Source of the DNA: Pseudomonas silesiensis
Lineage (GTDB): Bacteria > Pseudomonadota > Gammaproteobacteria > Pseudomonadales > Pseudomonadaceae
Length of the DNA: 64,000 bases
Reading direction: 5' to 3'
NCBI RefSeq assembly: GCF_001661075.1
Contig: NZ_CP014870.1
Location: 2,686,501-2,750,500 of the forward strand
The notes below the pieces were generated by a model, which ran no database searches, was not told the DNA's origin, and was given only the letters and a program-made list of their open reading frames with translations. Below, one piece after another: positions 1-64,000 of the stretch; within the stretch, counting starts at the first letter, position 1; each line of letters begins with the position of its first letter. A program made the translations under genes and the position numbers.

Positions 1-114
1 GCTGATGCGCTCGGAGAGATCGTCCTGAAGGGTCAGGGCCAACTGGTCATGCATGTCGACCTGGATGGTCACCAGCAGGAAGTCGCCCATTTGCAAGATC
101 GGAATGCGCTCCAT
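1..114 (-). CDS. rsbS: RsbS-like STAS antagonist, 3' part missing (runs off the window)
   Basis: Only the first 38 codons are present; the gene continues past the left edge. The peptide starts MERIPILQMGDFLLVTIQVD, the usual opening of RsbS-type single STAS proteins. In Bacillus, RsbS and RsbR form the stressosome scaffold that holds the kinase RsbT until stress-induced phosphorylation releases it. The start codon lies 4 nt downstream of the rsbR-like stop, so the two are clearly co-transcribed in the order rsbR-rsbS, and an rsbT kinase gene is expected next, outside the window. The phosphorylatable serine of RsbS lies beyond the visible part. The family call rests on the short N-terminus plus the neighbour, so it is good but not certain. 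Confidence 0.8.
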   Translation of the reverse strand, partial: MERIPILQMGDFLLVTIQVDMHDQLALTLQDDLSERIS

Positions 115-118
115 CGGC

Positions 119-970
119 TCAGTCCGCCTTGCTGACAGTGATTCCCAAACGGGTCAGGGCCAGTTTCAGGGCGTCGGCCAGGTTGGCCTTGGTGACCACG
201 CCTTGCAGGTCCAGCCCCAGGTGGACGATGGTCTGGGCGATCTGCGGCCGTACGCCACTGATGATGCAATCGGCACCCATCAGGCGAATCGCGGTGACGG
301 TCTTGAGCAGGTGTTGGGCCACCAGGGTGTCGACGGTCGGCACGCCGGTGATGTCGATGATGGCGATTTCCGAGCCGGTATCGACGATGCGCTGCAACAG
401 CGATTCCATCACCACCTGGGTACGTTGCGAGTCGAGGGTGCCGATCATCGGCAGCGCCAGCACGCCGTCCCAGAGCTTCACCACCGGAGTCGACAATTCC
501 AGCAGCTCTTCCTGCTGGCGCTTGATCACCGCCTCGCGGGATTTCTGGAAGGTGCGGATGGTATGCATGCCCAGGGCGTCGAGCAGTTCGGACACCTCCC
601 AGAGCTGCTCGGCCAGCAGCGCAGGACTGTCCTGGTAATGGTTTTGCAGCATCGCAAACATCGGGCCCTTGAGGGCGAAGATGAAGCTGGCGGTCTGGTG
701 CGAATCCTGGCCGAGGAGGGCACGGCTATGGGAGAGTTTTTCGAGAAACTGGCGAATATCGTCCCAGCCGGAGGATGCGACGTTCTGGTCGTTGCCCCGT
801 TCGAGGCCGGCAATGACCAGGTGCAGGAAATCCGACGTTTCCTGTTTCAGGTCCTGTTCCTTGAGATTGCGGGAGGCGCCTTTGGTTTCGAGGTTTTTCG
901 ACCAGTCGCCCAGTAGTTGGGTCCGGTTCGTTTTCATCGCATCGAGTGTGCTGGTTTGCAGTGCCGCCAT
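119..970 (-). CDS. RsbR-type stressosome protein (sensory N-terminus + STAS domain)
   Basis: 283 aa from an ATG preceded by AAGGAG at good spacing; a longer frame upstream has no ribosome site. Residues 1 to about 150 form a helical sensor-like N-terminal domain of the RsbRD type. Residues about 165-283 form a STAS domain with the conserved DITGVPTVDT and SGVRPQIAQT segments, which hold threonines at the positions phosphorylated by RsbT in Bacillus RsbR. It should sit in a cytoplasmic stressosome with RsbS and sequester an RsbT-like kinase. It is first in the visible operon, 4 nt before rsbS. The signal sensed and the downstream output in Pseudomonas cannot be read from the sequence. Confidence 0.86.
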   Translation of the reverse strand: MAALQTSTLDAMKTNRTQLLGDWSKNLETKGASRNLKEQDLKQETSDFLHLVIAGLERGNDQNVASSGWDDIRQFLEKLSHSRALLGQDSHQTASFIFALKGPMFAMLQNHYQDSPALLAEQLWEVSELLDALGMHTIRTFQKSREAVIKRQQEELLELSTPVVKLWDGVLALPMIGTLDSQRTQVVMESLLQRIVDTGSEIAIIDITGVPTVDTLVAQHLLKTVTAIRLMGADCIISGVRPQIAQTIVHLGLDLQGVVTKANLADALKLALTRLGITVSKAD

Positions 971-1280
971 GGGACTTTGACTCCTTGGAAAGTGTGGCCG
1001 ATTCTCCAAATATTGATCGGCACAAATCAGTGACATTTGCCGCACGCAATAGTTTTCGATCCTGACAGGTTTTTGCGATTGGCTGCATCTGAGGCCAAGG
1101 CTGGTTGAGCGAAGGCGGCCTTGAGCCTGGCAGTGCCCATGCAAACAAGGGGTGGCGTTGACCGAAATCCATCGGTACACCGGTGCGGTGCTCCATCCGA
1201 TTGAACGTTGCAGGCTGGAACGCCTCGAAACTACAGGGCCGACTGTTTAAACCGCACTTGCAGTGACGAACGAGGTACTT
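971..1280. other. 310-bp divergent intergenic region
   Basis: It separates the rsbR-like gene (leftward) from a small disordered-protein gene (rightward) and should hold both promoters. I see no convincing ORF, repeat or RNA gene. The AAGGAG ribosome site of rsbR is at its left edge and GAGG of the small gene at its right edge. Confidence 0.5.
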
Positions 1281-1550
1281 ATGAAAGACGACGCGATGAC
1301 ACAGGAACAGGATCAAACGGGGGCACCGGTCAACCGTAATGATCCGGCGATTGACCCGCAGACGCCGATCGAACCGGGTGGGCAGCACCAGGGGCAGACC
1401 CCGAAACCGGAAAGCGCCGACCAGGCGGTCGACCAGAAGAACCGCCATACCGATAACGACAATGAATTCAGCCCCGGTTTCAAGCCGAATCCGGACCGGC
1501 CGAAGCCCAGTGATGACACCGATGCGGATATCGATACCGACGGCGGCTAG
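1281..1550 (+). CDS. Small acidic disordered protein, function unknown
   Basis: 89 aa starting MKDDAMTQEQDQ, chosen because CGAGG lies 5 nt upstream; an in-frame GTG further upstream has no such site, and the internal ATG six codons in is also possible. The protein is almost entirely Asp, Glu, Gln, Asn, Pro and Gly, with no hydrophobic core and no signal peptide, so it is probably intrinsically disordered. Similar short hydrophilic proteins are common in Pseudomonas next to stress genes, but I do not recognise a named family. It stands alone between divergent rsbR and a REP pair. Confidence 0.6.
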   Translation: MKDDAMTQEQDQTGAPVNRNDPAIDPQTPIEPGGQHQGQTPKPESADQAVDQKNRHTDNDNEFSPGFKPNPDRPKPSDDTDADIDTDGG

Positions 1551-1593
1551 ATCGAAACGAGCACACAAAAAAGGCCCCATCCACGGATCGTTA

Positions 1594-1695
1594 ATGTAGG
1601 AGCGAGCTTGCTCGCGATGGTCGTCAACGATAACGCGTGATTACTGATTAAACGCGTCGCTCTTGAGTCCATCGCGAGCAAGCTCGCTCCTACAT
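1594..1695. repeat. REP inverted pair (REPIN-like) with perfect 27-nt arms
   Basis: Arms at 1594-1620 and 1669-1695 are exact reverse complements, each holding the GTAGGAGCGAGCTTGCTCGC core. They flank a 48-nt spacer between the small acidic protein gene and the DUF4142 gene. This is the classical arrangement of mobile REP doublets spread by RAYT transposases; no RAYT gene is in the window. Confidence 0.9.
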
Positions 1696-1705
1696 ACAAT
1701 TGGCG

Positions 1706-2227
1706 TTACTTGCTTGGATGAGCCGCCTGCAGTTTTTTCGCCATGCCCAGATGCTTCTCCAGCGCCGGCAGCATTTTTTGCGCAAACGCTTTCAGCTCGG
1801 TTCCACCTTTGACTTTGTCGTCCGTCACTGTGTTGGCTTCTTTCTTGAACAGCTCAATGGTGTCTTCATGCGCCTTGACCTGATTGTTGGCATAGGCCGC
1901 GTCGAAGGATTCATCGCGCACTTCAAGGATTTTTTCCTTGGCCTGTTTCACCAGTGTCGTGGTGTCCGGCACCTCGATGTCATTCTTTTTCGCCAGTGCC
2001 GCCAATTCATCGTTCGCCTTGCCATGATCGGTGATCATCATGTTGGCAAATGCCTTGATATCGGCCGATTTGCTTTTTTCCAGGGCCAGCCGGCTGGTTT
2101 CGATCTCAGCAATGCCGCCCGCGGCCGCGCTGTCGACGAAGTCATTGGAGGTGGCAGCAAAGGCCATGCCCATGCTGGTGCTCAAGGCAACGGCCAGAGT
2201 GAGGTGGCGCAGGGTAAATCCGTCCAT
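1706..2227 (-). CDS. DUF4142 periplasmic protein
   Basis: 173 aa with an N-terminal signal peptide (hydrophobic LTLAVALSTSMGMAFA followed by A-T, cleavage near residue 25). The mature part is a helical bundle-like sequence with the DUF4142 hallmark: paired helices carrying H, E and D residues, as in the segment around ADIKAFANMMITDHGKAN. Members of this ferritin-like helical family are exported and often stress-induced, but no reaction has been assigned. The ATG has GGAG about 9 nt upstream. It is transcribed away from the YdcH-like gene, sharing a 217-bp divergent promoter region. Confidence 0.88.
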   Translation of the reverse strand: MDGFTLRHLTLAVALSTSMGMAFAATSNDFVDSAAAGGIAEIETSRLALEKSKSADIKAFANMMITDHGKANDELAALAKKNDIEVPDTTTLVKQAKEKILEVRDESFDAAYANNQVKAHEDTIELFKKEANTVTDDKVKGGTELKAFAQKMLPALEKHLGMAKKLQAAHPSK

Positions 2228-2444
2228 TGGTTATTCTCCACACAGGTTTTCATGGGCGATCGACTGATCGTTAAGCAATGGAGGGCGACGGGCGGACAAA
2301 GGTTTTATCGCTTTCTCGAAAGGACGACGAACGGACACCGCTGGTCTGATAAGCGGTCGACAGAACCGGTCAACCAAGGCCATTCTGATAGTTGGTGAAC
2401 GCAATCGATCGCGTTTGCCACCGATCAACAAACGGAGGTGTTCC

Positions 2445-2687
2445 ATGCCGGTGACCCATGACCTTTATCAGGACCTGAAACTTACAAAGGAAGAGATCCA
2501 GCAAAAACGCACCAAGGATCCGTTACTGGATTCACTGATCAACAAGTATTCCCAGACCGACGCCGAGGTCGTGAAGGCCGAGTCCGCCCAATCGGACGCA
2601 CCCAGCGATGAAGCTCTGAAGAAGCTCAAGGCAAAGCGTGTGGAGGTCAAGAACAAGATTGTCGAGCGACTTCAAACGCCATCCTGA
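2445..2687 (+). CDS. YdcH/DUF465 family small coiled-coil protein
   Basis: 80 aa beginning MPVTHDLYQDL, with a strong GGAGGTG ribosome site 6 nt before the ATG; the longer frame upstream is not supported. The sequence is short, charged and helical, with the DUF465-type LKKLKAKRVEVKNKI helix near the C-terminus. YdcH-like proteins are small cytoplasmic helical hairpins of unknown role. It lies divergent to the DUF4142 gene and convergent with the SMP-30-like gene. Confidence 0.75.
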   Translation: MPVTHDLYQDLKLTKEEIQQKRTKDPLLDSLINKYSQTDAEVVKAESAQSDAPSDEALKKLKAKRVEVKNKIVERLQTPS

Positions 2688-2746
2688 TCCTCCGTATGCC
2701 GCCACCGACGACCGGTGACTGAAAAATTGGAACGGGGATAAATACC

Positions 2747-2795
2747 GGCACCTCGAATGATCAGAGCCCGAATCGACGGCTCCATGCGAGGTGCC
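2747..2795. terminator. Inverted repeat between convergent genes, possible terminator
   Basis: GGCACCTCG at 2747-2755 is exactly complementary to CGAGGTGCC at 2787-2795, with a 31-nt spacer that can itself pair partly. It lies between the convergent YdcH-like and SMP-30-like genes. There is no T-run, so intrinsic termination is uncertain. Confidence 0.35.
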
Positions 2796-2815
2796 CCAAT
2801 GACCGATCTCACGGG

Positions 2816-3904
2816 TCACTGCAACGCCGTGCTGAGCGGCAAACGCGCCATATGCTTCGCTTTCAACGACCCGAAATACAACCACTCCCCATACTCGCGA
2901 ACCGTCGTGATCGGCGAGTAATTGCCGCTGCTCCCGTCCTGCAGATTGGCAATCACCTTGCCTTCCACATCCAGGCCCAGCGCAAACGCACGTTTCTCCA
3001 CCGGTTTGGGCAACAGGGTCATCGCTCGCACGATCATCTTGCGGGCGAAAGGATGTGCAGCCATGGCATCGAGCAGGGCATTGCGCGGGGCGTACAGTGC
3101 CACCCAGAAGCGATCCCGGCCATTGAACGCCAGGTTGTCCGGCAAGCCCGGCAAGTTGTCGATGAACAAGTCGCGGGTGCCGGCTTTCGGTCCGCTCAGC
3201 CAGTAACGACTGATGCGATAGGCGCCGGTTTCATTGACCAGCACATAGCGTTCGTCCGGCCCCAGGGTCACGCCGTTGGCAAACTCCAGCTTGTCCATCA
3301 GCACAACGGTCTTGCCGGTCTGGAAGTCATAACGCAGTAAACGGCCGTCGCCGCCGTGCTCGATGATCGCCTCGCCGTCCCGGCCATAGCCGAAGCGGCT
3401 GGAAGCATCGCTGAAGTAGGCGTAATGCCCGGACTTGTCGATGGTCACGTCGTCGGTGAAGCCAAAAGGCACGTCGTTGGCCTCAGTGGTCAAGGCAATC
3501 AGGCGTCCCTGGGCGTCCAGGGACAGCAAGCCCTTGACGCCGTCGGCGATCACCAGCAAGCCGTTGGGGTGGCGGGCCAGGCCCAATGGTCGGCCGCCGG
3601 TATCGGCCAGGACTTTGGTGATTTTGCCGTCAAGGCTGGTGCTGATCAAACGACCGTCATGCAGGCCGGTGATGAGCACGTCATCCTCCAGCAGCAAGGC
3701 TTCCGGCCCGTCGATGTCAGCGGCGCCGACCCGCTCCACGCCTTTGAGACGCTGATTGTCGGCGTATACCCCGCTGGTCAGCGAAGGCGCAGGCGGCGGA
3801 GTCCAGGCTACGGGTTCGACCTGGGTAGGCATCAGCAGCAGAAAGGCACCGATGGCAAGGACCACCAGCAACACGACATGGCGCAACTTGAAGGTTCCAC
3901 TCAC
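2816..3904 (-). CDS. Membrane-anchored SMP-30/strictosidine-synthase-like protein
   Basis: 362 aa from a GTG start whose GTGA overlaps the stop of the upstream hydroxylase gene. The N-terminus has one transmembrane anchor (LRHVVLLVVLAIGAFLLL, about residues 7-24); the rest is a six-bladed propeller expected in the periplasm. SMP-30 and strictosidine-synthase-like propellers include lactonases and hydrolases; blade motifs such as PLGLARHPNGLLVIAD and FANGVTLGPDERYVLVNE match this group and the N-x-T region typical of calcium-dependent members. The 4-bp overlap implies translational coupling with the lipid hydroxylase fusion, so a product of that enzyme is a reasonable candidate substrate. The exact reaction cannot be read from the sequence. 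Confidence 0.8.
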   Translation of the reverse strand: MSGTFKLRHVVLLVVLAIGAFLLLMPTQVEPVAWTPPPAPSLTSGVYADNQRLKGVERVGAADIDGPEALLLEDDVLITGLHDGRLISTSLDGKITKVLADTGGRPLGLARHPNGLLVIADGVKGLLSLDAQGRLIALTTEANDVPFGFTDDVTIDKSGHYAYFSDASSRFGYGRDGEAIIEHGGDGRLLRYDFQTGKTVVLMDKLEFANGVTLGPDERYVLVNETGAYRISRYWLSGPKAGTRDLFIDNLPGLPDNLAFNGRDRFWVALYAPRNALLDAMAAHPFARKMIVRAMTLLPKPVEKRAFALGLDVEGKVIANLQDGSSGNYSPITTVREYGEWLYFGSLKAKHMARLPLSTALQ

Positions 3905-5055
3905 GCGGCGGCTCCTGTCGAAGCCAGGTCTTTCAGCGCCATTTCCCGCAAGGCCTGCAACGACGCTGCCGACTCGCGATCGATGCGACGCCTGAGCAGC
4001 AGGCGATTGGCAATGCGCATCCACAGGCCGCTGAATTGATAGTCCAGGGTGCGGACGAATCGCGTGCCGTCACCCTCGGCCTCGCATTCGTACGTCAAGA
4101 CCAGCGACAAACCGTTATCGCCCTGCGCCCGGGCGCTCCAGCGGCGTCCCGGCAAATACTCCTCCACCACCCAGTGCAAATGCCCCTCGCGTCCCCCCGC
4201 TCGAATGTCTTCCTCGAACCGCGACCCCGCATGCAACGCCCCGTCCCGGGCATCGACCTTGAGGGAGGAGGGGTGCCATTGCGGCCAATGGGTCACGGTG
4301 CCGGCATAGGCGAGCACGGCAATCGGATTGGCGGCAATATCTATCTGATGCCGCATGCGGGTCATAGGGTGGCTCGTCGAATGCAAGGGCGTTGGCTCCG
4401 GTTCCCAATAGAGGGTGCCGAACAGGTAGTCCATCAGCGGGAACACGATGTTGAAGTTGCGCTCCTGCATCAGCTCGCGGCGGTGATGCAGTTCATGCAG
4501 GCGGCGCATCTGGCGGATCCACGGCAGGCGGGTGACCGGATTGCCCGGCGGCAGGTGTTCGCAGGCATGGAACACTTCATAGGCCAGGTAACCGAGGACC
4601 AGGCAGCCAGCGGACAACCCGCCGACGTTGGCGTCGACTTGTGAAAGCAGCCACCAGAGGGGCAGGGCGATGACGACCGTGTGCACCACGATCAGCCAGG
4701 CCGGAAACAGAATCACGCGCCAGTCGCGGGGGCTGTCATAGGTCATGTAGCCGGGAGCAAAGAAATTGTGATGGTCGCCGGCATGCCGGGCGTAGAACAT
4801 CCGCGCGAAGCTTTTTTTGTGATGGCCGAGGTGGCGATGCACCCGGTACACGGCAAAGTTGAAGAACAACAAGGTCAGCGGCACCGCCAGCCACTGCAGC
4901 GGCTGTACCTGATGCACGGTGCTCCAGAATGCAGCGATGGCCAATAAGCCGAACAGCAGCACAAAGGCGCCATGCAGCCACGGGTTATAGAACGGATGGA
5001 TTTCGGCGCGGTAACGGCTGCGGAATGTTTCGGTGGTTTGCCTCACTGCGTTCAC
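3901..5055 (-). CDS. Fatty acid hydroxylase/sterol desaturase fused to an SRPBCC domain
   Basis: 384 aa in two parts. Residues about 25-225 are an integral-membrane di-iron hydroxylase with hydrophobic segments around 27-45, 55-70, 113-137 and 145-160. Its histidine clusters are H73-x-H75-x2-HH(78-79), H91-x3-HH(95-96), H163-x3-H167 and H187-x2-HH(190-191), the eight-histidine pattern of the FA_hydroxylase superfamily. Residues about 235-384 look like a START/polyketide-cyclase (SRPBCC) domain, which binds hydrophobic ligands. The family normally ends after the hydroxylase part, so the fusion is notable. It probably oxidises a membrane lipid or polyene and presents it to the cytosolic pocket. 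It is first in a two-gene unit with the SMP-30-like gene; a LysR gene lies 97 bp upstream in the same direction. Confidence 0.85.
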   Translation of the reverse strand: MNAVRQTTETFRSRYRAEIHPFYNPWLHGAFVLLFGLLAIAAFWSTVHQVQPLQWLAVPLTLLFFNFAVYRVHRHLGHHKKSFARMFYARHAGDHHNFFAPGYMTYDSPRDWRVILFPAWLIVVHTVVIALPLWWLLSQVDANVGGLSAGCLVLGYLAYEVFHACEHLPPGNPVTRLPWIRQMRRLHELHHRRELMQERNFNIVFPLMDYLFGTLYWEPEPTPLHSTSHPMTRMRHQIDIAANPIAVLAYAGTVTHWPQWHPSSLKVDARDGALHAGSRFEEDIRAGGREGHLHWVVEEYLPGRRWSARAQGDNGLSLVLTYECEAEGDGTRFVRTLDYQFSGLWMRIANRLLLRRRIDRESAASLQALREMALKDLASTGAAA

Positions 5056-5152
5056 CTGTGGTTATTTTTATAACCAGCAGATTAGCCGATCCCGCTGTTT
5101 CAGCCGGGCGAACCTTGAGGCCACAAGCGCCATGCTCCGGTGCAAACGGGAC

Positions 5153-6016
5153 TCAGGCCAGCGGGTTCCAGCGTTGCGACCAGTCATCGTCGGACTGGAT
5201 GACCTCGCGCAACAGATCGAAAGCCCGCTGCAGGGTCGCCGAGTCGCGGTCGCGGGAGTAGACCAGGTAGGTCGGGTAACTGAACTCCGGGGCTTTTGGC
5301 ACTTTTTCCAGGACGCCGCTTTCCAGGTAACTCTGGACGACCCGGGTTCGGAAATAACCGCTGCCGCCGTTTTCCAGGATGTACTGCAAGCCCAGTGGGC
5401 CGAGGTTGAAGCTCAAGGCGGCCCGGGCCTTTTCCGGCAGCGCGGCATCGTGCTGGCGACGGAAGTCCGGGCCCCAGTCGATGTACACATAGGGATCGGG
5501 TCTTGCGACCAGTCGTACCAGGACCAGTTTTTCTTCCAGGACCTGCTCGACTTGCAGGCGCGGCCAATACTCGGGCTGGTAGACCAGCGCCGCATCCAGG
5601 ACCCCCAGTTCCAGTTGGCGCAGCAGGTTTTCGCCGTCGCGGATTTCCATGCGCAGGGCATGCCCGGGAATCCTCTCCCGCAGTTCCCCGGCCCAGCTGA
5701 GCATCAGCGGGTTGCACAGGCTGACTTCGCCACCGATATGCAGCACGTCGTGGTAACCCTCGGGCAATGGCAGGTCCCGGCGCGCGGCCTCCCAGGTCTC
5801 TACCAGCTGATTGGCATAGACCACAAAGGCCTCGCCGTTTGCGGTCAGGCGAGCGCCGGCGCGGTTGCGCACGAACAGCGTGCTGCCCAACTGGCTTTCG
5901 AGCTTCTGCACCCGCGCGGTAATCGCGGTCTGGGTGACGTGAAGTTTTTCGGCTGCCGCGGCAAGGCTGCCGTGGCGGACGATTTCCAGAAAGGTGCGGG
6001 CGAGGTCGATGTCCAT
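5153..6016 (-). CDS. LysR-family transcriptional regulator
   Basis: 287 aa from ATG (MDIDLARTFLEIV). Residues 1-60 are the winged helix-turn-helix, with the recognition segment AAAEKLHVTQTAITARVQKLE followed by the typical LGSTLFVRN. The remainder is the periplasmic-binding-like effector domain. It is read in the same direction as the downstream hydroxylase/SMP-30 pair (97-bp gap) and as the upstream amidohydrolase (130-bp gap), so it is not in the usual divergent arrangement. Either neighbour could be its target; the effector is unknown. Confidence 0.9.
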   Translation of the reverse strand: MDIDLARTFLEIVRHGSLAAAAEKLHVTQTAITARVQKLESQLGSTLFVRNRAGARLTANGEAFVVYANQLVETWEAARRDLPLPEGYHDVLHIGGEVSLCNPLMLSWAGELRERIPGHALRMEIRDGENLLRQLELGVLDAALVYQPEYWPRLQVEQVLEEKLVLVRLVARPDPYVYIDWGPDFRRQHDAALPEKARAALSFNLGPLGLQYILENGGSGYFRTRVVQSYLESGVLEKVPKAPEFSYPTYLVYSRDRDSATLQRAFDLLREVIQSDDDWSQRWNPLA

Positions 6017-6146
6017 GGGCAGGCCGTTGCGGGAGGTGCGCCATTGTAAGTGCAGGCGCACCTCCTGCAAGGTTTAACGATCAACCCGACCCTTTAGGAG
6101 CCGGCCTGGCGAACGGCGCCACGGGGTGCGTCAAATTCACCTGCAT

Positions 6147-8105
6147 TCAAAACGCAAAACACGAACAACCAAACGCCCCCCAGAACCCGGCGAAATCGCT
6201 GACCGGTGCCGACGACAAACGCGCCCGCTCATGGCTGTGGGCATGCACCGCACAAGCCCCCACGCATTGGTGAACCTGCGCCGTCAGCGGCGCCAGCGGT
6301 TTCCAGTGGCCGGGCACGTTAACCACCGGCGACCACTCGGGCACCACAGGCACCGGCGGCGGCCCGAGTTTTTCGAACTCGACGCTACCGTAGACAATCT
6401 TGCCGTCGACAATGGTCAGCACCGACTCGATCCATTTCACGGCTTCGTCTTCGATGTGGAAATAGTCCGCCGACAGCGCGATCAGGTCCGCCAGTTGCCC
6501 GACCTTGATCTGGCCTTTCTTGCCCTGCTCGGAGGAGAACCAGGCGCTGCCATGGGTGAAGAGTTCCAGTGCGGTGTCGCGGCTCAAGCCTTGCGGGTAG
6601 AGCTCCAGCCCGCCGACGGTGCGACCGCTGACCAGCCAATAGAGCGAAGTCCAGGGGTTGTAGCTGGACACCCGCGTAGCGTCCGTACCGGCGCCAACCG
6701 GAATGCCTTCGGCGAGCATGCGCGCAATGGGCGGCGTGGCTTCGGCGGCCTTGGCGCCGTAGCGGTCGACAAAATATTCACCCTGAAACGCCATGCGATC
6801 CTGGATGGCAATGCCGCCACCCAAGGCTTTGACGCGTTCGATGTTCTGCGGGGTGATGGTTTCGGCGTGGTCGAAAAACCACGGCAAGCCGTCGAACGGG
6901 ATGTCGCGATTGACCTTCTCGAACACGTCGAGCATGCGGCTGATGGATTCGTTGTAGGTGGCGTGCAGGCGGAACGGCCAGCGCTGTTCTACCAGATGCC
7001 GCACCACCGGTTCCAGTTCCTGCTCCATGGTCTGTGGCAGGTCGGGGCGTGGTTCGAGAAAGTCCTCGAAATCCGCCGCCGAGAACACCAGCATTTCCCC
7101 GGCGCCATTGTGGCGCAGAAAGTCGTCACCCTGGCCGTAGCGGGAGGTGCCGGTCCAGTTCTTGAAGTCGGTCAGTTCTTCCTTGGGTTTTTGGGTAAAC
7201 AGGTTGTAGGCGATGCGCACCGTGAGCTGCCGGTCTTTGGCCAGTTGCTGGATGACCTGATAGTCGTCCGGGTAATTCTGATAACCGCCGCCGGCATCGA
7301 TGGCGCTGGTGACGCCGAGGCGATTGAGTTCGCGCATGAACTGGCGGGTCGAGTTGACCTGGTATTCCAGCGGCAGCTTCGGCCCCTTGGCCAGGGTCGA
7401 GTAGAGAATCATCGCGTTGGGACGGGCGATCAACATGCCGGTCGGGTCGCCATTGGCGTCGCGCTGGATTTCACCGCCCGGCGGATTCGGCGTGTCACGG
7501 GTGTAGCCAACCACCTTCAAGGCGGCGCGGTTGAGCAAGGCCCGGTCGTAGAGGTGCAGCACGAACACCGGGGTGTCCGGCGCGGCCTTGTTCAATTCAT
7601 CGATGGTCGGCAGGCGCTTTTCGGCGAACTGGAACTCGTTCCAGCCACCCACCACGCGCACCCATTGCGGCGTCGGCGTGCGGTCGGCCTGGTCCTTGAG
7701 CATGCGCAACGCATCGACCAGCGACGGCACGCCTTCCCAGCGCAATTCGAGGTTGTAGTTCAAGCCGCCGCGGATCAGGTGCAGGTGGGAGTCGTTGAGG
7801 CCGGGAATCACCGTGCGCCCGTGCAGGTCGACGATTTGCGTGCCGGGACCTTGCAGGGCCATGGCCTGGGCATCGCTGCCGACCACCACGAAGCGGCCGT
7901 CCTTGATCGCGACGGCGCTGGCCTGGGGCTTCTTGCGGTCAACCGTGTGCAGGCGTCCGTTGTACAGAATGAGGTCGGCCGGGGCATCGGGCATGGTTTT
8001 ACTCCCTGCTAGCAAAGGGCTGATCCAGGCACCGACGGCACCTGCCGAAAGGCCTTGCAGTACACGTCGGCGATTGAAGCCGTCGTGGTCGTCAGGTGGG
8101 CTCAT
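6147..8105 (-). CDS. Tat-exported YtcJ-type amidohydrolase
   Basis: 652 aa. The N-terminus carries a twin-arginine-like signal (NRRRVLQGLSAGAVGAWISP, about residues 11-30), so export through Tat is likely. The body is a metal-dependent amidohydrolase of the YtcJ/AepA subfamily (amidohydro_3): beta-sandwich start ILYNGRLHTVD, the H-x-H metal motif in IPGLNDSHLHLIRGG, later H residues in FRLHATYNES and FFDHAET, and the metal Asp region VGAGTDATR. These enzymes hydrolyse amide or imine bonds, but substrates are rarely known. The C-terminus has an unusual Cys/His tail ending WGAFGCSCFAF. A monocistronic unit is likely; a LysR gene follows 130 bp downstream. Confidence 0.86.
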   Translation of the reverse strand: MSPPDDHDGFNRRRVLQGLSAGAVGAWISPLLAGSKTMPDAPADLILYNGRLHTVDRKKPQASAVAIKDGRFVVVGSDAQAMALQGPGTQIVDLHGRTVIPGLNDSHLHLIRGGLNYNLELRWEGVPSLVDALRMLKDQADRTPTPQWVRVVGGWNEFQFAEKRLPTIDELNKAAPDTPVFVLHLYDRALLNRAALKVVGYTRDTPNPPGGEIQRDANGDPTGMLIARPNAMILYSTLAKGPKLPLEYQVNSTRQFMRELNRLGVTSAIDAGGGYQNYPDDYQVIQQLAKDRQLTVRIAYNLFTQKPKEELTDFKNWTGTSRYGQGDDFLRHNGAGEMLVFSAADFEDFLEPRPDLPQTMEQELEPVVRHLVEQRWPFRLHATYNESISRMLDVFEKVNRDIPFDGLPWFFDHAETITPQNIERVKALGGGIAIQDRMAFQGEYFVDRYGAKAAEATPPIARMLAEGIPVGAGTDATRVSSYNPWTSLYWLVSGRTVGGLELYPQGLSRDTALELFTHGSAWFSSEQGKKGQIKVGQLADLIALSADYFHIEDEAVKWIESVLTIVDGKIVYGSVEFEKLGPPPVPVVPEWSPVVNVPGHWKPLAPLTAQVHQCVGACAVHAHSHERARLSSAPVSDFAGFWGAFGCSCFAF

Positions 8106-8231
8106 GGCAATGCTCCGCGCAAAGGCTTTTCAAAAAAAAGCGAGGGCAAACGGCCGATGTCTGACGCATGCGGCCAGAAGGAATATAGACCGCAAATCCA
8201 CAAGTAGCCGTTTTCCAAGAGCGCAGAACGA

Positions 8232-8259
8232 CGAATCCCGCCTCGAGGGGCGGGATTCG
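8232..8259. terminator. Terminator-like hairpin after the SCP2 gene
   Basis: CGAATCCCGCC at 8232-8242 pairs perfectly with GGCGGGATTCG at 8249-8259 around a 6-nt loop. It lies 40 bp beyond the stop of the leftward SCP2 gene. On that strand it is followed by TCGTTCTG rather than a long T-run, so it is a moderate terminator. Confidence 0.65.
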
Positions 8260-8300
8260 TTTGCAGCCAGGCGTGCCCCCGAAGGACGGGAACGACGTGC

Positions 8301-8615
8301 TTAGGCCGGGAACAGCTCGGACAGTTTCATGGCCAGCATCATGTCGCCTTCGGCGCGCAGTTTGCCGCCCATGAAGGCTTGCATGCCGTCGGTTTCGCCG
8401 CTGACGATGCCTTCCAGGGTTTCGCCGTCCATCACCAGGGTCACCTGGGCGTCCGGGTTTTCGCCTTCTTGCAGCTCGCAGGTGCTGTCCTTGACGATCA
8501 GCGAGAAGTTCTTGGTGTCGTCGATGCGGAAACCGAATACCAGGTCCAGACCGGCAGCGGCGGCTGGGTTGAACTTGGCTTTCATTGCTTGTACGGCATC
8601 AGCTACGGAGGTCAT
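8301..8615 (-). CDS. SCP2 sterol-carrier domain protein
   Basis: 104 aa covering essentially one SCP2 domain from MTSVADAVQAMKAKF to the C-terminal KLSELFPA, including the family segments DAQVTLVMDGETLEGI and MMLAMKLSELF. Stand-alone SCP2 proteins have a hydrophobic tunnel and bind fatty acyl or sterol-like ligands in the cytosol; the bacterial role is unclear. It follows the histidine phosphatase gene on the same strand with a 63-bp gap and ends at a hairpin terminator. From memory, an SCP2-phosphatase-SohB order is conserved in other pseudomonads, so this is probably core chromosome. Confidence 0.9.
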   Translation of the reverse strand: MTSVADAVQAMKAKFNPAAAAGLDLVFGFRIDDTKNFSLIVKDSTCELQEGENPDAQVTLVMDGETLEGIVSGETDGMQAFMGGKLRAEGDMMLAMKLSELFPA

Positions 8616-8678
8616 GGTTCGATCCTTTCTTGGGTATTAGAGCTGGGTGGTTACAGCCAGGGTCACAATAGTCCGGAC

Positions 8679-9389
8679 TCAGCGAAACGTGATGAGTTCC
8701 GGGGCCTTCAACAGTTGCAGGTGCGCCTGACTGTTGAAAGAAGACAGTGCCACCTCGCGCCCACGAAACTTCAGCAGGTTGAGCGAGGTGTTGACGATTT
8801 GCCAGTTCAGTTCGAATGCCTGGCGGGCCGGCATTTGTGTAATGAGGTGGAGCAGGGCAGTGATGGTGCCGCCCGAGGTGAACACGGCGATCTTCTGGGT
8901 GTTGTCGGCCTGTTCGAGAATACGCTGCAGACCGGCTTGTACCCGCTCGACAAACCCCAGCCAGCTTTCCAGCCCGGGTGTGTCAAAAGTCCCGGCCAGC
9001 CAGCGCTCGATGATCAGCGCAAAGATGCGCTGGAATTCGGCGCGGTTTTGCGTGGCATTGCGCAGGATGTCCAGCGCTTCGGGTTCGTCTTCCAGCATGG
9101 CTGGCAGCAGCGCGCGGATCACCGCGTCGGCGTCGAATTCGTTGAAGGCGCAATCGGTTTCGACAATCGGCACCGGCAGGCCCACGGCGACGAACTGTTC
9201 CAGCGCGCTGTTGGCCGTGTGTTGCTGCCGGCGCAGGTCGCCCGAGAGACAGCGATCGAAGCGGATGCCCAGCCCGGCCAGGTGTTGGCCGAGGACTTCT
9301 GCCTGGCGTATACCGGTCGGCGACAGGACGTCATAGTCGTCTGCACCAAAGGAGGCCTGGCCATGTCGAATCAGGTAGATACTGCCCAC
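8679..9389 (-). CDS. Histidine phosphatase (phosphoglycerate-mutase-like)
   Basis: 236 aa if the GTG giving (M)GSIYLIRHGQASFG is used. An ATG 21 codons upstream (9452) gives an N-terminal extension unlike the family, and neither has a clear ribosome site. The RHG motif at residues 8-10 holds the phospho-accepting histidine; the second catalytic region is VFTSGGTITALL near residue 170, where S replaces the usual H of the S/T-H-G-G pattern. This branch covers small-molecule and protein phosphatases; the substrate is unknown. It is divergent from sohB across about 200 bp. Confidence 0.82.
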   Translation of the reverse strand: MGSIYLIRHGQASFGADDYDVLSPTGIRQAEVLGQHLAGLGIRFDRCLSGDLRRQQHTANSALEQFVAVGLPVPIVETDCAFNEFDADAVIRALLPAMLEDEPEALDILRNATQNRAEFQRIFALIIERWLAGTFDTPGLESWLGFVERVQAGLQRILEQADNTQKIAVFTSGGTITALLHLITQMPARQAFELNWQIVNTSLNLLKFRGREVALSSFNSQAHLQLLKAPELITFR

Positions 9390-9592
9390 GTCCGCGTCAT
9401 CCCGGTACGTTGAAGTTCCGGCGAGGTTATGAGGATGGCGGTGAGCTGTCAATGAAAAAACATACGCTTGTTTGAAATGCCTGTTCCAGCCTTGTTGCTA
9501 GAGTTTTCACGACTGGTCGCCGGGACCGCGCATGGGTATGCTGAGGGTATCGCGCGCGCGTTTATGCAGCGCATCGTATTGAAGGAGTCATT

Positions 9593-10615
9593 GTGGAGTT
9601 TTTTGCCGAGTTCGCCATTTTCCTGGCCAAGACCGTGACACTGGTGGTCGCCATCCTGGTGGTGCTGGCCAGTTTTGCGGCGTTGCGCAGCAAAGGTCGA
9701 CGCAAGACCGCCGGCCAGCTGCAGGTCAGTAAACTCAATGATTTTTACAAAGGGCTGCGCGAGCGCCTGGAGCAGACCCTGCTTGACAAAGACCAGCTCA
9801 AGGCCCTGCGCAAGGTCGAAGCCAAGACCGAGAAAAAGCAAAAGAAAAAGCCCGAGGTCAAGTCCCGGGTGTTCGTGCTCGATTTCGACGGCGACATCAA
9901 GGCTTCGGCCACGGAAAGCCTGCGCCATGAAATCACCGCGCTGCTGACCCTGGCCACGCCCAAGGATGAAGTGGTGCTGCGTCTGGAAAGCGGTGGCGGC
10001 ATGGTCCACAGCTATGGCCTGGCGTCCTCGCAACTGGCGCGCATTCGCGACGCCGGTGTGCCGTTGACCGTGTGTATCGACAAGGTGGCCGCCAGCGGCG
10101 GTTACATGATGGCGTGCATCGGCGAGAAGATCATCAGTGCACCCTTTGCCATTCTCGGCTCGATCGGCGTGGTGGCGCAGCTGCCGAACGTCAACCGCCT
10201 GCTGAAAAAGCACGACATCGATTTCGAAGTCCTGACTGCCGGCGAATACAAACGCACCCTGACCGTATTTGGCGAAAACACCGAGAAGGGCCGGGAGAAG
10301 TTTCAGGAAGACCTGGACATCACTCATCAGCTGTTCAAGAACTTCGTGTCGCGGTACCGCCCGCAACTGGACATCGACAAGGTCGCCACCGGTGAAATCT
10401 GGCTGGGCATCGCGGCAATGGACAAGCAGCTGGTGGACGAACTCAAGACCAGCGATGAGTACCTCGCCGAGCGGGCGAAGAAGTCCGAGCTGTATCACCT
10501 GCATTATGCGGAACGTAAAAGCCTGCAGGAGCGCATCGGCATGGCGGCCAGCGGGTCGGTAGACCGTGTCTTGCTGTCCTGGTGGAGCCGTTTGACTCAA
10601 CAACGCTTCTGGTAA
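9593..10615 (+). CDS. sohB: SohB-type inner-membrane serine protease (S49)
   Basis: 340 aa from a GTG with AAGGAG 7 nt upstream. Residues 7-30 are a transmembrane anchor; a basic, Lys-rich linker (about 75-90) precedes the S49 protease domain. The catalytic dyad is visible as Ser168 in DKVAASGGYMMAC and Lys220 in LTAGEYKRTLT, as in SppA/SohB. The length matches the SohB family (about 340-350). It should degrade membrane or exported peptides from the periplasmic face. A strong hairpin follows the stop, and the giant toxin-like genes begin 200 bp later. Confidence 0.93.
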   Translation: MEFFAEFAIFLAKTVTLVVAILVVLASFAALRSKGRRKTAGQLQVSKLNDFYKGLRERLEQTLLDKDQLKALRKVEAKTEKKQKKKPEVKSRVFVLDFDGDIKASATESLRHEITALLTLATPKDEVVLRLESGGGMVHSYGLASSQLARIRDAGVPLTVCIDKVAASGGYMMACIGEKIISAPFAILGSIGVVAQLPNVNRLLKKHDIDFEVLTAGEYKRTLTVFGENTEKGREKFQEDLDITHQLFKNFVSRYRPQLDIDKVATGEIWLGIAAMDKQLVDELKTSDEYLAERAKKSELYHLHYAERKSLQERIGMAASGSVDRVLLSWWSRLTQQRFW

Positions 10616-10629
10616 AGAACCTCATGAAC

Positions 10630-10658
10630 GCCTTGTTGCCGGTTTTCGGCAACAAGGC
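10630..10658 (+). terminator. Hairpin terminator after sohB
   Basis: GCCTTGTTGCCG (10630-10641) pairs perfectly with CGGCAACAAGGC (10647-10658) around the loop GTTTT, 14 bp after the sohB stop. No long T-run follows, but the 12-bp stem should end most sohB transcription. Confidence 0.65.
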
Positions 10659-10816
10659 GCTTGGCATTCATGAATGGAATCCGGTGCGGTATATATATAT
10701 TTTAAAGCATTGGAATGTTGTTTGTTTGTTCTTGTTGTTCATCGGTTATTCGAACTTTTATCAGAAAATGCTCAACGTTAATCTGGTTGTCCAAATCAGA
10801 TTCAAGGTTGTTCAAC
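10659..10816 (+). promoter_or_regulatory. AT-rich leader of the giant toxin-like operon
   Basis: This stretch is much more AT-rich than its surroundings, including TATATATATATTTTAAAG around 10690-10707 and long T/G-rich runs (TTGTTTGTTTGTTC). It ends with AAGG nine nt before the first toxin-like ATG. It is the only place where a promoter for the two giant genes can lie. Its composition suggests silencing by an H-NS-like (MvaT) protein, which is inference. Confidence 0.45.
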
Positions 10817-13800
10817 ATGACGGTAAAAACGAATAACACAGCGTTGGATAGCATGACGCCAGAACAACAAGGCGCCTTCTTCTCGCATATAAAAAAACAG
10901 GCTCCCTCCTGGCTGCTTGAGTCGCCCTCCGATGTCCGCGCAGCCCTGCGCAAGAGTCTTTTGGCAAGTTACCGCACCCGACGTGCGGTGGCCGATGCCT
11001 TGGGCGAATTGAAATCCCCTGAAAGCTTTTGTACACCCTTGTTGGCCAAAGCCATGTCAGACAAGTTGGGCGAGCCGCTTGATATAGCAGGCGTGGTATT
11101 TCAGCATGTGCGCTCGACGTCGAGCTTGCTGGGGTTGAAGAAAAAGCTGATCACGCCGATTGACCGCGATCTGTTGATGGCTGCCTGCGAAAATTTCGAA
11201 TCCAGCGAGACGGTGTCGGGAAATTATAACGACAACTCGTTGCTTTATATTCCGGAACGTATCAATGGGCGGTCCAGCAAGATCCTGTCAATCAAGCCCC
11301 ATGAGTTTGCGCAACTGTGTCGAACGCTGGACTTGGGTAAGCAGTACCAAGCCCACGTCAAAGCCGTGTTGGAGGCGGAGCAGTTGCGTATTAAACATCA
11401 AGCCTATGCAAAAGACCGGTTTGAAGTCGATATGCATATCGCGTTCATGCGGAAACATATCAGTAAAGATGTTTATGACATGCTGAAGCTGGTCAAGGAC
11501 AGCGCTTCATCGATCAAGTTGGGTAATAACACGCTAGGTTATCAAGGGTTGGAGTTGCTGGAGGTAAAGCTGCATGGTGCAATCTTTGTTGGCCCTGTCA
11601 GTGAACATGCAGACGATGATTACCGATGCGTGGTTTACCTGCCGGGTGACCCTTTGCACCCTCTGAAGGAATATACGTCGTTCAAGGATTTTGAGACGCA
11701 ATTGAGCAGGCGCCTTAGAGACGCCGATTTTCGCCAGTTCTTCATGCGTTTCATTCTGCTGAGGGACCGATCTGGTTTTCACACGGCGCTGGATAAGCGG
11801 CTGTTAAATGTCAATACAACACCTTTGCCGAAGGACAGTGTTTTCGTACCGGTTGAAGGGTTTGATCTGGACGATGATGTGTTCCTGACCCTGTTTCACC
11901 AACGCTCGGCCCATATGATCGCCGATGCGCGATTGCGGGTGGTGCCAACGGATGACGAGGATGAAAAAACCCGCCTGGCCAGGTTGGAGACGTATAAAAC
12001 CATCGGCCTCAACACGCTGCTGTTCTTCAGTTCCTTCATACCGGTGGTGGGTGAAGTCATGTTTGCCGTCGCCGGGCTTCAATTGCTGGCAGAGGTCTAC
12101 GAAGGCATCGACAGTTGGTCCCGGGGGGAGCAGGAAGAAGCCACCGACTACTTATTCGATGTCATCGAAAACCTGATTCTGATGGCGGCAACGGCCGCCG
12201 CCGGCAAGTTGGTGGGCAAAGGGTACAAGGCCGTCAAATCTTCGGATTTTCTCAGTCGATTGAGGGCCGTCCCGGTTGGCTCCGGTTCCGTTCGCTTATG
12301 GAAACCCGACTTGAAAGCTTATCGCCAGCACTCAGTCGTGCCGGGCAAACTCCCTGCCGATAAACAAGGGCTCGTGAAGTGGCGTGAGCGTCAGTACTTG
12401 CGAAAAGGGACGGATACTTATGCCGTGCGTCCCGTTCAAGGCACCGACCTGTGGGAAATCGAGCAGCCGGGAGCATCAGGACGCTACTCCCCGGTGATGG
12501 AGACCAACGGCGCAGGTGCGTGGCTACACGACTCCGAACTGCCGCAGAAATGGAATCTGCTCACGTTGTTTCGACGCCTGGGCTATCGCGAGGAGGATAT
12601 CCCGGACACCGAGGGATTACAGATTCTTGCCGCCAGTGGCCTCGACGAACCGCTGTTGCGCCAGCTGTATCCGGACCGCAGCAAGCCCATGGCGACGCTG
12701 GTCGACACCGTTCGACGCTTTCGCGCGGATAAAGCCATCAACGGTTTCATGGAGCACATGCGTCTATCGACCACCGCGCCGCAGGCTGACGCCGACCTGC
12801 AGTTGTATCTGCTGACATCCGCAGGTCAATGGCCTCGGGGAACAAAGGTGAGCATTACCGATATTACCGGTGGGGAAATCAAGCAATACGGGCAGGCTTC
12901 GGCGTCTCGACAAATCAAGATCTCAGAAGATCTTTTCAACAAAGGGCAGTTTTACCCAGCGTTGCTGAAGGGGCTGGACACGGCGCAGCGTACGACCCTG
13001 ATTGGCTCGGCGACGGGCGAAACGCTTCAGGCCCAATCGCTGGCCAACGTGATCTCGGCGCGAGCAGAGGGCCAGCGGTTGTCGCTGTTCGACCGCTTCT
13101 ATCAGCGCTCCAATGTGATCGCCGAGACGAAGGCCGCGCCTGTCCTGGAGCAGTTTGCCGAACTGCCGGCCAGTGTCGCCGACGAGCTGGTACAGAATGC
13201 CGACACCACGGAATGGCAGCAGCTCGAAGACGCCAAAATGCCGCTACGGCTGGCCGAAGAAGCCCGGCGGTATGCGCAGATAGTGCGCCTGAACCGGGCT
13301 TATGAAGGGCTGTATCTGGACGCGGTCAGCGGGCTGGACACGGACCGATTGGTGCTCAACACCCTCAAACATTTACCGGGCTGGCCAAACGATGTGTTTG
13401 TCGAGATCGTTGAATGTGCGATGCACGCTGATGAACGGGCCAGCATTGGATCAAAAGACGCTACACACAAGCTCTTTATCGAAGCTCACGCTGACCGTTT
13501 TGAAGCGTCCGATGCCAGTGGGAAAAAGCTGCTCACGCAGCCGAACCGCACCCGCGCGCATTTTTTTCAAGCGCTTTGGGAAGGCTTGCCCGTCACTACG
13601 CGCAAAGCGCTGGGGGTCGAAGCGTCAGACGCCGGCGTGGCGTTAAGGGAAAAAATCACGGCACTGGCCTTGCAGCGTCGTGATGTCATCGCGGGGGCCA
13701 TCGGTATCGAGCCGATACGCACCGGTTACAGATCGCCTATGGGCCTGGCTGACCGGTTGGTCGCAAAAGCGATTTTATTGGGACTCCCGCCGGCGGGCGA

Positions 13801-15673
13801 GCCCTTGCCGCGTTCACCGGCCCTGCTGCAGCGGGCCGAAGAGCTCTATACCACTCACTCGCCAACGCAGATCGAACATTTTCTGAGAACATTAGGCTCC
13901 GACGAAGTGGTGGCCATCCAGAAACTTGAGGCGCTGCGCCAGGAACATCAGGCTATCCTCGATGCGCTGCAGCGCTGGGTCAATCGCGACACCCACTATC
14001 AGGATGACGACGGGCCACGGCTCAGGGTTCCTCAACACAGCAAGGTACGAGCCGCGCAGTCGATTTTGCGCGCCTGGCGCAAAGAGGGCAGTGTCGTGCC
14101 TGACACCCCGGAAATGCTTTACACACTGAGTTTCGATGCGCAGGCACTGGGGGATATCCCGACGATGATCGGTAACTTCAATCATATTGGCGCCCTGGAG
14201 ATGGATGGAGTAGGGGCCAGCGCCGGATTGAATGCATTTCTGCGCAACTTCACCAATCTGCGCACACTGAGCCTGACCGGCAATCAATTGACCCGAATCC
14301 CTCAGGCTATCGCGGCCATGCCCAAGCTTGAGCACCTGGACTTGAGCGATAACCGGATTCAACTGACGTCCGAATCGATCCCGTTGCTCAATGGCCTGGA
14401 GCGTCTGCAGACCCTCAACTTGAGCTTCAACCCGGCGCTCGGGCAAACGCCGACGGTCACGGCCCTCAAGCAACTGCGGCACCTTGGCTTGCGTGGTACG
14501 AAGATTGTCGATTGGCCGGTCGGGGTCAATGATCTTTCGGAACTGCAGACACTGGATCTGCGCGACAACCTCATCGCACACATCCCGGAAACCGTTTACC
14601 AGGCTCGGTCCGCCTTGAACTTCGGCACAAACGTCGATGGCAACCCACTTTCAGCGTCGAGCCTGAAGGCGCTCGCCGCCTATCAGCAATCCAACCGCAT
14701 CAGCCTGGGGATTCTGGCCGCCGATTACCTCCAGATCGCCGCCGTGCAACCGGATGTCGCAAGGCGCGGTTCGATCTGGATGAGCGGACTGGCCGGCGCT
14801 GAATTGGCCCGTAAAGAATCACTTTGGAGCTCATTGTCGTTGTACCCAAGGTCCAGGGATTTCTTCCATATGCTTGCCCGGCTACACGACACCGCAGATT
14901 ACGACCTGATGCAAGTCGATTTGACTGAACGGGTATGGAACGTGCTGGAAGCGGCCGGCGAAGATGACGCGTTGCGACGCACCTTGTTTCAAGCGGCTCG
15001 CATCGGCCGGGTGAGCGCCGTAAACGCCGCGGCGTTGTTCAACGATATGGTGGTGAGGGTCTTGTGTTATCGAGCCGTGGTTTCGGCTCGCACTGGAAAT
15101 CGTACGTTGGAGGGGGAGCTGGTGCGGCTGTTGAGAGGCCTGTTTCGACTGCAACAGGTGGAACGGCAGGCCATGATCGAGATCGGTCGCCGCACGTTGT
15201 CCGGACCCTTCAGTCGCGCCCAGGCGCGGGAGCTCGAGCTGATTTACCGCGTGAGGCTGGCGGAACGCCTTGAGCTGCCTGCCCAGCCCAGGGAAATGAA
15301 TTTCGTTCGGGACGTCGACGTATCCCCCGAGGCGCTCGAGAGCGCTTATCAAGAGGTCGCCAAAGCCGAAAACTCCGCGGAGCTGCTGGCCTCGATCAAT
15401 GCCCGAACGTTCTGGTACGAATACCTTCTGGAAACTCATCAGGAGGCGTTCGACACCCTGTCCCAGCGCAGTGCCCAGGCCTTTGCCCAACTGGAAGCGC
15501 AAGTCGCCTTGACGCATGACACCGCGACCCAGCGCCTGAACGCAATCGTCGAAAACTTTAAAAACGACACCGTGCAATTTTTCGAACGCTTGACCGTCGC
15601 CGCCTTGGAGAGACATCCGGGACTGCCGCTGCCCGCCGAGGAGCTGCCCGCCGAGGAGGTGTCTGATGAATGA
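10817..15673 (+). CDS. Giant dermonecrotic-toxin-domain/LRR protein with a NEL-like C-terminus lacking the catalytic Cys
   Basis: 1618 aa from ATG (MTVKTNNTALDS) with AAGG upstream. The long N-terminal part (about 30-1100) resembles the dermonecrotic-toxin domain proteins of Pseudomonas, with a hydrophobic hairpin near 395-425 (LNTLLFFSSFIPVVGEVMFA). Residues about 1116-1290 are leucine-rich repeats (LRTLSLTGNQLTRIPQAIAA and similar). Residues about 1320-1618 align with NEL E3 ubiquitin ligases (IpaH/SspH); EMNFVRDVDVSPEALESA matches the IpaH EMRFYGVSGVTANDLRTA region. The IpaH catalytic C-x-D is replaced by S1400-A-V1402 (SAVNAAALFNDM). It is probably a secreted or contact-delivered effector that binds targets, but ligase activity looks lost. 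It overlaps the next gene by 8 bp. Confidence 0.82.
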   Translation: MTVKTNNTALDSMTPEQQGAFFSHIKKQAPSWLLESPSDVRAALRKSLLASYRTRRAVADALGELKSPESFCTPLLAKAMSDKLGEPLDIAGVVFQHVRSTSSLLGLKKKLITPIDRDLLMAACENFESSETVSGNYNDNSLLYIPERINGRSSKILSIKPHEFAQLCRTLDLGKQYQAHVKAVLEAEQLRIKHQAYAKDRFEVDMHIAFMRKHISKDVYDMLKLVKDSASSIKLGNNTLGYQGLELLEVKLHGAIFVGPVSEHADDDYRCVVYLPGDPLHPLKEYTSFKDFETQLSRRLRDADFRQFFMRFILLRDRSGFHTALDKRLLNVNTTPLPKDSVFVPVEGFDLDDDVFLTLFHQRSAHMIADARLRVVPTDDEDEKTRLARLETYKTIGLNTLLFFSSFIPVVGEVMFAVAGLQLLAEVYEGIDSWSRGEQEEATDYLFDVIENLILMAATAAAGKLVGKGYKAVKSSDFLSRLRAVPVGSGSVRLWKPDLKAYRQHSVVPGKLPADKQGLVKWRERQYLRKGTDTYAVRPVQGTDLWEIEQPGASGRYSPVMETNGAGAWLHDSELPQKWNLLTLFRRLGYREEDIPDTEGLQILAASGLDEPLLRQLYPDRSKPMATLVDTVRRFRADKAINGFMEHMRLSTTAPQADADLQLYLLTSAGQWPRGTKVSITDITGGEIKQYGQASASRQIKISEDLFNKGQFYPALLKGLDTAQRTTLIGSATGETLQAQSLANVISARAEGQRLSLFDRFYQRSNVIAETKAAPVLEQFAELPASVADELVQNADTTEWQQLEDAKMPLRLAEEARRYAQIVRLNRAYEGLYLDAVSGLDTDRLVLNTLKHLPGWPNDVFVEIVECAMHADERASIGSKDATHKLFIEAHADRFEASDASGKKLLTQPNRTRAHFFQALWEGLPVTTRKALGVEASDAGVALREKITALALQRRDVIAGAIGIEPIRTGYRSPMGLADRLVAKAILLGLPPAGEPLPRSPALLQRAEELYTTHSPTQIEHFLRTLGSDEVVAIQKLEALRQEHQAILDALQRWVNRDTHYQDDDGPRLRVPQHSKVRAAQSILRAWRKEGSVVPDTPEMLYTLSFDAQALGDIPTMIGNFNHIGALEMDGVGASAGLNAFLRNFTNLRTLSLTGNQLTRIPQAIAAMPKLEHLDLSDNRIQLTSESIPLLNGLERLQTLNLSFNPALGQTPTVTALKQLRHLGLRGTKIVDWPVGVNDLSELQTLDLRDNLIAHIPETVYQARSALNFGTNVDGNPLSASSLKALAAYQQSNRISLGILAADYLQIAAVQPDVARRGSIWMSGLAGAELARKESLWSSLSLYPRSRDFFHMLARLHDTADYDLMQVDLTERVWNVLEAAGEDDALRRTLFQAARIGRVSAVNAAALFNDMVVRVLCYRAVVSARTGNRTLEGELVRLLRGLFRLQQVERQAMIEIGRRTLSGPFSRAQARELELIYRVRLAERLELPAQPREMNFVRDVDVSPEALESAYQEVAKAENSAELLASINARTFWYEYLLETHQEAFDTLSQRSAQAFAQLEAQVALTHDTATQRLNAIVENFKNDTVQFFERLTVAALERHPGLPLPAEELPAEEVSDE

Positions 15674-18600
15674 GCGCCCTCATGATCAAGTAGCCGCCCC
15701 CCATCCGACACCGACCTGGCAAATGCGCAACGATCTGAAAGGCATCGTCGACCTCGCGCTGCCACAAACCCCCGACCAGTTCGGCGAACACCAAATCAAG
15801 CAAAAATGGGGGCAGGGTATCGACCCGCAGACCACTCTTTTGGTGACGCTCGATTACGACTATAACGGGCATCCCGCACAGGGGGGCATCCACCAGGGGC
15901 AAGTGGCAAGTTCCCGATCTCTGCTGCAAGCGCTGCTGTTCAACGAGCAGACTGTCGGTGACGGGCAATGGGGTGAAACCGCATTCGGCTTGTACACCCC
16001 GCCTGACATTGGCCCGGATGTTCGCCTCGTGGCGCAGGTCGACGAGTTCGCCTACCAGGGTATCGGTAATCACCAGACCTATGAAGGCATCTATCGACAG
16101 ACCGTTCCGCAAATCTACGGACCCTCGACGCAGATCGCCCTGAGGCCGGCTGATTTCAAGAAGTGGGTCTGGGAGCTGGATCTGCAGGATCGGTACAAGG
16201 ATTATCTCGATCAAGCGTGGCCCTCGGACGAGGTGCTCATGGCTGCGGCGCCTTATGCCTTGAGAACGTCGGTCAAGGCGGCCTTTGTGATGAGCGCCTG
16301 GTTGCAGCTGCATGAACAACGACTGACTCAAAAAGGCCTGGAACTCGCTTTGGAGGCCGCAGGACTGCCGCCGGATCAAACATGGGAATCGCTGACGATC
16401 AACCCGCTTCAAGCACCGACCCCGATCCTTTCCACGGTCCAGGCGAGCCGCTTGAAACTGTATCGTTATACCGCGACCGACATCTGGATCTTCCGTCGTT
16501 CATCCTGCCCCCGGGTATTGATGTACATCCCCGGCAATTCATCACCGCTGCATGACTTCACCGATGTCGGGCAACTGCATCAATGGGTTGTCGCGCAGGG
16601 ACGCGTCGACGAAATGAAGCAAGCACTGGCTGCTCACTTTGCCGAGGAAGATCGCGCAGACGGCACCTTCCACGCCGGTGTACTGACCGCGCTGGCGGGC
16701 ATGGCGATCTATCCTGGAATGCACCGGCTCACCCGGGAGGCTGGTTTTTTCAACAACGATGGCTATTGGGATCCTGCCGAGTACATCGGCTTTGATGACG
16801 CGCCAGCAGGTACCGACCCTTTTGCGCAGCTGGTGCTGACGATGAAGCAGGCCGCGTTGGCCAGCGTCAAAATCATACGGGACGATGCCCAGGTCAACCG
16901 CGACAATCTGAGCGCGGTGGTCGAACCTGTCGTGCAATGGGTCAACCGGTTCGGTCCGCTGGCTTTGTTCATTCCTGGTGGCGATGGATTGCTCGCGTTA
17001 GCGGGGCTTATCGATGCCGGTTACGGACTGGACCAGGCAATCAACGGCACAACGGCCAGCCAGCGTTCGCAGGGTGTGACGCGCACGGTGTTTGGCTTGC
17101 TCAACGCACTGCCCATCGTCGGCATCGCAGGCGCGGCGGAGCGCGACGCGATTGATGTCGCACCGCTGAAGGATCACCGGGCCAGCGATCCTTCAGCGGC
17201 ACCGGATAGTGCGCCCGCACTTGAGCCATCCCTGACAACGCCCATCCTTCCCGTACCGACCCGGCTGGATCTGCTACGCGGAATCGGGCCGTCGGTGGCT
17301 ACCTTCAGCGATGAAATACTTGCCCGCATCGGCAAGGTCTGTGCGGTCGATGACGACATGCTGCGCCTGATGAACACCGGGCGCCCGCCGACGCCGTTGC
17401 TGGCCGATACGATCAGCCGATTCCGGATCGATCAGGATCTCGAGTCGGCAGGGCGCCCGGAGCTGTTCAACAGCCGGTATGAAGCCCTTCAACAGTCGGA
17501 GCATGAATGGGTCCGGATGTTCCAGCGTGAATACCCGGGCCTGCCGAAAAGCGCCATCGAACAAATGCTCGACCGCTATGGCGTGGACATCCGGATACCA
17601 CCCGATGCCGGCGAGGCCGTGCACCTGTTCAAGCGCCTGGACAGCAAGGCTCGCCAATATCAACAGCATGTGTGGCTCAACCGGGCTTATGAGGGCTTGT
17701 ACCTGCGGTCGGTACGCCATCCGCAGGCAGACACACTGGCCTTGCACTCGCTGAAAAACCTGCCCGGCTGGCCTGCAAATGTGTGCATTGAGGTGCGGGA
17801 TCAGTCGGCCATCGGGCGTGTGCTGGACCGTACCGGGCCGCTCGATGCTCCGCACGTTCGGCGACTGGTCAAGACGGGCGATCACTATCTGCACCAGGAT
17901 CTGCAAACGGACTTCTACGGTGCAGTTCTCGGGTTATTAACCGACGATGAGCGTTCAGCGTTGCAGCTGATGTCGCTTGATCCCGCCAGTGAGTTGCGGC
18001 TGAAAATCGGCGACCGGGAGTTATCCAGGTCTGAATTCATGCTCGGATCGGCAAGGAAAGACAGCGGATTGCCCTTCGAACGCCAGGGCCTCAGAGGCGG
18101 CTGGTTTCCGGACCCGCCGCCGCCCGGGGCGTTAAGGCACCAATTGATGAGGGCGCAGGTCAGGGACCTTTACCCCGAATACTCCGATGCCGATGCCGAT
18201 GAATGGCTACAGCGGGCGGGGGCGAGCGCCCAGGCACATCTCGACGCTTTGCAGGACCAGCTCCAGCAACTGAACACGGATTTGAACAGTTGGATCGATC
18301 AGACGACCGACGACGTCGAAGACATGGACCTGCTTTTTCTCGATGCCGCTGACATTGAAGCGCAGGGGTTGAGTGAGGAGGAGATCGAGGCGCGCAATGT
18401 GACCTTGCTGCATGACACGATTCAGGTCGAACGCGATATGAGAGCTGAATTGGCCGATGAAATGATCGCCATCTGGCAAAGACGTGCCCCGCAGGAAAAG
18501 AGTCATTATTCAGGTAGTTACCTGAACGGATTCACGATGAACATGGATTTTGAAGATTACCACCGATTACCCGGGCTGAATGTTCGTCTCGACGCCGTGA

Positions 18601-19544
18601 CCGAGTTGTCGATGCGGGGTTTTCACTTGTTCGAGCGCGAAACCCTGAATGATTTCCTCGAGAATTTTCCAAAGCTGCGCACCCTGAATCTGGAAAATGT
18701 CGACCTCCGTCTTCACGATGACGGCGGCAATCTGGTCAGTTCCATTCCGCCTGCCATGCTTGAGCTGCGACATCTGACGTCGTTGAACCTGCGGTCCACT
18801 GAAATGGCGTTCACGGAGCCGATGGCCTCGCGACTCAAAGAACTGACTCAGCTCCAGAGACTGGATTTGAGCGACAACCCGCTGGTCATTCCTCCCTTGC
18901 TATTGGGCATGAATGACTTGCGTTGGTTGAACCTGAGAAATACGCGCATCAGCAAATGCCCGATCATCATGCTGGGCCAACCGTACATGGACCTGCTGGA
19001 CCTGCGACATAATCAGATCACGCGGGTGCCACCGCCCATCATGAACCAGGCCATCACCCGTGAGCGGGTCCTGCTGCAGGGCAATCCGTTGACCGACGAA
19101 GATACCCTGTTGCGCCTGGTGGAACATCGGCAGCGAACAGGCATCAACCTCTGGTTAAGCGAACCCGGGCCTGACTACGGCAGCGTCAACGAATGGGTAC
19201 GTGTGGCCGACGAGGCCGACGAAGCACAACGACATGCCAGGATTCTGATCTGGCTTCGGTTAGCCGACAAACGCTTTGGCGAGCGCTTCCTGAGGATTAT
19301 TGACAGACTGACTCTGACGGCGGATTTTCGCGTGGACTATCTGACGCTTCAAGCGAGGGTCTGGCGACTGCTGGGCGAAGCGGATGCGTCAGAGGAGTTG
19401 TGGAGGCTTCTGGCGCAGGATGTCGAAGTGGCCGAGGTGGATGCCGATAATCCGTTGGCGATTTTCAGCGTGCTGGAAGACCGGGCGAAGCTGTTCCGGG
19501 ATTGGGTGGCGATGCGGCGACCGTTTCCGTTAGACGCGAACTAA
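15666..19544 (+). CDS. Second giant dermonecrotic-toxin/LRR protein, ending inside the NEL region
   Basis: 1292 aa. The ATG overlaps the upstream stop by 8 bp and has GAGGAGGTG just before it, implying coupled translation. It is a paralogue of the preceding protein: both share LNRAYEGLYL and LPGWP segments in the toxin-like body. A hydrophobic pair lies near 425-475 (PLALFIPGGDGLLALAGLID; VFGLLNALPIVGIAGAA), an acidic coiled-coil-like stretch near 860-930, and LRRs at about 950-1160. The C-terminus enters the NEL fold (FRVDYLTLQARVWRLLGEAD) and then stops: at the catalytic position it has D1259-A-D, and only 33 residues follow, so about 200 residues of the NEL domain are missing. It could be a degenerate copy or a partner that only recognises targets. 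Confidence 0.8.
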   Translation: MNERPHDQVAAPHPTPTWQMRNDLKGIVDLALPQTPDQFGEHQIKQKWGQGIDPQTTLLVTLDYDYNGHPAQGGIHQGQVASSRSLLQALLFNEQTVGDGQWGETAFGLYTPPDIGPDVRLVAQVDEFAYQGIGNHQTYEGIYRQTVPQIYGPSTQIALRPADFKKWVWELDLQDRYKDYLDQAWPSDEVLMAAAPYALRTSVKAAFVMSAWLQLHEQRLTQKGLELALEAAGLPPDQTWESLTINPLQAPTPILSTVQASRLKLYRYTATDIWIFRRSSCPRVLMYIPGNSSPLHDFTDVGQLHQWVVAQGRVDEMKQALAAHFAEEDRADGTFHAGVLTALAGMAIYPGMHRLTREAGFFNNDGYWDPAEYIGFDDAPAGTDPFAQLVLTMKQAALASVKIIRDDAQVNRDNLSAVVEPVVQWVNRFGPLALFIPGGDGLLALAGLIDAGYGLDQAINGTTASQRSQGVTRTVFGLLNALPIVGIAGAAERDAIDVAPLKDHRASDPSAAPDSAPALEPSLTTPILPVPTRLDLLRGIGPSVATFSDEILARIGKVCAVDDDMLRLMNTGRPPTPLLADTISRFRIDQDLESAGRPELFNSRYEALQQSEHEWVRMFQREYPGLPKSAIEQMLDRYGVDIRIPPDAGEAVHLFKRLDSKARQYQQHVWLNRAYEGLYLRSVRHPQADTLALHSLKNLPGWPANVCIEVRDQSAIGRVLDRTGPLDAPHVRRLVKTGDHYLHQDLQTDFYGAVLGLLTDDERSALQLMSLDPASELRLKIGDRELSRSEFMLGSARKDSGLPFERQGLRGGWFPDPPPPGALRHQLMRAQVRDLYPEYSDADADEWLQRAGASAQAHLDALQDQLQQLNTDLNSWIDQTTDDVEDMDLLFLDAADIEAQGLSEEEIEARNVTLLHDTIQVERDMRAELADEMIAIWQRRAPQEKSHYSGSYLNGFTMNMDFEDYHRLPGLNVRLDAVTELSMRGFHLFERETLNDFLENFPKLRTLNLENVDLRLHDDGGNLVSSIPPAMLELRHLTSLNLRSTEMAFTEPMASRLKELTQLQRLDLSDNPLVIPPLLLGMNDLRWLNLRNTRISKCPIIMLGQPYMDLLDLRHNQITRVPPPIMNQAITRERVLLQGNPLTDEDTLLRLVEHRQRTGINLWLSEPGPDYGSVNEWVRVADEADEAQRHARILIWLRLADKRFGERFLRIIDRLTLTADFRVDYLTLQARVWRLLGEADASEELWRLLAQDVEVAEVDADNPLAIFSVLEDRAKLFRDWVAMRRPFPLDAN

Positions 19545-19550
19545 GGGGGG

Positions 19551-19578
19551 GCCTTGAACCCCGGGCGGGGTTCAAGGC
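19551..19578. terminator. Bidirectional terminator between the toxin operon and DUF934
   Basis: GCCTTGAACCCC (19551-19562) pairs with GGGGTTCAAGGC (19567-19578) around GGGC, directly between the convergent stops at 19544 and 19586. It is a strong 12-bp stem without a long T-run. Confidence 0.75.
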
Positions 19579-19585
19579 TTGACAA

Positions 19586-20080
19586 TCAGCGGCGACGGAA
19601 CAGCGGCAGCGGTTCGTCGGTGGCGGCCTGATAGGTCACCGAAAAGTCCTTGAGGCTTTCCAGCGCTTCGTACGGGTCTTTGTCGGCGCGCAGTGCAAAG
19701 GCATCGAACCCGCAGCGACGCAGGTAGAACAGCTGATCGCGCAACACATCGCCGATCGCCCGCAGTTCGCCCTTGAAGCCATAACGGTCACGCAGCAAAC
19801 GGGCGTTGGAGTAGTTACGACCATCGGTGAAGGCCGGGAAGTTCAGGGCGATGACCTGGAACTGATCCACGTCCTCACCGATTTCCTCGGCTTCTTCATC
19901 GGCATCCAGCCACACGCCCAGGCCGCCATCGCGGGCCTTGAGCATACGGCTGTGTTCGCGCCACAGCTGCAGCGGGACGATGTAGTCGTCGCAGTTGCTG
20001 ATCTCGTCGATGTTGAAGTCCTTGGGCAGCAAGTGCCAGGTTTCGTCGACGACCTCGTTGTTCTTAATTATTCGCTGCAT
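19586..20080 (-). CDS. DUF934 protein, partner of sulfite reductase
   Basis: 164 aa from ATG (MQRIIKNNEVVDETW), whose start lies 17 bp inside the end of the upstream cysI, so the two are translationally coupled. The protein is soluble with no signal. It carries the DUF934 landmarks LPLFRRR at the C-terminus and FPAFTDGRNYSNARLLRDR in the middle. The family is consistently found behind NirA/CysI-type reductases and is annotated as a probable oxidoreductase in sulfite reduction, with no proven activity. It ends convergently with the second giant gene across a shared terminator. Confidence 0.88.
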   Translation of the reverse strand: MQRIIKNNEVVDETWHLLPKDFNIDEISNCDDYIVPLQLWREHSRMLKARDGGLGVWLDADEEAEEIGEDVDQFQVIALNFPAFTDGRNYSNARLLRDRYGFKGELRAIGDVLRDQLFYLRRCGFDAFALRADKDPYEALESLKDFSVTYQAATDEPLPLFRRR

Positions 20081-21722
20081 AGACGCGCTCCTTGAAGAGG
20101 TCGATGCCAATACGCTGATAAGTGTCAATGAAACGCTCGTCTTCGGTACGTTGTTCGATGTACACGTCGATCAGCTTCTCGATCACATCAGGCATGACGT
20201 CCTGGGCGAAGGACGGGCCGAGGATCTTGCCCAGGCTCGCATCGCGGGTGCCGCTGCCACCCAGGGACACCTGGTAGAACTCTTCGCCTTTCTTGTCCAC
20301 CCCGAGGATGCCGATGTGGCCGACGTGGTGGTGGCCACAGGCGTTCATGCAACCGGAGATGTTCAGGTCCAGTTCGCCGATGTCGAACAGATAGTCCAGG
20401 TCGTCGAAACGGCGCTGGATCGATTCGGCGATCGGGATCGACTTGGCATTGGCCAGGGAGCAGAAATCGCCGCCCGGGCAGCAGATGATGTCGGTCAGCA
20501 AGCCGATGTTCGGCGTGGCGAAGCCTTGCTCGCGCAGTTCACCCCACATCTCGAACAACCGGCCCTGTTCCACGTCGGCCAGAATGATGTTCTGCTCGTG
20601 GGAAGTGCGCAGCTGACCGAAGCTGTAACGCTCGGCCAGGTCGGCCACGGCGTCGAGCTGTTTGTCGGTGATGTCGCCCGGGGCAACGCCGGTCGGCTTC
20701 AGCGACAGCGTCACTGCCACATAGCCCGGTTTTTTGTGGGCCAGGGTATTGCGGGTGCGCCAGCGCGCAAAGCCCGGGTGCTGCTTGTCGAGCTTGGCGA
20801 GTTCGGCGCTCTGGTTGTCCAGCGCCTTGTACTCGGGGTCGACGAAGTGTTTGGCGACGCGATGCACTTCGGCCTCGGTCAATGTGGTCTGGCCACCGCG
20901 CAGGTGTTCCATTTCCGCTTCGACTTTTTGCGCAAAGACTTCAGGCGTCAAGGCCTTGACCAGAATCTTGATCCGCGCCTTGTACTTGTTGTCACGACGG
21001 CCGTAGCGGTTGTAGACCCGCAGGATGGCGTCGAGGTAGCTCAACAGGTCCTGCCACGGCAGGAACTCGTTGATGAACGCGCCCACTACCGGTGTACGGC
21101 CCAGGCCGCCACCGACCAGCACGCGGAAGCCGATTTCGCCAGCGGCATTGCGCACCGCTTCCAGACCGATGTCATGGACTTCGATGGCGGCACGGTCCGA
21201 GGTGGAACCGTTGATGGCGATCTTGAACTTGCGCGGCAGGTAGGCGAATTCCGGGTGGAACGTCGTCCACTGGCGGACGATCTCGCACCATGGGCGCGGA
21301 TCGATCAACTCGTCCGCGGCGACACCGGCGAACTGGTCGGTGGTGACGTTGCGCAGGCAGTTGCCGCTGGTCTGGATCGCGTGCATCTGCACGGTCGCCA
21401 GTTCAGCGAGGATGTCCGGGATGTCTTCCAGCGCCGGCCAGTTGAACTGCACGTTCTGCCGGGTACTGATGTGGGCATAGCCCTTGTCATAGTCGCGGGC
21501 AATTTTGGCCATCATTCGCGTCTGGCGCGAAGTCAGCTGGCCGTAAGGCACCGCCACCCGCAACATCGGCGCGAAACGCTGGATATAAAGCCCGTTTTGC
21601 AGGCGCAAAGGGCGGAATTCTTCTTCGCTCAGCTCGCCTGCCAGATAGCGTCGGGTCTGATCACGGAACTGCTTGACGCGGTCCTCGATGATCCGCTGAT
21701 CGTACTCGTCGTATACGTACAT
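20064..21722 (-). CDS. cysI: Assimilatory sulfite reductase hemoprotein (nitrite/sulfite reductase family)
   Basis: 552 aa from ATG (MYVYDEYDQRIIEDRV). It reduces sulfite to sulfide for cysteine synthesis using siroheme and a 4Fe-4S cluster. The cluster ligands are visible as C415-x5-C421 (CCPGGDFC) and C458-x3-C462 (GCMNACGHHHVGH). Two ferredoxin-like half domains are present; the siroheme-binding arginine/lysine segments (ISTRQNVQFNW, RTSHEQNIILADV) match the ferredoxin-nitrite/sulfite reductase class. The longer frame upstream adds residues not seen in the family. It forms a two-gene unit with DUF934. The gene is cytosolic and should be under sulfur-starvation control, though no CysB box was identified. 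Confidence 0.95.
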   Translation of the reverse strand: MYVYDEYDQRIIEDRVKQFRDQTRRYLAGELSEEEFRPLRLQNGLYIQRFAPMLRVAVPYGQLTSRQTRMMAKIARDYDKGYAHISTRQNVQFNWPALEDIPDILAELATVQMHAIQTSGNCLRNVTTDQFAGVAADELIDPRPWCEIVRQWTTFHPEFAYLPRKFKIAINGSTSDRAAIEVHDIGLEAVRNAAGEIGFRVLVGGGLGRTPVVGAFINEFLPWQDLLSYLDAILRVYNRYGRRDNKYKARIKILVKALTPEVFAQKVEAEMEHLRGGQTTLTEAEVHRVAKHFVDPEYKALDNQSAELAKLDKQHPGFARWRTRNTLAHKKPGYVAVTLSLKPTGVAPGDITDKQLDAVADLAERYSFGQLRTSHEQNIILADVEQGRLFEMWGELREQGFATPNIGLLTDIICCPGGDFCSLANAKSIPIAESIQRRFDDLDYLFDIGELDLNISGCMNACGHHHVGHIGILGVDKKGEEFYQVSLGGSGTRDASLGKILGPSFAQDVMPDVIEKLIDVYIEQRTEDERFIDTYQRIGIDLFKERVYAANN

Positions 21723-22016
21723 ATAAGTCCTGTTCTCAGGCTTGGGCCGGTCGGATCCAGCTGCGTTGTTCGCCTGCTGAAGTCTCCGATACTGCCTCGG
21801 CAATTCTGCGCGCACGGCCGCGCACTCCCAACGGAGCCGGGGCAAGATACCAGTTTGTAGTTATGCGCAAAAGTGATGTTTGAGTATATGTAAAGAACCA
21901 AAAGGACTAATGAGATTCGTTGTTGCAAAACCCCCGGTTGTGGTGGGGGCAATCATCGTCTTAACTGTGGTCGAGTCTTTATGCAATCACCGATAAAACC
22001 GACAAGAGGCGATGCA
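21723..22016. other. 294-bp region upstream of cysI
   Basis: It holds the divergent promoters of cysI (leftward) and of a 37-aa membrane peptide (rightward). A G/C-rich hairpin (ACCCCCGGTTGTGGTGGGGG, near 21927-21946) is visible. AT-rich tracts near 21855-21905 may be the cysI promoter. No ORF is supported. Confidence 0.4.
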
Positions 22017-22130
22017 ATGAGCAACCCTACCAAAGTCACAAAACCCGATAGCACGGCGGATGCCTGGGCGATTCTGTTCCTGATCATCCTGGTCGTGGGC
22101 ACCGCGGTATTTTGGGTCAGTCATCAATAA
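22017..22130 (+). CDS. Small single-span membrane protein
   Basis: 37 aa (MSNPTKVTKPDSTADAWAIL then a hydrophobic span and WVSHQ stop), preceded by AAGAGGCG about 8 nt before the ATG. It has a polar N-terminus and one transmembrane helix at about residues 18-33 ending in Trp/His, the layout of bacterial small membrane proteins. It is not part of a longer frame and sits alone between cysI and the periplasmic binding protein. Function unknown. Confidence 0.65.
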   Translation: MSNPTKVTKPDSTADAWAILFLIILVVGTAVFWVSHQ

Positions 22131-22244
22131 AAGACCTCGTCCGGGCTCGCTCCGACAATGGTCGGACTATAAGCGGTGTAAACGCCGTTGTGCGGGAGGT
22201 CGCTGGCTAAAATGTGCGGCGAATTGTCGGGGCTCGGACGATCA

Positions 22245-23330
22245 ATGTTGAAGTTCTTCTGCGGCGTATTGCTGGCGCTGGGCACGATGGTGGCACCTTG
22301 TACCCAGGCCGCGTCGGTGCTGTTCCTGAATCCGGGAACCACCGGGGAAGCTTTTTGGCTCAGTTATTCGCAGTTCATGCAGGCCGCGGCGAGGGACCTG
22401 GCCATGGATTTGCGTATTCAATATGCCGACCATCTCGCTGAAACCACCCTCGCGCAGGCTCGCGAGGCCTTGCAAGGCCCAGGCCGGCCGGACTATCTGG
22501 TGTTCGTCAACGAGCAGTACGTTGCCCCCGAAATCCTGCGCCTGGCGCAAGGCAGTGGCGTGAAGCTGTTCATGGTCAATAACGCGCTGACCCCGGACCA
22601 GATGAGCCTGCTCGGCTCGCAACCTGAAAAATACCCCGATTGGCTGGGCAGCCTGGTGCCCAACGACGAGGAGGGCGGCTACCTGATGCTCAAGGAGCTG
22701 ATTCGCCTGCATCCCCCGGCCGCCCCCGGTCAAGTCATCGAGCTGCTGGCGTTTTCCGGTCTGAAGGTCACGCCAGCGGCGCAGCTGCGGGAGAAGGGCA
22801 TGATGCGCGCCCTGGCCGAGCACCCTGAAGTGCGGTTGCGCCAGTTGGTGTATGGCGGCTGGACCCGGGAGCGCGCCTATGAGCAGGCCGGGTTGCTGTT
22901 CAAACGCTATCCGAGGGCCTCGTTGGTCTGGACAGCCAATGACGAAATGGCCTTTGGGGTCATGCAAGCCTATGTCGAAGCCGGTGGCGAACCTGGAAAG
23001 GACGCACTGTTCGGCACCATCAATCATTCACCCGCTGCCTTGCGCGCACTGCTGGACGGCCGGCTGAGCGTGCTGCTGGGTGGGCATTTCAGCCTGGGCG
23101 GCTGGGCCCTCGTGCAGTTGCATGATTATGATCAAGGCGTGGATTTCGGTCAGTACGGCGGCCGTGACCGGCAGATTCCCTTGCTGCAACTGATCGATCG
23201 GGCACAGGCCGAGCGACTGTTGACGCTGGGTGTGAGGCAGGATTACGGCGTGGATTTCCAAAAGCTCTCGGCCAAGGGGCAACCGGCGTCGTATCGCTAC
23301 CCGTTCAGCCTGCAGACCCTGCTGCACTGA
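22245..23330 (+). CDS. Periplasmic sugar-binding-protein-like ABC substrate-binding protein
   Basis: 361 aa from ATG (MLKFFCGVLLALGTMVAPCTQAA), a clear signal peptide with cleavage after TQAA near residue 23. An in-frame ATG 11 codons upstream is possible, since neither start has a strong ribosome site. The mature protein has the two-lobe fold of the Peripla_BP_4 (ribose/autoinducer-binding) class: FLNPGTTGEAFWLSYSQFM, YLVFVNEQYVAPEILRLA and LVWTANDEMAFGVMQAYVEAGG are typical. No permease or ATPase gene is adjacent, so it may be a sensory binding protein for a chemoreceptor or kinase elsewhere. Orientation is convergent with DUF2970. Confidence 0.85.
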   Translation: MLKFFCGVLLALGTMVAPCTQAASVLFLNPGTTGEAFWLSYSQFMQAAARDLAMDLRIQYADHLAETTLAQAREALQGPGRPDYLVFVNEQYVAPEILRLAQGSGVKLFMVNNALTPDQMSLLGSQPEKYPDWLGSLVPNDEEGGYLMLKELIRLHPPAAPGQVIELLAFSGLKVTPAAQLREKGMMRALAEHPEVRLRQLVYGGWTRERAYEQAGLLFKRYPRASLVWTANDEMAFGVMQAYVEAGGEPGKDALFGTINHSPAALRALLDGRLSVLLGGHFSLGGWALVQLHDYDQGVDFGQYGGRDRQIPLLQLIDRAQAERLLTLGVRQDYGVDFQKLSAKGQPASYRYPFSLQTLLH

Positions 23331-23352
23331 GTCATTGGCCTGGCGTCAGGCA

Positions 23353-23571
23353 TCAGATCCCGGCCAGGTGCAGCACCAGTTTGACAATGCCGAACAGGGT
23401 CAGGGCGAACACCGCCGTGAACACAATCCCCAGGATCACGAAATGGCTGGGTTTGCCGTGAGTGAAGTCCCGGGCCCGGTTCTTCCCGCTCTGCACCCCG
23501 AACGCCGCGGCCATGACGCTGTGCAGCATCTGCCAGAAGCTCGGAGGCTTGTTGTCGACTGGATCGTCCAT
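23353..23571 (-). CDS. DUF2970 small membrane protein
   Basis: 72 aa: an N-terminal amphipathic half with the family motif PPSFWQMLHSVMAAAFGVQS and a single C-terminal transmembrane helix (about residues 45-68, ILGIVFTAVFALTLFGIVKL). This is the DUF2970 pattern. It lies downstream of metH on the same strand, separated by tandem REP units, and ends 22 bp from the convergent binding-protein gene. No function is known. Confidence 0.88.
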   Translation of the reverse strand: MDDPVDNKPPSFWQMLHSVMAAAFGVQSGKNRARDFTHGKPSHFVILGIVFTAVFALTLFGIVKLVLHLAGI

Positions 23572-23622
23572 AAACCCCTCTTCACTTATGTGTGAGAGCT
23601 AAGCATAGACAATCCACGGCAT

Positions 23623-23781
23623 GCACAACCCAAATGTGGGAGCGGGTTTGCTCCGGGCGAGCACAACCCAAATGTGGGAGCGGGTTTGCTCCGGGCGGCG
23701 TTCCGACGAAGAGGCCATGACATTCAACATCTTCGTTGACTGTTAAACCGCTTTCGCGAGCAAGCCCGCTCCCACAGGGGT
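23623..23781. repeat. REP cluster with a 37-bp unit in direct tandem plus an inverted arm
   Basis: The unit at 23623-23659 is repeated exactly at 23661-23697 (1-bp spacer); each holds GTGGGAGCGGGTTTGCTCCGG. An inverted REP arm (CGCGAGCAAGCCCGCTCCCAC) lies at about 23756-23776. The GGGCGGCGTTCCGACGA tail relates these copies to the variant at 50670-50792. Confidence 0.88.
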
Positions 23782-23818
23782 TCTCTGTTGGCCACAGTAA
23801 TGTGGCCAGGCGACTGAC

Positions 23819-28434
<4,616 letters not shown>

Positions 28435-28452
28435 GGTGTTCGCTGCGACATG

Positions 28453-28482
28453 AAAAACGGCGCCCCGTGAGCGCCGTTTTTT
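28453..28482 (+). terminator. Intrinsic terminator of nfuA
   Basis: AAAAACGGCGC (28453-28463) pairs with GCGCCGTTTTT (28471-28481) around a 7-nt loop and ends in a T-run. It also reads as a stem with leading A-run for the convergent cobM transcript, so it may act in both directions. Confidence 0.9.
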
Positions 28483-28496
28483 ATGGGTGAAATTCC

Positions 28497-29243
28497 CTAT
28501 GGCCGATACAAATGCGCATGCCCGGCGCGATACAGCGATGATTCACTGAAATGATCGCTCCCCAACACCCGACCCACCAGAATCAACGCCGTCCTTCGAA
28601 ACCCCTTCGCCTCGACTTTCCCGGCAATATCCTCAAGCGTCCCAACCACCCAATCCTGGTCCGGCCAGGTCGCCCGGTGTATCACTGCGATCGGACAGTC
28701 CGCACCGTAATGGGGCAGCAATTCGACCAGGATCTTCTGCAGGTGATTGACCCCCAGATGGACCGCCATGGTCGCTCCATGCTGCGCCAGGCTGCCGAGC
28801 TCTTCACCGGCGGGCATGCTTGTCTTGTCGGCGTAACGGGTCAGAATCACGCTCTGCGACACATCCGGCAAGGTCAGCTCTGCACCCAGAAGCGCCGCGC
28901 AGGCCGCTGTCGCGGTCACGCCGGGAATGATTTCAAAGGCAATGTCGAGCTCGCGCAGGTAGCGAATCTGCTCGCCAATGGCGCCATACAGGCTCGGATC
29001 GCCGGAGTGCACCCGCGCCACATCCTGGCCCTTGGCATGGGCGCTCTTGATCAGCTCGATGATCTGTTCCAGGTGCAGTTCGGCGCTGTTCACGAGCTGT
29101 TCGGCCTGATGGCCTTCGAGCACGGCGGCGGGCACCAGGGAGCCGGCATAGATGATCACCGGGCAGCTGCGAATCAGCCGTTGGCCTTTGACGGTGATCA
29201 GTTCCGGGTCGCCGGGACCTGCGCCAATGAAGTAGACAGTCAT
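28497..29243 (-). CDS. cobM: Precorrin-4 C11-methyltransferase
   Basis: 248 aa from ATG (MTVYFIGAGPGDPEL) with AGGAACC upstream; an 18-codon longer frame is not supported. It methylates precorrin-4 at C-11 using SAM in the aerobic cobalamin pathway. Family features are the SAM-binding GAGPGDPELIT at the N-terminus, YAGSLVP, ARVHSGDPSLYGA and PGVTATAACAALLGAELTLP, all typical of CobM/CbiF. It is last in the leftward unit cbtB-cbtA-cobE-cobM, which begins with a cobalamin riboswitch. Confidence 0.96.
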   Translation of the reverse strand: MTVYFIGAGPGDPELITVKGQRLIRSCPVIIYAGSLVPAAVLEGHQAEQLVNSAELHLEQIIELIKSAHAKGQDVARVHSGDPSLYGAIGEQIRYLRELDIAFEIIPGVTATAACAALLGAELTLPDVSQSVILTRYADKTSMPAGEELGSLAQHGATMAVHLGVNHLQKILVELLPHYGADCPIAVIHRATWPDQDWVVGTLEDIAGKVEAKGFRRTALILVGRVLGSDHFSESSLYRAGHAHLYRP

Positions 29244-29324
29244 CGTCGGTTCCTGTGAAAAAGGGCCAGGGCAAGGCTTCAGATGAAGATTGCTCATGAT
29301 CGAAAGCGGGGATTATCGGGGTTT

Positions 29325-29738
29325 TTACGCCGCGCCAGCCAACGCGAGGGTGGCCTGGGCATATTTCTGTCGCGAAATCAGCAGTTTTGCCGGCGCCTGG
29401 GCCAGTTGTTCGGCCAGGGCCAGGGCGGCGCTTTCGGCGACGCCGTAACAGCCGGTGCGTTCGAACGCGATGTCCGAACGGTGGCTGAGTTGCGGCTGAT
29501 AACCGGCCAGCTGTTCGCTGCTGAAATACATCAGCGGCAACTCGAGCTGCGCGGCCAGTTCGATGAGGCCCGGTTCTTCGCGCTTCAGGTCGATGCTGGC
29601 CAGGGCCTTGACCTGGCTCAGCTCGATTCGATGAGCCTGCAGCGCCTGGTCGAGCAATGCGCGCAACGTGCTGACGGGGCAGCCGCGCTGGCAGCCCAGG
29701 CCGACCACCAGGGTCGGCACGGCGCTGTTATCGGTCAT
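29325..29738 (-). CDS. cobE: CobE/CbiG C-terminal-type cobalamin biosynthesis protein
   Basis: 137 aa from ATG (MTDNSAVPTLVVGLGCQRGC), overlapping the end of cbtA by ATGA. The sequence is a single CbiG C-terminal domain: VVGLGCQRGCPVSTL at the start, then SIDLKREEPGL and TGCYGVAESAAL. In CbiG this region belongs to the ring-opening enzyme of the anaerobic route; in the aerobic pathway the stand-alone version CobE is required for cobalamin synthesis, but its reaction is unresolved. It lies between the cobalt transporter subunit cbtA and cobM in the same operon. Confidence 0.9.
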   Translation of the reverse strand: MTDNSAVPTLVVGLGCQRGCPVSTLRALLDQALQAHRIELSQVKALASIDLKREEPGLIELAAQLELPLMYFSSEQLAGYQPQLSHRSDIAFERTGCYGVAESAALALAEQLAQAPAKLLISRQKYAQATLALAGAA

Positions 29739-30442
29739 GCTTGGTATTGGCCATCGCTTTTGCGGCGGAACAACCAGGCGCTGACCAGGCCCAGGGCCAG
29801 CCAGAACGCGACGTTGGTCAGCTGCGAAGCGATTTTGAATTGCGACTCGAGGGCTTGCGGCGCGAGCATCGAGTGCACTTCCGGTTGTGGCGCGCCTATC
29901 ACGTGGGGAACAGCGAGGATCGCGGCGCCCAGGACCTTCATCAGCCAGTGACGGCTGAACACGATCAGGGCGATGCCGGCCGCGGTGGAGGCCGCTGTGC
30001 CGATCCACCAGATCTGTCGTTGCGCCAGATCGGCCGCGGCAGTTCCCGGCAGCTCAGGCGGCAGGCCCAGGGTCGGGGCGAGTACGAAGGTCGCATAGCC
30101 GGCCAGGCCCCAGAGCAGGCCCTGGGAGGTTTTGGTCGGGGCGCGCAAGGTATAGAGACCGGCCAGCATCAACGCGAAACCGACTGCGACCACCAGGTTG
30201 CCGCCGGTGGTCGACAGCACGCGCTGCCAGCCGTCTTCCGGCTCCCAGGCCTCGGCATCGTGGGTATGAGCGACGACAGCGCCCGCGGCGTGTTCATGGA
30301 TTTCAACAGCCGCCGGTTCGGATTTTTCGTAGGTCTCGGCCTGCATAATCAGCGGCGAAACCCAGAAACTTTGCAGCAGGGTCAGCAACAGGGCAGCCAG
30401 CAGCCCGCTGAAACCCGCGGTTTGCGCGATACGCTTGATCAT
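29735..30442 (-). CDS. cbtA: Cobalt transporter subunit CbtA
   Basis: 235 aa, integral inner-membrane protein with about five to six hydrophobic spans. A His-rich acidic loop (EIHEHAAGAVVAHTHDAEAW, about residues 48-67) follows the first span and is the probable metal-capture site. The WGLAGYATFVLAPTLGLPPELPG segment is the CbtA signature. Together with the adjacent one-span CbtB it is the predicted cobalt uptake system that replaces CbiMNQO in many Proteobacteria. It is translationally coupled to cobE by a 4-bp overlap and controlled by the riboswitch ahead of cbtB. Confidence 0.93.
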   Translation of the reverse strand: MIKRIAQTAGFSGLLAALLLTLLQSFWVSPLIMQAETYEKSEPAAVEIHEHAAGAVVAHTHDAEAWEPEDGWQRVLSTTGGNLVVAVGFALMLAGLYTLRAPTKTSQGLLWGLAGYATFVLAPTLGLPPELPGTAAADLAQRQIWWIGTAASTAAGIALIVFSRHWLMKVLGAAILAVPHVIGAPQPEVHSMLAPQALESQFKIASQLTNVAFWLALGLVSAWLFRRKSDGQYQA

Positions 30443-30453
30443 GTCGGCAGGTC

Positions 30454-30657
30454 TCAATGGCACGGGAAGGCGGCGCTGTGACGGGTATCGTGCGCGGCAT
30501 TGTGCACCGACTCGATGTGCGAGAAACCGGCGAAATACACAAGGCACGCGCCAAGGATCGACGCACACGCGGCGGCGGTCAGGCGTTGAGTCAGGGTCGT
30601 GGTGCTGCTGGCGGTGCTCTTGTCTGTGTTGCTGCCGGTGCTGCTGATGATCGACAT
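30454..30657 (-). CDS. cbtB: Cobalt transporter subunit CbtB
   Basis: 67 aa from ATG (MSIISSTGSNTDK): a Ser/Thr-rich N-terminus, one transmembrane helix (about residues 28-45, AACASILGACLVYFAGF) and a His-rich tail, HNAAHDTRHSAAFPCH, the classic CbtB metal-binding end. It is first in the operon, 11 bp ahead of cbtA. The upstream leader contains a cobalamin riboswitch read on the same strand, so uptake of cobalt should fall when cobalamin is plentiful. Confidence 0.94.
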   Translation of the reverse strand: MSIISSTGSNTDKSTASSTTTLTQRLTAAACASILGACLVYFAGFSHIESVHNAAHDTRHSAAFPCH

Positions 30658-30764
30658 GGCGCTTCCCTCTGGTCTGTCAGCGGGTGAATAGAGCGCATGG
30701 AAAATCCCTGCGCACCAGACGCGCAGAGGCTCAACAGCGCCCGCCCACCGCGGGTTTGTTATGC

Positions 30765-30783
30765 GGTGAACGTAACGTTCACC
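30765..30783 (-). promoter_or_regulatory. Perfect palindrome just downstream of the cbtB riboswitch
   Basis: GGTGAACGTAACGTTCACC is a perfect 9-bp-arm palindrome with a 1-nt centre, immediately after the riboswitch aptamer and 108 bp before cbtB. It could be part of the expression platform or an operator; there is no T-run on the cbtB strand. Confidence 0.45.
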
Positions 30784-30986
30784 GGGTGTTGCGGGCCGGT
30801 CTCCGGGCTCACGAGGGGGCAGGCTGTCGCCTGGACCTGTAAGCGTCACCTTCCCATGCCGAACTGCAGGCACAGTGGATCTGACGCTTCGCTCGCTTAC
30901 CGTTGCGGGGGCAGCACCGGACTGACATGGCCTTGAGTAAAGCACATGATTCACCGGTTTCCCGTTTCACCCTGTGAAGGGCACCC
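30784..30986 (-). ncRNA. Cobalamin riboswitch upstream of cbtB
   Basis: Read on the minus strand, it shows the cobalamin aptamer landmarks in order: the 5' P1/P2 region (GGGTGCCCTTCACAGGGTG, GGGAAACCGGTG), the core GCTGCCCCCGCAACGGTAAG, the CCACTGTG segment, GGGAAGG and the closing GTGAGCCCGGAGACCGGCC. It lies in the leader of cbtB-cbtA-cobE-cobM and should switch the operon off when adenosylcobalamin or another cobalamin binds. Confidence 0.95.
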
Positions 30987-31064
30987 GTAACAAGGCGTGT
31001 AGGAGAGCATGGGCGGGGGTTGGGCGTCAATTGGCAGGGGTTCTCATTCGAGACCGAGGCGCTC

Positions 31065-31149
31065 CATTCGCGGGCGAGCCTCGCTCCTACAGGTCGGCGG
31101 CGCTCTTGTAGGAGCGAGCGGTGCGGCGATCCGACTTGCCCGCGAAGGT
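31065..31149. repeat. REP pair between the two riboswitches
   Basis: Arms (CGCGGGCGAGCCTCGCTCCTAC near 31069-31090; GTAGGAGCGAGC at 31108 through CTTGCCCGCGAAGG ending about 31148) form a partly degenerate doublet in the short region that must contain both divergent cob promoters. Confidence 0.75.
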
Positions 31150-31209
31150 GTCCTGACGGCTGACCACAAGACATTGACCCGCCCCCACACCATGCGTAGC
31201 CTTGCGCTT

Positions 31210-31395
31210 TCGAGGTTCTTCGGCATCTGCCGAAGCTAAGAAGGGAACGCGGTCGATGCCGCGGCTGCCCCCGCAACTGTGAACGGTGATGTTCGCTGCC
31301 ACGCCACTGCAAACCCTGATCCGTCAGGTTCGCGGGAAGGCGCAGCAAACGCCAGTCGAACGACTGGCACACCGTCAGCCAGGAGACCTGCCTCG
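31210..31395 (+). ncRNA. Cobalamin riboswitch upstream of cobW-cobN
   Basis: The plus strand shows GAGGTTCTTCGGCATC, AAGAAGGGAACGCGGT, the core GGCTGCCCCCGCAACTGTGA, GCCACTG, GGGAAGGCG and the closing GTCAGCCAGGAGACCTGCC. All diagnostic aptamer elements are present in order. It precedes cobW by about 115 nt and should repress the cobaltochelatase arm when cobalamin is available. Confidence 0.97.
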
Positions 31396-31511
31396 TTACA
31401 GATTCTCACTACAACCGGGCGGGGTGATCCGGTGGCGGAACTCTTGCGCGCGTGCACCTGCACGCTGCGATTGTCGTCCCGTATGCCCGCCACCTTGCCA
31501 AAGGGCATCCA

Positions 31512-32573
31512 ATGAAAACACTGGCCAAACTCCCCGTCACCATCGTTACCGGCTTCCTCGGCTCGGGCAAGACCACCTTGCTGCGGCACATGCTCGACAA
31601 CGCCCAGGGCCGTCGCATCGCGGTGATCGTCAACGAGTTTGGCGAACTGGGCATCGACGGTGAAATCCTCAAGCAGTGCACCATCGGCTGCACCGAGGAA
31701 GAAGCCAGCGGCCGTGTCTACGAACTGGCCAACGGCTGCCTGTGCTGCACCGTCCAGGAAGAATTCTTCCCGGTGATGCGCGAACTGGTGGCCCGTCGTG
31801 GCGACCTCGATCACATTCTCATCGAAACCTCGGGCCTGGCCCTGCCAAAACCACTGGTGCAAGCCTTCCAGTGGCCGGAAATCCGCAGCGCCTGCACCGT
31901 TGACGCGGTGATCACCGTAGTCGACAGCCCGGCCGTCGCTGCCGGCACCTTCGCCGCCTTCCCGGACCAGGTCGACGCCATGCGCAAACTCGACCCGAAC
32001 CTGGACCACGAATCGCCGCTGCACGAACTGTTCGCCGACCAACTGGCCAGCGCCGACCTGGTGATCCTCAACAAGGCCGATCTGATCAGCCCTGAAGATC
32101 TGGCCCGGGTGCGCCTGGAAGTCGCCGAAGAACTGCCGCCCGCGGTGAAAGTCATCGAAGCCAGCAGCGGCCGCCTGCCACTGGACGTACTGATCGGCCT
32201 CGGTGCCGGTTCCGAAGAACACATCGACAGCCGTCACAGCCATCATGATCATCACCACGAAGGCGAGGACGACCACGACCACGACGCCTTCGATTCGATT
32301 TCCATCGAACTGCCGCAAGCCGACGAAAGCCTGCTGCTGGATGCCTTGACCCAACTGGTGGTCCAGCACGGCATCCTGCGCGTCAAGGGTTTCGCCGCGA
32401 TCCCGGGCAAGCCGATGCGCCTGTTGATCCAGGGCGTGGGCACGCGCTTCGACAAGCATTTCGACCGTCAGTGGGGTGCCGATGAAGCTCGCACCACGCG
32501 CCTGGTGTTGATTGGCCAGGAACTGGACGCGGCACTGCTCGAAGCGCAATTGCGCGCCGCACTCAGCGTTTAA
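31512..32573 (+). CDS. cobW: CobW metallochaperone GTPase
   Basis: 353 aa from ATG (MKTLAKLPVTIVTGFLGSGK); upstream in-frame codons lie in the riboswitch leader. It is a G3E GTPase with Walker A G14-FLGSGKT-21, the metal-binding C76-x-C78-C79 (NGCLCC) and NKAD as the guanine motif. A long His/Asp loop (HSHHDHHHEGEDDHDHD, near 241-257) precedes the CobW C-terminal domain. In cobalamin producers CobW delivers cobalt to the aerobic cobaltochelatase. Accordingly it is followed 3 bp later by cobN and sits directly under the riboswitch. Confidence 0.96.
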   Translation: MKTLAKLPVTIVTGFLGSGKTTLLRHMLDNAQGRRIAVIVNEFGELGIDGEILKQCTIGCTEEEASGRVYELANGCLCCTVQEEFFPVMRELVARRGDLDHILIETSGLALPKPLVQAFQWPEIRSACTVDAVITVVDSPAVAAGTFAAFPDQVDAMRKLDPNLDHESPLHELFADQLASADLVILNKADLISPEDLARVRLEVAEELPPAVKVIEASSGRLPLDVLIGLGAGSEEHIDSRHSHHDHHHEGEDDHDHDAFDSISIELPQADESLLLDALTQLVVQHGILRVKGFAAIPGKPMRLLIQGVGTRFDKHFDRQWGADEARTTRLVLIGQELDAALLEAQLRAALSV

Positions 32574-32576
32574 GCC

Positions 32577-35500
32577 ATGCACCTGCTCAGGACCCAGCCC
32601 GGCGGTTTCGTGTCGGATGACAACATCGCCGACCTTGGACAGACCCCCGCCGAGCTGGTGATCCTGTGCAGCGGCGACTCCAGCCTGGCGCTGCTCGCCG
32701 AAGCGGCGCAGCAATTGCCGGACGATTACCCGAGCGTGCGCCTGGCCAATCCGATGCAGGTGCAGAATCACGCCTCGGTCGACCTGTATGTCGACGAAGT
32801 GCTGCGTCACGCCAAGGTCATCCTGATTTCACTGCACGGCGGCATTGCCTATTGGCGCTATGGCGTCGAGCAGTTGGTGGCGCTGTCCGAGCGCGGTGTG
32901 CAGCTGATCCTGGTGCCCGGCGATGATCGTCCGGATCCGGAACTCAGCGACCTGAGCACCGTGGATGCGCAAGACCGCGACCGGCTCTGGCATTACCTGC
33001 GTCAGGGCGGCATGGCCAACGCACTCGACCTGTTTCGCTGCCTCGCCAATCGTTGGCTGGATCGCGACTACGCCTGGGCCGAGCCGCAGACCTTGCCGCG
33101 CACCGCGATCTATCACCCACAAAAAAGCCCCGCCGCACTGCAGGATTGGCAAGCCGACTGGCAAGCCGGTCAACCGGTAGCGGCCGTGCTGTTTTACCGC
33201 TCGCACCTGCAGGCGGCGAACACCGCTTTCATCGACGTTTTCTGCCAGCGGTTGCAGGCGACGGGGCTTAACCCGCTGCCGATTGCCGTGGCCAGTTTGA
33301 AAGAGCCCGGCTGCCTGGCCGTGGTCGAAGACCTGCTGGATGAAGTCGCTGCCGAGGTGATTCTCAACACCACCGGTTTCGCCCAGTCGAGCCCCGAAGC
33401 GCCGCAGCTGCGACCGTTTCGCCGCAACATTCCGGTGATCCAGGCCATTTGCGCCCAAGACAACGAACCCGGTTGGCGCGCCAGCGAGCAGGGCCTCGGT
33501 CCGCGTGACCTGGCGATGCACATCGCGCTGCCGGAACTGGACGGGCGGATCATCAGCCGGCCGATCAGTTTCAAGGACCTGGCCTGGCGCAGTGAGCGCA
33601 GCCAGTCGGACGTGGTGTGTTATCGACCACAACCGGAACGCATGGATTTCGTCGCCGAACTGGCCCGACGCTGGATCGATCTGGGGCGGGTACCCAATGG
33701 CGAGAAACGCATTGCGCTGATCCTGGCCAACTACCCGACTCGCGACGGTCGCATCGGCAACGGGGTCGGTCTCGACACACCTGCCGCGGCGCTGAACATC
33801 CTGCGTGCGCTGCATAAAGAAGGTTATCCGCTACCGGCCGAACTGCCGGACAGCGGCACCGCGTTGATCCAGCAGTTGCTCGGCGGCGTCAGCAACGACC
33901 TCGACACCCTGGACCAGCGACCGTGCCATCAAAGCCTGGCACTGGACGACTACCGTCTGATGTTCGACGCGCTCCCCGAAACCAACCGTCAGGCCGTGCT
34001 GGAACGCTGGGGCAGCCCCGAAACCGATCCAATGTTCCGCGGCGGGCGGATGATGATTGCCGGGTTGCGTTTCGGCCTGACCTTCGTCGGCATTCAACCG
34101 GCCCGGGGTTATCAGGTCGATCCGAGCGCGGTCTACCATGACCCGGACCTGGTGCCGCCGCACGGCTATCTCGCGTTCTATTTCTGGCTGCGCAACACCT
34201 ATGGCGCCCACGGGGTGATTCATGTCGGCAAGCACGGCAACCTCGAATGGCTGCCGGGCAAGGGCGTCGGTCTGTCGGAGAATTGCTGGCCGGATGCACT
34301 GCTCGGCCCACTGCCGAACATCTATCCGTTTATCGTCAACGATCCGGGCGAGGGCGCCCAGGCCAAGCGTCGTACCCAGGCGGTGATCATCGATCACCTG
34401 ATGCCACCGCTGACCCGCGCAGAAACCTACGGGCCGCTGCGCAACCTCGAGCTGCTGGCCGACGAATATTACGACGCGCAATTGCTCGATCCGCGGCGCG
34501 CCCGGGAGTTGCAGCGGGACATTCTGCAACTGGTACGCGACAGCCACATCGACCACGAACTGCAACTGGATGAACACCTCGACAGCGATGCCGATGCGGC
34601 GATCTGGCTGCCGCGCCTGGACACCTATTTGTGTGACTTGAAAGAGTCGCAAATCCGCGATGGCCTGCACATCTTCGGCGAGTCGCCGACCGGGCGTCTG
34701 CGTATCGATACCTTGCTGGCCCTGCTGCGAATTCCTCGTGGCGATGGGCGAGGGGCGCAATCGAGTGTGTTGCGGGCCTTGGCCAAGGCCTTCGAACTGG
34801 GTTTCGATCCGCTGGATTGTGCGCTGGCGGAACCCTGGACCGGGCCCCGTCCGATTGAACTGCAATCCCTCACCGATGAAGTCTGGCGCACGGCGGGCGA
34901 CACCCGCGAACGCCTGGAATTGTTCGCCGCTCAACTGATCTCGCAGACAGTAAATCCTCCTCAAGCCAACCCCGAACCCTGTGGGAGCGGGCTTGCTCGC
35001 GAAAGCGGTGTATCAGGCAAATCAATGTCGACTGAACTCTGTGGGAGCGAGCTTGCTCGCGATAGCGGTGTGTCAGGTAAAGCAATGTCGACTGACACTC
35101 CGCTATCGCGAGCAAGCTCGCTCCCACAGGGTCCAGGTTGGTCTGAGGTCAGCGCCATCATCGACAATCTGCGCGAAGTCGTCGCGCCGCGCCTGGATGC
35201 CTGCGGCCCGGCGGAAATGCGCGGATTGCTCGATGCCTTGAGCGGTCGTTTCGTCATGGCCGGGCCCAGCGGTGCACCCAGCCGCGGGCGCCTGGACGTG
35301 CTGCCGACCGGGCGCAACTTCTATTCGGTGGACGTGCGCAACCTGCCTACTACCACCGCCTGGCGCATCGGTTTCCAGTCGGCGAACCTGATACTGGAAC
35401 GACATCTGCAGGATCACGGCGACCACCTGCGCCAGCTCGGCCTGTCGGTCTGGGGTACCGCGACCATGCGCACCGGTGGCGACGACATCGCCCAGGCCAT

Positions 35501-36503
35501 GGCGCTGATGGGCGTGCGCCCGGTCTGGGCCACCGGCAGCCAGCGGGTCGACGATTTCGAAATTTTGCCACTTGGCCTGCTCGACCGGCCGCGGGTGGAC
35601 GTGACCCTGCGCGTGTCCGGCTTCTTCCGGGATGCCTTCGCCAACCTGATCCGCCTGTTCGACGCGGCCGTGCAAGCGGTTGCCGCCCTCGACGAGCCGG
35701 ACGACCTCAACCCGTTGGCCGCCAAGGTCCGCGCCGAGCGTGAAACGCTACTTCGATCAGGTCTGGATGAAGAGTCGGCTCGCCGTCAGGCCGGTTGGCG
35801 CATCTTTGGTGCCAAACCCGGTGCATACGGCGCGGGCGTGCAAGGCGCGATCGACGGTCGGCTGTGGCAAAGCCGCGACGACCTGGCCGAGGTTTACCTG
35901 AATTGGGGCGGTTACGCCTACGGCGGTTCCGACGAAGGCACCGCCGCCCGAGAACAGTTCGCCCAGCGCTTGAGCCAGGTGCAAGCAGTGCTGCAAAACC
36001 AGGACAACCGCGAGCACGACTTGCTCGATTCCAACGACTATTACCAATTCCAGGGCGGCATGCTCGCCGCCGTGGAAAGCCTTAGCGGCGAAGCGGCGGC
36101 CAGTTACCATGGCGATCACAGCCAGCCGGACCTGCCGAAGATCCGCACCTTGAAAGAAGAATTGAACCGGGTAATCCGCTCCCGGGCGGCCAACCCCAAG
36201 TGGATCGACGGCGTGAAGCGTCACGGCTATAAAGGCGCGTTCGAACTGGCGGCTACGGTCGACAATCTGTTTGCTTTCGACGCGACGACGCAGTTGATTG
36301 ACGATCACCAGTACGCATTGCTGGCGGACGCTTATCTGCTGGACCCGGCGACCCGGGATTTTGTTCGCGAGCACAATCCCCATGCACTGCGCGACATGAC
36401 CGAGCGCATGCTCGAAGCGCAGCAACGGGGCATGTGGCAGGAGCCGGGCGAGTATCGCGAGGCGCTGGAGAATTTGTTGCTGGACATAGAAGAAGATAGC
36501 TAA
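32577..36503 (+). CDS. cobN: Aerobic cobaltochelatase large subunit CobN, with REP sequences inside the frame
   Basis: 1308 aa, starting 3 bp after cobW. CobN inserts Co2+ into hydrogenobyrinic acid a,c-diamide with ATPase partners, which here are the downstream chlI/chlD-type genes. Family motifs include VLILANYPTRDGRIGNGVGLDT-like residues near 380, YGAHGVIHVGKHGNLEWLPG near 545 and TATMRTGGDDIAQ near 960. Residues about 801-851 are odd: they are translated from two direct and one inverted REP palindromes (CGSGLARESGVSGKS and CGSELARDSGVSGKA, then TPLSRASSLPQG) in frame, adding about 50 residues in what looks like a surface linker. The frame stays open through the array, so the protein is probably functional. 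Confidence 0.96.
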   Translation: MHLLRTQPGGFVSDDNIADLGQTPAELVILCSGDSSLALLAEAAQQLPDDYPSVRLANPMQVQNHASVDLYVDEVLRHAKVILISLHGGIAYWRYGVEQLVALSERGVQLILVPGDDRPDPELSDLSTVDAQDRDRLWHYLRQGGMANALDLFRCLANRWLDRDYAWAEPQTLPRTAIYHPQKSPAALQDWQADWQAGQPVAAVLFYRSHLQAANTAFIDVFCQRLQATGLNPLPIAVASLKEPGCLAVVEDLLDEVAAEVILNTTGFAQSSPEAPQLRPFRRNIPVIQAICAQDNEPGWRASEQGLGPRDLAMHIALPELDGRIISRPISFKDLAWRSERSQSDVVCYRPQPERMDFVAELARRWIDLGRVPNGEKRIALILANYPTRDGRIGNGVGLDTPAAALNILRALHKEGYPLPAELPDSGTALIQQLLGGVSNDLDTLDQRPCHQSLALDDYRLMFDALPETNRQAVLERWGSPETDPMFRGGRMMIAGLRFGLTFVGIQPARGYQVDPSAVYHDPDLVPPHGYLAFYFWLRNTYGAHGVIHVGKHGNLEWLPGKGVGLSENCWPDALLGPLPNIYPFIVNDPGEGAQAKRRTQAVIIDHLMPPLTRAETYGPLRNLELLADEYYDAQLLDPRRARELQRDILQLVRDSHIDHELQLDEHLDSDADAAIWLPRLDTYLCDLKESQIRDGLHIFGESPTGRLRIDTLLALLRIPRGDGRGAQSSVLRALAKAFELGFDPLDCALAEPWTGPRPIELQSLTDEVWRTAGDTRERLELFAAQLISQTVNPPQANPEPCGSGLARESGVSGKSMSTELCGSELARDSGVSGKAMSTDTPLSRASSLPQGPGWSEVSAIIDNLREVVAPRLDACGPAEMRGLLDALSGRFVMAGPSGAPSRGRLDVLPTGRNFYSVDVRNLPTTTAWRIGFQSANLILERHLQDHGDHLRQLGLSVWGTATMRTGGDDIAQAMALMGVRPVWATGSQRVDDFEILPLGLLDRPRVDVTLRVSGFFRDAFANLIRLFDAAVQAVAALDEPDDLNPLAAKVRAERETLLRSGLDEESARRQAGWRIFGAKPGAYGAGVQGAIDGRLWQSRDDLAEVYLNWGGYAYGGSDEGTAAREQFAQRLSQVQAVLQNQDNREHDLLDSNDYYQFQGGMLAAVESLSGEAAASYHGDHSQPDLPKIRTLKEELNRVIRSRAANPKWIDGVKRHGYKGAFELAATVDNLFAFDATTQLIDDHQYALLADAYLLDPATRDFVREHNPHALRDMTERMLEAQQRGMWQEPGEYREALENLLLDIEEDS
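34978..35131. repeat. REP array inside the cobN coding sequence
   Basis: Two direct REP units with a 60-bp period start at 34978 and 35038, each carrying TGTGGGAGCG-GCTTGCTCGCG. An inverted unit (CGCTATCGCGAGCAAGCTCG...CCCACAGGG) lies at about 35101-35131. The 60-bp period equals 20 codons, so the reading frame is kept. Confidence 0.95.
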
Positions 36504-36515
36504 TGCGCCGCAAAA

Positions 36516-36611
36516 CCCTGTGGGAGCGAGCTTGCTCGCGATAGCGGTGGATCATTCAATATTAATTTTGGCTGACACACCGCCATCGCGAGCAAGCTCG
36601 CTCCCACAGGG
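36516..36611. repeat. REP pair between cobN and chlI
   Basis: CCCTGTGGGAGCGAGCTTGC...GCGATAGCGG at 36516-36547 faces CCGCCATCGCGAGCAAGCTC...CACAGGG at 36580-36611. It is a near-perfect REP doublet filling most of the 154-bp gap between the chelatase genes, and could form a very stable hairpin in the shared mRNA. Confidence 0.92.
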
Positions 36612-36657
36612 ATTAAGGTGCTGCTGATGGATCACCGACCATGACCGAGTATTAAAG

Positions 36658-37656
36658 ATGACCGACACCCCGCATTTCCCCCTCTCCGCCGTGGTCGGCG
36701 CCGACGACTTGAAACTCGCCCTCTACCTCACCGCCATTGACCCGAAAATCGGCGGTGTGCTGATCGAAGGCCCGCGCGGCATGGCCAAATCAACCCTGGC
36801 CCGAGGCCTGGCGGACCTGCTCGCCAGCGGCCAATTCGTCACCTTGCCCCTGGGGGCTACCGAAGAACGACTGGTCGGTACCCTCGATCTTGACGCCGCG
36901 CTGAGCGAAGGTCGCGCGCAATTCTCCCCTGGCGTGCTGGCCAAGGCGGACGGCGGCGTGCTGTATGTCGATGAGGTCAACCTGCTGCCCGATCATCTGG
37001 TGGATCTGCTGCTCGACGTCGCCGCCAGCGGCACCAACCTGATCGAACGCGATGGCATTTCCCATCGGCATTCGGCGAAGTTCGTGCTGATCGGCACCAT
37101 GAACCCGGAGGAGGGCGAGCTGCGGCCGCAATTGCTCGACCGCTTTGGTTTGAACGTCGCCCTCAGCGGTCACACAGTGCCGGCTGAACGCGGCCAGATC
37201 ATTCGCCGGCGACTGGATTTCGACAGCGATCCGCAACTCTTTTGCGTCGAGTGGGAAAGCCGGCAGCAGTCACTGCGTGAACGTTGTCAGACAGCGCGCA
37301 GCACACTGGCGAGCATCCCCCTCGACGATCAGGCACTGGCGCAGATTACCGAGCGTTGTTTTGCCGCCGGTGTCGATGGCCTGCGCGCCGATCTGGTGTG
37401 GTTACGCGCGGCCCGGGCCCACGCTGCCTGGCGCGGTGCGAGTGCCATCGCCGAGGAAGATATCGACGCCGTCGCCGAGTTCGCCCTGCGCCACCGCCGT
37501 CGCGAACAGGCGCCACCTGCGCCGCAACACAATCAACCCCAGGCTGGCCAGCATGCCAACCCTGGGGAAAGCCAGGGCCAATGGGGCGAAATGCCCGCCC
37601 AGGCCTTGCCGGTCGGCGCCCGACGAGAAGTGCCGAGCTGGCCAAAAAAGCCCTAG
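36658..37656 (+). CDS. ChlI-like chelatase AAA+ ATPase (zero-frame product)
   Basis: 332 aa. AAA+ core with Walker A GPRGMAKS (residues 38-45), Walker B GGVLYVDEVN (about 99-108), sensor segment GTMNPEEGELRPQLLDRFGL and an all-helical lid to about 290. A Pro/Gln/Asn linker follows (APPAPQHNQPQAGQHANPG), then REVPSWPKKP and a stop. It is the motor subunit of a Mg- or cobaltochelatase and by context should act with CobN. The last codons before the stop are CCA AAA AAG CCC TAG, a slippery site. In the -1 frame translation continues into the VWA domain, so this protein is probably the short product of a frameshifting gene. Confidence 0.92.
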   Translation: MTDTPHFPLSAVVGADDLKLALYLTAIDPKIGGVLIEGPRGMAKSTLARGLADLLASGQFVTLPLGATEERLVGTLDLDAALSEGRAQFSPGVLAKADGGVLYVDEVNLLPDHLVDLLLDVAASGTNLIERDGISHRHSAKFVLIGTMNPEEGELRPQLLDRFGLNVALSGHTVPAERGQIIRRRLDFDSDPQLFCVEWESRQQSLRERCQTARSTLASIPLDDQALAQITERCFAAGVDGLRADLVWLRAARAHAAWRGASAIAEEDIDAVAEFALRHRRREQAPPAPQHNQPQAGQHANPGESQGQWGEMPAQALPVGARREVPSWPKKP

Positions 37657-38321
37657 GCATTCGCCCTCGATCTGACGCGGGGGCGAATGCCAGGCCCCGC
37701 GCCGGACGGTTGGACAATGGCAGGCAAGGCAAGCGTCACGCCGCGCGCAACGGCTCGATCAATTGGCCCGGCACGTTGCTGGGTGGCCGCCCCCGGCAGC
37801 GCGACGATGTGCTGTTTCACCTGCGCACCCGTTCCCCCCATGAACTGTGGCTGGTGATCGTCGATGCCTCGGCTTCGACTCGGCGTCATCAGGCGTTGAG
37901 CGATGCGAAGGGGCTGTTGGCACAATTGTTCGATGACGCCTACCGCCAGCGCGCGCGCCTGGCCTTGCTGACCGCCAGCGGTCATGTGCCGAAATGGCAG
38001 GTGCAGGGGTTGAAGGCGTCCGCCGGTTTGCGTACCTGGCTGGATGGCCTCGGAGCCGGCGGCGGCACGCCCTTGCTGGCAGCGCTGGGTGAGGCGGGAC
38101 ACTGGTTGGCCGCTCGTCGGAAGCGTTTCCCGGCGGAGCGACAGCGACTGTTGCTGGTGACCGATGGCCGATTGAAAGACTTCACGATGTTGCCGACCCT
38201 TGATTGTCCGGGGCTGTTGATTGACATTGAGCGAGGGCCGATTCGGCTGGGGCGGGCCAAGGTGTTGGCGAGCGGGTTGGGTGCAGATTATCGGCATATC
38301 GACGAGCTGATTCCAGGCTGA
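37581..38321 (+). CDS. ChlD-type VWA domain, probably expressed by -1 frameshifting from chlI
   Basis: The frame downstream of chlI encodes a von Willebrand A domain with the MIDAS motif DASAS (VIVDASASTRRHQ) and the later GTPLL and TDGRL segments of ChlD/BchD/CobT-like chelatase subunits. The earliest plausible own start is an ATG at 37581, giving 246 aa, but it has no convincing ribosome site and begins inside chlI. A better reading is a -1 slip at 37644-37650: 331 zero-frame residues joined to 223 residues from 37650, a 554-aa ChlI-ChlD protein with AAA+, proline-rich linker and VWA domains, the normal ChlD architecture. Confidence 0.88.
   Translation: MGRNARPGLAGRRPTRSAELAKKALGIRPRSDAGANARPRAGRLDNGRQGKRHAARNGSINWPGTLLGGRPRQRDDVLFHLRTRSPHELWLVIVDASASTRRHQALSDAKGLLAQLFDDAYRQRARLALLTASGHVPKWQVQGLKASAGLRTWLDGLGAGGGTPLLAALGEAGHWLAARRKRFPAERQRLLLVTDGRLKDFTMLPTLDCPGLLIDIERGPIRLGRAKVLASGLGADYRHIDELIPG
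37644..37691 (+). promoter_or_regulatory. -1 programmed ribosomal frameshift signal (slippery heptamer plus hairpin)
   Basis: The heptamer A AAA AAG (37644-37650) lies in the correct zero-frame phase of chlI. A 5-nt spacer CCCTA overlaps the TAG stop, then a perfect 11-bp stem follows: GGCATTCGCCC (37656-37666) with GGGCGAATGCC (37681-37691), 14-nt loop. These are the elements of a dnaX-like -1 site, and the -1 frame is the one encoding the VWA domain. Confidence 0.9.
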
Positions 38322-38359
38322 CCTATGCCCAATCAGCAACCCCATCACAGGAGTGAACC

Positions 38360-40006
38360 GTGCGCGTACTAGCCGCCAACCATCAGGACGATTTCCGCGT
38401 CAAAGCCTACGCCGGCACCAACGGCGTGTTGTTGGCCATGGACCTGGCCGAACCCCGGCGCAAAGGTCTGCTGGGATTCGCCATCGAAAAGCAGCAAGGC
38501 AGCAAGCCCTGGCTGTTTCTGTTCAACAGCCTGACCTTCCCCGGCAAGGTTCACACCTTTGCCCATTTTCGCGCCACTCCGAGCAATATTGCGCCGCTGC
38601 AGAAATTTCGCTGGGCCGATTACGCGGTCAATCCGGGGATGACCATCCACTATCGAGTCCACCTGGCCTACGGCAGCGCCGATGCGCCGCAATTGGGTGA
38701 ATACCTGGAACTGACGGTCACCTCCGACAACGGCCAGCCGCAGAACCAGAGCGTGATTTTCAACCGCGCAGTGGCCGCCAGCCAGGCGTTCCAGCGCAAG
38801 TTTCCCGACCTCGACGCGATGATCAGCGCCAACAAGAACCTGCCCATCGAAGCCTGGCCCGACGCCCCGCGACAATGGTTGGAAAACGGGCTGCTGGGGC
38901 GTTTGCTGGGGTTTATCGAGCGTGCCGTGGACGATCAGTGGGCACTGGACATCGCCATTTACGAATACGAGTTGCGGGTCATTGTCGACGCCATCGACGC
39001 AGCCTTCGAGCGTGGTGTGAAGGTGCGGGTGCTGTATCACGCAAAATCCGGTGATAAAGGCACCGCCAGGAACGAAGAAAGCCTGGAAAAAATCCCGCAA
39101 ACGAGCAAGCGCGGGCGAGTCACCCACAAGATTTTCCACAACAAGTTCATGGTCCTGAGCCGGCTCGACGACACAGGACAGCATCAGCCCGAAGCGGTAC
39201 TGAGTGGCAGCACCAATTTCACCGCCAATGGCGTTTACCGACAGGCCAACGTGGTGCATGTGCTGGACGACGCGCAAGTCAGCGCCAGCTATCTGCAGAC
39301 CTTCGAGCAGGTCTGGGCCACACCGGAAAATGTCGGCGCCACCCGAAAATGGCTGACGCACCATAACCCTATGGACTCGCTGCAACCCTTGTTCAGCGGG
39401 TTTTCTCCGCGTTCGGGTCGGGGTGATCTGCAAGCGTTTGTCGATATCATCGACGCGGCGAAAAAGGATGTGCTGTTCGTGACCGCATTCGCCTTGCCTG
39501 ACGACATCCTCAACGCCTTGCTGGGCCAGCCCGAGGACGACATCTTGCGTTACGGCCTGCAAAACACCACCAGCCGCATCACCGGTTTCCATGCCGACCG
39601 CACCGCCGAGTTCGCCGCCACCGCCTTGCTCAATACCGGGCTGGAAGGCTGGCTCAGGGAGAACATGAAAGGCCAGAAGGGCAACCTGCTGGTGCATACC
39701 AAAGCCGTGGTCACCGACTTCACCAGCGACGCGCCGACGATCATCAGCGGCAGCCACAACCTCAGCGCGTCGGCCAGCAATGGCAATGACGAAAATTACC
39801 TGATCATTCGCGGCAATACCGACCTGGCAGACCGTTATGGGCTGGAGTTGCTGCGGTTCTACGAGCATTACCGTTTTCGCTACTTCGCGAAGAAGCTGGC
39901 GCTCAAGCAGGTCCAGCCGTTGGCGGCGGATGACAGCTGGACCGATGATTACTACCGCGCGGGGGATTTGCGCAGGTTGTCGCGGTTGCGCTTTTCCGGA
40001 CGCTGA
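38360..40006 (+). CDS. Phospholipase-D-like protein with two HxK sites
   Basis: 548 aa from GTG (MRVLAANHQDDFRV). After a beta-rich N-terminal region of about 150 residues there are two PLD repeats. The second has a complete H446-x-K448-x4-D453 (HTKAVVTD) followed by GSHNLS; the first has H260-x-K262 (HNKFMVLS) followed by GSTNFT, but Ser267 stands where the HKD aspartate is expected. PLD-like enzymes cleave phosphodiester bonds in lipids or nucleic acids through these histidines. There is no signal peptide. It sits alone between chlD and the exporter, 38 bp after chlD, and its substrate cannot be inferred. Confidence 0.85.
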   Translation: MRVLAANHQDDFRVKAYAGTNGVLLAMDLAEPRRKGLLGFAIEKQQGSKPWLFLFNSLTFPGKVHTFAHFRATPSNIAPLQKFRWADYAVNPGMTIHYRVHLAYGSADAPQLGEYLELTVTSDNGQPQNQSVIFNRAVAASQAFQRKFPDLDAMISANKNLPIEAWPDAPRQWLENGLLGRLLGFIERAVDDQWALDIAIYEYELRVIVDAIDAAFERGVKVRVLYHAKSGDKGTARNEESLEKIPQTSKRGRVTHKIFHNKFMVLSRLDDTGQHQPEAVLSGSTNFTANGVYRQANVVHVLDDAQVSASYLQTFEQVWATPENVGATRKWLTHHNPMDSLQPLFSGFSPRSGRGDLQAFVDIIDAAKKDVLFVTAFALPDDILNALLGQPEDDILRYGLQNTTSRITGFHADRTAEFAATALLNTGLEGWLRENMKGQKGNLLVHTKAVVTDFTSDAPTIISGSHNLSASASNGNDENYLIIRGNTDLADRYGLELLRFYEHYRFRYFAKKLALKQVQPLAADDSWTDDYYRAGDLRRLSRLRFSGR

Positions 40007-40080
40007 ACAGGCTCGCTCCCACATTGATCACCTCGTCTCCATGGCCTGCGATGCGAATACCGAGCGGGTGCTGGCATCGT

Positions 40081-41634
40081 TCACGCAGGAGTCCTGTGGG
40101 ACGCGGCCGAGACTGAAGCGTTCGCCGCCGGAATCGGATGGCGCATCAGCGTGCCCACCACCAGTGCCCCGAGCAAGGCCAGCAAACCCGCGACCCACAG
40201 CAACAGACTGAAGCCGCCGACGAACGCCTGGCGGGCCAGCGGCTCAACCAGCGAGCGCGCGGTGTCCGGCACCAGGCCCATGGCGGCGCTCATGTCGCCG
40301 GCCACTACCCGCGAGGCGATGCCCTGGGTCTGGTCGAGCCATGGCGCACCCTGGGCCGACAGGCTGCTGCGCAGTAACAGCTCGGTATGGCTGGACAGCA
40401 ACGCGCCGAACACGCCGATGGCCAGCACAATCGCGCTGAAACGCATGGTGGTGCTCATGCCCGAAGCCATGCCGGTACGCGCCCGTGGCACGCAGGCCAT
40501 GATGTTCTTTTGCGTGTCGCCGTTGAGCAGCCCGGCACCGGCACCGGTCACGGCAATCGCCAGGGCGAAGGGCAGGTAGCCGCCGCTGCCGACGGCCCAG
40601 GCACTGAGCAGATTGCCGCTGCCGACCAGGGTCAAACCGGCGGCCATCATGGTCGCGGGCGCAAATCGACTGGCCAGGCGCACGCCGATACGTGGGCAAA
40701 TCAGCATGGTCAGGGCGAAGGGCAACATCCCCAGGCCCGATGCAATGGCCGAGAAGCCCAGGCCGTTTTGCAGGTAAAACGGCAGGAGGGTCATCATCAC
40801 CTGGGCGCAACCGGCGTAGGCGAACATACCCAGCAGCGCGCCGATGAAGCGCGGATGCTTGAACAATTGCAGATCGACCATCGGTCGCTGCTGCAGCCGT
40901 TCGATCACCACGAACAGCCCCAGCAGCAGGGCGCCGCCGATCAGTCGGGCGTAGGTCAATGGGTTGCTCCAGCCGATGCGGTTGGCTTCGATCAGGCCCC
41001 AGATCAGGCACAGCAAACTTGCGCTAAAGGCCAGGCTGCCCCAAGGGTCCAGGCGTGCGGACTGGGTGTCGCGAGATTCCGGCACGGCCCGCCAGACCAT
41101 CGCCATCAGGAACAGGCCCACCGGCAAATTCAAGTAGAAGATCCAGCGCCAGCCCATGTACTCGGTGATCAGCCCGCCGACCGTCGGCGCGGCGGTCATG
41201 GCCACGCCCATGCAGGCGCCCCAGAACGCCCAAGCCTTGGCCCGTTCCACTTCGTCGTGAAAGGTATGGCCGATGGAGGCCAGGGCCGAGGTCAGCAGTA
41301 ACGCGGCGCCGACACCCTTGATTGCCCGGGCGATGTCGAGCAACAACGCGTTGGGCGCCGCGCCGCAGCCGATGGACGCGAGGATGAAGATGCCCAGGCC
41401 CCAGAGCAGGGTTTTCTGCCGGCCGAAGCGATCGGCGATGCTTCCGGCGGGCAATAGCAGCGCGGCGAAGGCCAGCATGTAAGCGCTGACCACCCATTCG
41501 ATGTCGGCAAAGTTCGCCCCCAGGTCCCTTGCGATCGTGGGGAGGGTGACGGCAACGATGTTGGTGTCGAGGACAATCAGCGAACAAACGCCGGAGGCCG
41601 TCAGCAACGTGAGGCGAGGGCTTACCCGGCTCAT
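40081..41634 (-). CDS. DHA2-family MFS drug exporter
   Basis: 517 aa with fourteen hydrophobic spans, the DHA2 (EmrB/QacA-type) layout. Motif A is seen as GSIADRFGRQKTLLWG after span 2, and the start SGVCSLIVLDTNIVAVTLPTI carries the conserved D of span 1. It is a proton-driven inner-membrane exporter, likely for small toxic compounds. It is divergent from a LysR regulator across 165 bp, the usual arrangement for a regulator controlling its neighbour. No membrane-fusion partner is adjacent, so it probably acts alone. Confidence 0.92.
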   Translation of the reverse strand: MSRVSPRLTLLTASGVCSLIVLDTNIVAVTLPTIARDLGANFADIEWVVSAYMLAFAALLLPAGSIADRFGRQKTLLWGLGIFILASIGCGAAPNALLLDIARAIKGVGAALLLTSALASIGHTFHDEVERAKAWAFWGACMGVAMTAAPTVGGLITEYMGWRWIFYLNLPVGLFLMAMVWRAVPESRDTQSARLDPWGSLAFSASLLCLIWGLIEANRIGWSNPLTYARLIGGALLLGLFVVIERLQQRPMVDLQLFKHPRFIGALLGMFAYAGCAQVMMTLLPFYLQNGLGFSAIASGLGMLPFALTMLICPRIGVRLASRFAPATMMAAGLTLVGSGNLLSAWAVGSGGYLPFALAIAVTGAGAGLLNGDTQKNIMACVPRARTGMASGMSTTMRFSAIVLAIGVFGALLSSHTELLLRSSLSAQGAPWLDQTQGIASRVVAGDMSAAMGLVPDTARSLVEPLARQAFVGGFSLLLWVAGLLALLGALVVGTLMRHPIPAANASVSAASHRTPA

Positions 41635-41799
41635 GACAGGATTGCCTTTTGCGCAAGATGATGGCGAAGGAGCGCGATAAGGGGTTTGACGTACATGGCG
41701 TGGGCTCTCTACTGTGATTGCCAGGGGAGCTTAACGCGCCCGAATGCAGGCTTCGTTAGCCGTAAAACGGGTTTTCATTACCTTTGAGCTAATACACCG

Positions 41800-42666
41800 A
41801 TGGACATACGGCATTTCCGCTATTTCCTGGCCGTCGCCCGGCAAGGCAACTTCACCCGCGCCGCCGAACAACTCGGTATCGCACCGCCGACCTTGACTCG
41901 ACAGATCCAGGACATGGAGAACGAACTCGGCACGCGATTGTTCGTGCGCCAGACCCGGGAGGTCAGCCTGACCGAGGCCGGCACCGCGTTGCTGATCGAG
42001 GCCGAGGCGACGGTGCGGCAATTCGAATACGCCCAGCACAACGCCCAGCGGGCCGGGCGCGGCGATATTGGTCATATCGAACTGGGTTACGTGGCGTCGG
42101 CGGTGTACTCGGGCTTGCTGCAGAAACAGGTGCAAGCCTTCAGCCGCGAGTGTCCGGACGTCAGCCTGAACGTACGGGAAAGCCCCATGGCGTCATTGCC
42201 GATGATGGTGGTGGAGGGGCGTTTCGATATTGGCTATGTGCGCTCACCCATGACCTTCCCAGAAGGCCTGGAGGCCATTCGCCTGGATGCAGAAGGCTTC
42301 GTGCTGGCGCTGCCGTCCGAGTCCTGGTTGTGTCGTTTGCCGGAAATCGCCCCGGAGCATTTGCAAAACGAGACGTTCATCCTGCCGGAGCAAATCAGCG
42401 GCACCCTGCAAGTCGCCGCCGAGGGTGGCTTTGCGCCGAAGCTGGGGGCACAGCCAGGCGGGCTGGTGGCGGTGATTGCCCTGGTGTCTCTGGGGCAGGG
42501 CGTGGCGGTGGTGCCGGAATCGGTGGTCGGGCATGTCGGTTTGCCGGGTGTGTTGTATCGGTCGATCAAGGGGTGTGAGGCGAGTTCGTGGTTGTCGTTG
42601 ATTCATCGGCGGTTCGAGAAGTCGGCGGCGGTGGCGAGGTATATCGAGCAGGTTAAAAACCGCTAA
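41800..42666 (+). CDS. LysR-family regulator divergent to the exporter
   Basis: 288 aa from ATG (MDIRHFRYFLAVARQGNFTR). The N-terminal winged helix (AAEQLGIAPPTLTRQIQDME, then LGTRLFVRQ) and effector domain are typical of the BenM/CatM-like branch that starts with MDIRHFRYF. It is transcribed away from the DHA2 exporter and should control it and itself from the shared 165-bp region. The inducer is unknown. Confidence 0.93.
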   Translation: MDIRHFRYFLAVARQGNFTRAAEQLGIAPPTLTRQIQDMENELGTRLFVRQTREVSLTEAGTALLIEAEATVRQFEYAQHNAQRAGRGDIGHIELGYVASAVYSGLLQKQVQAFSRECPDVSLNVRESPMASLPMMVVEGRFDIGYVRSPMTFPEGLEAIRLDAEGFVLALPSESWLCRLPEIAPEHLQNETFILPEQISGTLQVAAEGGFAPKLGAQPGGLVAVIALVSLGQGVAVVPESVVGHVGLPGVLYRSIKGCEASSWLSLIHRRFEKSAAVARYIEQVKNR

Positions 42667-42681
42667 GAGCAAGAGCAAGAG

Positions 42682-42780
42682 CTTCGCGAGCAAGCCCGCA
42701 CACATTGGACCGCGTCCGTCCGGACAACTCGGTCAACTGTGGGAGCGGCGGTGCGACGATTCGACTTGCTCGCGAAGGCG
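42682..42780. repeat. Degenerate REP pair before terC
   Basis: CTTCGCGAGCAAGCCCGCAC at about 42682 faces GTGGGAGCGGCGGTGCGACG...CTTGCTCGCGAAGG ending at about 42778. The second arm carries an insertion (GGTGCGACGATTCGA) also seen in the REP copy at 31108-31137. Confidence 0.75.
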
Positions 42781-42892
42781 GCCGACGGAACAACGAAAAT
42801 CCAGAGGCTTACAGATTTTGTAATGATTTCCGGCTGTAGGAAAAGTCCCATCTACCTGTACGCTCCAAGGCCTTCTTTCTTTCAGGACCTGC

Positions 42893-43048
42893 ATGAACAC
42901 CCTCTTGGAGCCCCCCGGTTATCCTTACTCCTCGCGCTACCACGCGTTCTTGATGCACGCGAAACACCCGGTCTTCCGAATCCCGAACGTCCTTGCCTCT
43001 GCAACCCCACGGCCTCCGCGCCGCACCTTGCCGTGCCCGGCATTCTGA
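42893..43048 (+). CDS. Possible leader peptide upstream of terC
   Basis: 51 aa (MNTLLEPPGYPYSSRYHAFL...), with CAGGACC 5 nt before the ATG and its stop 29 bp before the terC start. It is proline-rich and basic, with no signal or membrane segment. The position and ribosome site are suggestive of a regulatory leader ORF, but a chance ORF in GC-rich DNA is equally possible. Confidence 0.3.
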   Translation: MNTLLEPPGYPYSSRYHAFLMHAKHPVFRIPNVLASATPRPPRRTLPCPAF

Positions 43049-43076
43049 CAATCACTGAAGAGAGCGAGACGTTTTC

Positions 43077-44636
43077 ATGGAATGGATAGCTGACCCCACC
43101 GCCTGGCTGGGCTTGTTGACCCTGATCGTGCTGGAGCTGGTGCTGGGCATCGACAACCTGGTGTTTATCGCCATCCTCGCCGACAAACTGCCGCCCGAGC
43201 AGCGCGACCGTGCGCGAATCATCGGCCTGTCCCTGGCCTTGTTGATGCGCCTGGGCCTGCTGGCGAGTATTTCCTGGCTGGTCACCCTGACTCAGCCGCT
43301 GTTCGAGGTGTTCGACAAGAGTTTCTCCGGCCGCGACCTGATCATGCTGTTCGGTGGTGTGTTCCTGTTGTTCAAGGCCACCATGGAATTGCACGAACGT
43401 CTCGAAGGCCATGTCGGCGAGCGCTCGTCCAACACGGCTTACGCCCTGTTCTGGCCGATCGTGGCGCAGATCGTGGTCCTCGATGCCGTGTTCTCCCTGG
43501 ACGCGGTGATTACCGCCGTGGGCATGGTCGATGAGTTGGCGGTGATGATGATCGCGGTGATCATCTCCATTGGCCTGATGATCGTTGCCAGCAAACCGTT
43601 GACCCGATTCGTCAATGCGCACCCGACGGTGATCATGCTCTGTCTGGGCTTCCTGATGATGATCGGCTTCGCCCTGACCGCCGAAGGCCTGGGCTTTCAC
43701 ATACCCAAGGGCTACCTGTACGCGGCCATCGGCTTCTCGATCCTGATCGAAGTCTTCAACCAGATCGCCCGGGCCCGGCGCAAGCGCTCCATGCAGGGCC
43801 TGCGGCCAATGCGTGAACGCACGGCCCACGCGGTGATGCGTTTGCTCGGTGGTCGCAAGCTGGCGGCAGAGGAAGTCGGCGAGGAAATCGCCGATATGCT
43901 GGACAACGGTGAAGTGCCCGGCGGCGAGCTGTTCGACCGTCGTGAACGGGTGATGATCAGCGGCGTGTTGCAACTGGCCGAGCGACCGATCCGTACCCTG
44001 ATGACCGTGCGCGCCGACGTCGATCATATCGACCTGGCCGACGATGCCGAGACCATTCGCACACGGCTGATGCATTCGTCCTACTCGCGCCTGCCGCTGA
44101 TCCGCGACGGGGCGGTGGATGAGCCATTGGGTTTCGTGCATAAAAAGGAACTGCTCAAGGAATACCTGGCCGGCAACGAACCCGGCCTGGAGGACCTGGC
44201 GCGCAAGACCATCAACTTGCTGGACAGCTACTCGATCCTCAATGCCCTGGAACAGATGCGCAAGGCCTCGACCCACATTGCCTTCGTGGTCAATGAGTTC
44301 GGCGACTTCGTCGGCGTGCTGACCATGACCGACATTCTCGAATCGATCGCTGGCGAACTGCCCGATGCTAGCGAAATCGAAGGTCCGGATGTGGTCGAAG
44401 AGCAGGGCGGGTTTGTGGTCAGCGGTGCGTTGAACCTGGCGCGGGTGCGCCAGCGCACCGGCTTTGCGGCAGAACCGACCGACGACTACCAGACCCTTGC
44501 GGGACTGGTGGTGAGCGTGCTGGATCGGCTGCCGATGATCGGTGACAGCCATGAATGGGAAGGCTGGCGATTGACGGTGATGGCGGTTGAAGAGCGGCGG
44601 GTGACAAGGGTGTTGCTGGCACCTGTCGGCGGGTAA
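43077..44636 (+). CDS. TerC-family membrane protein with CBS and CorC/HlyC domains
   Basis: 519 aa. Residues 1-225 are a seven-span TerC-type membrane domain with the conserved acidic sites GIDNLVFI (span 1) and [15 protein letters not shown] cytoplasmic linker follows, then a CBS pair (about 300-425, including [17 protein letters not shown] and [18 protein letters not shown]) and a CorC/HlyC transporter-associated domain to the end. This YegH/YoaE-type architecture is linked to metal-ion (notably manganese) export or sensing and to envelope homeostasis, though the transported ion is not settled. The gene is monocistronic, with a long leader that may carry control elements. Confidence 0.9.
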
Positions 44637-44658
44637 ATCTGCGCCGCTTGTGAAGGCC

Positions 44659-44741
44659 CCTTCGCGAGCAAGCCCCCTCCCACATATGACCGAGTCTTAC
44701 TGGCGAACGCGGTCAAATGTGGGAGCGGGCTTGCTCGCGAA
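44659..44741. repeat. REP pair after terC
   Basis: CCTTCGCGAGCAAGCCCCCTC...CACAT at 44659-44685 faces ATGTGGGAGCGGGCTTGCTCGCGAA at about 44717-44741, a near-perfect doublet. Confidence 0.9.
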
Positions 44742-44922
44742 TGCGACCTTTCAAACGACGCATGCCGCAGGTCAGAGCGCCAAATGTGAACCTGATACCC
44801 GCCCTGCGTAGCCATCGGTAGCGTTTCCAGATTGTGGTTTCGTAACATCCTTTTCCTCGTTTCTATCCATCACCCTGTTTCCCAACACTTTTCAATCTCC
44901 CCAACATTCCCCGCACATCCTA

Positions 44923-44938
44923 TGGCACACTTTCTGCT
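44923..44938 (+). promoter_or_regulatory. Candidate sigma-54 promoter of the ABC transporter operon
   Basis: TGGCACACTTTCTGCT matches the RpoN consensus TGGCAC-N5-TTGCW with one mismatch, and GG and GC are exactly 10 nt apart. It lies about 67 nt before the substrate-binding-protein start. No sigma-54 activator gene is adjacent, so the activator would act from elsewhere. Confidence 0.6.
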
Positions 44939-45004
44939 GCTTATTCCGTTGTTACATACCATGTTCCGGCATAGCGGAATACACATCATCCTGGAGTGCT
45001 TGCC

Positions 45005-45853
45005 ATGCATCGTCGACCTTCCTTGTTCAAAGCATGTGTTTTTCTCTTCGCGGCTTCGGCTGCTGCCGTTGGGGTTGCCCAGGCTGCAGATAACAAGCTC
45101 GACAGTGTGCTGGCCCGCGGGAAGTTGATCGTCGGTACGGGCAGTACCAATGCGCCGTGGCACTTCCAGGGCGCGGACGGCAAGTTGCAGGGGTTCGATA
45201 TCGATATCGCGCGGATGGTCGCCAAGGGCTTGTTCAACGATCCGAGCAAGGTTGAGTTCGTGGTGCAGTCGTCCGATGCGCGGATTCCGAATCTGCTGAC
45301 TGACAAGGTCGACATGAGTTGCCAGTTCATTACCGTGACCGCCAGCCGGGCGCAGCAAGTGGCGTTTACACTTCCGTACTACCGCGAAGGTGTCGGCTTG
45401 TTGTTGCCCGCCAACAGCAAGTACAAGGAGATTGAAGACCTCCGGGCCGCCGGCGACGACGTGACCGTAGCGGTGCTGCAGAACGTGTATGCCGAAGAAT
45501 TGGTGCACCAGGCGTTGCCCAAGGCCAAGGTCGATCAGTACGACAGCGTGGACTTGATGTACCAGGCGGTAAATTCCGGCCGTGCCGATGCTGCGGCGAC
45601 CGATCAGTCGTCGGTCAAATACCTGATGGTGCAGAACCAGGGGCGCTATCGCACCCCGGCGTACGCATGGAGCCCGCAAACCTACGCCTGTGCAGTCAAG
45701 CGCGGCGATCAGGACTGGTTGAATTTCGTCAACACCGCCTTGCATGAAGCCATGACCGGCGTTGAATTCCCGACCTACGCGGCGTCGTTCAAGCAATGGT
45801 TTGGTGTCGATCTGCCCACCCCGGCCATTGGTTTTCCCGCCGAATATAAATGA
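45005..45853 (+). CDS. Polar amino-acid-type ABC substrate-binding protein
   Basis: 282 aa from ATG (MHRRPSLFKACVFLFAASAA), with GGAG about 9 nt upstream and a signal peptide cleaved near residue 28 (VAQAADN). The mature part is a family-3 solute-binding protein: LDSVLARGKLIVGTGSTNAP, GFDIDIARMVAKGLF, and the ligand loop YYREGVGLLL. It captures the substrate in the periplasm for the two permeases and ATPase that follow directly. The gene set downstream (RidA, DSD1-type deaminase, KDG-kinase-like) suggests a D-amino sugar acid or D-amino acid as ligand. From memory, similar Pseudomonas transporters were linked to D-glucosamine/glucosaminate growth; unverified here. Confidence 0.9.
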   Translation: MHRRPSLFKACVFLFAASAAAVGVAQAADNKLDSVLARGKLIVGTGSTNAPWHFQGADGKLQGFDIDIARMVAKGLFNDPSKVEFVVQSSDARIPNLLTDKVDMSCQFITVTASRAQQVAFTLPYYREGVGLLLPANSKYKEIEDLRAAGDDVTVAVLQNVYAEELVHQALPKAKVDQYDSVDLMYQAVNSGRADAAATDQSSVKYLMVQNQGRYRTPAYAWSPQTYACAVKRGDQDWLNFVNTALHEAMTGVEFPTYAASFKQWFGVDLPTPAIGFPAEYK

Positions 45854-45905
45854 TCCCGTGGGAGTGGGGCGCCCATGACGCGCCCCGCTCAAGGTATTGC
45901 TGACC

Positions 45906-46568
45906 ATGAACTATCAGTTGAATTTTGCCGCCGTGTGGCGCGATTTCGATACCTTGCTGGTGGGGCTCGGCCTGGGTCTGCAGCTGGCGCTGGTGTCGAT
46001 CGCCATCGGCTGCGTGATCGGCCTGTTGATGGCGTTTGCCTTGCTGTCCAGGCATCGCGCGTTGCGGGTGCTGGCGTCGGTGTATGTGACGGTGGTTCGC
46101 AATACGCCGATCCTGGTGTTGATTCTGTTGATCTACTTCGCCTTGCCGAGCCTGGGCATTCGCCTGGACAAGATCCCGTCGTTCATTATCACCCTGTCGC
46201 TGTATGCCGGGGCTTACCTGACCGAAGTGTTCCGCGGCGGGCTGTTGAGCATTCCCAAGGGGCAGCGCGAAGCCGGGTTGGCCATCGGACTCGGTGAGTG
46301 GCAGGTCAAGGCCTATGTCACGGTGCCGGTGATGTTGCGCAATGTGCTGCCGGCGCTGTCGAACAATTTCATTTCGCTGTTCAAGGACACCTCGCTGGCG
46401 GCGGCGATTGCCGTGCCGGAGCTGACCTATTACGCGCGCAAGATCAATGTCGAGAGCTACCGGGTGATCGAGACCTGGCTGGTGACCACGGCGCTCTATG
46501 TGGCGGCCTGTTACCTCATTGCCATGCTGCTGCGTTACTTCGAGCAACGCCTGGCGATTCGCCGATAG
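45906..46568 (+). CDS. Amino-acid-type ABC permease 1
   Basis: 220 aa from ATG (MNYQLNFAAVWRDFDTLLVG). It has about five spans and the HisM/GlnP EAA loop REAGLAIGLGEWQVKAYVTVPVMLRNVLPAL that contacts the ATPase. It begins 52 bp after the binding-protein gene and ends 8 bp before the second permease, in one operon. It forms a heterodimeric channel with that partner in the inner membrane. Confidence 0.93.
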   Translation: MNYQLNFAAVWRDFDTLLVGLGLGLQLALVSIAIGCVIGLLMAFALLSRHRALRVLASVYVTVVRNTPILVLILLIYFALPSLGIRLDKIPSFIITLSLYAGAYLTEVFRGGLLSIPKGQREAGLAIGLGEWQVKAYVTVPVMLRNVLPALSNNFISLFKDTSLAAAIAVPELTYYARKINVESYRVIETWLVTTALYVAACYLIAMLLRYFEQRLAIRR

Positions 46569-46576
46569 GAGGTCCC

Positions 46577-47239
46577 ATGTACGAATCCCCCAGTTGGTTG
46601 CATGAGTTGTGGGTGGCGCGGGAAGTGCTGTGGCAGGGCTTTTTGACCAGTGTGCAGGTGTCGGCCCTGGCGATTGTGCTGGGCACGATGGTCGGCATCG
46701 TTACCGGTCTGGTGCTGACCTACGGCAAGTTCTGGATGCGCGCACCGTTTCGGTTTTACGTCGACGTCATTCGCGGCACGCCGGTGTTCGTTCTGGTGCT
46801 GGCCTGCTTCTACGTGGCGCCGGCGCTGGGTTGGCAGATCAGTGCATTCCAGGCGGGTGCGTTGGGGTTGACGCTGTTCTGCGGCTCTCACGTGGCCGAG
46901 ATCGTGCGCGGCGCCTTGCAAGCGTTGCCCAGCGGCCAGATGGAAGCGAGCAAGGCCATCGGCCTGACGTTCTTTCAATCTCTCGGTTACGTGCTGTTGC
47001 CTCAGGCGCTGCGGCAGATCTTGCCGACCTGGGTCAACTCGTCCACCGAGATCGTCAAAGCCTCGACCTTGCTGTCGGTGATCGGCGTGGCCGAGTTGCT
47101 GCTCAGCACCCAGCAGATCATCGCCCGTACCTTCATGACCCTGGAGTTTTACCTGTTCGCCGGTTTGCTGTTTTTCGTCATCAACTACGGCATCGAATTA
47201 CTCGGCCGGCACATTGAAAAGCGGGTGGCCCTGCCATGA
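46577..47239 (+). CDS. Amino-acid-type ABC permease 2
   Basis: 220 aa from ATG ([20 protein letters not shown]) with a perfect AGGAGG 7 nt upstream. Five spans with the EAA motif in [29 protein letters not shown]. Length and sequence make it the partner of the preceding permease. Its stop overlaps the ATPase start by 4 bp (ATGA), so translation is coupled. Confidence 0.94.
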
Positions 47240-48048
47240 CTCAAACTCAACGCTCCAATGCAACAGACCCCAGGGCGCAAAACGGCCAGCCCCTGCTGGA
47301 CATTCGTGGCTTGCACAAACAATACGGCCAACTCGAAGTGCTCAAGGGCGTCGACCTGACCATGCAGCGCGGCAACGTCGTGACGCTGATCGGCTCCAGC
47401 GGCTCGGGCAAGACCACGCTGCTGCGCTGCGTGAACATGCTCGAAGAGTTCCAGGGCGGACAGATCCTGCTCGACGGCGAATCCATCGGTTATGACGAAG
47501 TCAACGGCAAGCGCGTGCGCCATCCAGAGAAAGTCATCGCCCGTCATCGGGCCATGACCGGCATGGCGTTCCAGCAGTTCAACCTGTTTCCGCACCTCAC
47601 GGCGTTGCAGAACGTTACCCTCGGGTTGCTCAAGGTCAAGAAGCTGCACAAGGACGAGGCGGTGACCCTGGCGGAAAAATGGCTGGAGCGGGTCGGGCTG
47701 CTGGACCGCCGTGACCACTACCCCGGTCAGTTGTCCGGCGGCCAGCAACAGCGCGTGGCGATTGCCCGGGCGATTGCGATGAACCCGAGCCTGATGTTGT
47801 TCGACGAAGTGACCTCGGCCCTCGATCCGGAACTGGTGGGCGAAGTGTTGAACGTGATCAAGGGCCTGGCCGAAGACGGCATGACCATGCTGCTGGTGAC
47901 CCACGAAATGCGCTTCGCCTTCGAGGTGTCGGACAAGATCGTGTTCATGAATCAGGGGCGGATCGAGGAGCAAGGGCCACCGAAGGAATTGTTCGAGCGC
48001 CCGCAATCACCACGCCTGGCGGAATTTCTCAAGAACACGCGGTTCTGA
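47236..48048 (+). CDS. Amino-acid-type ABC transporter ATPase
   Basis: 270 aa. Complete ABC domain: Walker [11 protein letters not shown]-loop [11 protein letters not shown], signature LSGGQQQR, Walker [14 protein letters not shown] and switch histidine THEM. The sequence is of the GlnQ/HisP class, with a 20-residue N-terminal extension. It powers the transporter made by the three upstream genes. RidA follows 44 bp later in the same direction and is probably part of the transcript. Confidence 0.95.
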
Positions 48049-48092
48049 TTTTTTTTAAAAACACCTTCACTTGCAAATCAGGAGAAACACTC

Positions 48093-48482
48093 ATGAGCAT
48101 TACTCGTTACGGCACCGGTAGCACCGCCGCTGGCGGTCAGCCTCGCCCTTTCGCCCGCGCCGTTGAAGCCGATGGCTGGTTGCACGTTTCCGGGCAGGTG
48201 CCGGCGGTGGACGGCGAGATCATTACTGGCGGCATCGCCGAGCAGACGCACCAGACCATGAAGAACCTGGTCGCGATTCTCGAAGAGGCCGGTTATGGCT
48301 TGGAAGATGTGGTGCGTGCAGGCGTGTGGCTGGAGGATCCGCGGGATTTCACGAGTTTCAACAAGGTCTTCTCTGAATACTTCAAACCGGAACACGCCCC
48401 GGCTCGTGCCTGCGTGCAGGCGAACATGATGGTCGACTGCAAGGTCGAGATCGACTGCATCGCCTACAAGAAAAAGGCCTGA
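48093..48482 (+). CDS. RidA-family enamine/imine deaminase
   Basis: 129 aa. RidA/YjgF fold with the catalytic arginine Arg105 in HAPARACVQANM, and the GWLHVSGQVPAVDGEI and NLVAILEEAGYGLEDVV segments. RidA proteins hydrolyse reactive 2-aminoacrylate-type enamines and imines released by PLP dehydratases. That fits the PLP deaminase encoded 950 bp downstream, whose product leaves through such an intermediate. Start supported by AGGAGAAACACTC. It follows the ABC ATPase. Confidence 0.93.
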   Translation: MSITRYGTGSTAAGGQPRPFARAVEADGWLHVSGQVPAVDGEIITGGIAEQTHQTMKNLVAILEEAGYGLEDVVRAGVWLEDPRDFTSFNKVFSEYFKPEHAPARACVQANMMVDCKVEIDCIAYKKKA

Positions 48483-48497
48483 GATCTGCGGTGAGTT

Positions 48498-48565
48498 CTT
48501 CGCGGGCAAGCCTCGCTCCTACAAACGACGATTACCTGTAGGAGCGAGGCTTGCCCGCGATGGCG
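48498..48565. repeat. REP pair between ridA and iclR
   Basis: CTTCGCGGGCAAGCCTCGCTCCTAC (from about 48499) faces GTAGGAGCGAGGCTTGCCCGCGA (about 48538-48560) with only a 14-nt spacer, a compact REP doublet of the GCCCGCGA subtype. Confidence 0.92.
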
Positions 48566-48628
48566 GCCTCACGGTCGCCGCTACACCCTGGGTAAACTCC
48601 CGGCCAAATTGAATGGGAACCTGAAGAC

Positions 48629-49393
48629 ATGATCGAAGACACCATCAAGCGCCGGGCGCGCGGTCTGGACCGGGCGTTCGATATCCTCGATTTCCTCAAG
48701 GAGATCGGCCAGCCCCTGCGCCCGAATGAAATCGCCAGTGGCATCGGCAGTCCGAAATCCACGGTGTACGAGCTGGTCGCCTCACTGCTCGAACGGCGCA
48801 TCCTCGAGCCCGTGGGCAAGGACGGGCACGTCTACCTTGGCCGTCAGCTGTACTTCCTAGGGCAGGCTCATTTGCGTCATTTCGACCTGACCCGCGAGGC
48901 TGATCACGCCCTTCAGGAGATCGTCAGCCAGACCCATGAAACCGCGCAGATGTGCCTGCTTAACGGGCGCAAATACACGGTGGCGCTGATGAAGGAGGGC
49001 GAGCGGCATTTTCGCATTTCCTCGGACATCGGCGAAAACGCGCCGATCCCCTGGACCGCTTCCGGGCGCTTGCTGCTGGCGCACCTGAGTGACCAGGCCA
49101 TCGTCGACCTGATCGACCCTGACGACTTCATCCTGCCCAACGGCGAGCGTTTGCCGCTGGAACAATTTTTCAAGGAAATTCGTCAGGCCGGCATCGATGG
49201 GTTCTTCTCCTTCGACAGCGTCGCCGACACCTTCACCCATTGCTTCGCCGCCCCGGTCAAAGACCCCGCCGGCGTGGCCATCGCGACCCTGTGCATCGTC
49301 GCCCCCCGGGCCGATGCCAGGAACAACTACCATGACTATCGCCGGGTGCTGATCGCCAGCGCCAACAGCCTGGCCCGTCGCATCAACGAATAA
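48629..49393 (+). CDS. IclR-family transcriptional regulator
   Basis: 254 aa from ATG (MIEDTIKRRARGLDRAFDIL). Residues 10-75 form the IclR winged helix (LRPNEIASGIGSPKSTVYEL); residues about 90-250 are the GAF-like effector domain (PWTASGRLLLAHL, FCFAAPVKDPAG-like end). IclR proteins often control sugar-acid and amino-acid catabolism, so the deaminase and kinase genes that follow (39-bp gap) and the ABC operon before it are likely targets. The ligand may be 2-keto-3-deoxygluconate, which binds the related KdgR; this is inference. Confidence 0.92.
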   Translation: MIEDTIKRRARGLDRAFDILDFLKEIGQPLRPNEIASGIGSPKSTVYELVASLLERRILEPVGKDGHVYLGRQLYFLGQAHLRHFDLTREADHALQEIVSQTHETAQMCLLNGRKYTVALMKEGERHFRISSDIGENAPIPWTASGRLLLAHLSDQAIVDLIDPDDFILPNGERLPLEQFFKEIRQAGIDGFFSFDSVADTFTHCFAAPVKDPAGVAIATLCIVAPRADARNNYHDYRRVLIASANSLARRINE

Positions 49394-49432
49394 CCGAGGC
49401 TGCTCGCGGCCGCGAATGTGAGGAGTTCGACC

Positions 49433-50650
49433 ATGTATTCTGCCAAAAATACTGCCGCCGTGGAGAAGGGCTTTGCCCATACGGGTGCCAACCTTGTGCG
49501 CGACGTCAGCCTGCCGGCGCTGGTGCTGCATCGCGAGGCGCTGGAACACAACATTCGCTGGATGCAGGCGTTTGTCAGCGACAGCGGCGCGGAACTGGCG
49601 CCCCACGGTAAAACCAGCATGACGCCTGCGCTGTTCCGCCGCCAACTCGACGCCGGTGCCTGGGGCATCACACTGGCCAGCGCCACTCAGACCCGTGCGG
49701 CTTACGCCCACGGAGTGCATCGGGTGTTGATGGCCAACCAGTTGGTCGGCACGCCGAACATGGCGCTGATCGCCGACCTGCTGGCGGACCCGGCGTTCGA
49801 CTTTTATTGCATGGTCGATCACCCGGACAACGTCGCTGACCTGGGCGCGTATTTCGCCTCCCGCGGCGTGCGCCTGAATGTAATGATCGAGTACGGCGTG
49901 GTCGGTGGTCGTTGTGGTTGCCGCAGCGAAGGGGAAGTACTCGCGCTGGCCAAGGCCATCGCCGCGCAACCGGCCCTGGCGCTGACCGGGATCGAAGGTT
50001 ACGAAGGGGTGATTCACGGTGATCATGCAGTGACGGGCATCCGTGAGTTCGCCGCTTCCCTGGTGCGTCTGGCGGTGCAACTGCAGGACAGCGGCGCGTT
50101 TGCCATCGCCAAGCCGATCATCACCGCCTCGGGCTCGGCCTGGTACGACCTGATCGCCGAATCCTTCGAAGCCCAGAATGCCGGCGGACGTTTCCTCAGC
50201 GTGCTGCGTCCCGGCAGCTATGTGGCGCACGACCACGGTATCTATAAAGAAGCGCAGTGCTGCGTGCTCGACCGTCGCAGCGACCTGCACGAAGGCCTGC
50301 GTCCGGCGCTGGAAGTCTGGGCGCATGTGCAGTCGCTACCGGAACCGGGGTTCGCGGTGATCGCCCTGGGCAAGCGCGACGTGGCCTACGACGCCGGCCT
50401 GCCGGTGCCGCTGTTGCGCTATAAGGCCGGTGTGTTGCCGGCGACGGGCGATGACGTCAGCGCCTGCAAGGTGACGGCGGTGATGGACCAGCATGCGTTC
50501 ATGACGGTGGCGTCGGGGGTCGAGTTGCGGGTGGGGGATATTATTTCCTTTGGTACTTCCCATCCGTGCCTGACGTTCGACAAGTGGCGTATCGGGTGTC
50601 TGGTGGATGAGCAGTTGCATGTCATCGAGACCATGGAAACCTGTTTTTAA
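49433..50650 (+). CDS. DSD1-type PLP D-amino acid deaminase, candidate D-glucosaminate ammonia-lyase
   Basis: 405 aa from ATG (MYSAKNTAAVEKGFAHTGAN) with GAGGAG upstream. The N-terminal alanine-racemase-like barrel carries the PLP lysine Lys60 in LAPHGKTSM; the C-terminal beta domain has the zinc pair His377-x-Cys379 (SHPC) typical of eukaryote-type D-serine dehydratase and D-threonine aldolase. It should release ammonia from a D-configured beta-hydroxy amino acid. The next gene is a KDG-kinase-like PfkB enzyme, so D-glucosaminate, giving 2-keto-3-deoxygluconate, fits best. D-serine or D-threonine is the alternative. It is probably co-transcribed with iclR. Confidence 0.88.
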   Translation: MYSAKNTAAVEKGFAHTGANLVRDVSLPALVLHREALEHNIRWMQAFVSDSGAELAPHGKTSMTPALFRRQLDAGAWGITLASATQTRAAYAHGVHRVLMANQLVGTPNMALIADLLADPAFDFYCMVDHPDNVADLGAYFASRGVRLNVMIEYGVVGGRCGCRSEGEVLALAKAIAAQPALALTGIEGYEGVIHGDHAVTGIREFAASLVRLAVQLQDSGAFAIAKPIITASGSAWYDLIAESFEAQNAGGRFLSVLRPGSYVAHDHGIYKEAQCCVLDRRSDLHEGLRPALEVWAHVQSLPEPGFAVIALGKRDVAYDAGLPVPLLRYKAGVLPATGDDVSACKVTAVMDQHAFMTVASGVELRVGDIISFGTSHPCLTFDKWRIGCLVDEQLHVIETMETCF

Positions 50651-50669
50651 GGCTCCAGACCGAGGCGCG

Positions 50670-50792
50670 GCCATCGTCGGAATGCCGCCCAGACCAAGCC
50701 CGCTCCCACAGGTTCAGTGTTCTGCGCAAATTCGCGGACAAACACAAACCCTGTGGGAGCGTGCTTGGTCTGGGCGGCATTCCGACGATGGC
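50670..50792. repeat. Long-armed REP variant (41-nt arms)
   Basis: Arms at 50670-50710 and 50752-50792 are reverse complements with a single mismatch. Each has the REP head TGTGGGAGCG plus GCTTGGTCTGGGCGGCATTC and CGACGATGGC in place of the usual CTTGCTCGCGA. It lies between the deaminase and kinase genes. Confidence 0.92.
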
Positions 50793-50832
50793 GTTCTGAC
50801 AGACAACAACGAACCCCCAGAGACCCCACAAC

Positions 50833-51765
50833 ATGAGCACCATCAACACCCTCGGCCCCCACACTCCACGCATCGCCCTGATCGGCGAATGCATGATCGA
50901 ATTGCAGCAACGCGCCGACGGCAGCCTGCAACAAAGCTTCGGCGGTGACACCTTGAATGCGGCGGTCTATCTGGCCCGGGAACTGGGGGAGGGCGGCGCG
51001 GTGGATTACGTCACGGCCTTGGGCGACGACAGTTTCAGCGACGCCATGTGTCAGGGCTGGGCTGACGAAAACATCGGCCTGGGAATGGTCCAGCGCTTGC
51101 CCGGGCGCTTGCCCGGCCTGTATTGCATCCAGACCGATGCGGCCGGCGAGCGACGATTTCTGTATTGGCGCAACGAGGCGGCCGTGCGCGATTGCTTCAC
51201 CACCCCGGCCGCGGCACCGATCCTGGCGGCGCTACCGGATTACGATATTCTGTATTTCAGCGGCATCACCCTGGCGGTACTCGGTGCGCAGGGGCGGGAA
51301 AAGCTGCTGGCCACCTTGATCGAGGCCCGGCAACGGGACGCGCGGATCGTGTTCGACAACAACTACCGGCCGCGCTTGTGGGCCTCGGTCGAGGACGCGC
51401 GCGTGGCCTATCGCAGCGTGCTGCCGTATGTCGACCTGGCGTTGCTCACTGTCGACGATGAGCAGGCGTTGTTTGGTTTTGCCGATTGTGCGGCGGTGTT
51501 TGCCGCTTACGAGCAGGTCGGCACGCCGGAGGTGGTGCTCAAGCGCGGTGCCGAAGCGTGTCTGATTCGCTGTGGTGGCGAGTCGTTTGAAGTGCCGGCG
51601 CAGCAGGTCGAGCGGGTGGTGGATACCACGGCGGCGGGGGATTCGTTCAGTGCGGCGTATTTGGCCAGTCGGCTCAAGGGTGGGAGCCCGGCCGAGGCAG
51701 CCGAGGCCGGGCATCGGTTGGCGAGTCGGGTGATTCAGGTGCCGGGGGCGCTTATCCCGAAGTAA
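50833..51765 (+). CDS. PfkB-family sugar kinase, probable 2-keto-3-deoxygluconate kinase
   Basis: 310 aa. Ribokinase fold with N-terminal ALIGECMIELQ and GGDTLNAAVYLAREL, and the C-terminal catalytic DTTAAGDSFSAAYL holding the base Asp. This subset matches KdgK, which phosphorylates 2-keto-3-deoxygluconate to the Entner-Doudoroff intermediate KDPG. It follows the PLP deaminase, from which it is separated by the long-armed REP. The combination suggests the deaminase product is 2-keto-3-deoxygluconate, i.e. D-glucosaminate breakdown. Adjacency plus family support the role; specificity is not proven. Confidence 0.88.
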   Translation: MSTINTLGPHTPRIALIGECMIELQQRADGSLQQSFGGDTLNAAVYLARELGEGGAVDYVTALGDDSFSDAMCQGWADENIGLGMVQRLPGRLPGLYCIQTDAAGERRFLYWRNEAAVRDCFTTPAAAPILAALPDYDILYFSGITLAVLGAQGREKLLATLIEARQRDARIVFDNNYRPRLWASVEDARVAYRSVLPYVDLALLTVDDEQALFGFADCAAVFAAYEQVGTPEVVLKRGAEACLIRCGGESFEVPAQQVERVVDTTAAGDSFSAAYLASRLKGGSPAEAAEAGHRLASRVIQVPGALIPK

Positions 51766-51795
51766 AGGGTGAATGGCCGCTGGCTGCGCCATCGG

Positions 51796-51889
51796 TTCGC
51801 GAGCAAGCCCGCTCCCACACTCGATCGTCAGTGGACACAGCATTTGTGACACCACCGAACCCATGTGGGAGCGGGCTTGCTCGCGAAGG
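51796..51889. repeat. REP pair after the sugar kinase
   Basis: TTCGCGAGCAAGCCCGCTCC...CACA at about 51796-51819 faces ATGTGGGAGCGGGCTTGCTC...GCGAA at about 51863-51888, perfect cores. Confidence 0.92.
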
Positions 51890-51907
51890 GGCCCTCAAGC
51901 CAACCAA

Positions 51908-52183
51908 TCAATCCCGATAAAACACCTGCACCAGATGATACCCAAACTTGCTCTTGACCGGCCCATGCACCACCCGCAGCGGTTTTTTGAAGATCACCGC
52001 ATCGATCACGCCGACCATCTGCCCGGGCCGCACTTCACCCAGGTCGCCGCCGCGCTTGCCGGACGGGCAGGTCGAGTACTTCTTGGCCAGCACATCGAAC
52101 GCTTCACCCTTGGCGATGCGTTGTTTGAGCTGTTCGGCTTCTTCCGAGGTTTTCACCAGAATATGGCGGGCTTGAGCTTTCAT
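51908..52183 (-). CDS. Parvulin-type peptidyl-prolyl isomerase
   Basis: 91 aa, a single rotamase (PpiC) domain: ARHILVKTSEEAEQLKQRI at the start, the DVLAKKYSTCPSGKRGGDLG motif and the closing GPVKSKFGYHLVQV. It has no signal peptide and matches cytosolic E. coli PpiC in length (93 aa). It accelerates cis/trans proline isomerisation in folding. Start supported by GGAG upstream. It lies downstream of nothing obvious; the hybrid kinase ends 67 bp away on the same strand. Confidence 0.94.
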   Translation of the reverse strand: MKAQARHILVKTSEEAEQLKQRIAKGEAFDVLAKKYSTCPSGKRGGDLGEVRPGQMVGVIDAVIFKKPLRVVHGPVKSKFGYHLVQVFYRD

Positions 52184-52250
52184 TGGAGGTACCTTGTAAC
52201 GGTGATGGCTATGTTGATGCCAGCGGGGGGGCGCGCGATTATGCCTGATC

Positions 52251-54788
52251 TCACTCGGGTCGACCGATCATCGTGCGAATCTTGTTGGCCAGCAATTCGA
52301 TGGAAAAGGGCTTGGCCACCATGTCCATGCCTTCTTCAAGGAAACCCTGGCGTTCGGCAGCCTTCTCCGCATATCCGGTCATGAACAGCACTTTGAGATC
52401 AGGCCGGTGCTGACGGGCGATTTCCGCCAGTTGCCGTCCATTCATGCCCGGCAGCCCGACATCGGTCACCAGCAGATCGACCCGCAGGTCGGATTCGAGC
52501 AAGGGCAGTGCGGTATTCGCGTCTTCGGCTTCATGGGCGTCATAACCCAACTCGTTGAGCAGGTCGAGCACCAACATGCGCACCGCCGGATCGTCTTCCA
52601 CCAACACCACGGTTTCACCGGCAATCGCCGCTGGCGCCTCGCTGGTGACCGGCGACACGTCAGGGTCCGGCACTGCGAGGTGCAACCGCGGCAAGTACAG
52701 GCGAACACTGGTGCCCTGGCCCGGCAGGCTGAACAGGCTGACATGGCCGCCGGACTGCTGGGCGAAACCGTAGATCATCGACAGCCCGAGACCGGTGCCC
52801 TGGCCGATGGGCTTGGTGGTGAAAAACGGATCGAAAGCCTTGGCCAGGACCGACGGCGTCATGCCGGTACCGTTGTCGCTGACGGCGATCATCAGGTAAT
52901 CCCCGGCCTTGACCGGCTCCAGGGTGGTGAGGTCGCTGCTGTCGAGGTATACGTTGGCGGTTTCGATCAGTAATTGGCCGCCATCGGGCATCGCGTCCCG
53001 GGCGTTGATCACCAGGTTGAGCAAGGCGTTTTCCAACTGACTGACGTCGGTGCTGACCCGCCAGATTTCCTCGGCCAGTTGCAGTTTGAGCTCGATATGG
53101 TCGCCTTTGGTGCGGCTGAGCAGGTCTTCCAGGGAATGGATCAGCTCATTGGCATCGAGCGGTTTGCGGTCCAGCGACTGGCGCCGGGAAAACGCCAGCA
53201 ACCGATGGGTCAAGGCGGCGGCGCGGTGAGCCGAAGACACCGCCGCCTCGGTGAAACGGCCGATTTCCGCGGCGCGCCCTTCGGCGATGTAACGCTGCAT
53301 CAGGTCGAGGCTGCCGATGATCCCGGTGAGCATATTATTGAAGTCATGGGCGATGCCGCCGGTGAGCTGGCCCACCGCTTCCATTTTCTGCGCATGGCGT
53401 AGCGCCTCTTCGGCGCGTTCGCGTTCGAACATCTCGTTGAGCAGTTTCTCATTGGCTTCGGCCAGTTGCCGGGTGCGGGCGCTGACGCGTTCTTCGAGGG
53501 TTTCATTGAGATTGCGCAGGGCTTCTTCGGTCTGTTTGCGCTCGGTTTCGTCGATCACGAAGATGTAGAAGCCATTTACCGCGCCATCCGGACCGTGACG
53601 TGGCAGGTAATTCATCAACGCCTGACGGATGCTGCCATCGCGATGGGCGGCGCTGATGCTGAAGCAGCAGGCTTTTCCCGACAGTGCCTCGGCGATGTAT
53701 ACGGCACGCAGTTTGTAGGCTTCTTCGCCCAGTACCTCGCGAATCGTCCGACCATAGAGTTCCTGGGGTGTCAGACCGTACCAGTCGAGGTAAGCGGCGT
53801 TGTTCAGGCGAAAGCGCTCGCTGCTGTCGACGTAACTGATCAGGATCGGCATCGCGTTGATGATCAGTTGCAGCTCGGTCTGGCTCTGGCGCAAGGCCTG
53901 CTCGGTGAGTTTGCGTTCGGTCAGGTCCAGGGCGGCACCCAGGAAACGGATCGGCCGGCCATGGTGGTCCTTGTAGCAACGACCCCGGGCGAACACCCAG
54001 CGCAACTGGCCGTCTGGCTGCAGCAGGCGGTATTCCTCGGCATATTCGGTGCCGTGGGTAATGGAATGCTTGATGCTGCGGGTGACCATGGCGCGGTCTT
54101 CCGGGTGTACCGCATGCAGATAGTCACTGATGGGCAACTGGCTGGCGAGCAAGGGGTCGACGCCGTGCAACTGAGCGAAATGGGTGTCGGCAATGAAACG
54201 GTCTTCGCTGATGTCCCAGTCCCAGGTGCCGACGGCATCGGTGGCGGCCAGGGCCAGTTGCAGGCGCTCCTCGGTTTCATGCTGGGCCTTGAGGCTGGCC
54301 GCCGAGCGCTGTTCCAGTTCCAGCGCGATGCGTCGACGCTCGTTGGTTTCGATGGCGGTGACCAGAATCCCGGCCACCTGGGCGCTTTCATCACGGATGG
54401 GGCTGTAGGTCAGGTCCAGCCAGAAGTCGGAATCATGGCCATCGCGTTGTAAGGTGAAGCGCTGCTCGCTGTAGGTGCGCACTTGTCCTTGTAGGACAGC
54501 GCTGTAAATCGGGTCGGTAAAGTCTTTGAGTTCCGGCCAGATCTGGTGCGTGGGTTGTCCGAAAGCGTGTGGATGCTTGCTGCCGGCCAGCAGGGCGAAG
54601 CCATCGTTGTAGATCTGCGTGAGTTGCGGCCCCCACAGCAACAGCATGGGCATCGGCGAATGAATTACGATGTCCACGGCGGTGCGCAGGCTCTGTGGCC
54701 AGGTACTGGCGGTGCCCAGCGGCGTGCATGTCCAGTCCAGCCTGGCGATCAAGGCCTGGGCATCGCTGCCGGTCGGTGATGGGTTCAT
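52251..54788 (-). CDS. Hybrid sensor histidine kinase with PAS domains and receiver
   Basis: 845 aa from ATG ([20 protein letters not shown]). No membrane spans are seen, so it is cytosolic. An N-terminal PAS-like domain ([19 protein letters not shown]) and two further PAS/PAC units (around 170-300 and 305-425) lead into a coiled coil, a HisKA box with the phospho-accepting His481 ([11 protein letters not shown]) and an HATPase ([27 protein letters not shown]). A C-terminal receiver has Asp776 ([10 protein letters not shown]). It ends 67 bp before the parvulin gene and has no cognate regulator next to it. Related Pseudomonas kinases respond to light, redox or osmotic cues; the signal here is unknown. 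Confidence 0.93.
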
Positions 54789-54907
54789 CAAATTGTCCTG
54801 CACTAAGTCGGTGAGGCGGCGTCTACTATCCTTGCATGGCGGTAGACGCTGTATGACCTGTTTTGGGTCATTTTTATCCATTGAATGCTTCGCGGATGCT
54901 TTTTGCC

Positions 54908-56017
54908 ATGGAAATCGATGCATTGTTGAAGGTCCTGGCCCACCAGGATGGCTCCGATCTTTACCTGTCCACGGGCGCGCCACCCTGTGCACGGTTCGAT
55001 GGCGTGCTCAAGCCCCTGTCCGATCAGCCGTTCAAACCCGGGGAAATTGCCGCCATTGCCGCGTCCATCATGGACGCCGAACAGCGTCTGGAGTTTGATC
55101 GGGAACTGGAGATGAACCTGGCGATCTCGTTGGCGGGTATCGGGCGCTTTCGGGTCAATATCTTCAAGCAGCGCAACGATGTGTCCATCGTGGTGCGCAA
55201 CGTCAAACTCGACATTCCGCGCTTCGAAGACCTCAAGTTGCCTTCGGTATTGCTCGAAGCGGTGATGCTCAAGCAAGGCCTGATGCTGTTCGTCGGTGCG
55301 ACGGGCTCGGGCAAATCAACTTCGCTGGCGGCACTGATCGACTATCGCAACCGCCACAGCAGCGGCCATATCATCACCATCGAAGACCCGGTCGAGTACA
55401 TCCATCGGCACAAGAAGTCGATCATCAACCAGCGTGAGGTCGGCGTCGATACCCGCAGTTTCCATGCCGCACTGAAAAATACCCTGCGCCAGGCGCCGGA
55501 CGTGGTGCTGATCGGCGAAATCCGCGACCGCGAAACCATGGAGCATGCGCTGGCGTTTGCCGATACCGGCCATCTGGTGATCTCGACGCTGCATGCGCAC
55601 AACGCCAATCAGGCACTGGACCGGATTATTAATTTCTTCCCCGAAGAACGTCGCGCGCAACTGCTCAATGACCTGGGGAATAACCTCAAGGCCTTCGTTT
55701 CCCAGCGGCTGGTGCCGACCCGCGACGGCCACCGCCGGGCTGCGGTGGAGGTGATGCTGGGCTCGCCGACGATCGGCGACCTGATCCGGCGCAACGAGTT
55801 TTCCGAACTCAAGGGGATCATGGAAAAGTCGCAGGACGCGGGGATGCAGACCTTCGATGGTGCGCTTTATGCGTTGGTCATCGAAGGAGCGATCGATGAG
55901 GAGGAGGCGCTCAAGCATGCGGATTCGGTGAACAACTTGCGATTGCGCTTGAAGTTGCACGCCGAAGCGTCACCGGGGCTCCATGCCCCTCCCGGCGAAT
56001 GGGGACTGATGGACTGA
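54908..56017 (+). CDS. pilU: Type IV pilus retraction ATPase PilU
   Basis: 369 aa from MEIDALLKVLAHQDGSDLYL, which aligns with other PilU starts; an ATG 4 codons upstream is possible. PilT/PilU hexameric ATPase: Walker A GATGSGKST, Asp box ITIEDPVEYIH, Walker B region VLIGEIRDRETMEHAL and His box STLHAHNA. PilU differs from PilT by its SDLYLSTGAPP N-terminus and its longer C-terminus, both seen here. It works with PilT at the base of type IV pili to power retraction. PilT is not next to it, although pilT and pilU are adjacent in P. aeruginosa. Confidence 0.92.
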   Translation: MEIDALLKVLAHQDGSDLYLSTGAPPCARFDGVLKPLSDQPFKPGEIAAIAASIMDAEQRLEFDRELEMNLAISLAGIGRFRVNIFKQRNDVSIVVRNVKLDIPRFEDLKLPSVLLEAVMLKQGLMLFVGATGSGKSTSLAALIDYRNRHSSGHIITIEDPVEYIHRHKKSIINQREVGVDTRSFHAALKNTLRQAPDVVLIGEIRDRETMEHALAFADTGHLVISTLHAHNANQALDRIINFFPEERRAQLLNDLGNNLKAFVSQRLVPTRDGHRRAAVEVMLGSPTIGDLIRRNEFSELKGIMEKSQDAGMQTFDGALYALVIEGAIDEEEALKHADSVNNLRLRLKLHAEASPGLHAPPGEWGLMD

Positions 56018-56025
56018 CCCGTACC

Positions 56026-56116
56026 CTGTAGGAGCCAGGCTCCTACAGGGCCCCTTCGCCGGCAAGCCTGGCTTCCTACAGGGCCCCTTCGCCGGCAAGC
56101 CTGGCTCCTACAGGGA
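56026..56116. repeat. Collapsed REP array with 32/33-bp tandem units
   Basis: A perfect 19-nt palindrome GTAGGAGCCAGGCTCCTAC at about 56028-56046 is followed by tandem copies of TCCTACAGGGCCCCTTCGCC...GGCAAGCCTGGC, with TCCTAC landmarks at 56041, 56074 and 56106. Normal inverted spacing is lost. Confidence 0.88.
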
Positions 56117-56122
56117 CGGGTT

Positions 56123-58078
<1,956 letters not shown>

Positions 58079-58107
58079 GGTTTGCCTCTTTTTCTATCTT
58101 CAGATCC

Positions 58108-58181
58108 CCTTCGCCGGCAAGCCGGTCTCGCTCCCACATAAAAATGCGATCCCCCTGTGGGAGCGTGGCTTGCCCGCGAAG
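58108..58181. repeat. REP pair between the dehydrogenase and acetoacetyl-CoA synthetase
   Basis: CCTTCGCCGGCAAGCCGGTC...CTCCCACA (58108-58139) faces TGTGGGAGCGTGGCTTGCCC...GCGAAG (58156-58181). The arms are imperfect but the REP cores are clear. Confidence 0.85.
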
Positions 58182-58206
58182 AACGATAACGCGGTCTAAC
58201 GGCTGG

Positions 58207-58980
58207 TTACTGCGCCAACCACCCACCATCGATATTCCACGCCGCGCCCCTTACCTGGCTACCGGCTTCGCTGCATAGAAACAGCACCAGCTCTCCCAAT
58301 TGCGGCGGTGTCACGAACTCGCCGGACGGCTGCTTCTCGGCCAGCAAATCATGCTGCGCCTGTTGTGGCTCGATCCCGGTCGCGATGCGGGCGTCGATCT
58401 GTTTCTGCACCAGCGGCGTCAACACCCAGCCGGGGCAGATGGCGTTGCACGTCACATTCGACCGGGCCGTTTCCAGGCCGACCACCTTGGTCAGGCCGAT
58501 CACCCCATGCTTGGCCGCCACATACGCCGCCTTGCCCACCGAGCCGACCTGACCGTGCACCGAAGCGATGTTGATGATCCGCCCCCAACCCTTGGCGCGC
58601 ATGCCCGGCAGGCTCAAACGGGTGCCGTGGAACACCGACGACAGGTTGATCGCAATGATCGAATCCCAGCGCTCCACGGGGAAGTCCTCCACCGCAGCCA
58701 CATGCTGGATGCCGGCGTTGTTGACCAGAATGTCCACGCCGCCGAACTCGCGCTCGGCGTAGGCAATCATTTCGGCAATCTGTGCCGGGTCGCTCACGTC
58801 AGCCGGGTGATGCCCGACCTTGCCACCGAATTGCTCTACTTCGGCAATCACCGTGGAGGCATCGCCGAATCCATTGAGGATCAGGTTGGCGCCAGCCTTG
58901 GCCAGGCTCAGGGCGATGCCCAGGCCAATGCCGCTGGTGGAACCGGTGACCAGTGCAGTCTTGCCCGAAAGAGTTGTCAT
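58207..58980 (-). CDS. bdhA: D-3-hydroxybutyrate dehydrogenase
   Basis: 257 aa from ATG (MTTLSGKTALVTGSTSGIGL). Classical short-chain dehydrogenase: cofactor GSTSGIG (13-19), NNAG (87-90), and catalytic Ser140, Tyr153 and Lys157 (AAYVAAKHG). The AICPGWVLTPLV and IEPQQAQHDLLAEKQPSGEF segments match bacterial 3-hydroxybutyrate dehydrogenases. It oxidises 3-hydroxybutyrate to acetoacetate with NAD. The gene is 7 bp downstream of the GntP permease stop and therefore in the same operon. Confidence 0.94.
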   Translation of the reverse strand: MTTLSGKTALVTGSTSGIGLGIALSLAKAGANLILNGFGDASTVIAEVEQFGGKVGHHPADVSDPAQIAEMIAYAEREFGGVDILVNNAGIQHVAAVEDFPVERWDSIIAINLSSVFHGTRLSLPGMRAKGWGRIINIASVHGQVGSVGKAAYVAAKHGVIGLTKVVGLETARSNVTCNAICPGWVLTPLVQKQIDARIATGIEPQQAQHDLLAEKQPSGEFVTPPQLGELVLFLCSEAGSQVRGAAWNIDGGWLAQ

Positions 58981-58987
58981 GAATACC

Positions 58988-60379
58988 TCACACAATGCCA
59001 GTGGCGTAGAAAGTACCGATCACTACGAAGACCGCCAGGGTCTTGATCAGCGTAATACAGAAAATGTCTTTGTAAGCTTCGCGGTGGGTCAGGCCGGTGA
59101 CGGCCAGCAAGGTAATCACCGCGCCGTTGTGCGGCAGGGTGTCCATGCCGCCGCTGGCCATCGCAGCCACCCGGTGCAGCACTTCCAGGGGAATGTCGGC
59201 CGCATGGGCCGCCGCGATGAAGTCATTGGCCATGGCCGCCAGGGCAATGCTCATGCCGCCCGAGGCCGAACCGGTGATGCCCGCCAGCAGGGTCACGGTG
59301 ATCGCTTCATTGACCAGCGGGTTGGGAATGCTCTTGAGCCAGTCGGCCAGTACCAGGAAGCCCGGCAAGGAAGCGATCACCGCCCCGAAGCCGTACTCCG
59401 ATGCGGTGTTCATCGCCGCCAGCAACGAACCGCCGACCGCACTGCGACTGCCTTCGGCCAACTTGCCGCGAATCGCCTGGAAGCCGAACACCAACACCAT
59501 GATGATACCGACCAGCAAGGCGGCCTGGACCGCCCAGATCGCCGTGAGCTTGGCGATTTCGGTGGTCACCGGTGCGGCCATGCCCGGCAGCGCGAGGCTG
59601 TGGGTCTTGCCGTACCACTGCGGAATCCACTGGGTAAACAACAGGTTCATGATGCCGACGGCCAGCAATGGCGACAGCGCGATCCACGGATTGGGCAGCT
59701 TGATATCGGCAGCGGTTTCCGGCTCGTTGCGCAGTTCGGTGCCATAGCCTTCACCGGCCACTTGGGCCTTGTTGCGCTGGCGCTGCAGGAACAGCATGCC
59801 GGCGCAGACCACGAAGATCGAGCCGATCAGGCCCAGCCAGGGCGCGGCCCAGGCGGTGGTGTTGAAGAAGGTGCTGGGGATGATGTTCTGGATCTGCGGG
59901 GTGCCGGGCAGGGCGTCCATGGTGAACGAGAACGCGCCGAGGGCAATGGTCGCCGGGATCAGGCGCTTGGGGATATTGCTCTGGCGGAACATCTCGGCCG
60001 CAAACGGATAGACCGCAAACACCACCACAAACAGCGATACGCCACCGTAGGTGAGCAACGCGCAGACCAGCACGATCACCAGCATCGCCTGGCGAGTGCC
60101 AAGCAGACGAATGGCCGCCGCTACGATGGAACGCGAGAAGCCCGACAGCTCGATCAGCTTGCCGAACACCGCGCCAAGCAGGAACACCGGGAAGTACAGT
60201 TTGATGAAGCCGACCATTTTTTCCATGAATACCCCGGTGAAGGCAGGGGCGACGGCGGAAGGGTCGGTGAGCAGAACGGCGCCGAGGGCGGCAATCGGGG
60301 CAAAGAGGATAACGCTGTAGCCACGGTAGGCCGCGAGCATCAGCAGCGCGAGGGCTGCCAAGGCAATGATCACACTCAT
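58988..60379 (-). CDS. GntP-family permease, probable 3-hydroxybutyrate importer
   Basis: 463 aa with about twelve spans. GntP signatures include YSVILFAPIAALGAVLL, FPVFLLGAVFGKLIE, ALPGTPQIQNIIPSTFF and SASGGMSIALAAMAN. GntP proteins are proton symporters for organic acids. Its position directly before the 3-hydroxybutyrate dehydrogenase, together with the sigma-54 activator and promoter, points to 3-hydroxybutyrate (as HbcT of P. aeruginosa) rather than gluconate. The ATG has AGGAG about 6 nt upstream. Confidence 0.92.
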   Translation of the reverse strand: MSVIIALAALALLMLAAYRGYSVILFAPIAALGAVLLTDPSAVAPAFTGVFMEKMVGFIKLYFPVFLLGAVFGKLIELSGFSRSIVAAAIRLLGTRQAMLVIVLVCALLTYGGVSLFVVVFAVYPFAAEMFRQSNIPKRLIPATIALGAFSFTMDALPGTPQIQNIIPSTFFNTTAWAAPWLGLIGSIFVVCAGMLFLQRQRNKAQVAGEGYGTELRNEPETAADIKLPNPWIALSPLLAVGIMNLLFTQWIPQWYGKTHSLALPGMAAPVTTEIAKLTAIWAVQAALLVGIIMVLVFGFQAIRGKLAEGSRSAVGGSLLAAMNTASEYGFGAVIASLPGFLVLADWLKSIPNPLVNEAITVTLLAGITGSASGGMSIALAAMANDFIAAAHAADIPLEVLHRVAAMASGGMDTLPHNGAVITLLAVTGLTHREAYKDIFCITLIKTLAVFVVIGTFYATGIV

Positions 60380-60436
60380 GGTGTGTCTCCTGGATTGTTA
60401 TTTTTTTTAGGTGGATCTGTTGTGGGAGAGGGCTAT

Positions 60437-60452
60437 AGCGAGTTTCGTGCCA
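60437..60452 (-). promoter_or_regulatory. Sigma-54 promoter of the GntP-bdhA operon
   Basis: Read leftward: TGGCACGAAACTCGCT. It fits TGGCACG-N4-TTGCW with one mismatch and has the invariant GG and GC 10 nt apart. It is 57 nt before the permease start and is matched by a sigma-54 activator gene next door. Confidence 0.85.
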
Positions 60453-60515
60453 GACACGCAAGCTATTGAAATATAAGGATATATGTAGAGTGTTTGAGTT
60501 GAGTTTCAGTTAGGT

Positions 60516-60531
60516 GTCTCTAGTTAGAGAC
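60516..60531. promoter_or_regulatory. Candidate activator-binding site (perfect 7-bp inverted repeat)
   Basis: GTCTCTA-GT-TAGAGAC lies 64 bp upstream of the -24 element, the usual place of an enhancer for a sigma-54 activator, and between the permease and the activator gene. No second copy was noticed nearby. Confidence 0.6.
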
Positions 60532-60552
60532 TTATGTCGGTAATGCCGGCCT

Positions 60553-60636
60553 CATCGCGAGCAAGCTCGCTCCCACAGGTTGACCGAATTACCCGCAAGA
60601 ATGCGGTCAAATGTGGGAGCGAGCTTGCTCGCGAAG
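60553..60636. repeat. REP pair upstream of the GntP operon
   Basis: CATCGCGAGCAAGCTCGCTC...CCACAGG (60553-60579) faces ATGTGGGAGCGAGCTTGCTC...GCGAAG (about 60611-60636). It separates the enhancer-like palindrome from the end of the activator gene. Confidence 0.92.
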
Positions 60637-60666
60637 TTCTGTCTATAAATGGAGATTTGTGTCTCA

Positions 60667-62082
60667 TTATGAAGACTCTGCAATCCCCAAAGCCACCATC
60701 TTCTTGTACAGCGTCGATCGCCCCAGCCCAAGCCGCGCCGCCGCTTCAATCACTTTCCCTCCGCACTGCGCCAGGGCCGATTCAATCAACTGCCGGTCAA
60801 ACCGCTGCCGAGCCGCGCTAAAGGTCTCCTGGGCAACCACCTCGGGATTCAACGGCGCCACCCGTTCCACCGGCACGAACGTACCGATCGCCGCGCGGAT
60901 ATCCGTGGCATTGAGCATCAAGTCATCACTGAGCAAGGCCGCCCGCTCCAGCACATTGCGCAATTCACGGATGTTCCCCGGCCAGGCGTGTTGCGCCAAT
61001 AATTCAAGCGCCTCGCGGTTCAGTTCATGCTGGCTGCGCAGTTCTTCCAGGATCGCTTCGCTGAGCGCCGGTAGATCGTCAAGGCGATCGCGCAAGGGCG
61101 GGACCTGAATCGGCAGCACATTGAGGCGATAATACAAATCGGCCCGGAACTCGCCGCGTCGGATCGCCGCTTCCAGATCCGTCGACGTGGCGGCGATCAC
61201 CCGCACATCGCTCTGGATCACTTCGTTGGAGCCCACCGGTTCGAATTCCTTTTCCTGCAACACCCGCAGCAGCTTGCTTTGCAGGGGTAGCGGCATGTCG
61301 CCGATTTCATCGAGGAACAGCGTGCCGCCCTGGGCGATCTGCAATTTGCCGGCGCGGCCCTTGCGCTCGGCGCCGGTAAACGCGCCGGGGGCGGTGCCGA
61401 AGAATTCGGCCTCCAGCAGCGACTCGGGAATCGCCGCGCTGTTGATGCTGACGAAGGCTTTGTGCGCGCGGGGCGACGCACCGTGGATTGCCTGGGCCAG
61501 CAATTCCTTGCCGGTCCCGGTTTCGCCAAGCAGCAGCACCGGCGAGTCGGTGCTGGCGCTGCGCCGGGCACGACGCTTGACTTCCAGGCTGGCGGCGCTG
61601 GTGCCGATGAAGTGGGCGAAGTTGTATTTGGTCTGCCGCGCCCGCAACAGTGAACGCGTGGAAGCAAGCTCTTCCTGCATGCTCATGTAGCGCTTGAGCA
61701 TCGGCGACAGGCTGCGTAATTCGTCGAACAGGGCAAAGCCGATGGCGCCGATCACCACGCCCGCATCGTCGTGAATCGGCAGGCGCATCACCACCAGCGG
61801 TTCCTTGGGGGTGTCCTGCATGTCGAGCAAAATCGGCCGGCCGCTGCGTACCACTTCACGCAGCAGGCTGCCGGGGATCACACTTTCGCAGGCTTTGCCG
61901 ATGGCGACTTGCGCCGACTCCAGGCCAAAACGCTTGGCGTAGCGTTCGTTCATCCAGACGATATTGGCGTCGCGATCGACGATCACCGTGCCTTCACTCG
62001 ACTGCTCGATGATTTCGAACAATGAACGGATCGCCAGCAGGCGGACCTGCTGGTAGTCCTTGAGGCTTTCGGTGGTGTTCAT
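60667..62082 (-). CDS. hbcR: Sigma-54-dependent activator of 3-hydroxybutyrate use (HbcR-type)
   Basis: 471 aa. Residues about 20-130 are a PAS domain (FEIIEQSSEGTVIVDRDANI), 155-390 an AAA+ activator core with Walker A GETGTGKE, GAFTGA (required for sigma-54 contact), Walker B GGTLFLDEIG and R-fingers in EFRADLYYRLNV. A Fis-type helix-turn-helix closes the protein (GKVIEAAARLGLGRSTLYKKM). It is located directly upstream of the GntP-bdhA-AACS genes and in the same direction, as HbcR is in P. aeruginosa. The PAS domain probably senses 3-hydroxybutyrate or a metabolite. Confidence 0.92.
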   Translation of the reverse strand: MNTTESLKDYQQVRLLAIRSLFEIIEQSSEGTVIVDRDANIVWMNERYAKRFGLESAQVAIGKACESVIPGSLLREVVRSGRPILLDMQDTPKEPLVVMRLPIHDDAGVVIGAIGFALFDELRSLSPMLKRYMSMQEELASTRSLLRARQTKYNFAHFIGTSAASLEVKRRARRSASTDSPVLLLGETGTGKELLAQAIHGASPRAHKAFVSINSAAIPESLLEAEFFGTAPGAFTGAERKGRAGKLQIAQGGTLFLDEIGDMPLPLQSKLLRVLQEKEFEPVGSNEVIQSDVRVIAATSTDLEAAIRRGEFRADLYYRLNVLPIQVPPLRDRLDDLPALSEAILEELRSQHELNREALELLAQHAWPGNIRELRNVLERAALLSDDLMLNATDIRAAIGTFVPVERVAPLNPEVVAQETFSAARQRFDRQLIESALAQCGGKVIEAAARLGLGRSTLYKKMVALGIAESS

Positions 62083-62120
62083 GGGTGCTGATCCTGATAA
62101 TTTATCGCCTGTGCCGGCCT

Positions 62121-62206
62121 CTTCGCGGGCAAGCCTCGCTCCTACAGGTCATGCATCGATCATAAAAACACCGATAACCTGTAGGAGCGAGGCTTGCCCG
62201 CGAAGG
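62121..62206. repeat. REP pair between yejF and hbcR
   Basis: CTTCGCGGGCAAGCCTCGCT...CCTACAGG (62121-62148) faces CCTGTAGGAGCGAGGCTTGC...CCGCGAAGG (about 62178-62206), perfect arms over 28 nt. Confidence 0.94.
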
Positions 62207-62236
62207 CCGCGACGCGGTCCTGTGCCAAGCACCGAA

Positions 62237-63817
62237 TTATGCCCACCCCAACTGCGCCGCCGCCAACAGCTCTTTGGTATAGGCATGCTGTGGCGACTCG
62301 AATACCTCGTGGCTGGCACCGCTTTCCACCACTTTGCCGTCCTTGATCACGATCATGTCGTGGGCCAGTGCGCGCACGACTGCCAGGTCGTGACTGATGA
62401 ACAGGTAGGTCAGCCCGTGCTTTTCCTGAAGCTGGCGGAGCAGGGCGACCACTTGTTTTTGCACGGTGCGGTCCAGCGCCGAGGTCGGTTCGTCCAGCAG
62501 GATCAGCGCCGGTTTCAGCACCAGCGCCCGGGCGATGGCGATGCGCTGGCGTTGGCCGCCGGAGAACTCGTGAGGGTAACGATCGCGGCTTTGCGGGTCG
62601 AGGCCGACTTCTTCCAGCGCCCGAATCACCTCGGCATTGCATTCGTCCGCGGTCAAGCGGCTATGCACTTCCAGGCCTTCACTGATGATCTGCGCCACCG
62701 ACATCCGCGGACTGAGGCTGCCGAAAGGGTCCTGGAACACCACCTGCATTTTCTTGCGCCAAGGCCGCAGCTGCTTTTGCGACAAGCCATCCAGCGGCTC
62801 ACCCTGGAAGCGAATGCTGCCGTCGGAATCGAGCAGGCGCAGGATCGCCTGGCCCAGGGTCGATTTGCCGGAACCGGATTCACCGACGATGCCCAGGGTC
62901 TTGCCGCGCTGGACATTCAGGCTGATGCCGTCCACCGCGTGCAAATACGTCTTGCGTTGGAACAGTCCGCCGCCGAGGGCAAACCGCACGGACAGGTTGG
63001 CCACTTCCAGCACATTCTCGCGCTCGTCCCGGGGCAGGGCTTCACCTTCGGGTTCAGCGTTGAGCAGCACGCAGCTGTAGGGATGTTTCGGCTCGGTGAA
63101 CAGCGTCTCGCAGGGCGCTTGCTCGACGATTTCCCCGGCCTTCATCACGCACACGCGCTGGGCGATGCTGCGCACCAGATTCAGGTCGTGACTGATCAAC
63201 AGCAGCGACATGCCGAGCCGCTTCTGCAAGGATTTGAGCAGCAGCAGAATCTTGCGCTGTACGGTCACATCCAGCGCGGTGGTAGGTTCGTCGGCGATCA
63301 GCAGTTCCGGCTCGCAGGCCAGGGCCATGGCGATCATCACCCGTTGTCGCTGGCCGCCGGACAATTGATGGGGATAAGCCTTGAGCCGCTCCTGGGGTTT
63401 CTGGATGCCCACCAGGTGCAGCAACTCGAGAGTCCGCGCCTGCGCCGCCTTGCCGGTCAGGCCCTTGTGCAGCAGCAGGGTTTCACCGATCTGTTTTTCG
63501 ACGCTGTGCAGCGGGTTGAGGGACGACATCGGCTCCTGGAAGATCATCGCGATCCGGTTGCCGCGCAACTCGCGCAATGCAGTGGAGGACGCGCCGAGCA
63601 GTTCCTTGCCGCGATAGCGAATGCTGCCGCGGGTGTCGGTGCCGGTCTCGGGGAGCAGTTGCAGGATCGAGTGCGCGGTCACCGACTTGCCGGAGCCCGA
63701 CTCGCCCACCAGGGCCAGGCACTCGCCGGGGCGGATGTCCAGGCACAGGTTACGGACTACGGTCTGGCCGCTGAAGGCCACACAGAGGTCACGGATTTCG
63801 ATCAGGTTGCCACTCAT
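62237..63817 (-). CDS. yejF: Peptide ABC transporter ATPase with two fused ABC domains (YejF-type)
   Basis: 526 aa with two complete ABC domains. Walker A motifs GESGSGKSV (near 40) and GESGSGKST (near 315), signatures LSGGQRQR and FSGGQRQR, Walker [13 protein letters not shown] and [12 protein letters not shown], and the oligopeptide C-terminal extension [12 protein letters not shown]. The fusion of DppD- and DppF-like halves is typical of YejF, which powers import of peptides such as microcin C. The partial permease upstream (18-bp gap) is YejE, as expected for a yejABEF operon continuing right of the window. Confidence 0.93.
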
Positions 63818-63835
63818 ATCAACTTCCGCCGTGGA

Positions 63836-64000
63836 TCAAGATCGTGGATCAAAGGCGTCACGCAACGCCTCACCGATAAACACCAGTAAAGAAAGAATCA
63901 ACGCCAGGGTGAAGAATGCAGTCAGTCCCAGCCACGGCGCTTGCAGGTTCTGTTTGCCCTGACCGATCAACTCGCCCAGGGACGCACTGCCCGCCGGCAT
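63836..64000 (-). CDS. yejE: YejE-type peptide ABC permease, C-terminal part (runs off the window)
   Basis: The visible 54 codons end ...FIGEALRDAFDPRS and include a hydrophobic span (LGLTAFFTLALILSLLVFIG). This is the C-terminus of a dipeptide/oligopeptide permease; ALRDAFDPR is the normal end of this family. The rest lies to the right of the window. The start is not visible. Confidence 0.85.
   Translation of the reverse strand: MPAGSASLGELIGQGKQNLQAPWLGLTAFFTLALILSLLVFIGEALRDAFDPRS

Follow-up and report, generated by a model that had tools for sequence, protein, structure and literature searches.

The locus studied here raises the question of how one gene can supply parts of a cobalt chelatase when its ATPase part ends in one reading frame and its VWA domain is encoded in another. 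The window (the whole stretch of DNA analysed, 64,000 nucleotides of the Pseudomonas silesiensis genome, itself one contig of 6.82 Mb) carries this gene, chlI/D, next to cobN. From sequence comparison we consider it highly probable that it is a frameshifting chlD gene (fs-chlD) belonging to a cobW-cobN-chlI/D group led by a riboswitch, where a -1 slip would yield a ChlI-like and a ChlD-like product. The anatomy of the locus, its conservation, a switch of coding frame, a conserved hairpin and the lack of other clear subunit genes were all observed directly and are described below.

Anatomy of the locus

The features, in window coordinates, are as follows.

31196-31409, + strand: cobalamin riboswitch (Rfam RF00174) leading cobW-cobN-chlI/D; 102.8 bits against a gathering score of 31.5
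31452-32573, + strand: cobW (ORF extent as listed); TIGR02475 over cut-off
32577-36503, + strand: cobN, cobaltochelatase large subunit; PF02514 and TIGR02257 over cut-off
36658-37656, + strand: 0-frame ORF, stop included, for a 332-aa ChlI-like AAA+ ATPase; ORF reading and profile matches
37581-37583, + strand: -1-frame ATG 5' of the slip site, across 0-frame CAA TGG, a possible separate start; not conserved
37644-37650, + strand: slippery heptamer A_AAA_AAG, in phase for a -1 slip
37650-38321, + strand: -1-frame extension with the VWA/MIDAS domain and stop; 223 codons (37650-38318)
37654-37656, + strand: 0-frame stop TAG, 3 nt 3' of the heptamer; sequence reading
37656-37669, + strand: hairpin 5' arm, with the perfect 11-bp core at 37656-37666; complementarity, RNAfold and conservation
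37678-37691, + strand: hairpin 3' arm, core 37681-37691; complementarity, RNAfold and conservation

The 0 frame reads TGG CCA AAA AAG CCC TAG at its end. Matches to Pfam AAA_lid_2, AAA_5 and Mg_chelatase lie 5' of the shift and a VWA_2 match lies 3' of it, all above cut-offs; the nearest solved chains to the 332-aa ATPase are ChlI/BchI. The fusion product would consist of residues 1-331 followed by the 223 -1-frame codons (554 aa). A preliminary description of this DNA had located the end of the ChlI-type frame and the in-phase heptamer correctly to the base, and we also found its perfect 11-bp stem 5 nt after the heptamer (spacer 37651-37655), its VWA domain in the -1 frame and its arithmetic for the products of 332 and 554 aa to be right.

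Several other elements surround these genes. A second cobalamin riboswitch (30777-31003, - strand) stands back to back with the first and precedes a leftward 277-aa ORF (29735-30568). Three REP-like palindromes, two on the + and one on the - strand, lie within the cobN frame at 34981-35127; the frame stays unbroken, and the insert of about 55 residues is absent from the cobN matches of genomes G176 and G272. Between cobN and chlI/D, at 36520-36607, there is an inverted-order pair of the same repeats. The window holds 14 of them, where none is expected by chance.

Sequences compared

In the genus sample, a ChlI match at E 1e-30 was present in 280 of 298 genomes. The junction region was taken from 167 of these 280 (30 + 130 + 7), and in three of the 167 (G076, G174, G283) the contig ends before the junction. 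Relatives with species names are the best 80 among the matches listed. We examined 261 loci. Of these, 10 gave no ChlI match and in 8 the contig or stretch ended before any stop was reached, which left 243 to be read. The plain form, namely A_AAA_AAG with the stop 3 nt on and VWA in the -1 frame, was observed in 221 of the 243.

The remaining 22 loci are varied. L002 is a paralogue, L099 ends ahead of the VWA domain, and in L054 the stop is immediately 3' of the heptamer. Four loci of Caballeronia and Cupriavidus (L107, L110, L112, L115) carry A_AAA_AAA in the heptamer position and encode VWA in the -1 frame. L124 is the stop-less variant described below. A single long frame was found in nine (L102, L103, L105, L106, L108, L109, L111, L113, L114), seven of them with a VWA match, L109 being masked by N and L111 unmatched. 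Finally, the frames are broken or shifted in L219, L220, L228, L246 and L249; the heptamer and hairpin are retained in the last three despite the disturbed frames, whereas L219 has five A following an insertion and L220 a G within the A run.

Usable junctions therefore numbered 227 (the 221, L054, L124 and the four A_AAA_AAA loci). Removal of identical or short ones left 215 distinct junctions, among them 201 with a ChlI identity of at least 70%, window included. These counts are of sequences, not of events, and some loci belong to one species.

The slip site is invariant and tied to the shift

AAAAAAG is present in 201 of the 201 close junctions; across the rest of the ChlI frame, AAA is the Lys codon in 305 of 874 cases. 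The 0-frame stop lies 3 nt from the heptamer in 199 junctions, 0 nt in one and 21 nt in one, and is variously TAG (114), TGA (84) or TAA (3). In 69 of the 201 junctions no more than 30 nt separate the last -1 stop from the 0-frame stop, and the shift is thus tied to the site. The exception at 21 nt is L124 (genome G006), in which CAG replaces the stop while the heptamer and hairpin are kept; the next stop falls within the hairpin and would give a short product of 341 aa. Retention of the signal without the stop argues against a role of termination.

A Shine-Dalgarno-like stimulator 5' of the heptamer was rejected as a candidate, none being conserved among the 201 junctions: the best mean duplex energy was -4.5 kcal/mol (8-mer at -19), and values below -4.4 were obtained in 33% of the junctions.

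The coding constraint also changes frame at this point. Mean column entropies by codon position over 167 rows were 0.49, 0.46 and 1.18 for the 0 frame in the 30 nt upstream, and 0.95, 0.93 and 1.60 for the -1 frame at 48-80 nt downstream, so that variation at third positions follows the 0 frame before the slip site and the -1 frame after it. No -1 stop occurs within 90 nt in the 167 rows. Immediately past the site, the -1-frame residues KKALGIRPR are conserved at 69-100%.

A helix is conserved at ribosomal spacing

In the window, GGCATTCGCCC (37656-37666) and GGGCGAATGCC (37681-37691) pair without a mismatch, and RNAfold predicts 14 bp closed by an 8-nt loop. The minimum free energy of the 77-nt stretch is -37.4 kcal/mol (z -2.9; 2 of 200 shuffles equal or better). 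An uninterrupted 14-bp helix at that spacing was found at none of the control positions of the window's gene. RNAfold also proposed an outer extension of the stem in the window; it is missing from the family consensus and was dropped.

Over the family, energy by itself discriminated weakly: in 67 loci, z for 48-nt segments averaged -2.4 and ranged from -4.6 to 0, and with branched folds allowed only 13 of 65 loci had a site better than every one of the 20 controls. Hence uninterrupted helix length was taken as the measure. By this measure, chosen after the weak energy outcome was known, a helix of at least 8 bp beginning 4-8 nt past the heptamer occurs in 189 of the 215 distinct junctions versus 5.9% of 107,917 control positions, and one of at least 10 bp at that place in 123 of 215 versus 0.9% of controls. 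The helix is shorter than 7 bp in 19 of the 215; weak helices are exemplified by L104 (4 bp) and L215 (6 bp).

The preliminary description had proposed aligning the site for compensatory changes. In alignment A1 (60 gapless junctions), 98.7% of cells are paired versus 33-54% when the arms are slid, and both-sided changes occur in three pairs, chiefly columns 24/49 (UA 36, UG 12, CG 12). None of 500 shuffles equalled A1 in cells paired, cells changed on both sides or covariation score; 31 of 500 did so for the number of both-sided pairs and for further pair types. In 167 rows selected because they keep 9 or more of the 11 pairs in the A1 register, the column 24/49 pair is UA in 54, UG in 25, CG in 88 and never CA, and it changed at least 19 times on the ChlI tree. 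A test on independent pairs was not significant (13 pairs, averaging 2.9 in the same direction and 0 in the opposite one; p about 0.25). The place of the hairpin, a helix at ribosomal spacing, is the stronger argument compared to covariation.

Other lineages have, at this position, helices whose sequences are unrelated: CCATCGAAGGCG/CGCCTTCGATGG in a Caballeronia, AGCCACCGG/CCGGTGGCT in Cupriavidus, and GCAGTGGG/CCCACTGC and GCCCCGGC/GCCGGGGC in two further class members. The available text of a 2016 review (PMC5009743) prints the P. protegens stem-loop and suggests a triplex. We rejected the triplex as a general feature: pyrimidines make up 6-8 of 10 positions of the 5' arm in all but one of the 201 close junctions (200), but the asymmetry of the arms is not general (2 of 8 pyrimidines in L282 and 2 of 7 in L284).

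Other explanations of the frame break

It is very unlikely that chlI/D represents two overlapping genes, with the VWA protein made from an internal start or by reinitiation past the ChlI stop. The window's -1 frame is open upstream too (345-aa ORF starting at 37284) and contains an ATG (37581) and a TTG (37710); among the 201 close junctions, an open NTG is found at -63, the position of this ATG, in 74, and some NTG between -30 and +60 in 43. However, in 93 of the 201 the open -1 frame lacks any ATG, GTG or TTG as far as +60, and 100 have a -1 stop downstream of -63. The remark in the preliminary description that the VWA frame has no good start needs this qualification, as two starts exist in the window; neither is conserved, and the conserved ATG that would speak for a separate VWA gene was looked for and not found. 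Under two overlapping genes the invariance of the heptamer would be without reason, and both the conservation of KKALGIRPR right past the site and the retention of the site in the stop-less L124 speak against them.

Transcriptional slippage on the A run, giving a second mRNA that encodes the fusion, is still more improbable. Short A runs are not known to slip much in transcription. The run here is only six A, fixed as AAAAAAG in all 201 close junctions, and a hairpin at ribosomal spacing is retained. On the other side, longer A runs exist in the family (ten A in L280), and the cassettes tested in the available part of PMC3711429 had 11, 9 and 7 A. The least likely reading is a pseudogene or a sequencing error breaking one chlD gene. 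Extra indels or an altered run are indeed seen in L219, L220, L228, L246 and L249; however, throughout the genus and in other families the break falls at the same base, and the sequence on either side of it is under coding constraint; since the frame break is conserved this reading is already refuted. A programmed -1 frameshift, as the preliminary description had read the locus, is supported by the conserved signal elements, the coding constraint in the -1 frame, the unconserved independent initiation and the lack of another clear small or medium subunit gene.

How the two products would be made

Very probably the signal causes a fraction of the ribosomes to move back by one base, giving a short and a long enzyme part from one gene. 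Ribosomes staying in frame would read AAA AAG CCC TAG and make the 332-aa ChlI-like ATPase. The GC-rich hairpin would stall a share of the ribosomes while A_AAA_AAG occupies their P and A sites; in these ribosomes, both tRNA-Lys would slip in tandem by -1 and reading would go on in the -1 frame, to produce the 554-aa ATPase-VWA (ChlD-like) protein, whose ATPase part is identical to the short product. The short and long proteins would then form an ATPase complex driving cobalt insertion by CobN. For P. silesiensis, we infer the slip itself, its rate, the assembly of the products and their cobalt function, cobalt chelation with CobN being suggested by the neighbours and the riboswitch. It is plausible that both ATPase partners of CobN are supplied in a fixed ratio.

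Distribution of the signal and of the subunit genes

Model R1, built from A1, found a match in 277 of 296 genus genomes at E 0.1; this count includes weak matches in G014, G060, G259 and G272, which have no ChlI match, and misses three divergent heptamer-bearing loci (G027, G148, G287). A second gene with the same signal was sought and rejected: in the window's own genome R1 returned the site, its reverse complement and two weak matches (E 0.049 and 0.71), the second matches of many genomes being examined in G000 only. In the class sample, a ChlI match at E 1e-50 was present in 21 of 369 genomes, own genome included. Of 21 other class loci, five (L280, L282, L284, L285, L287) combine A_AAA_AAR 3 nt before the stop with a VWA domain in the -1 frame. 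Ten others are in-frame and six end as a stand-alone ChlI; five of these six have the VWA at a distance of more than 1 kb downstream.

CobT has no match in the own genome and CobS none over cut-off, the best sub-threshold match being 6.1e-8; the genome is therefore not of the CobNST type, defined by CobS and CobT over the family cut-offs. The next ChlI match there has 30% identity (E 1.7e-7). As expected of an fs-chlD gene, cobN adjoins and no separate clear small-subunit gene is present.

Eight of the nine named in-frame genomes were searched, and each gave a single ChlI match at E 1e-10; five in-frame genomes (G299, G300, G301, G303, G304) also gave CobS matches that were weak at most. Loci L103, L105, L106, L111 and L113 combine an in-frame ChlD with a single ChlI match and CobS matches that are weak at most. 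In-frame genomes without CobS may use one chain for both roles. Three Caballeronia genomes (G306-G308), on the other hand, have both the frameshift signal and a strong CobS match, so that the signal and the absence of CobS do not always go together. As the in-frame relatives have no short product as far as seen, and these three Caballeronia have a strong CobS match, the need for a short ChlI is not general.

CobN itself varies. In L253 (G176:C1:2217245-2223700), CobN and ChlI form one open frame of 1582 aa (LENLLLIK-VTDIPHFPLS), the heptamer and hairpin are kept, and a GTG at the join offers a possible separate start for ChlI. A remote CobN-like protein, 38-41% identical over its best-matching stretch and encoded in open frames of 1408-1491 aa, is present in six genus genomes without chlI/D. 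The CobN-like protein of L254 and L255 has a hydrophobic N-terminus and a receptor-like gene near it, as judged by eye.

Comparison with known systems

In E. coli, dnaX carries A_AAA_AAG with a downstream stem and gives two products, gamma and tau of DNA polymerase III, with a common N-terminal ATPase. The slip in E. coli dnaX yields the shorter product; in chlI/D it would yield the longer one. The two systems are alike in the heptamer, the downstream stem and the two products sharing an N-terminal ATPase, but differ in gene and complex. According to the available part of PMC3711429, some dnaX genes require recoding for the longer product.

The remark in the preliminary description that frameshifting in chlD-type genes had been reported proved right, as judged from the accessible portions of three sources. 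PMC3711429 (NAR 2013) has a cluster of 23 genes with -1 frameshifts from six genera including Pseudomonas, and three cassettes with 11, 9 and 7 A that shift 63, 40 and 10% in E. coli; these A runs differ from the A6G of the window. PMC5009743 describes purifying selection on A_AAA_AAR in Pseudomonas, Delftia, Methanocaldococcus and Methanococcus. PMC9227772 (2022) describes fs-chlD as giving small and medium subunits and includes P. aeruginosa in a table (stage 8). As far as these portions go, the window's gene shares with fs-chlD the gene, the A_AAA_AAR site, the -1 direction, the downstream stem-loop and the predicted short and long products, and differs only in coming from another genome of the group. 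A ChlI-type AAA+ domain in the 0 frame, VWA in the -1 frame and an in-phase A_AAA_AAR just before the 0-frame stop were all found, followed by a structure that is conserved as a helix. The available text of PMC5009743 calls the sequence of the structure not strongly conserved, whereas here conservation as a helix was tested over 215 junctions.

The in-frame cobaltochelatase ChlD (TIGR02442 type) is a homologous ATPase-linker-VWA protein, but it is encoded in one frame throughout and has no A_AAA_AAG-type site (nine loci, L109 being N-masked over much of its second half); the window's gene, with its 0-frame stop at 37654-37656, is not of this type. A reversed, dnaX-like signal in the in-frame ChlD was also considered and rejected: in the same nine loci only stray, non-recurring heptamers were present.

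Discussion

The window's gene is a further member of the already described fs-chlD system. Relative to the accessible portions of PMC3711429, PMC5009743 and PMC9227772, the present analysis adds the profile of the frame switch, the variant that lacks the stop, the joined frame of CobN and ChlI, and a test of the hairpin by comparison of homologous junctions. We tentatively suggest, as a doubtful but possible extension, that the hairpin holds the ChlI:ChlD ratio at a tuned value, lineages swapping the sequence of the stem wholesale while holding the heptamer, stop and spacing, and that the single gene of G176 (L253) could make CobN-ChlI and CobN-ChlI-VWA chains, and would then be a one-gene chelatase.

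The slip would let one gene supply two parts of a B12 enzyme, and it would explain why annotation splits this gene in two. With the 201 close junctions, the unrelated hairpins, the stop-less variant and the in-frame relatives, selection on the stem and the need for the short product become testable.
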